Of a stretch of 32,301 nucleotides of DNA, positions 1 through 32,301 are shown piece after piece (position 1 is the first letter of the stretch; each line of letters opens with the position of its first letter). The translations under genes and the position numbers were made by a program. The DNA comes from Syntrophobacterales bacterium (GTDB taxonomy: Bacteria; Desulfobacterota; Syntrophia; Syntrophales; UBA2192), in assembly GCA_018053845.1 (NCBI GenBank), contig JAGPKU010000023.1, forward strand, positions 1 to 32,301, written 5' to 3'. The notes under the pieces were generated by a model, which ran no database searches, was not told where the DNA came from, and saw nothing but the letters and a program-made list of their open reading frames with translations.

Positions 1-501
1 CCAGTCGAGGATCTCCGTGTGGTCCCCCTCGGGCAGGGACTCCTCCCGCACCAGCGAGCGGCCGATCTGGGTCTCGGCCGCAAAGACGGACCGGGCGAAG
101 CGGTCGTCGCCGTGCATGTAGGCGTCGAAAAGCCGGGCGAGCTCCTTCAGGGGAAGCCGGTCGTCGGCGCGCATGAAGGTGTACTCGAAAAACCCGATGA
201 CCACGGGCGCAAGGGACACGCAGCGGCGCCCGCCCCGGTCGAGGTCGATCACGAGACCTCTGAGGGCCATGGCGGTGATCCGGTCGTCGAGGGCGGCAGG
301 GTCCATGCCCAGCTTCTTCGCGAGCCTCTCCACGGAGATGAACCGTGTCGGGATCTGCCGGGCGATCGCGGCGTCCTCGGGGGAGAAGAGGATCTTGAGA
401 ATCGCCATGAAATGGGGCGAATCCGGGGCCCCCGTCACGTTGCGGTCGAGGCGCTGCTGCAGGAGGCGGTATTCGCGGTCGGGGTTGTGGATATGTCCCA
501 T
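1..501 (-). CDS. Probable 4Fe-4S-family protein, N-terminal part (runs off left edge)
   Basis: Only the first 167 codons are inside the window; the frame is open to base 1. The opening residues (GHIHNPDREYRLLQQRLD, then a TGAPDSP step) resemble, from memory, a family of anaerobe proteins whose C-terminal half carries 4Fe-4S cysteine clusters. Those clusters would lie outside the window and cannot be verified; the visible part has a single Cys. Residues about 52-95 (VERLAKKLGMDPAALDDRI, then a basic ALRGLVIDL strand) look like a winged-helix fold. The ATG at 501 follows a GAGG about 10 nt upstream. No in-window operon partner is seen; the divergent neighbour is a Tat-exported DUF362 protein, so this looks like one side of an iron-sulfur electron-transfer locus. 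A gene is certain from the long frame and homology; the 4Fe-4S assignment is only moderately sure. Confidence 0.62.
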   Translation of the reverse strand, partial: MGHIHNPDREYRLLQQRLDRNVTGAPDSPHFMAILKILFSPEDAAIARQIPTRFISVERLAKKLGMDPAALDDRITAMALRGLVIDLDRGGRRCVSLAPVVIGFFEYTFMRADDRLPLKELARLFDAYMHGDDRFARSVFAAETQIGRSLVREESLPEGDHTEILDW

Positions 502-528
502 GGTTCAACGACCTCGGAGATCGGCAGT

Positions 529-541
529 GAGGAAGAGCGGA
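529..541 (+). repeat. Purine-rich dispersed repeat, copy A
   Basis: The 13-mer GAGGAAGAGCGGA in the divergent intergenic region. The identical 13-mer occurs at 8685-8697 (+) and 30822-30834 (-), and an 11-nt part at 8719-8729 (-). All copies are intergenic or at a gene terminus. Confidence 0.6.
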
Positions 542-660
542 GAATCAGCAATCACGGCGGCACCGCATAGGCGTCCTTATGGAATTCCACGCAAAGAAAC
601 GCGTGATCGAGTTGCTACCACAGACGGTCCAGCCTTGAAAAGCGGAATCTCCTTTTCGAT

Positions 661-689
661 TTGCCGCGGGCTGCCGATCGTGGTATTTT
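661..689 (+). promoter_or_regulatory. Candidate sigma70 extended -10 promoter for the DUF362 gene
   Basis: TTGCCG at 661-666, a 17-nt spacer, then TGG-TATTTT with the -10 at 684-689 and a TGn extension at 681-683. It lies 28 nt upstream of the ATG at 718. The -35 is weak; the spacing and TGn carry the call. Confidence 0.5.
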
Positions 690-717
690 CCTGGGCAATG
701 ACTCGGCGAGGTGACCG

Positions 718-1620
718 ATGAAGAGGCGTGACTTTCTGAAGTGGACGGCCGTTTCCTCTGCGGGGCTTGCGCTTCCCGTCGGCCTCCCCTTGCTGGGACA
801 CGTCGCGCAGGCCGCCCGGGGGCCCGACCTCGTCGTGGCCCGCGGGGCCTCGACGCCGCAGGCCGTCAGGGCGGCCCTGGATGCCCTGGGGGGGATGCGG
901 CGCTTCGTCGGCCGGGGCGACGTGGTGGTCCTGAAGCCCAACATCGGTTGGGACCGCGCCCCGCAGTACGCCGCCACCACCAACCCCGACGTCGTGGGAA
1001 CCCTGGCCAAGCTCTGCTTCGAGGCGGGGGCGAAAAAGGTCCGCGTCTTCGACAACACCGTGAACGACGCGAGGCGCTGCTACAGGCAGAGCGGGATCGC
1101 CGATGCCGCCGCCGCGGCGGGGGCCGAGATGGTGACCATGGACAGCCGCAAGTACCGCGACGTCAGGCTCAACGGGACGGCCCTGAAGTCCTGGCCCCTC
1201 TACGGCGAGATCTTCGAAGCGGACAAGGTCATCAACGTCCCCATCGCCAAGACCCACAGCCTCTCGGGGCTCACCCTGGCCATGAAGAACTGGATGGGGG
1301 TCATGGGGGGCGTGCGGTTCCGCGTCCACCAGCGCCTTGACGAGAGTCTCGTCGATCTGTGCCGGGTCATCAGACCGACGCTCACTGTGCTCGACGCCGT
1401 CCGCATCCTGACGGCCAACGGCCCCACCGGGGGCGACCTCGCCGACGTCAAGCGCCTCGACACGGTCGTCGTGGGCACGGACCAGGTGGCCGTCGACGCC
1501 TTCGGGACCACCCTGTTCGGCATGAAGCCGGGCGATCTCGAACACGTGAGGCTCGCCGCGCAGGCGGGCCTGGGCGTGATGGACCTCTCGAAGCTGCAGA
1601 TCAAGAGGATCGGTGTCTGA
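718..1620 (+). CDS. Tat-exported DUF362 domain protein
   Basis: A 300-residue protein with a twin-arginine signal at residues 1-31 (KRRDFLKW, hydrophobic stretch, then HVAQA cleavage region), so it is probably folded with a cofactor before export. The body is a DUF362 domain: VVVLKPNIGWDRAP near residue 70, then the VINVPIAKTHSLSGLTLAMK core typical of the family. The biochemical function of DUF362 is not established; family members often sit beside or are fused to ferredoxin modules. No cysteine cluster is present here. ATG 718 is preceded by GAGGTGA. The stop overlaps the polyferredoxin start by 8 nt, indicating translational coupling and a shared electron-transfer role. A second, cytoplasmic DUF362 protein with its own ferredoxin domain follows at 4625. 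Confidence 0.85.
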   Translation: MKRRDFLKWTAVSSAGLALPVGLPLLGHVAQAARGPDLVVARGASTPQAVRAALDALGGMRRFVGRGDVVVLKPNIGWDRAPQYAATTNPDVVGTLAKLCFEAGAKKVRVFDNTVNDARRCYRQSGIADAAAAAGAEMVTMDSRKYRDVRLNGTALKSWPLYGEIFEADKVINVPIAKTHSLSGLTLAMKNWMGVMGGVRFRVHQRLDESLVDLCRVIRPTLTVLDAVRILTANGPTGGDLADVKRLDTVVVGTDQVAVDAFGTTLFGMKPGDLEHVRLAAQAGLGVMDLSKLQIKRIGV

Positions 1621-3202
1621 GTTGACCTTGACGCAGGCGCGGCGCATCGTCCAGGGGCTGTTCCTCGCCCTCTTCCTCTTTCTCTTCATCCAGACGGAGT
1701 CGAAGGGCGCCGACGAGCTGGGCTGGCCCGTGAAGCTCTTCCTGGATTTCGACCCCCTGATCTTTCTGACGACCTTCCTTTCCGCGCACCGTGTGGAGGG
1801 GCTCTTCTGGCTGTCGCTGATTCTCGTGGGTCTGACCGCCGTGCTGGGGCGGGTTTTCTGCGGCTGGGTCTGCCCCCTGGGAACGCTGAACAATCTGGCG
1901 GGAAGCCTCCGGAAAAAGAAGCCGAAACCGCCCAACCCCGGTTGGTTCAGAATCAAGTATTACGTCCTCGTCGGCCTGCTCGCCACCTCGCTCTTCGGCG
2001 TGCAGCTGGCCGGCATCCTGGACCCCGTCTCGCTGACGATCCGCTCCTTCTCGCTGGCCCTCTACCCCGCGATGAGCTACGCGGTCACGTCCCTCTTCGA
2101 CGCGCTCTACCGGCTCGACCTTCCCCTCGTCACCCCCTCCTCGGAGGCCCTCTACGACCTGCTGAAAAAGACGCTGCTGCCCTTCCGGCAGCCCTGGTTC
2201 GCGCAGGGGACCTTCATCGGCCTGCTCTTCCTCGGCGTCCTGGCGCTGAACCTCGTGCAGCGGCGCTTCTGGTGCCGGTTTCTCTGCCCCCTGGGGGCCC
2301 TGCTGGGCCTGCTGTCCCGCTGGTCCGTCCTGCGCCGGGGCGTGAGCGAGCAGTGCGATGCCTGCGGGGCCTGCGCCGGGGTGTGCCAGGCCGACGCCTT
2401 GCCGGCCGGCAAGGAGAAGTGGCGGGTCTCGGAGTGCCTCGTCTGCAGCAACTGCGACGACGTCTGCCCGAAGAACGCCGTGCGCTTCGGCTTCCTGCGG
2501 GGAAGCCCCGGGGGGGGACTCGACCTGGGGCGAAGAAACGTGATGGCGTCGTTCTTCGCGGGGGCCCTGGCCGTGCCTCTGCTGCGCATCTCGCCGCTTG
2601 CCCGGCCGCGGATGTCCGACGCGAGGCTCATCCGGCCGCCCGGCTCACTCGGGGAGGCGGCCTTTCTCCAGAGCTGCGTGCGCTGCGGGGAGTGCATGAA
2701 GGTGTGCATCACCGGGGGGCTTCAGCCCACTCTCCTGGAGGCCGGACTCGAAGGGCTCTGGACGCCGGTGCTGGTGCCGCGGATCGGTTCCTGCGAGTTC
2801 GGCTGCACCCTCTGCGGCCAGGTCTGCCCCACGGGGGCCATCCGGAAGCTTCCCCTGGAGGACAAACAGCAGGTGCGGCTGGGTCACGCCGCCATCGACA
2901 GGGGCCGCTGCCTGCCCTTCGCTCACGCCACCCCCTGCATCGTCTGCGAGGAGACCTGCCCGACGCCGAAAAAGGCCATCTGGCTCGAGAGGGTGACGGT
3001 CCGGGACCGCGAGGGGAGGCCCGTGCGGCTGCAGCAGCCCCACGTGGACCTCACGGCCTGCATCGGTTGCGGGGCCTGCGAGAAGCACTGCCCCGTCGTC
3101 GGCCAGCCCGCCATCTACGTCACGAGCGCCGGCGAGTCGCGCTCGGAGGAGCATCAGCTTCTTCTTCAGGTGCCGACGGGGACTCCATTGCCTCATCGGT
3201 GA
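1613..3202 (+). CDS. Membrane polyferredoxin, NapH-like plus NapG-like fusion
   Basis: A 529-residue membrane iron-sulfur protein. Residues about 10-235 are NapH-like: several membrane helices with two CxxxCP loops (FCGWVCPLG near 83-89, CRFLCPLG near 221-227). Two 4Fe-4S ferredoxin clusters follow (CDACGACAGVC near 248-258, CLVCSNCDDVC near 275-285). At residues 306-325 an internal twin-arginine anchor (LGRRNVMASFFAGALAVPLL) looks like the N terminus of a NapG/MauM-type ferredoxin. After it come four more cysteine clusters (CVRCGECMKVC, CEFGCTLCGQVC, the CIVCEETC region, CIGCGACEKHC). This is the arrangement expected if separate NapH and NapG proteins had been joined. It starts at GTG 1613 with AGAGG just upstream, inside the end of the DUF362 gene. 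The likely role is quinol-linked electron transfer; donor and acceptor are unknown. Confidence 0.85.
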   Translation: MSELTLTQARRIVQGLFLALFLFLFIQTESKGADELGWPVKLFLDFDPLIFLTTFLSAHRVEGLFWLSLILVGLTAVLGRVFCGWVCPLGTLNNLAGSLRKKKPKPPNPGWFRIKYYVLVGLLATSLFGVQLAGILDPVSLTIRSFSLALYPAMSYAVTSLFDALYRLDLPLVTPSSEALYDLLKKTLLPFRQPWFAQGTFIGLLFLGVLALNLVQRRFWCRFLCPLGALLGLLSRWSVLRRGVSEQCDACGACAGVCQADALPAGKEKWRVSECLVCSNCDDVCPKNAVRFGFLRGSPGGGLDLGRRNVMASFFAGALAVPLLRISPLARPRMSDARLIRPPGSLGEAAFLQSCVRCGECMKVCITGGLQPTLLEAGLEGLWTPVLVPRIGSCEFGCTLCGQVCPTGAIRKLPLEDKQQVRLGHAAIDRGRCLPFAHATPCIVCEETCPTPKKAIWLERVTVRDREGRPVRLQQPHVDLTACIGCGACEKHCPVVGQPAIYVTSAGESRSEEHQLLLQVPTGTPLPHR

Positions 3203-3313
3203 TGCCGGTCCCGGAGTGTCGGAATCATGGAGCCATGGGAGTGAAAGATTCCTGACCCGTCATTCCCGCAGGTCCGTCTCGCCGATCCCGAGGCATGATC
3301 CAGCGTTCGAAAT

Positions 3314-3347
3314 AAAAGCCCCGAAGGCAGAAGCCCGCGGGGCTTTT
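3314..3347. terminator. Bidirectional rho-independent terminator
   Basis: Perfect 10-bp stem AAAAGCCCCG (3314-3323) with CGGGGCTTTT (3338-3347) and a 14-nt loop. It sits between the convergent polyferredoxin and RsbRD-like genes and has A/T tails for both strands. Confidence 0.9.
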
Positions 3348-3367
3348 CACCGGCGTGCGGAGCGTTG

Positions 3368-3817
3368 CTACTTCTTCGCCTTTTCCAGTTCCCTGTATCG
3401 CCGGATGATGACGAAGATCCCCTGGTCGAAGACGCGGATCGTGCGGTTGAGGGTCTCCACGGCCCGGTGGGCGTCGAGGGCGGTGACGAAGAGGGCCTGG
3501 AAATCCGCGAAGAGCCAGATGTGGCGTCTCATCATGATGAGGGCGTAAATCGCCTCTTCCATCGGTACGCCTTTCCGGACGCTCTCCTCGGCGTAGTCGG
3601 CGAAGTATTTTTCCAGCTTCTTGTAGGGCTTCTCGTCGAAGTAGACGACCCGGAAGTTTTTGTAGAAGTCCAGTGCGAAGTTGCTGCAGTCCTCCGCTAT
3701 CCGGGCATGGAACCACGGCGTGTGCGGGTTCGACTGGACGGCCTTGCACCACTGGGCGGCAATCTTGTCGGCGTGTCGTTCCGTCACCTCGAGCAGCTTG
3801 TCGGCGAATGCGTACAT
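3368..3817 (-). CDS. Small all-helical sensor-type protein (RsbRD N-terminal-like)
   Basis: A 149-residue soluble protein, strongly helical, with the pattern of the RsbRD N-terminal / sensor-kinase input domain family: KIAAQWCKAV near residue 18, a long middle helix with ALIMMRRHIW near 91-101, and a final helix FVIIRRYRELEKAKK. These domains occur alone or as input modules of stress-response and signalling proteins. No catalytic motif is visible, so a ligand-sensing or scaffold role is only inference. ATG 3817 is well supported by AGGAAGGAG about 8 nt upstream. It is monocistronic and converges on the polyferredoxin gene through the terminator at 3314. The family assignment rests on remembered sequence pattern, not on an alignment. 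Confidence 0.6.
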   Translation of the reverse strand: MYAFADKLLEVTERHADKIAAQWCKAVQSNPHTPWFHARIAEDCSNFALDFYKNFRVVYFDEKPYKKLEKYFADYAEESVRKGVPMEEAIYALIMMRRHIWLFADFQALFVTALDAHRAVETLNRTIRVFDQGIFVIIRRYRELEKAKK

Positions 3818-3883
3818 GAACAGGCTCCTTCCTGATAAGGGTTATCGTCTTGAGCGGGTCCCGGGGATCACTCCTGCGTGGGC

Positions 3884-4195
3884 TTACGCGATCAAGTCGA
3901 CGAGGCCCCCTTTGCGCGGCCTGGCGCCGATCTCGAGGGCGCCGTCCCTCGAAAGTCGGTACGTGGGGGGGCCGTCGGTCCGCAGGGCGGCGCGAAAGAG
4001 GTCGATGACGACGGCGCCGCGCGCCGGGTCGTGAACGACGGCGAACCCTTCCGGCGGGACGTGCGGCGGGGCAGGGAAACGGCCTCGCCGGCCCTCGCCG
4101 GTTCCCGAGGGGATCAGCTCCCCCGCCGGGCTGCCGCCCGGCCGTGCGATCGCCCGATCGGGATGTCCTGTCACCGTCGTTCCATCGATTCTCAT
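3884..4195 (-). CDS. Hypothetical protein, 103 residues
   Basis: A short frame with a good ribosome binding site (AGAGGG, 5 nt before the ATG at 4195). The protein begins MRIDGTTVTGH, has a Pro/Gly-rich low-complexity middle (residues about 18-50) and a more ordered C-terminal half (GFAVVHDPARGAVVIDLFRA, then a short beta-rich tail). No signal peptide, membrane segment or cofactor motif is visible. I do not recognise a family. It lies on the same strand as the 58-residue gene at 4278-4454, 82 nt downstream of it, so both could share the promoter at 4517-4545. High GC makes chance open frames common here; the SD and the shared operon are the main support. Confidence 0.45.
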   Translation of the reverse strand: MRIDGTTVTGHPDRAIARPGGSPAGELIPSGTGEGRRGRFPAPPHVPPEGFAVVHDPARGAVVIDLFRAALRTDGPPTYRLSRDGALEIGARPRKGGLVDLIA

Positions 4196-4277
4196 GAACG
4201 CCCTCTACGCCGCGCCCTCCGCCCGGCAGCGGCCCGTCGAGCCGCCCTCGAACCCGTTGCCGATCGGGACGATGCGC

Positions 4278-4454
4278 TCAGCCCTGCTTCTTCGAGAAAA
4301 AGTTCATGAGAAAATCCGTCTGCGCCGGAGACAGATCAAACTTGAGAGCCGCCTCTTCGATGAGTTTCGCCTTCGTCTTGCCGGAATCCAGGTTGTCGGA
4401 GATCCACTTGATGGCCCTCCTGATCTCCTCTCCCTCGGGCATGATCTGGGACAT
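4278..4454 (-). CDS. Small conserved-looking protein, 58 residues
   Basis: A short gene beginning SQIMPEGEEIRRAIKWI and ending NFFSKKQG. It reads as three short helices: charged first helix (IRRAIKWISDNL), second (KAKLIEEAALKFDL) and third (SPAQTDFLMNFF). It has no cysteine or membrane segment. The SD is excellent (GGGGAGGGG about 7 nt before ATG 4454), and the promoter at 4517-4545 is one of the best in the window. The amino-acid composition is balanced rather than the Ala/Arg/Pro/Gly excess of chance frames in this DNA, which supports a real gene. The function is unknown; size and helix pattern would suit a small DNA- or protein-binding adaptor, but that is inference only. Confidence 0.72.
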   Translation of the reverse strand: MSQIMPEGEEIRRAIKWISDNLDSGKTKAKLIEEAALKFDLSPAQTDFLMNFFSKKQG

Positions 4455-4516
4455 GGTCTTTCCCCTCCCCTCGAAAAATGGCCGGCCTCCGTGACCGGGG
4501 GCCGGTCGGTTGGCTC

Positions 4517-4545
4517 AATATAACGGAAAGACCCCGTTTTGTAAA
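4517..4545 (-). promoter_or_regulatory. Strong sigma70 promoter, minus strand
   Basis: On the minus strand: TTTACA at 4545-4540 (5/6 to consensus), a 17-nt spacer and TATATT at 4522-4517 (5/6). It would drive the 58-residue gene at 4454 with a leader of roughly 55 nt. It is back-to-back with the promoter at 4567-4595. Confidence 0.75.
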
Positions 4546-4566
4546 GGAAATACCGTAAAGCGCATC

Positions 4567-4595
4567 TTGGCAAATGCCGTTTTTTCCGGTATGGT
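4567..4595 (+). promoter_or_regulatory. Sigma70 promoter for the DUF362-ferredoxin gene
   Basis: TTGGCA at 4567-4572 (5/6), a 17-nt spacer and TATGGT at 4590-4595 (4/6). Transcription would start about 23 nt before the ATG at 4625. Confidence 0.68.
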
Positions 4596-4624
4596 TTAAC
4601 CACCACGGATCAGGGGGTCGCACG

Positions 4625-5665
4625 ATGGCCGCTGCCGTCTATTTTTCCGAGAAATTCAGCGAAGATGCAATCGGCCGCCTCTTCGAGAGGGCCCTGGCCG
4701 ATACGGCCGGGCGGATCGCGAGGGAGGACCGCGTCGCCGTCAAGGTGCACTTCGGGGAGGAGGGAAACTCCCGCTTTGTCTCCCCCGCGAACCTGCGGCC
4801 CCTTCTGGCGTGCCTGGCGCGACACCATGCCGATCACTTCCTCACCGATGCCAATGCCCTTTACCGGGGCAGCCGCCACAACGCAACGGACCACCTGGCG
4901 CTGGCGCGCAGACACGGGTTCGGCGCCCTGGGGGTGCCCATCCTCATCGCCGACGGCCAGCGGGGCGAGGAGGAAGCGGTGGTCCCGATCGCGGGGAGGA
5001 TCTTCCGGAGCGTCCGGATCGCCCGCCTCATCGCCGAGGCCCGGGCCCTCGTCGTCGTCTCCCACTTCAAGGGTCACATCCTCTTCGGCTTCGGGGGGGC
5101 CATCAAGAACCTGGGCATGGGGTGCGGTTCCCGGGCAGGGAAGCTCGAGATGCACTCGACCCTCAAGCCCTCGGTCGGCGAGGGCTGCACCCTCTGCGGC
5201 CGGTGCGTCGAGGCCTGCCCGGCCGACGCGATCCTCCTGGGGGAAGACAGGGCCGCCATCGACCCCGAGAAGTGCGAGGGGTGCGCGAGCTGCATCGCCG
5301 CCTGCGAATTCGACGCCGTCGAGATCCCTTGGATGGCCCTGGCCTCGAGCGCCGTCATGGAGCGGACGGCCGAGTACGCCCTGGGGGCCCTGGACGGGAA
5401 GCCCTGCGTCTGCGTGACCTTCATCAACAACATCGCCAAGGACTGCGACTGCATGGCCGACAGCGAGCTGATCGGGCGCGACGTGGGCGTCGTCGCCTCC
5501 GTCGACCCCGTGGCCTGCGAGCAGGCCGCCTTCGATCTCGTCCGGGCAGGACACGGCGGCGTCGACATCTTCAAGAAGGCGACTCGGATCGACGGGACCC
5601 ACATCCTCGCCTATGCCGAGTCCATCGGGCTTGGCCGCCGGGACTATGCGCTGGTCCGGCTCTGA
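4625..5665 (+). CDS. DUF362 protein with inserted 2x[4Fe-4S] ferredoxin domain
   Basis: A 346-residue cytoplasmic protein. DUF362 sequence surrounds a bacterial ferredoxin module: VAVKVHFGEEGNSRFVSP near residues 37-54, HFKGHILFGFGGAIKNLGMG near 147-166, then C188/C191/C194/C198 and C217/C220/C223/C227, the classic two-cluster spacing. The family is common in anaerobes and annotated as an iron-sulfur protein of unknown reaction; electron transfer is the only safe statement. There is no signal peptide, unlike the Tat-exported DUF362 protein at 718, so the locus has one exported and one cytosolic paralogue. A 17-residue upstream extension in frame is open but poorly supported; ATG 4625 has AGGGGG 7 nt upstream and matches the usual family N terminus. 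It has its own promoter at 4567-4595. Confidence 0.87.
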   Translation: MAAAVYFSEKFSEDAIGRLFERALADTAGRIAREDRVAVKVHFGEEGNSRFVSPANLRPLLACLARHHADHFLTDANALYRGSRHNATDHLALARRHGFGALGVPILIADGQRGEEEAVVPIAGRIFRSVRIARLIAEARALVVVSHFKGHILFGFGGAIKNLGMGCGSRAGKLEMHSTLKPSVGEGCTLCGRCVEACPADAILLGEDRAAIDPEKCEGCASCIAACEFDAVEIPWMALASSAVMERTAEYALGALDGKPCVCVTFINNIAKDCDCMADSELIGRDVGVVASVDPVACEQAAFDLVRAGHGGVDIFKKATRIDGTHILAYAESIGLGRRDYALVRL

Positions 5666-5784
5666 GGCAAACGGGAGCGGCTCCTGCGCCGGGCAACCGC
5701 CTTGCGATGCCCCGGGTACGGTTCGTGCATCTCGGATCTGAGTCGCTCGGGGCCGACCCGGGGAATCTTCTCCCATCAGGCATC

Positions 5785-6735
5785 ATGGAAGACAGCGGAC
5801 AGAGCGAGACCAAGACCCGTATCCTGATCGTCGACGACCACGTGGAGCTCCGGGACATGCTCCGCGAGGCGATGGTCATTTACGGTTACGACTGCCTGAC
5901 GGCGGGCAACGGCCGCGAGGCCCTGGATTGCCTGGCCGCCGATCCCGTCGACGTGGTCCTGACGGACATCAAGATGCCGGAGATGAACGGCCTCGAGCTC
6001 ACGGAGCAGATCAAGCAGAATTATGACGTGGGCGTCATCGTGATGACGGGCTACACCGACGACTTTTCTTACGAGGACATCATCACCAAGGGGGCGAGCG
6101 ACTTCATGGTCAAGCCCGTCGCCATCCCCGAACTGGATCTTCGGATCAAGCGCGTGGTGCGGGAAAAAGCCCTCCTGCGGGAGCGCAACCAAGCCATGGA
6201 GAAGCTCCGGGAGAGCGAGCAGCGATACCAGGAGCTGAGCATCACCGACGGCCTCACGAAGCTGTTCAACTCGCGCCAGTTCTACGCGGTCCTGCACGGC
6301 GAGATCGAGCGCTCCAACCGCTACGACCACCCGCTCACCGTGCTGATGCTCGACATCGACGACTTCAAGAAGTACAACGACACCTACGGGCATCTGGAGG
6401 GCGACCGCGTCCTGTCGCGGTTTGCCGAGATCCTCCGCGAGTGCCTCCGCCAGACCGACTCGGCCTACCGCTACGGGGGAGAGGAGTTTGCCGTCATCCT
6501 GCCGTCCACGAAGGGCGAGCAGGGGATCATCACGGCCGAGCGCGTTCGGATCGCCCTGAAGAACGAGATCTTCAAGCCGCGCCCGGACACCGAGATCCGG
6601 GTCACCGTGAGCATCGGGCTCGCCCAGCATGCCAGGAACGAAGAGATGATGGACTTCCTGCGACGGGCGGACCAGAACCTCTACAAGGCCAAGGCCGCCG
6701 GAAAGAACCGTGTCTGCTACACGCAGACGACCTGA
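5785..6735 (+). CDS. Response regulator with GGDEF diguanylate cyclase domain
   Basis: A 316-residue regulator. The N-terminal receiver domain (residues about 12-125) has acidic D17/D18, phospho-acceptor D61 (VVLTDIKMPEMNG), T88 and K110. A charged helical linker (residues 125-150) leads to a GGDEF domain with the catalytic signature GGEEF at 231-235. It also has an intact inhibitory I-site, RQTD at 222-225, five residues before GGEEF. It should make cyclic di-GMP when phosphorylated and be feedback-inhibited. No EAL or HD-GYP domain is present and no cognate kinase lies in the window. ATG 5785 has only a weak CAGG SD; the open frame upstream is an artefact reading through the ferredoxin gene in another frame. 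It lies 119 nt after the DUF362-ferredoxin gene and may be cotranscribed. Confidence 0.93.
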   Translation: MEDSGQSETKTRILIVDDHVELRDMLREAMVIYGYDCLTAGNGREALDCLAADPVDVVLTDIKMPEMNGLELTEQIKQNYDVGVIVMTGYTDDFSYEDIITKGASDFMVKPVAIPELDLRIKRVVREKALLRERNQAMEKLRESEQRYQELSITDGLTKLFNSRQFYAVLHGEIERSNRYDHPLTVLMLDIDDFKKYNDTYGHLEGDRVLSRFAEILRECLRQTDSAYRYGGEEFAVILPSTKGEQGIITAERVRIALKNEIFKPRPDTEIRVTVSIGLAQHARNEEMMDFLRRADQNLYKAKAAGKNRVCYTQTT

Positions 6736-6806
6736 CCCTCCCGCCCCGTTTTCCCGCGAACACCCGAGGTCCCGCTCGATGGGGCAAACCCGCGGCCGCT
6801 CGGGGG

Positions 6807-7202
6807 TCATGAGAAGAAGGCGTCGATCTCCCGAAGGAAGGCATCCGGGTCCTCCGTCGCCGAGGCTTTTTGTTCCATGAGGCAGGGGGCCGTCCGTTCG
6901 CGGTTCAGCAGGATCGGCACGACCTCGCCGGCGGCCATCGGGACGGCATGGCGCTCCAGGAATCCGACGGCCCGGGCCGAGGCCCTCAGGGTGACGATCC
7001 GGGCGATCATCCCCGAGGCGACGACGAGCTTCGCCGCCGCCAGCCCGATGGCGCGGTCGTGGAGCTCGCAGCCGCGGAAGAGCCCCCGGCAGGCCCGGAT
7101 GCACTCCACGAGAGGCCGCAGCCCCTCCTTCTCGGAGGAAAAAACCATGCGGTCCCCGTCGAAGAGGGCCAGGCTGTATCGGGTGAAATCGGGTGCGGGC
7201 AT
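6807..7202 (-). CDS. DUF1893 family protein
   Basis: A 131-residue cytosolic protein. The order of elements matches DUF1893: YSLALFDGDRMVFSSEKEG near residue 10, LHDRAIGLAAAKLVV near 45-60, then a C-terminal half with PILLNRERTAPCLMEQ near 95-112. As I recall, the Thermotoga representative TM1506 has a cytidine-deaminase-like fold, but no catalytic activity is established for the family. The ATG at 7202 follows GGGAGAG about 8 nt upstream; the frame is open far upstream but that stretch is Arg/Pro/Ala-rich and not family-like. The gene converges on the GGDEF regulator and is divergent from the terpene synthase. Its last residues overlap no other gene. Confidence 0.8.
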   Translation of the reverse strand: MPAPDFTRYSLALFDGDRMVFSSEKEGLRPLVECIRACRGLFRGCELHDRAIGLAAAKLVVASGMIARIVTLRASARAVGFLERHAVPMAAGEVVPILLNRERTAPCLMEQKASATEDPDAFLREIDAFFS

Positions 7203-7536
7203 ACCGGCACTCTCCCGAGGTCCTGCGAACCGGGCGGTCTCCCCGTGCCGCCGGGGAATCGGGACCCCCGTCGTGTTGATCCCCTGCCGAGCCCCCACCT
7301 TACCACAGCCGTCCCCGGTCGTGCACCGGCTTTGTTTCCCCACGCGCCTGCCGTCCGATGCGGCTGGCGGCACGCCCCGCGGGGCCGATGACCCGCGGCA
7401 CCCCGCAGGCCGGGCGGCGCAGCGGCGGAGATCCCGCCCCTTCGTGCCGAACGCGGCGTCATCCGGTCGGTCGTGTGGGGGGGCGCAGCCTTGTGTCGGG
7501 CCCCTGCCTGTGTTAAGAGAGCCGACGGAGGAATCG
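7203..7536. other. Divergent intergenic region, 334 nt, no clear element
   Basis: GC-rich sequence between the DUF1893 gene (minus) and the terpene synthase gene (plus). Promoters for both must lie here, but I find no convincing -35/-10 pair. The region ends with the very good GGAGGA SD of the terpene synthase. No repeat, hairpin terminator or small gene is supported. Confidence 0.4.
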
Positions 7537-8601
7537 ATGGCCGTCCCCGGGAATTTCATAACGCTGACGCACATCGCCATGACGAGGGTCCTGCCCGCCG
7601 TGCACCGGTTTCTCGCGGGGTGGAAGCAGAAGGCGCAGAAGATCCCCGACCCCGAGTTGCGCCGCCAGGCCCTCATGAGCATCGGGAACAAGACCTTCCA
7701 TTGCGAGGGCGGCGGGATCTACACCCTGCTTGCGGGGGGGCGGGCTGCGGAGACGATGCGCTTCATCATCGCCTACCAGACGATCAGCGACTACCTCGAC
7801 AACCTCTGCGACCGCGGCACCTCGCGCGACCCGGAGGATTTCCGGTCCCTGCACACGGCCCTGGCCGATGCCCTGACCCCCGGGGCCGAGCCCGGCGACT
7901 ACTACCGCTGCCGGCGGGAAAAGGACGACGGGGGCTACCTGCCCGCCCTCGTGCGGACCTGCCAGAACGTGCTGAAGAACCATCCGGCGCACGGACGGAT
8001 CGCCCCGCACCTGCACGAACTCGCCGGCTATTACCGGGAGCTTCAGGTGCACAAGCACGTGGCGGCCGAGGAGGTCCGGCCGCGCCTCGAGGCATGGTTT
8101 GCCGGCTGCCGGGAATCTTTCCCGGCGGTGCAGTGGCAGGAATTCTGCGCCGCCTCGGGGTCCACGCTGGGGGTCTTTTCCCTCGTCTCGCAGAGTTGGG
8201 GAAACGATCTTTCGGAAGACGTTCTTCGACGGATAAAGGAAGCCTACTTCCCCTGGGTTCAGGGGCTCCACATCCTGCTGGACTACTGCGTGGACCGCGA
8301 GGAGGACCGCGCCGCCGGGGAACTGAATTTCTGCGATCACTACCGGGACGAGGACGAGATGGCCGAGCGGTTCATCCATTTCTACCGGATGTCGGACCGG
8401 GCGCTCGGCGGGCTGCCGGACCCGGAATTTCATCGCATGCTCCTCAAGGGGGTCCTTGCCGTCTACCTCTCGGACGTGAAGATGGGCCGCCAGGGACGCC
8501 GCGCAAACCGCCTCTCCAGGCGACTCCTGCGGGAGGGCGGACCGCTGGCCTGGTTCTTTTTCGCCAACTGCTGGGTCTATCGGCGGGCCAAGAACACATA
8601 A
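7537..8601 (+). CDS. Class IB terpene synthase (DUF2600, YtpB-like)
   Basis: A 354-residue protein that closely follows the DUF2600 / tetraprenyl-beta-curcumene synthase (YtpB) pattern of Bacillus. The characteristic TISDYLDNLCDRGTSRDPED runs from residues 82-101, giving the first metal-binding aspartates (D85, D88). It is followed by LHTALADALTPGA and the DYYRCRREKDDGGYL block. The second acidic region LLDYCVDREED (D249, D253, E256, D257) is also intact. The family ionises long polyprenyl diphosphates using Mg2+; the substrate of this enzyme cannot be read from sequence. No prenyltransferase or other isoprenoid gene lies beside it. GGAGGA 4-5 nt before ATG 7537 fixes the start. The N-terminal AMTRVLPAVHRFLAGWK helix is also family-typical. 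Confidence 0.88.
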   Translation: MAVPGNFITLTHIAMTRVLPAVHRFLAGWKQKAQKIPDPELRRQALMSIGNKTFHCEGGGIYTLLAGGRAAETMRFIIAYQTISDYLDNLCDRGTSRDPEDFRSLHTALADALTPGAEPGDYYRCRREKDDGGYLPALVRTCQNVLKNHPAHGRIAPHLHELAGYYRELQVHKHVAAEEVRPRLEAWFAGCRESFPAVQWQEFCAASGSTLGVFSLVSQSWGNDLSEDVLRRIKEAYFPWVQGLHILLDYCVDREEDRAAGELNFCDHYRDEDEMAERFIHFYRMSDRALGGLPDPEFHRMLLKGVLAVYLSDVKMGRQGRRANRLSRRLLREGGPLAWFFFANCWVYRRAKNT

Positions 8602-8665
8602 CCGACGATGCGTCGGGTCATCCCGCTTCCTTCGTTGCCTCTGCTTGTGGATGTCGTGGTCACGA

Positions 8666-8770
8666 AGAGCCGAAGAGAGGAAGCGAGGAAGAGCGGACAA
8701 GTACAATCTTCCCTCTCCTCCGCTCTTCCGAACTTCCCGGCGTCCTCACTTCTCTCTTTTCAGGGTGCCC
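8666..8770 (+). repeat. Purine-rich dispersed repeat, copy B (two opposed arms)
   Basis: The left arm is purine-rich and contains GGAAGCGAGGAAG (8679-8691, identical to copy D at 15808-15820, minus) and GCGAGGAAGAGCGGA (8683-8697, identical to copy C on the minus strand). The right arm is the pyrimidine-rich opposite orientation. Confidence 0.65.
8687..8729 (+). terminator. Inverted repeat, possible terminator after terpene synthase
   Basis: Perfect 11-bp stem GGAAGAGCGGA (8687-8697) with TCCGCTCTTCC (8719-8729) and a 21-nt loop. There is no immediate T-run, so its role as an intrinsic terminator is uncertain; it is part of repeat copy B. Confidence 0.4.
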
Positions 8771-8837
8771 TGCGTCCGTCGATGCCGCGGCGGGCCGCAC
8801 CGACGGACGGAAACCCGTTTCGCCTTCCCGAAAACCG

Positions 8838-8846
8838 TGATAGAAT
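8838..8846 (+). promoter_or_regulatory. Extended -10 promoter for the Sec peroxiredoxin
   Basis: TGA-TAGAAT with the -10 at 8841-8846 (5/6) and TGn extension at 8838-8840; no good -35. It lies 74 nt upstream of the ATG at 8921. Confidence 0.5.
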
Positions 8847-8920
8847 GCCGTTCATCGAGCGCGGCAAGGGCATATCTCCATATTTCGCGCGCCTGAACGA
8901 TGTCGAAGAGGAGACGTTCC

Positions 8921-9448
8921 ATGAAGCTCAAGGTCGGCCGGAAAGCCCCCGATTTCACCCTGCCGAGCCATCTCGACCGTAAGGTGACCCTCTCGAAGTG
9001 CCTCGGCAAGGGGCCCGTCGTCATCGCGTTCTTTCCCCTGGCCTGGACGCCGGTCTGAACGAATCAGCTTCCCTCGTACGAGGCCGAACTGGCCCGGTTC
9101 GGGAAGCTCAATGCCCAGGTCCTGGGCATCAGCGTCGACCATGTCCCCTGCCTGAAGGCCTGGGCGGAGAGCCTCGGCGGAATCTCCTTCCCGCTGCTGA
9201 GCGATTTCTGCCCCCAGGGCGCCGTCGCGAAGAAATACGGCGTGAAGAGAAGGGAGGGGTTCTCGGAGCGGGCGATCTTCGTTCTCGACAGGTTCGGGAT
9301 CATCCGCTACATCGACATCCACGACATCGGCGACCGGCCCAAGAACAAGGTCCTGTTCGCCGAGCTCAAGAAGGTGATCCGGCTGGAAAGCGAGCTGGAG
9401 AAGGTCGCATCAGAACAAAAGACCCGGGCGGGAAAGGCCCGCAAGTGA
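8921..9448 (+). CDS. Selenocysteine-containing peroxiredoxin (in-frame TGA = Sec46)
   Basis: A 175-residue thioredoxin-fold peroxidase read through one TGA at 9056-9058. Before it the frame gives KAPDFTLPSHLDRKVTLS and VVIAFFPLAWTPV; after it, TNQLPSYEAELARF, VLGISVDHVPCLKAW and YGVKRREGFSERAIFVLD. This is one uninterrupted peroxiredoxin, and the TGA falls exactly on the peroxidatic cysteine of the TPVCT motif, so the residue is predicted to be selenocysteine (U46). The surrounding T43 and P44 of the active site are kept. C100 (DHVPCLKAW) is a candidate resolving or structural Cys. A stem-loop of the right placement follows (9066-9108). ATG 8921 has AGGAG 8 nt upstream. It should reduce peroxides with a thiol donor in the cytoplasm. 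A pseudogene is unlikely because the rest is perfectly conserved. Confidence 0.93.
9066..9108 (+). promoter_or_regulatory. Candidate bacterial SECIS element of the peroxiredoxin
   Basis: Outer stem AGCTTC (9066-9071) with GAAGCT (9103-9108); inner stem CCGAAC (9084-9089) with GTTCGG (9097-9102); apical loop TGGCCCG (9090-9096). A 12-nt 5' bulge (9072-9083) is itself a perfect palindrome. The apical loop starts 31 nt after the TGA, within the 16-37 nt usual for bacterial SECIS. Confidence 0.72.
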
Positions 9449-9459
9449 ACGCGACCCTT

Positions 9460-9501
9460 TTCACCCTTCGCGCCCCCGGCACAACCGGAGCGAAGGGTGA
9501 A
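9460..9501 (+). terminator. Hairpin after the peroxiredoxin gene
   Basis: Perfect 12-bp stem TTCACCCTTCGC (9460-9471) with GCGAAGGGTGAA (9490-9501) and an 18-nt loop, 12 nt after the stop. No T-run follows, so termination efficiency is uncertain. Confidence 0.6.
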
Positions 9502-9717
9502 GCATGTTGAGAGCAGACCGCTCGAGCAGGGTTCTCAAAGGCAGGGTGCGACGCGTTTTCGTGTACCGCTCTTTGCGAAGCGGAGCGTCCGCGGCGCGGG
9601 TTTTCGCGACTGCAGCGCAACAGGCGTCGGCGCGGTCTGAAACCGCATAGTGGCCGAAGGAATTCCGATCGAGCAAGAAGTGACATCCGTAGGAATAATA
9701 CAGAGTTCGTGCAACCC

Positions 9718-10647
9718 ATGAGGCCTTCCATCGAAAAAATCGCCATCATCGGCGCCGGCGCCCTCGGAGCGGTCTACGGCGGCATCCTCTACGAGATGGA
9801 CCCGAAGTGCGTCTGCTTCATCGCAGGCGGTGCCCGGCACGAAAAGCTCAAACGCGGCGGCGTGGTCGTGAACGGCAAGCACTACCCGATTGCCGTGGTG
9901 GGCCCCGAGGAGGCCGCCCCGGCGGACCTGCTCATCGTGGCCGTCAAGCATTATCATCTCGAACAGGCCATCGCCGAGATGAAGAACGCCGTCGGCCCTC
10001 AAACGACGGTCCTCTCCGTCATGAACGGCATCGACAGCGAGGAGCGCATCGGCGCGGTCTACGGGATGGACAAGGTGGTCTACGGCCTCACCCTCGGGAT
10101 CGACGCCGTGCGGGAGGGCAGCCGCGTCACCTACACCAACCGGGGTCGCATCTTCTTCGGCGAGGCGAAGAACCCCGCGATGACGGAACGGGTCCGGCGC
10201 ATCCACGATCTGTTCGACCGTGCCGGGATCGCCCACGTGATCCCCCCGGACATGATCCGCAGTCTCTGGTTCAAGTTCATGGTCAACGTGGGTGCCAACC
10301 AGACCTCGGCCGTCCTGCGTGCGGATTACGGGACCCTCCGGACGTCCCCCGAAGCCCGGGAGCTCATGGAGTCGGCCATGCGGGAGGTCATCGCGCTGGC
10401 CGGGACCCAGAACGTGGATCTCTCCGAGAAGGACATCGGGGAGTGGTACCGGGTCCTCGAGGGCCTCGACGCGGAGGGGAAGACCTCCATGTTCCAGGAT
10501 GTCGAGGCCGGCCGGAAGACGGAAGTGGAGATGTTCGCCGGAACGGTCATCGATCTGGGGAAGCGCCATGGCGTGGCGACCCCGGTGAACCAACGGCTCT
10601 TCGACGAGCTGAAGAGGATCGAGGCCGCGTCGGGGGCGAGGGCCTGA
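9718..10647 (+). CDS. Ketopantoate reductase family (2-dehydropantoate 2-reductase-like)
   Basis: A 309-residue NAD(P)H-dependent reductase. The N-terminal Rossmann motif IAIIGAGALGAVYGG is at about residues 8-22. ADLLIVAVKHYHLEQA (K77) and SVMNGIDSEERIG (N103) are the usual substrate-side motifs, and SLWFKFMVNVGANQTSA carries the expected catalytic lysine (K186) and N190. It would reduce 2-dehydropantoate to pantoate in coenzyme A synthesis, although many ApbA/PanE-family members act on other 2-keto acids and no other pan gene is nearby. A GTG at 9709 is an alternative start; neither start has a clear SD. An AATAAT -10-like hexamer at 9694-9699 would put the RNA start only about 12 nt before the ATG, so the leader may be very short. 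It is followed 14 nt later by the isochorismatase-like gene, probably in one operon. Confidence 0.85.
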   Translation: MRPSIEKIAIIGAGALGAVYGGILYEMDPKCVCFIAGGARHEKLKRGGVVVNGKHYPIAVVGPEEAAPADLLIVAVKHYHLEQAIAEMKNAVGPQTTVLSVMNGIDSEERIGAVYGMDKVVYGLTLGIDAVREGSRVTYTNRGRIFFGEAKNPAMTERVRRIHDLFDRAGIAHVIPPDMIRSLWFKFMVNVGANQTSAVLRADYGTLRTSPEARELMESAMREVIALAGTQNVDLSEKDIGEWYRVLEGLDAEGKTSMFQDVEAGRKTEVEMFAGTVIDLGKRHGVATPVNQRLFDELKRIEAASGARA

Positions 10648-10661
10648 AGGGAGGGGCGCGC

Positions 10662-11216
10662 ATGAAGCGGGCACTGCTGCTGGTGGACATCCAGAACGAC
10701 TACTTCACGGGCGGGGCGATGCCGCTGGTGGGGATGGAGACGGCGGCCGGAAAAGCGAGCGGCCTCCTCGAGCTCTTCCGGGACCGGTCCGAGCCCGTCT
10801 TTCACGTCCGGCACATCTCGAAGCGCCCCGGGGCGACCTTTTTCCTGCCCGGGACGAAGGGGGTCGAGATCCACCCCGCCGTCGAGCCGCTGTCCGCGGA
10901 GCCCGTCATCACCAAGGGCTTCCCGAACAGCTTCCGGGGCACGAATCTCCAGGACCTGCTGAAGAAGGCGGACGTGGGGCGCCTCGTCATCTGCGGCGCC
11001 ATGTCGCACATGTGCATTGACGCCACGGTGAGGGCGGCCTTCGACCTGGGGTTCCCATGCACCGTCGTCGAGGACGCCTGCGCGACGAGAAACCTTTCCT
11101 TCAAGGGGGAATCCGTCCCGGCCTGGGCGGTGCACGGCGCTTTCATGGCGGCCCTGCAGGGGATCTACGCGGAGGTCGTCTCCGCCGACGGGTTCATGGC
11201 ATCCGCCCAGGGCTGA
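10662..11216 (+). CDS. Isochorismatase-family cysteine hydrolase
   Basis: A 184-residue cytosolic enzyme with the complete catalytic triad of the family: D9 (LLLVDIQNDYF), K85 (VITKGFPNSFRGT) and C118 (GAMSHMCIDATVRAA). The cis-peptide region GAMS-HMC and the VVEDACATR strand near 136-144 are typical. The family includes nicotinamidases, isochorismatases, ureidoacrylate amidases and other small-amide hydrolases; the sequence does not identify the substrate. GGAGGGG lies 6 nt before ATG 10662, and only 14 nt separate it from the ketopantoate-reductase-like gene, so the two are probably cotranscribed. It converges on the C_GCAxxG_C_C gene with a 15-nt gap. Confidence 0.88.
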   Translation: MKRALLLVDIQNDYFTGGAMPLVGMETAAGKASGLLELFRDRSEPVFHVRHISKRPGATFFLPGTKGVEIHPAVEPLSAEPVITKGFPNSFRGTNLQDLLKKADVGRLVICGAMSHMCIDATVRAAFDLGFPCTVVEDACATRNLSFKGESVPAWAVHGAFMAALQGIYAEVVSADGFMASAQG

Positions 11217-11231
11217 GGCGGCCGGGGACCT

Positions 11232-11735
11232 TCACTCCTCCCGGTAGAGCGGGAACGGGGCGGCCGGCCCTTTGCGTGCCGCATCGCCGGATTCGGCCAG
11301 GATCTCTTCGAGAATCTCCGCCGCGCCGCGCACGTACCCGGGGCAGACGGTCCGGAAGATGTTCTTCCGCCTCGCCACGGCAAGCCCTTCGGGCCTGCTT
11401 ACGTCCACCCCCATCAGTTCCCGGCACTCCAGCGACCCATGGCGCAGGCTGAACTTCTCGGCGAATCGGCGCACGACCTCGTAGGAGAGCTCCTTCTGGC
11501 TCTGGTCGTCCGCCTTCGTCATGCCGTGCAGCAGGCCGATGACCATGTAGGCCCCCGTCACAGCCCCGCAGGTGCCGGCCATGCGGCCCATCCCGCTGCC
11601 GAACCCGCCGGCCACCTTGAGCGCAGTTTCCCGGTCCATGCCCAGCCCCGGCCCGTAGGTGGCCAGGATCGCCTGGGCGCAGCTGAACCCGCTCTGATGC
11701 TTTTTTACCGCTTCCTCGATGCGACTCTCGTTCAC
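11232..11735 (-). CDS. C_GCAxxG_C_C family probable redox protein
   Basis: A 167-residue protein of the Cys-rich redox family named for its spaced cysteines: FSCAQAILATYG near residue 18, GTCGAVTGAYMVIGL near 56-70, then two further cysteines in SLECRELMG and RTVCPGYV. The family is common in anaerobes; a redox or metal-binding role is assumed from the conserved cysteines, and the reaction is unknown. GTG 11735 is preferred because AGAGGAAA lies 6 nt upstream; an upstream in-frame ATG would add a basic, low-complexity tail. It lies 108 nt after the ribonucleotide reductase gene on the same strand and may be the last gene of the GAF-gap-nrdJ run. Confidence 0.82.
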   Translation of the reverse strand: MNESRIEEAVKKHQSGFSCAQAILATYGPGLGMDRETALKVAGGFGSGMGRMAGTCGAVTGAYMVIGLLHGMTKADDQSQKELSYEVVRRFAEKFSLRHGSLECRELMGVDVSRPEGLAVARRKNIFRTVCPGYVRGAAEILEEILAESGDAARKGPAAPFPLYREE

Positions 11736-11843
11736 TCTTTTCCTCTGTTTCGGCTTTGTTCCGGAATGCCCGTCACTCCGCCGCATTGTTCTTATCCTTC
11801 CATTCTTCCCTTTCGCCTTATGGCCTAAACCTTGAGCCTGTCC

Positions 11844-13973
11844 TTAAAACGTGCACGTCCCGGTCATGCAGCCGCCGGCGAACTCGGAGTCCGCCGCCAC
11901 GAGGTCCTCCTCGAGGATCACGGGGCCTCCGTCGGCCCCGCGGAAGGTCAGCACCTGCTCGGCCCGGCTCCCGTAGCGGTAGACGGTGATCCCCTTGCAC
12001 TTGAGCCGGTGGGCCGCAAGGTAGATGTTGCGCACGTCGTCGATCGTGGCCTCCGCGGGCAGGTTGATCGTCTTGGACACGGAGTTGTCGCAGTGCTCCT
12101 GGAAGGCGGCCTGGATCCGCAGGTGCTGCTCGGGCTCCACGTCGAAGGCCGTCACGAAGACCTTCTTGATGTCCCGCGGGATGCCCCGGACGCGGCGAAG
12201 GGTTCCCCAGCGGGCGATCTCGGCGAGGATCTCCCTCTTGTAGATCCCCCGGGCCCGGGCGACCTTCTCGAAAATCGGGTTGATCTCGAAGAGCCGGGTG
12301 CCCGACAGGACGTTGCGCACGTAGCTGATGGCGAAGAGCGGCTCGATGCCGCTCGAGCAGCCGGCGATGATGCTGATCGTCCCCGTGGGGGCCACGGTGT
12401 TGACCGTCGCGTTCCGGAGGGGCAGGTTCTTCCGCGCGTGGATCGACCGGGCATGGTTCGGGAAGACGCCCCGCTCCGCGGCCAGGCCCGCCGAGGCCTT
12501 CAGGGACTCGCGGCGGACGAAGGCCATGAGCCTGCGGGCGAACCCTTCGGCCTCCCGGGAGTCGTAGGGGATCCCGAGCCGGATCAGCATGTCGGCAAAC
12601 CCCATGATGCCCAGCCCGATCTTGCGGTTCGCGCGGGTGATCTCCTCGATCTCGGGCAGCGGGAAGTTGTTGACCTCGATGACGTCGTCCAGGAAGCGCA
12701 CCCCCCAGCGGATCGTCCGGGCCAGCCGCTCCCAGTCGGGACGGCCGTCCCTGACCATCCGCGCCAGGTTGACGGAGCCCAGGTTGCAGCTCTCGTAGGG
12801 CAGCAGAGGCAGCTCCCCGCAGGGGTTGGTGGCCTCGATGCGCCCCAGGGCGGGGGTGGGGTTGCGGCGGTTGACCGTGTCGGTGAAGATGAGTCCCGGG
12901 TCGCCCGTGCGCCAGGCGCCGTAGGCGATGAGGTCGAAGATCGTGCGGGCCCGGACCGTGCGGTCCCGCTTTCCCGTCCGGGGGTTGACGAGATCGAAGG
13001 CGCCGTTGCGGCGCACGGCGTCCATGAAGCGGTCCGTGACGGCGACGGAGAGGTTGAAGTTGGCGAAGCGCCCCCTGTCGATCTTGGCCTCGATGAATTC
13101 CATGATGTCGGGGTGGTCGCAGCGGAGGATCCCCATATTGGCCCCGCGGCGCCGACCCCCCTGGACGATGACGCCCGTCGCCGCGTCGAAGATGCTCATG
13201 AAGGAGACGGGCCCCGAGGCCTCGCCCTTGGTCGTCCGGACGAGATCCCCCTTGGGCCGCAGGCCAGAGAAGCTGAAGCCCGTGCCCCCGCCGGACTGGT
13301 GGATCTTGGCCATGTGGCGCAGGGCCCCGAAGATCCCGTCGATGGAATCGTCGACGGGCAGGACGAAGCAGGCCGAGAGCTGGCCCAGGGACGTCCCCGC
13401 GTTCATGAGGGTGGGCGAGTTGGGCAGGAAGGCCAGCTCGCGCATCAGGTCGTAGAAGTTCTCCTCGGCCTCGGTGGCCGAGACGGCAGACCGGAAGCGA
13501 TTTTCCGCCCCGGCCACGTGGCGCGCCACGCGGCGGAAGAGCTCGCCGGGGGTCTCGACGACGTTGCGCCCGTCGTCCTTGATGAGGTATCGCTTCTTCA
13601 GGACTTCCATGGCGTTGATGGGGAATTTGAGGTCGTCCCGCAGCCCCAGGGCCGCCTTGGCCTGCCTCATCTCGGCGCGGCGCTCGCGGTAGAGGATGTA
13701 GGCCCGTGCGATGGGGCCGAAGCCCGCCTTCATGAGGCCCTGCTCGACGAGGTCCTGGACGGCCTCGACGCCGGGGGTCGCCTTGCGGTACAGGCGGCCC
13801 ACATCGGCCAGCACGGTGTCGGTCACCGTCTCGGAGACGGCGATCGACCGCAGCCGGTCCTGGAGGACCTCGAAGGCCGCCCGCTCGACGGCGTAGCGGA
13901 TCTTTTCCTTCTCGAAGGGGACGACGGTGCCGTCGCGCTTCTTGATCTTCCGGGGGAGGGTGAGCTTCGGCAT
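11844..13973 (-). CDS. nrdJ: Adenosylcobalamin-dependent (class II) ribonucleotide reductase
   Basis: A 709-residue enzyme reducing ribonucleotides to deoxyribonucleotides with a cobalamin-generated thiyl radical. Residues about 5-95 form an ATP-cone for overall activity control. The core has C202 (LSACFVLP) and the N383-x-C385-x-E387 active-site signature (TNPCGELP). C396 (YESCNLGS) lies 11 residues later, the NrdJ spacing. The C-terminal re-reducing pair is C702/C707 (CMTGTCTF). There is no glycyl-radical motif, and no small-subunit gene accompanies it, supporting class II. ATG 13973 has GGAG 6-7 nt upstream; an ATG four codons earlier lacks a good SD. It follows the GAPDH gene by 69 nt on the same strand. 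Oxygen-independent chemistry suits an anaerobe that makes or imports B12. Confidence 0.95.
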   Translation of the reverse strand: MPKLTLPRKIKKRDGTVVPFEKEKIRYAVERAAFEVLQDRLRSIAVSETVTDTVLADVGRLYRKATPGVEAVQDLVEQGLMKAGFGPIARAYILYRERRAEMRQAKAALGLRDDLKFPINAMEVLKKRYLIKDDGRNVVETPGELFRRVARHVAGAENRFRSAVSATEAEENFYDLMRELAFLPNSPTLMNAGTSLGQLSACFVLPVDDSIDGIFGALRHMAKIHQSGGGTGFSFSGLRPKGDLVRTTKGEASGPVSFMSIFDAATGVIVQGGRRRGANMGILRCDHPDIMEFIEAKIDRGRFANFNLSVAVTDRFMDAVRRNGAFDLVNPRTGKRDRTVRARTIFDLIAYGAWRTGDPGLIFTDTVNRRNPTPALGRIEATNPCGELPLLPYESCNLGSVNLARMVRDGRPDWERLARTIRWGVRFLDDVIEVNNFPLPEIEEITRANRKIGLGIMGFADMLIRLGIPYDSREAEGFARRLMAFVRRESLKASAGLAAERGVFPNHARSIHARKNLPLRNATVNTVAPTGTISIIAGCSSGIEPLFAISYVRNVLSGTRLFEINPIFEKVARARGIYKREILAEIARWGTLRRVRGIPRDIKKVFVTAFDVEPEQHLRIQAAFQEHCDNSVSKTINLPAEATIDDVRNIYLAAHRLKCKGITVYRYGSRAEQVLTFRGADGGPVILEEDLVAADSEFAGGCMTGTCTF

Positions 13974-14042
13974 GACGATCTCCATTTGCCCACGGCCGCT
14001 TCTGCGGCCGCCTGCCGCCGGCCTGTTGCCTTGCGCCTTCTT

Positions 14043-15110
<1,068 letters not shown>

Positions 15111-15674
15111 TCAATTGTCGTCGATCCGGTACTTGTGCTCGACGAGCAGGTCGAAATTCGTCTTGAGGGCGCTGTAGAGACGTGCGTTGTCGAGGGCGAT
15201 GGCGCTGAGGTTGGCAACGGCCTCGAGAAACCGGATTTCCTGCCTGTCGAACTTCCGCTCTTCCCTCGTGTAGACGCGGAGCACGCCGATGAGCTTCTTT
15301 CCCACCGGCAGGGGGACGACGAGGACGGAGCGGATCTTTTCCTTCTTCGCCTCGGCGTTGTACTGAAAGCCCTTGTCCGTCTGGGCATCCCGGACCCAGA
15401 TCGTCCTGCCGCCCAGCGCCTTGCGGTCCACGCCGCTTTCCCTGACCAGCACGGGTCCCTTGACGAGGTACCCCTTCGACAGGCCGCAGGCCGCCCCCAT
15501 CAGCAGGCGCTTGCCCCGCGAGTCGAGGAGCCGGATGGCGCAGGCCTTGACGCCCATGGCCTCGGTCACGCAGCAGGCGATCTTCTCGAGGACCACTGCG
15601 GGCTCCAGGGAGGCGTTGATCACCCTCGCCACCTCGTAGAGGGCCGTGAAATAGTCTTTTTCCTTGCTCGTCAT
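15111..15674 (-). CDS. Stand-alone GAF domain protein
   Basis: A 187-residue soluble protein made of a single GAF domain. ALYEVARVINASLEPAVVLEKI (first helix) leads to GVKACAIRLLDSRGKRLLMGAACGL, the VLVVPLPVGKKLIGVLRVYTREERKF core near residues 118-142 and the closing helix EAVANLSAIALDNARLY. GAF domains bind small ligands or sense redox state. Here there is no attached kinase, cyclase or DNA-binding domain, so partners are unknown. C33/C34 (IACCVTEAMG), C46 and C63 could be relevant to redox sensing but this is speculative. AAGGTGA lies about 5 nt before the ATG at 15674. The gene precedes gap, and a link to redox control of that gene is conceivable but unproven. Confidence 0.85.
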   Translation of the reverse strand: MTSKEKDYFTALYEVARVINASLEPAVVLEKIACCVTEAMGVKACAIRLLDSRGKRLLMGAACGLSKGYLVKGPVLVRESGVDRKALGGRTIWVRDAQTDKGFQYNAEAKKEKIRSVLVVPLPVGKKLIGVLRVYTREERKFDRQEIRFLEAVANLSAIALDNARLYSALKTNFDLLVEHKYRIDDN

Positions 15675-15727
15675 GGCATCACCTTTTCCCGGCGTTCGTC
15701 GGTTTGCTGCCTGTATTTCCGCCGTTC

Positions 15728-15829
15728 ATGAAGTTCAGAAGATGTGAAGTTTCGAAGTTCAGACAAGCCGGGCCTCGCCCTCTTTTCACAACTTCTCGAC
15801 TTCCGAGCTTCCTCGCTTCCTTCCTCTCA
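15728..15829 (-). repeat. Purine-rich dispersed repeat, copy D
   Basis: On the minus strand it starts at the auxiliary-lipoprotein stop codon (15827-15829) and contains GGAAGCGAGGAAG (15820-15808), identical to copy B. An imperfect opposed arm (GAAGTTTCGAAGTT, about 11/14 to the complement of the other arm) allows a hairpin between this gene and the GAF gene. Confidence 0.6.
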
Positions 15830-16456
15830 CGGCGCCTTGGCATTCTTCGGCTCCACGACGGCCCTGTGCACATCCGCAACGAGGGCCGCGGAGAATTTCT
15901 GCATGGCCCCGCTCATGGCTTCGGCCAGCGCCCGTGCCGACTTCTCCTGCATGGCTTCCTCGAAGGCGTAGGTCTTCTGGAAGACGACGCGCTGCGTGAT
16001 CTCCCGCCGCGTCTTGTCCAGCAGCGTCACGTCGGCGGCCAGGCGAGCCGCGGGGCCCCGGCCGCCGTCCGTCTCCAGGAACTCGGTGACGGTGCCCGTC
16101 AGGACGAACCGTCCCTCGCCGGGGTCCTCGTAGCCGAGCACGGCCCTGAAGGCGCCGGAGGCGCGCAGGTCCCTCAGCATGAAATCCGTGACCATGTCGC
16201 CCGGCATCACGCGCCAGCGCTCCCGGCTGTAGACCCCCCGTTGGTAAGGGGAAGGCCGGTAGACCATGGCCGTCCCCGCGAAGGCCTGGGCCGTGGAGAA
16301 CGGCTCGACGCGGATCACGTCGTCGATCTTCGGCTGGGCGGGCGCCGCAGGCGGGGGATATTCGGGAAGGTACTGCTTCACCACGTAGGCCGTCTTCCCT
16401 CCCCCGCAACCCTCTACAACGAGCATCGCCAACAGCAGAACCAATAGCCGTCTCAA
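15827..16456 (-). CDS. ABC-transport auxiliary lipoprotein of the Mla-type system
   Basis: A 209-residue predicted lipoprotein: basic start, hydrophobic LLVLLLAMLVVEGC with the modified Cys near residue 17. The body matches the ABC-type transport auxiliary family (PqiC-like): VIRVEPFSTAQAF, then the MVYRPSPYQRGVYSRERWRVMP block and LTGTVTEFLE near 121-130. Such proteins are periplasmic partners of MlaD/MCE systems, possibly joining them to the outer membrane. It is the last gene of the mla-type operon, 36 nt after mlaD. It starts at TTG 16456: GGGAGGG 7 nt upstream is an excellent SD and no ATG or GTG is available before the signal. That SD and start lie in a purine-rich repeat (copy F). The lipobox VEGC is a weak match. 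Confidence 0.82.
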   Translation of the reverse strand: MRRLLVLLLAMLVVEGCGGGKTAYVVKQYLPEYPPPAAPAQPKIDDVIRVEPFSTAQAFAGTAMVYRPSPYQRGVYSRERWRVMPGDMVTDFMLRDLRASGAFRAVLGYEDPGEGRFVLTGTVTEFLETDGGRGPAARLAADVTLLDKTRREITQRVVFQKTYAFEEAMQEKSARALAEAMSGAMQKFSAALVADVHRAVVEPKNAKAP

Positions 16457-16492
16457 CTTCTTACCCTCCCACCTTCTTACCTTCTGTCCCTG
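16451..16492 (-). repeat. Purine-rich dispersed repeat, copy F (carries SD and TTG start)
   Basis: Minus-strand purine tract between mlaD and the auxiliary lipoprotein, with GGTAAGAAG occurring as internal units separated by GGTGGGAG. It supplies the GGGAGGG SD and the TTG start of the downstream gene. It resembles copies A-D in composition but shares no long exact word with them. Confidence 0.4.
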
Positions 16493-17422
16493 TCAGTCCC
16501 GCCTGCCCGCGGGGGGGCTGCTGCCGAAAAGGAGGTCCGAGGGGTTCGATTCCAGCCTCTCGAGGAGCCTCTCCAGCGTCTCCGAGGCGCGCCGCAGGTT
16601 GTCGCTCATGACCTGGACGTCGCGGGCCGTCGTCCTCGACGTCCTCGCGAGATGATCCACCGCCCGGTTCGCCTTCTCCGCCGTCTCGGCCAGCCGCAGG
16701 GCCTTGATCTCGTCGCGGGTCTCCGCGATCAGCGACCGGGCCTCGGCCAGGGCCGCCCGTGCCTCCTCGGCGATCCCCTCGAGCCGGCCCTCCGCCGTGA
16801 TCTTCTCCACCCTCGCTGCGGTCAGGTCGAGGTTTGCCGAGATCGACTCCAGGTTTGCCACGACCTTCTGCGTGCGGGGACCCGAGAGGAGATCCTCGGC
16901 CGCCTTGGCCGATCGGGTGACGCTCTTCGAGATCCCCTCGAGGTCGACCTGCCTGATCTTTTCGAGGATCTCGTCGATGCCTGAGAAGATCTGGCGGATC
17001 TGGGACGGCTTCGACGGGATGATCGGGTATTCGGAGGCGAAGGCGAGCCGGGGCGAGAGATCGGGCTCGTCGGGGTCGCGCCGGTCGAGCTCGACGAAGA
17101 CGATGCCCGTGATCCCCGCGACCTTCAGCGAGGCCACGGTGTCCGTCTCCGCGTCGTCGCGCAGCCGGATCTTCATGACGACCTCGATGAGGCGGTTGTC
17201 GGGGGCCACCCGGATCTCCTCGACGCGGCCCACGTCCACTCCCCGGTATTTCACGGCGGAATCCCGCTGGAGCCCCTGCACGGATTCGTCGAAGTACGTG
17301 GCGAAGCGGGCCCCCTTCTCGAAATACTTCGAGGCGCCGACCCAGATGACGGCGGCGACCCCGAGGAGGGCCCCCGCGGTCACGAAGATGCCGAGAGCCC
17401 TGCTGGAAACCTTTCTGGCCAT
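16493..17422 (-). CDS. mlaD: MlaD-family MCE substrate-binding protein
   Basis: A 309-residue protein with one N-terminal membrane anchor (residues about 9-28, ALGIFVTAGALLGVAAVIWVG). The MCE domain spans about residues 38-115: FDESVQGLQRDSAVKYRGVDVG is the signature, followed by TVASLKVAGITGIVFVEL. A long helical C-terminal region (about 140-290, repeated ITAEGR/ARAALAEARSL-type charged helices) could form the needle or tunnel seen in MCE assemblies. It should be periplasmic and hand lipid between membranes with MlaE and MlaF. AAGGA lies 5 nt before ATG 17422. Direction of transport cannot be inferred. Confidence 0.92.
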   Translation of the reverse strand: MARKVSSRALGIFVTAGALLGVAAVIWVGASKYFEKGARFATYFDESVQGLQRDSAVKYRGVDVGRVEEIRVAPDNRLIEVVMKIRLRDDAETDTVASLKVAGITGIVFVELDRRDPDEPDLSPRLAFASEYPIIPSKPSQIRQIFSGIDEILEKIRQVDLEGISKSVTRSAKAAEDLLSGPRTQKVVANLESISANLDLTAARVEKITAEGRLEGIAEEARAALAEARSLIAETRDEIKALRLAETAEKANRAVDHLARTSRTTARDVQVMSDNLRRASETLERLLERLESNPSDLLFGSSPPAGRRD

Positions 17423-17524
17423 GTTCGTCCTTCTCCCCGGCTGATCGGCAATCGATCGGCTTGAGCCCGATCCGTGACGTTATGCCTTCTGCCTGCAGTG
17501 ATCGGCGGCTCGGAGCTTCCCCAT

Positions 17525-18286
17525 TCACTCCGCCTGGCGGTTGAAGAAATGGTTGACGCGGGGGTCCGTGGACGTCTCCCGGAGCTCCTGCGGCGTGCCC
17601 CGGGCGATGATGCCCCTGGCGTCCTTGTGCAGCATGATGACCCGCTGGCCGAGGCTGAAGATGGAGGCCAGCTCCTGCGTCACGAAGACCATGGTCGTCC
17701 CGATCCCCTCGTTGAGGCTGCGGATCAGGATGTCGAGCTCGGCGGCCGTGACGGGGTCCAGACCCGCCCAGGGCTCGTCGTAGAAGAGGAACGAGGGGTC
17801 CAGCGCCATGGCCCGCGCGAGCCCCGCCCGCTTCCGCATGCCCCCGGAGAGCTCGGAGGGCATGTGGTTGTCGTAGCCCGCCAGGCCGACGAGACCGAGC
17901 TTCATCCGGACGATCTCCCGGATCAGCTCCGGCGGCAGGTCCGTGTACTCCGCAAGCGGCAGGGCCACGTTCTCGGCCAGCGACATGGAGCCGAAGAGGG
18001 CGTCGGCCTGGAAGAGCACGCCGATCCGGCTCCGGACCCGGTGCAGGGTTTCCTCGTCGGCCCGGGTGATGTCGACGCCTTGGATGACGACCCGGCCCGC
18101 GCAGGGCCGGAGAAGACCGATCATGTGCTTCAGGAGCGTCGACTTCCCGCAACCGCTTCCGCCGAGGATCATGAACCGCTCGCCCCGGAAGACCTCGAAG
18201 CTCACGTCCTCGAGGATCGTCACGTCGCCGTAGCGTGCGGTGAGCCCCTCGACGATGATGACCGGCTCTTGATCGGGCGATCCCAC
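17525..18286 (-). CDS. mlaF: MlaF-family ABC transporter ATPase
   Basis: A 253-residue cytoplasmic ATPase of the Mla lipid transporter. It has Walker A GGSGCGKST near residues 42-50, LFQADALFGSMSLAENVALPL (Q-loop region), signature LSGGMRKRAGLARAMA and Walker B FLFYDEPWAGLDP. The FGSM step after the Q-loop and ELASIFSLGQRVIML near 206 are typical of MlaF-like rather than ordinary importers. The start is GTG 18286, with AGGAGG 7 nt upstream; an in-frame ATG further upstream would add a basic 29-residue tail of no family likeness. It is the third gene of the operon, 117 nt after the permease gene. Confidence 0.93.
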   Translation of the reverse strand: MGSPDQEPVIIVEGLTARYGDVTILEDVSFEVFRGERFMILGGSGCGKSTLLKHMIGLLRPCAGRVVIQGVDITRADEETLHRVRSRIGVLFQADALFGSMSLAENVALPLAEYTDLPPELIREIVRMKLGLVGLAGYDNHMPSELSGGMRKRAGLARAMALDPSFLFYDEPWAGLDPVTAAELDILIRSLNEGIGTTMVFVTQELASIFSLGQRVIMLHKDARGIIARGTPQELRETSTDPRVNHFFNRQAE

Positions 18287-18403
18287 GGTTGTCCTCCTGT
18301 GCCGCTCCCCTGCTCCTTGGCACGTCGGATGCTGACGTCGTTTTCCGTCGACCTTCGGCCTGCCTGTCTGCAACCGGGCCGGCGAAAGCCCTTTGCCCCC
18401 GCC

Positions 18404-19549
18404 TCAATGCCGGACGTAGTGCAGCATGACGGCGAAGGCCGAGTCGGCCACGATGATCAGGAAGATCGCCGAGACCACGGCCGAGGTCGTCGACTGCCCC
18501 ACCCCCTCGGCGCCACCGCGCACCTGGAATCCCCGCTGGCAGCCGATCCCGGCGATCAGCGCGGCGAAGACCCCCGCCTTGACCAGGCTCGTGGCGAAGT
18601 CGAAGACCCGGATGCTGTCCTTCGTCTGCTGGATGTAGGTGAAGGCGGTGAGATCGAGCCCCGTGATCCCCACGATGAGGCCGCCGAGGATGGCGAAGAA
18701 GTCTGCGTAGATCGTCAGGATGGGGACCACGATCATCGCCGCGAGCACCTTCGGGACGGCCAGGAACCGGATCGGATCGAACCCCATGGTCACCAGCGCG
18801 TTCACCTCGTCGTTGACGACCATGGTGCCGATCTCGGCGGCGAAGGCCGAGCCCGACCGTCCCGCCACGAGGATGGCCGTCATGATCGGGCCCAGTTCTC
18901 GGACCATGGCGATGGTCACGAGGTTGGCCACGTAGAGGTTGGCCCCGAACTGCTTGAGCTGCAGCGACGACATGAACGCCATGATGAGGCCCAGCAGCAG
19001 GCTGATGAGCGCCACGATGGGCAGCCCGTCCGCGCCGGCCCGTTTCATGTAGAATTTGACCTCCTCCCAGCGCACGCTGCGCGGGTGCGCCAGGCAGAAG
19101 GCGAGGGCCGTGACGAGCTCCCCGACGAAGGACATGATCTCCAGGAAGTCCCGGTACTGGAGACGGGCCAGCTCGCCCAGCTTCACCACGATGGCCCGCC
19201 TTTCGGACTCGGGCCTCAGGGGCGGCCGCTGGAGCGCCTCCCGGTCGATGAGGCCCAGCAGGCCGTGGTGCTTCCGGGATACACCGAGCAGCTCGAAGGG
19301 GATCCCTCTGGAGCGGCAAAGGTTCTCCATCTCGATGAGGGCCAGCGCCCCGGCACTGTCGAGGTACTCCACGCCGGAAACATCGACGGCGATCCCCCGG
19401 GGCTCGAGCCGCCCCGGGATGGCCTGCAGCTCCGCCATGAGGGTCTTGAGGTCCGCGAGGGCGAGGCGGCCGGCGAGGCGCACCGTTGCCCGAGCACCCC
19501 GGGCGCCCTCGACGCTGATCCTGTATCCGGTGCTGCTGATCTCAGCCAT
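18404..19549 (-). CDS. mlaE: MlaE-family permease with N-terminal STAS domain
   Basis: A 381-residue fusion. Residues about 5-110 are a STAS domain: VRLAGRLALADLKTL, then the IAVDVSGVEYLDSAGALALIEM core containing the SAGALAL turn. Residues about 125-381 are the MlaE permease with about five membrane helices, including the LGPIMTAILVAGRSGSAFAAEIGTM family motif. In E. coli the STAS protein is the separate MlaB; here it is joined to the permease, a known arrangement in other bacteria. A GGGAGC site sits just before ATG 19549. Its start is 21 nt after the stop of the upstream sensor-like lipoprotein gene, so both are in one operon. Confidence 0.93.
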   Translation of the reverse strand: MAEISSTGYRISVEGARGARATVRLAGRLALADLKTLMAELQAIPGRLEPRGIAVDVSGVEYLDSAGALALIEMENLCRSRGIPFELLGVSRKHHGLLGLIDREALQRPPLRPESERRAIVVKLGELARLQYRDFLEIMSFVGELVTALAFCLAHPRSVRWEEVKFYMKRAGADGLPIVALISLLLGLIMAFMSSLQLKQFGANLYVANLVTIAMVRELGPIMTAILVAGRSGSAFAAEIGTMVVNDEVNALVTMGFDPIRFLAVPKVLAAMIVVPILTIYADFFAILGGLIVGITGLDLTAFTYIQQTKDSIRVFDFATSLVKAGVFAALIAGIGCQRGFQVRGGAEGVGQSTTSAVVSAIFLIIVADSAFAVMLHYVRH

Positions 19550-19570
19550 GGCTCCCGTTCCGGGCGGCGC

Positions 19571-20137
19571 TCAGCGGCCAAGGTCGACCCGCTGGAATTC
19601 CGCCTCGGTCAGACCGTGACGGTTCATGAGGTCCGCCGGGTCGAACGCCAGCACGAGGAGCCCTACCGCCTCGCCGCGGCGCTCCAGGGGGATCGCCACC
19701 ACGTAGAGCGCCTTGCGGTCCTGCAGGTGGAGCTTCTTCTTGACGACCCTGCGTTCCTTCAGGGCCGTTGCGACGACGTCGTATCGCGAATAGTCGAGAC
19801 GGCGGATCCGCGCCCCGGGCGTTGCGGAGGCAAGGGTGATGCCGTGACGGTCCAGGACGGTGATGCCGCAGGGGAAGGGGCGGTCGCTCTCCCGGGCCAG
19901 GGTGCAGGCCTGCTCCAGGATGCGCCCCGCTGCCGGAGGCTCCCCCTTGGCCGCTGCATCCGCGAGGGAAGCCGAGAGGGATTCTCTGACCGCCAGGACC
20001 TCCTTCCGGAAGGCCTCTTCGGCCTCCGAGGGGCCGGGCGCCGGTGGGGCGCACGCCGCTGCGAGCACCGCCGCGAACGCCAGAGCTGCACCCCGGAACC
20101 GTCTCCCGGTCCTTTGCATCGCCGGGCAATCCGTCAC
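19571..20137 (-). CDS. Lipoprotein with a single Cache/PDC-like sensor domain
   Basis: A 188-residue predicted lipoprotein. The N terminus has a basic region and ALAFAAVLAAAC with a modified Cys at residue 29. A helix (EEAFRKEVLAVRESL) leads into a PDC-like fold: CGITVLDRHGITLASATPG near 90-107, KLHLQDRKALYVVAIPLER near 134-153 and VGLLVLAFDPADL at the end. The pattern is like extracellular ligand sensors, but with no signalling domain attached. It is the first gene of the mla-type operon, so it may report or modulate envelope lipid transport; this is inference. GTG 20137 has AGGGGG about 7 nt upstream; an ATG six codons later is an alternative with a weaker SD. Confidence 0.72.
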   Translation of the reverse strand: MTDCPAMQRTGRRFRGAALAFAAVLAAACAPPAPGPSEAEEAFRKEVLAVRESLSASLADAAAKGEPPAAGRILEQACTLARESDRPFPCGITVLDRHGITLASATPGARIRRLDYSRYDVVATALKERRVVKKKLHLQDRKALYVVAIPLERRGEAVGLLVLAFDPADLMNRHGLTEAEFQRVDLGR

Positions 20138-20192
20138 TTCAGGCCCCCTCGGGCAGAGTCACGCAAACGGAATCGACCGCGTCCCGGCTCGA

Positions 20193-20221
20193 AGTATAGC
20201 AAAAAGAGGACGCGAATTCAC
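20193..20221 (-). promoter_or_regulatory. Extended -10 promoter of the mla-type operon
   Basis: Minus strand: -10 TATACT at 20198-20193 (5/6) preceded by TGC (extended -10), 17-nt spacer, -35 GTGAAT at 20221-20216 (3/6). It lies about 56 nt upstream of the GTG at 20137. Confidence 0.65.
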
Positions 20222-20236
20222 GGATTCTTGAGGGGG

Positions 20237-20266
20237 CGGCCTGTGCGGCCGACTGGAAACAGGCCG
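20237..20266. terminator. Hairpin downstream of htrA, uncertain terminator
   Basis: Perfect 8-bp stem CGGCCTGT (20237-20244) with ACAGGCCG (20259-20266), loop 14 nt, between the htrA stop and the mla promoter. There is no T-run, so it may only be a structured spacer. Confidence 0.3.
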
Positions 20267-20322
20267 GGGCCTCCGATTCCGCGAGCGACCCCCCTTCCGT
20301 CGGGCATCCGGCCCGTTGCGGC

Positions 20323-21756
20323 TCAGCGCAGCCTGATCTGGAGCGAGCCCCTGTCCCGGGTGCGCCCGTCCACGATCGAAACCAGGACCTGCTCGCCCGG
20401 CTTCACCAGGGCCAGGGCCGCCGAGAGATCCTGCGCGCTCGCAAGCGGCAACTCGTTGACCTCCAGGATCACATCCCCGGGTTCCAGCCCTGCCCGGGCG
20501 CCGGGGCTCCCCGTCTCGACGCGGGTGATGATCACGCCCTGGCCCGGTCGGAGCTTCAGGCGGGAGGCCTCCCTGGCCGTCACGGGCCTCACCGTGATGC
20601 CCAGGCGCTCCTGGATCGGGACGGCGGAGACCTGGGCGCGACTCTCCATGGACTCGATCCGCAGGGGCACCTCGCGCTTCTTTCCCTCGCGGAGGATCGT
20701 CACCCGCACCTCCTTGCCGATGGGCGAGGCGGCCGCCTCGTTGCGGAGCTGCGAGGCGTCGCGGATCTCCTTGCCGTTGAAGGCGACGACGACGTCGCCC
20801 TGCCTGAGACCCGCTTTTTCCGCCGGGCCGGCCTTGTGCACCTCGGAGATCAGGGCGCCCCGGGTCACCTCGATGCCCAGGGTCCTGGAGAGCTCATGGG
20901 TGAGGTCCTGCACGGAGACGCCGAGCCAGCCGCGCTCGACCTTCCCCCTGGCGATCAGTTCGCGGGAGATATAGACGGCCATGTTGCTCGGGATGGCGAA
21001 GCCGATCCCCTCGAATCCGCCCGATGTGGAGGAGATGGCGGCATTGACGCCCACAACTTCGCCGCGCAGGTTCAGCAGGGGCCCGCCGCTGTTGCCGGGG
21101 TTGATGGCGGCGTCGGTCTGGAGGAAGTCCTGGTACCCCGACGGGTCCGTGATCCCCCGGCGGTGCTTTGCGCTGATGATGCCGGTGGTCACGGTCTGAT
21201 CGAGACCGCGGGGGTGCCCGATGGCGACGACCCACTCGCCCACCTCCACGGCGTCCGAGTCACCGAACCGCACGTGTGGAAGGGGCTTCCCGGCGTCGAT
21301 CTTGACGACGGCGAGGTCCGTTTTCGGGTCCGTCCCGACGACACGGGCCTCGTACCGGGAGCCGTCGGCGAGCAGCACCTGGACCTTCGAGGCGCCGCCC
21401 ACGACGTGGTTGTTGGTCAGGATGTGACCCTGGGCATCGGTGATCATCCCCGTGCCGAGACCCCTGATCTCCCGCTTGTATCGCCGGGGTGCCTGCTGCG
21501 GGTCCTGGAAAAAGCGAAAGAACGGGTCGCCCTCGAAGGGCATGACCGGGCGCCTGACCTCCTGGCTCCGGGTCACCTCGATGTGGACCACGGCCGGGAT
21601 GTTTTCCTTGGCCACGCGGATGACGGCCGTGCTCAGATCCGGGGTGCCTGCCTTCTGGGCGGCGGCAATGCCCGGGAACGCAAGGGCGGGCAGGATCAGC
21701 CCCAGAAGGGTCAGAACCCCCCGGCGCGCAGACTTTGCATATCGCAGCTTACTCAT
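20323..21756 (-). CDS. htrA: HtrA/DegP-type periplasmic serine protease
   Basis: A 477-residue secreted protease. Residues 1-34 form a Sec signal (basic start, GVLTLLGLILPALAFPG, AAAQ cleavage site). The trypsin-like domain has the triad H117 (ILTNNHVVG), D147 (PKTDLAVVKID) and S223 (NPGNSGGPLLN). Two PDZ domains follow: first near 275-365 (RGWLGVSVQDL), second near 385-470 (LGITVRPVTAREA, then RAGLEPGDVILEVN). It should degrade or refold damaged envelope proteins. The ATG at 21756 has AGGGAG 8 nt upstream and precedes the signal peptide; a much longer upstream open frame is not protein-like. It is divergent from the lytic transglycosylase, both envelope functions. Confidence 0.95.
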   Translation of the reverse strand: MSKLRYAKSARRGVLTLLGLILPALAFPGIAAAQKAGTPDLSTAVIRVAKENIPAVVHIEVTRSQEVRRPVMPFEGDPFFRFFQDPQQAPRRYKREIRGLGTGMITDAQGHILTNNHVVGGASKVQVLLADGSRYEARVVGTDPKTDLAVVKIDAGKPLPHVRFGDSDAVEVGEWVVAIGHPRGLDQTVTTGIISAKHRRGITDPSGYQDFLQTDAAINPGNSGGPLLNLRGEVVGVNAAISSTSGGFEGIGFAIPSNMAVYISRELIARGKVERGWLGVSVQDLTHELSRTLGIEVTRGALISEVHKAGPAEKAGLRQGDVVVAFNGKEIRDASQLRNEAAASPIGKEVRVTILREGKKREVPLRIESMESRAQVSAVPIQERLGITVRPVTAREASRLKLRPGQGVIITRVETGSPGARAGLEPGDVILEVNELPLASAQDLSAALALVKPGEQVLVSIVDGRTRDRGSLQIRLR

Positions 21757-21992
21757 CGTGCATCTCCCTGATGGGCGTGTTTTCCCGTCCCGGGGACCTC
21801 GGCCGGGTCCCCGTTGCGGCGACACCACGTTAACCGAAAAAGCAAGGACTGGCAAGGGCGCAAAAGGCGTCGCCCCGGCAGGGCGGGCCCGGCCGACGGA
21901 CTCGATGCTGCCCTGTAACCGGAGTCCGGCCTTCGGGAATAGGAAAAAATCAAGCTTTTTCTGCACCGCGGGGCCTAAAATGCCCTGATTTT

Positions 21993-22020
21993 CTTTTATC
22001 TCGTTGATATTATTCGTCAA
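21993..22020 (-). promoter_or_regulatory. Sigma70 promoter for htrA
   Basis: Minus strand: TTGACG (22020-22015, 5/6), 16-nt spacer, TAAAAG (21998-21993, 4/6). The leader to the ATG at 21756 would be about 230 nt, long enough for additional control that I cannot identify. Confidence 0.5.
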
Positions 22021-22044
22021 TTAAAGAAAATCGCCACTTTTTTC

Positions 22045-22073
22045 TTGCAATCCTCGTCATCGGCTTGTAACAT
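22045..22073 (+). promoter_or_regulatory. Sigma70-like promoter for the lytic transglycosylase
   Basis: TTGCAA (22045-22050, 4/6), 17-nt spacer, TAACAT (22068-22073, 4/6), upstream of the ATG at 22244. Confidence 0.45.
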
Positions 22074-22243
22074 TCGTAAAAACAAAGTTGCAGCGGGTGC
22101 AAGAATCAACAGCCGTCTTTGAACCAGCCTGACCTTCCGGTCCCCTCGTCCCGCTGAAATTCCCCAACGACAACGCCTGAGAAAAAGCCTCTCGACAGGA
22201 CCAGCCGGGTGGGGACAGGACAGGAGAAAGAAGGGGAAGAGAC

Positions 22244-22855
22244 ATGAACGCGATGAAATACCTGGCCCTGCTGGGGTTGATCGTCGGCGTCGTTTCGCTG
22301 ACGAGCCTGAATTTTTCCGACGAGGCCGCCCAATACAGCGGCCTTGGTTTCGAATTGAACTGGCAGGAGGAGCGCGCCGTGGAGATGATCACGGCGCACC
22401 TGGCGGAAAAAAACGCCCACATCCCGGACGAGGAGCTCCGGGAGGTGGCCAGGACCATGTACGACGCCGCGCGGCGCTATGACGTCGATTACCGCCTGGT
22501 CCTGGCCGTCATCGACGCCGAGAGCAACTTCCGCCACAATGTCGTTTCCGACGCGGGTGCCGTCGGGATCATGCAGGTCAAGCCGGTCGTGGCCCGGGAG
22601 TTCTCCGATGAGGTGGGGATCCCCTACAGGCGGGATGTCCTGCAGTGCCCCCACGCGAATGTCCGCTTCGGGGTCTATTACCTGTCGTGGCTGAGCCGTC
22701 ATTACGACAACGAGTATGCCGTCCTCTATGCCTACAACGTCGGTTTCACCCGGGCGCGGCAGAACATGCAGCGAAACAGCGAGCCGAAGACCGGCTACAC
22801 GAGGAAAGTCATGGAGGAGTACGAGCGCAACCGCTCCCGGCTCCCGGGCGTGTGA
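22244..22855 (+). CDS. Lytic transglycosylase (SLT domain)
   Basis: A 203-residue muramidase-type enzyme that cleaves peptidoglycan glycan strands to form 1,6-anhydro ends. Residues 5-22 are a hydrophobic signal or anchor without a lipobox Cys. The SLT domain starts near residue 65: YDVDYRLVLAVIDAESNFRH carries catalytic E93, followed by SDAGAVGIMQVKP, NVRFGVYYLSWL and YAVLYAYNVG, the usual four SLT motifs in order. The short length resembles membrane-associated SLT enzymes more than Slt70. ATG 22244 has GGGGAAG upstream in a purine-rich tract. It is followed 35 nt later by a bidirectional terminator. Confidence 0.92.
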   Translation: MNAMKYLALLGLIVGVVSLTSLNFSDEAAQYSGLGFELNWQEERAVEMITAHLAEKNAHIPDEELREVARTMYDAARRYDVDYRLVLAVIDAESNFRHNVVSDAGAVGIMQVKPVVAREFSDEVGIPYRRDVLQCPHANVRFGVYYLSWLSRHYDNEYAVLYAYNVGFTRARQNMQRNSEPKTGYTRKVMEEYERNRSRLPGV

Positions 22856-22890
22856 GAGGGGCCGCAAGGGTCTGGCATCAATCGGCAGGG

Positions 22891-22924
22891 AAAAGCCCCC
22901 GTTTTTCGGAACCGGGGGCTTTTT
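22891..22924. terminator. Bidirectional rho-independent terminator
   Basis: Stem AAAAGCCCCCG (22891-22901) with CGGGGGCTTTT (22913-22923), 11-nt loop and T-run, between the convergent lytic transglycosylase and spermidine-synthase-like genes. Confidence 0.93.
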
Positions 22925-22964
22925 GTTTGCCCTGCAGCACCCCGGTGTCTTGCGGCCCCGGTTG

Positions 22965-25088
22965 TCACGGCCGCAGGGACTTCAGCCAGCCCGCAAAATC
23001 GAAGCCGTCCCAGCGCTCCCGCATCCCGTCGCGCAGCGGCAGCATGATGTTGATGTAGTCGTCCGTCCAGGGGGCCACGTCCTTGAGACCGTCGCCGGGC
23101 CCGAGGGGGATCCAGCCCCTTCTGAGAAGTGCCGTCAGCCGTTCGGGGTCCCGGGCAAGAACCACGCACCACGTGGCGCTCTGATTGGCCTTGAGCTGCG
23201 TCTTCGGCGTCGGCACGTTGATGGCGCCGGCAAGGCCGAGCCGGGCGGCGATCGCCTTGATGACCGGGCGAAGCTCGTAGTAGCGGTTCGACACGTGGAA
23301 GAGGATCACCCCGTCGTCCTTGAGCCGTTCCAGGTAGATCTGGACCGCCTCCCGTGTCAGCAGGTGGGTCGGGATGCCGTCGCCCGTGAAGGCATCCATG
23401 TGGATGATGTCGTAGGGCGGCTCCCGCCGGTCGCTGTTCTGCATGGCGAGCCTCCCGTCGCCCACGATGACCCGCACGTCCCCCTTGCTCTCGCCCAGGA
23501 AGGAGAACCAGCGGCGGGCGATCCCCTCGTTGTCGGGGTCGATCTCGTAGAAGACCATGGTTTCGCCCGACTTGACATAGGACGCCGCCGCCCCCGCCCC
23601 CAGCCCCAGCACGGCCATTCTCCGGACAGGGGGGGTCGTCTCGTAGACGTCCGCGATCCCGCCGCCGATGAAGTAATACATGATGGGGGTCAGGCGCTCC
23701 TCGGGGTCCAGCAGCTGCGCGCCGTGAATGGTGCGACCGTGGAGGAGCTGCCGCACGTCGTGAGGGTGGGCTGCCACGTCCCAGATCGTGTAGGTGCCGT
23801 AGAAGTTGCGGTGTCGGAAGCGCACGGGCTCCTGCAGGGTCTGCCAGCCTTCCTTGACGATGAGGAACACGAGGAAGGCCACCAGGACGGCGCGGCCGAC
23901 GGCGGCCGCGTAGGAGACGCCGCTCCTGAGACGGGTCAGCGGCTTCTCCCGGCACCACCAGAAGGTGGGGGCCAGCAGCAGCACGATGATCGGGTATTCA
24001 TAGAGGGCCGAAAACAGGAAGGGCGCCCCGAGGCTGATCAGGGCCCCGCCGATCCAGCCGCCCAGGGCAGCCGCCAGGTAGAAGTTCGTCAGGCGCGACG
24101 CCGGGGGCCTCAGCTCGTAGAGCGTTCCGTGAGCGACCAGGCAGACGAGGAAGAAAACCGTCAGGTGCCCGATGATGGCCAGCCAGTGCACCGGCCCGAG
24201 GAGGAACATGAGCAGGCCGGCCAGCAGGATCTCGGGCCAGGCATTGCGGAGGGATCGGGGCACGCCCCCGCCGGTCCGGAACGTCACGATGAAGCTTCCC
24301 AGGTACAGGGCGAGCGGCAGGATCCAGGTCAGCGGGAAAGACCCGACCTCGAGGGCGATGTAGTTCGTCACCGCCAGCAGGAACGCCGAGGGCAGGCTGG
24401 ACAGCAGGAGCCACCTGCCGTAGGTCGCGGCGCCAACGTCCGCCTCGGCGGGTGACCCTTCCCCCCGGGCGACCGCCGTCGCGGGTCCCAGGTTGGGACG
24501 CAGCAGAACCCAGGAGGCAACGACCAGGGCGGCATACAGGACATAGGTCAGGCTCCAGGCGACACTCTGCAGCCTCACCCCCATGAGGGGCTCGGCAACG
24601 AAGGTGTAGCCCAGCAGCGCGATCAGGGAGCCCGCGTTGGATGCGGCATAGAGGGGGTAGGGCTCCTGTTGTCTGCCCAGACGGGACTCGCTCAGCCACG
24701 CCTGGGCCACCACGGCCGTCGTGGCGAGCACCGCAAAGGGGATCGCCACGTACACCGACAGCACGTAGAGAAGATGGGGCAACGGGGCGTGCGGGTCGGG
24801 CTGGGCGTGCACCTGGAGCGGCAGGTTCACGAGGGGAAGGGCGAGGATGGCCAGATGCCACACGCCGAGTTTCCTGGCGAAGAGGTGGGCGTAGAGATAC
24901 CCGAGGAACAGGGCGGCCTGGAAGAACATCAGGCAGGTGAGCCACACGTGGGCCGCGCCGCCGAAATAGGGGGTCAGCAGGCGCCCCGTGAGCGGCTCGA
25001 GCCCGAAGAGCAGGATCGCCCCGCAAAAGACCATGGCCGTCAGGACGGCCATGGCCAGCCGGTCGCTGCCCGTATTCGCCGTGTGCAT
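22965..25088 (-). CDS. Membrane protein fused to spermidine-synthase-like domain
   Basis: A 707-residue protein. The N-terminal half (residues about 8-420) holds roughly ten or more membrane helices resembling the transporter-like half of fused MFS/spermidine synthase proteins. The C-terminal half (about 450-700) is a class I SAM-fold domain: MAVLGLGAGAAASYVK, YEIDPDNEGIARRWF, VIVGDGRLAM and DIIHMDAFTGDGIPTHLLT. The DxxD putrescine site of true spermidine synthases is altered (DAFTGDG), so polyamine synthesis is not assured; the true substrate is unknown. The preferred start is ATG 25088, with GGAGG and AGGGAG upstream; longer frames are possible. A perfect dyad lies just upstream (25105-25125). 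Confidence 0.87.
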   Translation of the reverse strand: MHTANTGSDRLAMAVLTAMVFCGAILLFGLEPLTGRLLTPYFGGAAHVWLTCLMFFQAALFLGYLYAHLFARKLGVWHLAILALPLVNLPLQVHAQPDPHAPLPHLLYVLSVYVAIPFAVLATTAVVAQAWLSESRLGRQQEPYPLYAASNAGSLIALLGYTFVAEPLMGVRLQSVAWSLTYVLYAALVVASWVLLRPNLGPATAVARGEGSPAEADVGAATYGRWLLLSSLPSAFLLAVTNYIALEVGSFPLTWILPLALYLGSFIVTFRTGGGVPRSLRNAWPEILLAGLLMFLLGPVHWLAIIGHLTVFFLVCLVAHGTLYELRPPASRLTNFYLAAALGGWIGGALISLGAPFLFSALYEYPIIVLLLAPTFWWCREKPLTRLRSGVSYAAAVGRAVLVAFLVFLIVKEGWQTLQEPVRFRHRNFYGTYTIWDVAAHPHDVRQLLHGRTIHGAQLLDPEERLTPIMYYFIGGGIADVYETTPPVRRMAVLGLGAGAAASYVKSGETMVFYEIDPDNEGIARRWFSFLGESKGDVRVIVGDGRLAMQNSDRREPPYDIIHMDAFTGDGIPTHLLTREAVQIYLERLKDDGVILFHVSNRYYELRPVIKAIAARLGLAGAINVPTPKTQLKANQSATWCVVLARDPERLTALLRRGWIPLGPGDGLKDVAPWTDDYINIMLPLRDGMRERWDGFDFAGWLKSLRP

Positions 25089-25104
25089 TCTCCCTGACCT
25101 CCGA

Positions 25105-25125
25105 AAGCGGTATTCCATACCGCTT
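25105..25125. promoter_or_regulatory. Perfect dyad, candidate operator
   Basis: AAGCGGTAT, 3-nt spacer, ATACCGCTT: a perfect 9-bp inverted repeat centred 27 nt before the start of the spermidine-synthase-like gene and overlapping its proposed -10. The size and symmetry suit a dimeric repressor site; a small RNA hairpin is an alternative. Confidence 0.5.
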
Positions 25126-25142
25126 ATCGGACCGTTGGGCAA
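25114..25142 (-). promoter_or_regulatory. Weak promoter candidate overlapping the dyad
   Basis: Minus strand: TTGCCC (25142-25137), 17-nt spacer, TATGGA (25119-25114). Half-matched hexamers only; the spacing and overlap with the dyad are the reasons to list it. Confidence 0.35.
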
Positions 25143-25252
25143 GCTGTTTTTTGAGCGGGATCCGCCGGCCAATACACTTGGATTGACGGGCCCTCGGCGG
25201 GATGGGTGCGCTGGAGGCAGGGCCTTTTCCCCGATGTTCCGGAGCCCCTTCT

Positions 25253-26047
25253 CTAGGGGTGCCTGTGCGTGAAGGGCAGGATCAGCAACTGCAGCAGGCC
25301 GAGCCGCGAAGGGTCTCGGAAATTGGCCAAGCCGATCGTCATCCCCTCATGACCCCGCTCGGGCTGGGGGCGGTAGGTGCCGAAGAGCCGGTCCCAGACG
25401 GAGAGATTGAAGCCGAAGTTGCTGTTGCGCTCCCGGATGACGACGGAGTGATGGACCCGGTGCATGTCGGGCGTCACGACGAGGAGCCGAAGGAAGCCGT
25501 CGATCCCGGGGGGGAGCCTCAGGTTGCTGTGGCTGAACATGGCCGTGGCGTTCAGGATGATCTCGAAGAGGATGACCGAGACGGCAGGTGGCCCGAAGAG
25601 GTAGACGAGCCCCAGCTTGATCCCCATGGAGAGGACGATCTCGAGGGGGTGGAAGCGGATCCCCGTGGTGAGGTCGAAGTCCAGATCGGCGTGGTGGATC
25701 ATGTGCAGGCGCCACAGCGCCGGCAGGTGATGGAACAGGACGTGCTGGACATAGATGAAGAGGTCGAAGAGGACCACCCCGATGAAGACCGCGGCCCCGT
25801 GGGGTACGGGGTAAGCATTCAGGAGCCCCCAGCCTTCCCGGCTGCACAGCAGGGCGAAGCCCACGGGGAGGACGGGGAAGAGGAAACGGACGACGAGGGT
25901 GTCCAGGGTCACGATTCCCAGGTTGGTTGCCCACCGCGCCGCTTTCGGGACCGTCAGAACCCGTCTCGGCGCAGCCCCCTCCAGGAGGGCCAGGACGAAA
26001 AGGGCCCCCAGGAAAGCCCCAAGCCTTATCGTGGCTTCGTTCTCCAA
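25253..26047 (-). CDS. Fatty acid hydroxylase / sterol desaturase family membrane protein
   Basis: A 264-residue integral membrane di-iron family protein. The histidine clusters are present in order: HVLFHH near 100, HMIHHADLDFD near 113-123, then SHSNLRLP and MHRVHHS near 195-201. RNSNFGFNLSVWDRLFGTY at the C-terminal end is a strong family signature. Several hydrophobic helices surround the clusters. Members hydroxylate or desaturate lipids with O2, but an oxygen-independent or other role is possible in an anaerobe; the substrate is unknown. I prefer TTG 26047 because AGGGGA lies 7-8 nt upstream; an ATG at 26107 would add 20 residues encoded by repeat copy E and has no SD. Confidence 0.85.
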   Translation of the reverse strand: MENEATIRLGAFLGALFVLALLEGAAPRRVLTVPKAARWATNLGIVTLDTLVVRFLFPVLPVGFALLCSREGWGLLNAYPVPHGAAVFIGVVLFDLFIYVQHVLFHHLPALWRLHMIHHADLDFDLTTGIRFHPLEIVLSMGIKLGLVYLFGPPAVSVILFEIILNATAMFSHSNLRLPPGIDGFLRLLVVTPDMHRVHHSVVIRERNSNFGFNLSVWDRLFGTYRPQPERGHEGMTIGLANFRDPSRLGLLQLLILPFTHRHP

Positions 26048-26054
26048 AAAGCCA

Positions 26055-26092
26055 TCCCCTATTTCTCGGCTTCCCGGCTTCGAATCCGGCAA
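26055..26092 (-). repeat. Purine-rich repeat-like tract, copy E
   Basis: A diverged minus-strand tract with GAAGCCGGGAAGCCGAGAAA, resembling the GGAAG-unit repeats A-D but without a long exact match. It supplies the AGGGGA SD region of the hydroxylase-family gene. Confidence 0.35.
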
Positions 26093-26132
26093 CCCTCGGC
26101 CGAGCATCGGAGACAGACCGGGAAGGCTTCCA

Positions 26133-26897
26133 CTACAGGTTCACGCGAAGCCCCCTGTCCCGCAGGTACTCCTTGACCTGGCGGATGCTGAAGGTCCGGA
26201 AGTGGAAGACCGAGGCGGCCAGGACGACGCTCGCGCCGCCCTGTACGACGGCCTCGTAGAAGTGCTCGAGCTTCCCGGCCCCGCCTGATGCGACGACGGG
26301 CACGGTGACCGCGTCGGCGATGGCCCTCGTGAATTCCAGGTCGTAGCCCGCCAGGGTCCCGTCGCCGTCCATGCTGGTCGGCAGGATGACCCCCGCCCCG
26401 AGAGCCTGGCATTGCCGGGCCCAGGCAACGGCGTCCTTGCCGACGGGGGTGGTGCCCCCCGCGACGACGAGTTCGAAGCCCGAGGGCATGGCCGGGTTCC
26501 GCCGCGCGTCGATGGCGACGGTGATCCTGTCGGAGCCGTATTTCTTCGCCGCCTCCCCGACGAGTTCCGGCCTCTTCACGGCGGCGCTGTTCATGGAGAC
26601 CTTGCTCGCCCCGGCGCCGAGCACCAGTTCGATGTCCTCGAGGCTGTTGATCCCGCCCCCGACGGTCAGCGGGATCGTAATGACGGCCGAGACCTGCCGG
26701 ACCCACTCGAGGCGGGTCTTGCGGTTTTCCACCGTGGCCGCGATGTCCAGCATCGCGAGCTCGTCGGCCCCCTCCTTCTCGTAGAAGGCGGCGTTTTCCA
26801 CGGGGTCGCCCGCGTCGCGGATGTCCACGAAGTGGACCCCTTTGACGACGCGGCCGTTTTTCATATCCAGGCAGGGCATGACCTTGATCGGGTCCAT
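26133..26897 (-). CDS. hisF: Imidazole glycerol phosphate synthase, cyclase subunit
   Basis: A 254-residue TIM-barrel enzyme that cyclises PRFAR with ammonia from HisH to imidazole glycerol phosphate and AICAR. Catalytic D11 (VMPCLDMKNGRVVKG) and D130 (VAIDARR) are both present, and the phosphate-binding TVGGGI (78-83) and VVASGGAG loops are intact. The MPCLD and HFVDIRDAGDPVE segments are close to the consensus. No hisH, hisA or other his gene is adjacent, unlike many genomes. GAGGAGG about 8 nt upstream supports ATG 26897. It lies 69 nt after the MsrAB gene on the same strand. Confidence 0.95.
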   Translation of the reverse strand: MDPIKVMPCLDMKNGRVVKGVHFVDIRDAGDPVENAAFYEKEGADELAMLDIAATVENRKTRLEWVRQVSAVITIPLTVGGGINSLEDIELVLGAGASKVSMNSAAVKRPELVGEAAKKYGSDRITVAIDARRNPAMPSGFELVVAGGTTPVGKDAVAWARQCQALGAGVILPTSMDGDGTLAGYDLEFTRAIADAVTVPVVASGGAGKLEHFYEAVVQGGASVVLAASVFHFRTFSIRQVKEYLRDRGLRVNL

Positions 26898-26966
26898 CGC
26901 GAATTCCTCCTCGTCACGAGATGGCAGTGCCCGATGGATAACCGATTTGTGCCCTCCCCTTCAATC

Positions 26967-28067
26967 TTATTTTTTCTCGAAGAGCTTCAGGTACTCCCCG
27001 TAGCCCTCCTTTTCCAGGTCCTCCTTCGGGATGAAGCGAAGCGCCGCCGAGTTCATGCAGTAGCGCAGGCCCGTCGGCGGCGGCCCGTCGGGGAAGACGT
27101 GCCCGAGGTGGGAATCGGCGTGCCGGCTTCGAACCTCCGTGCGGACCATGAAGAGGCTCCGGTCCGTCCGCTCGACGAGGTTGCCGGGCTCCAGCGGTTT
27201 CGTGAAGCTCGGCCAGCCCGTTCCGGAATCGTACTTGTCCAGGGAGCTGAACAGGGGCTCCCCCGACACGATATCCACGTAGATCCCCTCGCGCTTGTTG
27301 TCGTGGTACTCGTTCCGGAAGGGAGGTTCCGTCCCGTCTTCCTGCGTCACCCGGTACTGCAGCGGCGTGAGTCTCTGCCGCAGGGTCGCCTCGTCGGGCT
27401 TCGACCACCCGGCGGCAGGGGCGGCGGATTTCGGCTTTTCGTCGCCCCAGGTCTTCTTCAGGAACTGGTCCCGCCCCGAGTTGGACCGGTAGAACTGGTA
27501 TCGCAGGGGGCTCTTCCTGTAATAGTCCTGGTGGTAGTCCTCGGCCTCGTAGAATCGGCCCAGCGGCAGGATCTCCGTCGCAATCGGCCGCGTGAACTTC
27601 CCGGAGCGGGCCAGCGCCTCCCGCGACGCCTCGGCGAGCCGTTTCTGCTCCTCGTCGTGGTAGAAGACGGCGCTGCGGTACTGGGAACCGCGGTCGACGA
27701 ACTGGCCTCCCGCGTCCGTGGGGTCGATGTGCCGCCAGAAGACCTCCAGGAGCAGCTCGTAGGTGACCTTTTCCGGGTCGTAGTGCACCTGGACGGCCTC
27801 CAGGTGACCCGTCCGGCCCGAGGAGACCTCCTCGTAGGTGGGGTTTTCCTTCCTGCCGCCCGTGTACCCCGAGATCACCTTGAGGACACCCGGCACCTTC
27901 TCGAAGTCCGATTCGGTGCACCAGAAACAGCCGCCCGCAAAGGTGGCGACCTTCGTGTTTGCGCTTGCTTTCGTCATGGAATTGTTCCCCTCGATGGCGT
28001 TGGTTTCCGTTCCCTGGCAGCCCAGGGCGAGGACGGATACGAAAAGGGCGATCATAAACCGCTTCAC
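26967..28067 (-). CDS. msrAB: Bifunctional methionine sulfoxide reductase MsrA-MsrB, lipoprotein
   Basis: A 366-residue periplasmic repair enzyme. Residues 1-17 are a lipoprotein signal ([14 protein letters not shown], modified C17). The MsrA domain begins near 38 with [15 protein letters not shown] (C47 nucleophile) and reduces Met-S-sulfoxide. The MsrB domain (about 225-360) has [18 protein letters not shown] and catalytic C337 in [11 protein letters not shown], reducing Met-R-sulfoxide; its zinc-binding CxxC pairs are absent, as in many fused forms. GTG 28067 is preferred because AGGAGG lies 7-8 nt upstream; longer upstream frames read through a promoter. No electron-donor (thioredoxin-like or MsrQ/P) gene is adjacent. 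A promoter lies at 28093-28122. Confidence 0.95.
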
Positions 28068-28092
28068 GGCTTGTTCCTCCTCGGCTCGCCCT

Positions 28093-28122
28093 TTAATATG
28101 GCATGCCCCTGGGGATTGTAAA
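28093..28122 (-). promoter_or_regulatory. Sigma70 promoter for msrAB
   Basis: Minus strand: TTTACA (28122-28117, 5/6), 18-nt spacer containing CCCCAGGGG, TATTAA (28098-28093, 4/6). RNA would start about 20 nt before the GTG at 28067. Confidence 0.58.
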
Positions 28123-28130
28123 GGTTCGGG

Positions 28131-28161
28131 CAAAAAGAAAGGCGCCCCGGCGGGGGCGCCT
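28131..28161 (-). terminator. Rho-independent terminator of the Sec rhodanese-cytochrome gene
   Basis: Perfect 9-bp stem (28140-28148 with 28153-28161, GGGGCGCCT arms) with a 4-nt loop. On the minus strand it is followed by TTTCTTTTTG (28140-28131). It lies 18 nt after the stop at 28180. Confidence 0.88.
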
Positions 28162-28179
28162 GCTGGGGGGCGGGTTGCC

Positions 28180-29838
28180 CTATTTTCTCTTGCCTTTCTT
28201 CTCTTTCCTCAGGTCGGCGGCCATCCTGCGGATTTCCGTGATGTCCGAGACCATCTTGCTCCAGCCGTACCACAGGGCATAGTCGGGGTTGGCGTGGAAG
28301 GTGCCCTGGAAGGTCCGCATCCGGTGCTCCAGGAACATGAGGTAGAGCTTCTGCTCGATCGACGTCGGGGCGTCGTGGAACGCCAGCAGGTCCGGGTACG
28401 CGTAGGCGTAGTGCCCGGGCTTGGCGAGGATTCGGTCCCGGTAAAGACCCGCCACGATCTCGACGGCCTCGGCGAGCAGCCGGTCCGCCTCGCGGATCAT
28501 CATGTCGCCCTTCTCGAGCTCGCCCCTTGCGAAGTGGGGTGAATGGCACTGGCGGCAGTTGGCAAGCATCCGGTCCCGCTCCCTCTGCCAGTCCTCTTGG
28601 GTCGTGCGGAAGACGTCCAGATCTTTGAGAACGCCGAGACGGGCCGTCGGCTTCCCGGACGGGTCCAGGACCCCCAGGCCCTTGAGAATCGTCGTCCGGT
28701 CGGCGGCCCACTTGGGGTCGTCCGGCATGGGGAGCCTCACGGCTACGAACCCCCAGGCCGTGCGGACGCCGTGGTGACCGCCCGTCATGTGGCAGCTCTG
28801 GCAGGTGGGGGCCGATGCGCTCTCGGGCAGAACGCCCATCTGCTTGAGGGAGTTGCGCACCCCGTGCTTGGAGGAGGAGTACATCTCCCACTGGGGGTGG
28901 TCGATGCCCATGTGGCAGGTCTGACAGGCCTGGGGCTGCAGGGCCTCCTTCTTCGAGAAGAGGTGCCGGGTGTGGCAGGAATCGCAGGAGGCGACCCCGA
29001 ACTGGCCGCCCCGCTTGCGCAGTTCCTTGATCTCGACATCCGTCTTGATCCCGATCTTGTGGCAGCCGCCGCAGCCCTTCATGCCGTCGATCATCGCCAT
29101 GGGCTGCATGTGGAAGGTGGGCATGGCCTTCATGGCGTCCCAGGCCTTGGCGTGCTTGCCGTCCTTGAACTGCTTGACCTGGGTGCCGTGGCAGAAGGCG
29201 CAGCGCTCGGGCGTCGGGATTTCGGCCAGGGCGACCGTCTCGGGGGAGAAGTGCTTGTCTCCGTGGCAGACGGCGCAGTCGACACCCTTCTGGCTGTGTT
29301 TGCTGAGTTTCCAGTCGCCGACCACGCCCGGGGTCATCGCCGTGTGGCAGTCGACGCAATGCTTGGCCGAAGTGATGACCTTTTTCTCGGTGGGAAAACC
29401 GCTCTTGGCCCAGTCGTTCCAGCCGCCCTCCAGGGCGTAGACCTTCGTGTACCCCCGCTTGTAAAGTTCGACCGCCGCCCGGGCAGCCGTGTACTCCTTC
29501 GGTCAGGCTCAGTAGAGGATGTAGGTGGCATCCTTCTTCGGGTATTTCTTGAAGAACTCTTCGAGGTTTTCGGCATCGACGAACACCGCCCCCGGGATCT
29601 TCTTGTCGCTCTGCTCGTACTGCTTGATGTAGCGGCCATCGATGATGACCACGTCGGGCTTCCCGAGCATCGCCTTTACGGCTTCCTTCGAAAGGCGCGG
29701 CACCTGCTCGACGGTCGTGGGCATCGCCGAGTAGGCGGCCAGGGCGATGAGCATCAGGATCACCGCAAGGGTTGCAATGAGAAGGGGCTTCGCTTTCATT
29801 TCCTCGACCGCTCCGGCTCTGGGGTGAAAGGTGGGCAT
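28180..29838 (-). CDS. Membrane-anchored rhodanese (UAU) fused to octaheme HAO-like cytochrome c; two Sec codons
   Basis: A 552-residue predicted selenoprotein if two TGAs are read. A hydrophobic anchor (residues 18-37) is followed by a rhodanese domain (about 42-146): [16 protein letters not shown], then [18 protein letters not shown] with TGA codons 110 and 112 (29511-29509 and 29505-29503), and [11 protein letters not shown]. The TGAs fall exactly where this rhodanese type has YCxCPxExT. The same frame continues into eight CxxCH sites, at 161, 188, 213, 256, 285, 305, 346 and 428, and into HAO-family blocks [18 protein letters not shown] and [16 protein letters not shown]. Heme attachment means the whole protein is periplasmic. 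The reaction is unknown; persulfide or polysulfide chemistry is one guess. AAGGA 8 nt upstream supports ATG 29838; ATG 29799 is an alternative. Confidence 0.9.
29464..29496 (-). promoter_or_regulatory. Candidate SECIS serving the two TGA codons
   Basis: Minus strand: ACGGCTGCCC (29490-29481) can pair with GGGCGGCGGT (29480-29471) with one mismatch, leaving a 4-6 nt apical loop. A lower stem GAGT (29496-29493) with ACTT (29467-29464) extends it. The apical loop is about 20-25 nt after the second TGA and 26-31 nt after the first, inside the usual bacterial window for both. Folding was by hand. Confidence 0.58.
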
Positions 29839-29910
29839 GCAAAAATTCCTTTTCGCACTCTACACGTTTTCACGGGGTGCCGCCAGCGATTTTCTTTACG
29901 GCGTCGTCCC

Positions 29911-29939
29911 TTGGAAGCGGGGTGAAAGATCGTTATTCT
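29911..29939 (+). promoter_or_regulatory. Sigma70-like promoter for the lipoprotein pair
   Basis: TTGGAA (29911-29916, 4/6), 17-nt spacer, TATTCT (29934-29939, 4/6), about 38 nt before the ATG at 29977. Confidence 0.5.
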
Positions 29940-29976
29940 AAAAGCGGTTTTCAGGAAACGGGAAAGGAGAAAGACC

Positions 29977-30287
29977 ATGCCTTACAGGTTTGCCGCTGCG
30001 CTGTGGCATGTCGCCGCCCTGTCCCTGTCGATGGCGGGGTGCGCCCCGACGATGACCCACAAGGAAGGTCCGATGGCGACGGATTACCGGGCGCTTTCGA
30101 AGGAGGACCTGGATCGCTACGCCGCCCGGGGCGACGAGGAGATCGCGCGTATAAAAAAGGGGCCGCCGCCCGCCGGGAAGTGGACAAGGCCCGCCGCTAC
30201 GATGTCAGGACGGCGATCGCCGGCCGGGAGATCATGCGGCACGACGAGCGCCGTCAGCGGATGGAGCTCCAGCGTCCCCTGCCCTGA
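29977..30287 (+). CDS. Small lipoprotein needing a -1 frameshift at A AAA AAG
   Basis: The 0-frame starts at ATG 29977 (GGAG 8 nt upstream) with a lipoprotein signal ending SMAGC (modified Cys near residue 22). TDYRALSKEDLDRYAARGDE and EIARIKKG follow. At 30153-30159 the in-frame heptamer A AAA AAG is met. A -1 shift continues as AAARREVDKARRYDV and REIMRHDERRQRMELQRP to a TGA at 30285-30287, 103 residues in all. The shifted tail aligns with the neighbouring paralogue (RERKSYRERMEMWGP); the unshifted tail (0-frame, stop at 30315) is low-complexity and does not. So the gene is either recoded, recently broken, or carries a homopolymer miscall of one missing base. The 0-frame stop overlaps a GTG at 30312 as GTGA. 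Function unknown. Confidence 0.6.
30136..30159 (+). promoter_or_regulatory. Candidate -1 programmed frameshift signal
   Basis: GAGGAG (30136-30141), 11-nt spacer, then A AAA AAG (30153-30159) in the correct 0-frame phase. Both the heptamer and an SD-like stimulator about 10 nt upstream are features of the dnaX frameshift. Downstream, GGGCC can pair with GGCCC as a weak stem. Confidence 0.55.
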
Positions 30288-30329
30288 ACCCGTCCCGGAG
30301 CCGCCGGGCCCGTGAAGAGGTTGTGCTGG

Positions 30330-30692
30330 ATGCCGGAAGGACGGAAAACGATCTGCGTGTCGATGCGAAGGGCCCTCCTGGCCCCGGCCGTGCTCGTCCC
30401 GGTCCTGCCGGGCGGGTGCGCGCCGCCGCAGCGCGTCTACACGGAGGGGGTCCTGGCTGCGGACTACAGGCTCATGTCCAAGCCCGAGCTCATCCGCCAC
30501 CTGGATAGTTTGGAGAATGAAATCGCCCGCGTCCATGCCGGCGGGACCAATCCGGGAGGCGTTCCGCGGGATGTGTACCCAGGCGACCTGAGGCGGCGGA
30601 TGAAGGATGTCCTGCACGAGATCGGGCTGCGGAACATCCGGGAGAGAAAATCCTACCGGGAACGGATGGAGATGTGGGGACCCACGCGGTAG
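30330..30692 (+). CDS. Small lipoprotein, paralogue of the preceding gene
   Basis: A 120-residue predicted lipoprotein. A signal region (MRRALLAPAVLVPVLPGGC) gives the modified Cys near residue 30. The body CAPPQRVYTEG, AADYRLMSKPELIRHLDSLE, EIARVHAG and RNIRERKSYRERMEMWGP aligns segment by segment with the gene at 29977 (CAPTMTHKEG, ATDYRALSKEDLDRYAARGD, EIARIKKG, REIMRHDERRQRMELQRP). This indicates a tandem duplication. ATG 30330 has AAGAGG about 9 nt upstream; GTG 30312 and ATG 30363 are alternatives. It lies 42 nt after its paralogue and in the same operon. I know no function for the family; the mature part is mostly charged helix. The pair is divergent from the Sec rhodanese-cytochrome, which may or may not be meaningful. 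Confidence 0.72.
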   Translation: MPEGRKTICVSMRRALLAPAVLVPVLPGGCAPPQRVYTEGVLAADYRLMSKPELIRHLDSLENEIARVHAGGTNPGGVPRDVYPGDLRRRMKDVLHEIGLRNIRERKSYRERMEMWGPTR

Positions 30693-30800
30693 CCGGCCGC
30701 ACGGCGGTCCTGTCTCATGGGTTTCCTGCTCGCGTTGCAGCTTGCGCCCGTTGTCTGTGCGCTGACGACGTCAGGCAGCCAAGATGTCAAAAAATCACGA

Positions 30801-30845
30801 TTTCTTCCTCACTTCCTATCATCCGCTCTTCCTCGCTCCCGGGTC
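30801..30845 (-). repeat. Purine-rich dispersed repeat, copy C
   Basis: Minus strand: contains GCGAGGAAGAGCGGA (30836-30822), identical over 15 nt to copy B, followed by a TGATAGGAAGTGAGGAAG tract. It forms the last codons and the TGA stop (30819-30821) of the methyltransferase gene. Confidence 0.65.
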
Positions 30846-31448
30846 TTTTGTCACCTTCCACACCCTGCGCCCGCAGGGGTAGGCGCCGATCTGCTCGACC
30901 TTCCCATCCAACCCTCCCAGCAGGAAATCCGGATCGTGTCGATAGGGGTACCCGTTCTTCGAGACCGTGTCGATGACGAGGCAGCCGCCGGGGGGCAGGT
31001 TGTCCCTGAAAAGACGGAGGAGGCCTGCTTTCAGCGAATCGGGCGGGACAGCGTGAGGCCAGTTTGCAAGGACTATGGCATCGAACAGTCCGTCCAGCCG
31101 GTCTTCCGGGAACGAGCAGACGGCAAATCTCGCAGCGCCTTTGAAATGGCTCCGGCGGACGATCTCCGCCGCCTTCAGGACGGCCGGATCATTGTCCAGG
31201 CCCAGGCGCTCCCTGAAGTCCAGGTTGCACAGAATGTCCCCGAGGCCGCACCCGATGTCCGCCACTCGGCCCCTCCTCTCCGGGGGAAGCGCGTTGAGGT
31301 GCTCGATGATCCCGCAGGCGTAGTCCTTCGCGGCCGGAGGCATCCGGTGCCACGGGTCGAAGGGGATGAACAGGCGCAGGGCGGAACGAAAGGCGATCTC
31401 TGCCCGGTTTCCGGCAGCCCTGATGATCCGTCGCGGGTTGATGGACAT
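30819..31448 (-). CDS. SAM-dependent methyltransferase, class I fold
   Basis: A 209-residue cytosolic enzyme. The SAM-binding motif I is VADIGCGLGDIL near residues 62-73, motif II follows with RERLGLDNDPAVL, and FDAIVLANWPHAVPPD near 122-137 is the motif IV region. LPPGGCLVIDTVSKNGYPY is a typical later strand. The acceptor substrate is not identifiable. The last residues (DPGARKSG) and the TGA stop are encoded by repeat copy C, so the native C terminus may have been altered by the repeat. The start is ATG 31448 with only a weak SD; the upstream hydrolase gene ends 43 nt before it on the same strand, and translation may be coupled. Confidence 0.8.
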   Translation of the reverse strand: MSINPRRIIRAAGNRAEIAFRSALRLFIPFDPWHRMPPAAKDYACGIIEHLNALPPERRGRVADIGCGLGDILCNLDFRERLGLDNDPAVLKAAEIVRRSHFKGAARFAVCSFPEDRLDGLFDAIVLANWPHAVPPDSLKAGLLRLFRDNLPPGGCLVIDTVSKNGYPYRHDPDFLLGGLDGKVEQIGAYPCGRRVWKVTKDPGARKSG

Positions 31449-31491
31449 GCCCGAGGGCCATGCACGAAGGGTGCCGCGCCTTCCCGCCCGC

Positions 31492-32301
31492 CTACCGGCC
31501 GATTCGCTTCAGGAACCCGTCGATTCCCTCCCGGTAGGCCCCCGCAGACAGGATGAGGGCGTCGTTGTGCCCGCCGCGGAGCTTGATGAACGCTTTGGGC
31601 TCCGGTGCCGCCTCGTAGAGGGCGAGCCCCTGGGAGAACGGGACGATCTCGTCGTCGGTGCTGTGGATGACCAGCACGGGGCACCGGACGTTGCGGACGT
31701 GCTCGAGGGCGTTGTACTCGAAGCGCGCGAGCCACCGGACGGGCAGGAACGGGTAGTGATGGCCCGCGATGTCGACGAAGTTCGTGAAGGTGGAGTCGAG
31801 GATGAGGGCCGCGGGAGGCGTCCCCCGGGCGAGCTTCGCGGCGACAGGTCCTCCGAGGGACTGGCCGTAGAGCAGGATCTGTCCCGCGGGGACCTTGCGG
31901 CTCTCCGTCAGGTACCGCCATGCCCCTCCCGCATCGCTGTAGGTTCCCTCCTCGGAGGGCTTTCCCCGGCTGCGGCCGTATCCCCGGTAATCGTAGATGA
32001 AGATGGAGAGGCCGACCCGGTGAAGAATCTCGACGAAGGGGAGATTGTAGGAGATGTTGCCGCCGTTTCCGTGGCTGAAGAGGACGACGCCCCGGCCGGC
32101 CCCCGACGGCACGAACCAGGCGGAGAGCCGCACGCCGTCGTCCGCCTCGAAGGTCACCTCCTCATAGGGCAGTCCCCGGTCCGCCGGCGTCGCGATGATC
32201 TGCCCGTCGGGGAAGTAGACGAGTTTCGACTGCAGGAAGAACATCAAGGCCAGGACCCCGGTAATCGAAAGGGCGACGGCGCGGAGGGCCGAGGGGAGCA
32301 T
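31492..32301 (-). CDS. Alpha/beta hydrolase (BEM46/YfhR-like), membrane-anchored
   Basis: A 269-residue hydrolase whose start codon is the last three bases of the window. A hydrophobic N-terminal segment (VALSITGVLALMFFLQ) probably anchors it. The alpha/beta hydrolase core has the oxyanion region FSHGNGGNISYN, FIYDYRGYGRSRG, nucleophile S148 in YGQSLGGPV, the acid in HSTDDEIVP (D216 or D217) and H245 (LRGGHNDAL). That is a complete catalytic triad. The family hydrolyses unknown esters or acyl groups; lipid or membrane substrates are likely given the anchor. It is the first gene of a pair with the methyltransferase. Because the window ends at the ATG, the SD and promoter are outside. Confidence 0.9.
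   Translation of the reverse strand: MLPSALRAVALSITGVLALMFFLQSKLVYFPDGQIIATPADRGLPYEEVTFEADDGVRLSAWFVPSGAGRGVVLFSHGNGGNISYNLPFVEILHRVGLSIFIYDYRGYGRSRGKPSEEGTYSDAGGAWRYLTESRKVPAGQILLYGQSLGGPVAAKLARGTPPAALILDSTFTNFVDIAGHHYPFLPVRWLARFEYNALEHVRNVRCPVLVIHSTDDEIVPFSQGLALYEAAPEPKAFIKLRGGHNDALILSAGAYREGIDGFLKRIGR

Follow-up and report, generated by a model that had tools for sequence, protein, structure and literature searches.

The window, i.e. the whole stretch of DNA analysed here (32,301 nt), belongs to a MAG of 2.65 Mb. Its frame 8921-9448 is interrupted only once, by a TGA which corresponds to residue 46, and ends with the codon TGA at 9446-9448. In Pfam, the AhpC-TSA domain matches residues 5-131 of the read-through product (E 1.8e-35) and runs across the in-frame TGA. 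The active-site motif is PLAWTPVU, a form of PxxxTxxU, in which P39, T43 and position 46 are invariant in the alignment. The first-pass annotation had described an otherwise uninterrupted peroxiredoxin (Prx) in which TGA replaces the Cys of TPVC, and the frame, the Pfam match and the alignment all agree with it. The features of the locus are presented in Table 1. The hairpin beyond the terminal stop has a folding energy of about -27 kcal/mol (z -5) and has no counterpart elsewhere in the genome; in three relatives a similar hairpin is followed by a T run, and it is probably a degenerate intrinsic terminator.

Table 1. Predicted features of the peroxiredoxin locus, in positions of the window
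Feature	Position	Strand	Basis
Likely ribosome binding site AAGAGGAG	8906..8913	+	Purine-rich, 7 nt 5' of the ATG; genus orthologues have GGAG-type sites there too
AhpE-type selenoperoxiredoxin gene, 175 residues including Sec46	8921..9448	+	Reading frame, Pfam, homologues, fold match, purifying selection
TGA (UGA) codon of Sec46, peroxidatic position	9056..9058	+	Aligned to the invariant peroxidatic Cys; TGA in all family orthologues
bSECIS-like stem-loop, apical loop GAACU at 9086-9090, 27 nt past the UGA	9066..9108	+	Folding, covariation, low synonymous divergence in codons 47-64
12-nt palindrome CCTCGTACGAGG	9072..9083	.	Chance-level; overlaps lower stem, internal loop and upper stem
Cys77 codon, candidate resolving Cys, start of helix 75-84	9149..9151	+	Conservation; helix from model
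Strong hairpin past the terminal stop, probably a degenerate intrinsic terminator	9459..9502	+	Folding; relatives with T run

Concerning the type of peroxiredoxin, the protein combines the AhpC-TSA fold with the PxxxTxxC/U motif of the superfamily. The nearest solved sequence is AhpE of Mycobacterium tuberculosis (Rv2238c, PDB 1xxu and 4x0x; E 1.1e-26), which is also the best fold match of the AlphaFold model (pLDDT 93.5; TM 0.93 by target length). The two proteins differ at the two residues of interest: M. tuberculosis AhpE has Cys in place of Sec, and Thr is aligned at the position of Cys77. The active site of the AhpE group is described as PxAF(T/S)xxC, with an Ala-Phe dyad and Val or Ile before the peroxidatic Cys (PMC5302317); in a comparison of motif letters only, PLAWTPVU keeps the Ala and the Val and has Trp for Phe. 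None of the curated NCBIfam models reaches its own cut-off on this protein. PrxU (NF040737), a member of the same superfamily, was rejected as an identity, since the protein scores 60.7 bits where 270 are required, and its model is longer (233 residues vs 175). Based on its sequence and its modelled fold, the protein is of the AhpE type and not PrxU.

Selenocysteine-containing peroxiredoxins with TxxU (PF00578) are a long-known family of bacterial selenoproteins, listed in Syntrophobacter, Syntrophus, Anaeromyxobacter and further taxa (PMC1794560, PMC13188914), as the first-pass annotation had stated in saying that the class is not new. The listed proteins share with this gene the Sec at the peroxidatic position and the motif PxxxTxxU; the lists treat the peroxiredoxins as one family, whereas the present copy is AhpE-type. 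The gene thus adds a member to the known family. Neither an AhpE-type Sec branch nor a fusion of a Sec peroxiredoxin with glutaredoxin was found described in the literature searched, a search of limited coverage. The genome also contains other peroxiredoxins: two with Cys (L087, which is common in the order, and L088) and an AhpC-like one, also with Cys (L089). A second TGA-bearing peroxiredoxin (L086, G000:C138:20700-22300) reads FYPGDFTFV-TGA-ATEISAV, and similar matches with one TGA are found throughout the order.

The stem-loop downstream of the UGA consists of a lower stem (AGCUUCCC/GGGAAGCU), an internal loop, an upper stem (GGCC/GGCC) and the apical loop, with an MFE of -22.7 kcal/mol and a z of -3.1 against dinucleotide shuffles. 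Bacterial SECIS elements are characterised by a loop of 3-9 nt with a G in its first two positions, an upper stem of 4-16 bp, a spacing of 16-37 nt and an MFE of -7.5 kcal/mol or lower (PMC13188914). Here the loop has 5 nt with G first, the stem 4 bp, the spacing falls within the range and the MFE is well under the limit; the loop starts with GA rather than the favoured GG or GU, which counts against the Sec explanation. Compared with synonymous recodings, the stretch 3' of the TGA in this gene has a z of -2.4. Among the homologues, the fold 3' of this position has a mean z of -2.58 in 36 distinct TGA forms and of -0.14 in 26 Cys forms, relative to recodings that preserve the protein. Two Chloroflexota MAGs (L062 and L065) contain TGT (Cys) inside the Sec clade; they are a natural reversion from Sec to Cys, and the fold is lost in both (z -0.02 and -0.35).

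When this structure is counted on the alignment, 79.3% of the cells are paired (71.0 in shuffles) and the covariation is 0.250 (0.142 in shuffles), values reached in 0/500 shuffles each, which are counts and not probabilities as the sequences are related. Sliding the stem partners strongly reduces both pairing and covariation. In the genus orthologues, dS falls to 0.22 over the stem-loop codons, compared with 0.59 upstream and 0.47 downstream of them. RNAalifold gave no consensus structure on the homologue alignment, probably because the registers of the upper stem vary; a scan of the window with Rfam gave no match, hence the stem-loop bears no RNA family label. Judging from these sequence comparisons, the stem-loop is under selection in the TGA forms only. 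The first-pass annotation is thereby upheld as to the bSECIS-like element, but not as to its further statement that the 5' bulge is a perfect 12-nt palindrome and an uncommon decoration. The perfect palindrome exists, but it is not the bulge itself (within it only 9074-9078 form an unpaired run in the MFE fold), such palindromes occur at chance level (18 of 12 bases in the window, 15.4 +/- 3.5 expected), and CCTCGTACGAGG is preserved whole in no more than 7 of 36 homologues, two from Myxococcota and five among the seven members of the family. It was rejected as a special element on its count and poor conservation, and is a by-product of the Ser-Tyr-Glu codons and the stem.

The machinery for Sec insertion is found in the same genome, where the matches to tRNA-Sec, SelA, SelB and SelD all exceed the curated cut-offs. 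The tRNA-Sec has the anticodon TCA (76 bits) and SelA scores 605 bits. The absence of selB had been named beforehand as evidence against recoding; the outcome is the opposite, as SelB is present with 366.8 bits (cut-off 242). SelD (L090, G000:C63:1316-2239) contains an in-frame TGA of its own and is probably itself a selenoprotein. Six further genomes of the family contain the gene, all with TGA at the same codon (77-90% identity), and a scan of named genomes found it also in about 30 distant homologues from Chloroflexota, Actinomycetota, Myxococcota (Anaeromyxobacter) and one Acidobacteriota genome. At the level of sequence, the locus has what is expected of a bacterial selenoprotein: the UGA falls on a redox position, the coding sequence to either side of it is constrained, and SelA, SelB, SelC (tRNA-Sec) and SelD are all in the genome. 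Both Sec at the peroxidatic position, on the homologue alignment and the retention of TGA across the family and other phyla, and active recoding of UGA, on the machinery, the TGA conservation and the stem-loop, had been proposed in the first-pass annotation and are supported here.

We are highly confident that the gene encodes an AhpE-type peroxiredoxin whose UGA 46 is decoded as Sec through SelB and the stem-loop, with Sec46 as the predicted peroxidase residue; this confidence does not extend to the role of Cys77 or to the reductant. The gene, the UGA position, the machinery, the selected stem-loop and the conservation were computed, and the peroxidase chemistry is drawn from knowledge of the family. 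On reaching codon 46, the ribosome would meet SelB with Sec-tRNA bound to the stem-loop just 3' of it, and Sec would be inserted. According to established peroxiredoxin chemistry, the selenolate of Sec46 would attack the peroxide and be converted to a selenenic acid, with release of water or alcohol. Cys77 would probably resolve this acid to an internal selenenylsulfide, and a separate protein, thioredoxin or glutaredoxin-like, would then reduce the Sec46-Cys77 bond; for this assignment of the reductant the chances are about even.

Cys77 is a candidate resolving residue on the basis of its distribution in the sequences, and we consider this role about equally likely to be right or wrong. Of the 42 TGA-bearing loci, four of which are second copies of the same contigs, 38 have it, with or without a fused glutaredoxin, as do 2 of 26 Cys forms, namely the two revertants; nearly all Cys paralogues lack it. 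The alternative, which concerns the Cys77 step alone and not Sec decoding, is a 1-Cys-type (here 1-Sec) peroxidase like M. tuberculosis AhpE, in which Cys77 is structural and the reductant of Sec46, either a low-molecular-weight thiol or a partner protein, acts on it directly. The nearest solved relatives are titled 1-Cys peroxiredoxins, and Cys77 lies away from the alpha-3 position, which we take to be that of the resolving cysteines in Tpx. To our knowledge, no resolving position like Cys77 is known for AhpE. Cys77 is also missing from the basal Sec forms, those of Myxococcota and Acidobacteriota, so a resolving role would not be universal. We regard direct reduction as a serious possibility, if somewhat short of an even chance; the retention of Cys77 in the TGA-bearing loci, fused or not, and its near absence from the Cys paralogues argue against it.

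With respect to the codon itself, the TGA could really end the protein of a gene that has decayed or been cut short, or it could be misread from TGC or TGT, as the window is one MAG contig and either codon is a single base away. This is very improbable: seven family genomes and about 30 distant homologues share the TGA, the stem-loop is selected in the TGA forms only, and purifying selection acts on both sides of the TGA (dN/dS 0.085 on the 5' and 0.13 on the 3' side), and because it persists past the TGA the gene is neither a pseudogene nor a read error. An altered genetic code, in which UGA is read as another amino acid such as Trp, could draw on the other in-frame TGAs of the window, but is hardly credible, since the TGAs examined fall on redox Cys positions in a genome with Sec machinery, the end codon of the gene is TGA (TAA or TGA in genus relatives), so that TGA also stops, and Trp at 46 would abolish the peroxidatic residue.

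Nearly all Chloroflexota and Actinomycetota homologues (L052-L078, L081) carry a C-terminal glutaredoxin-like domain with the motif YCxxWCxxC, and the three fusions tested match PF00462; the domain is diverged in L072 and L076, and the sequence of L083 ends before that region. These fusions are 57-71% identical to the Syntrophales copy and share with it the TGA at the same codon (the two Cys revertants excepted), Cys77 and the stem-loop, whereas the glutaredoxin domain is theirs and is absent from the present copy. In the Chloroflexota relatives the fused domain would probably carry out the final reduction, which points to a reductant of the glutaredoxin or thioredoxin type. The genome also has a separate, distant match resembling glutaredoxin (L097, 32% identity).

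Among the genomes searched within the order, the TGA form is seen only in the window's own family, and the tree puts this family among Chloroflexota and Actinomycetota sequences. This patchy occurrence and the tree placement suggest that the gene may have moved between phyla. As to whether this lineage lost the glutaredoxin domain or others gained it, the free tree nests the lineage inside the fused forms, but the AU test does not reject a single clade of all fused forms (p 0.229). That the AhpE-type Sec branch with a Sec46-Cys77 selenenylsulfide began as a Chloroflexota/Actinomycetota glutaredoxin fusion, entered one Syntrophales family, shed the domain and now uses a separate reductant is a tentative history which we consider unlikely in its entirety.

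Elsewhere in the window, a gene on the minus strand (28180-29838) encodes a rhodanese domain fused to a multiheme cytochrome and contains two TGAs, in the motif LYUAU (residues 110 and 112). The gene scores above the cut-off of NF041203 (rhodanese_LYCAU); the name of that model shows Cys and Sec, whereas two Sec are predicted in this gene. Its orthologues have two TGAs in 8/8 family genomes searched, which adds support to the dual-Sec reading of the cytochrome; the first-pass annotation had taken the Sec peroxiredoxin to back that reading. Active recoding in this genome is well supported independently of the rhodanese/cytochrome gene.

For the peroxiredoxin family, the Sec clade with its two Cys revertants, both without the stem-loop, provides a clean natural control of how the bSECIS functions, and the likely type of reductant is indicated by the glutaredoxin domain to which the relatives are fused. 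For this Syntrophales lineage, UGA recoding is firmly supported, which makes other nearby in-frame UGAs, such as those of the rhodanese/cytochrome gene, credible.
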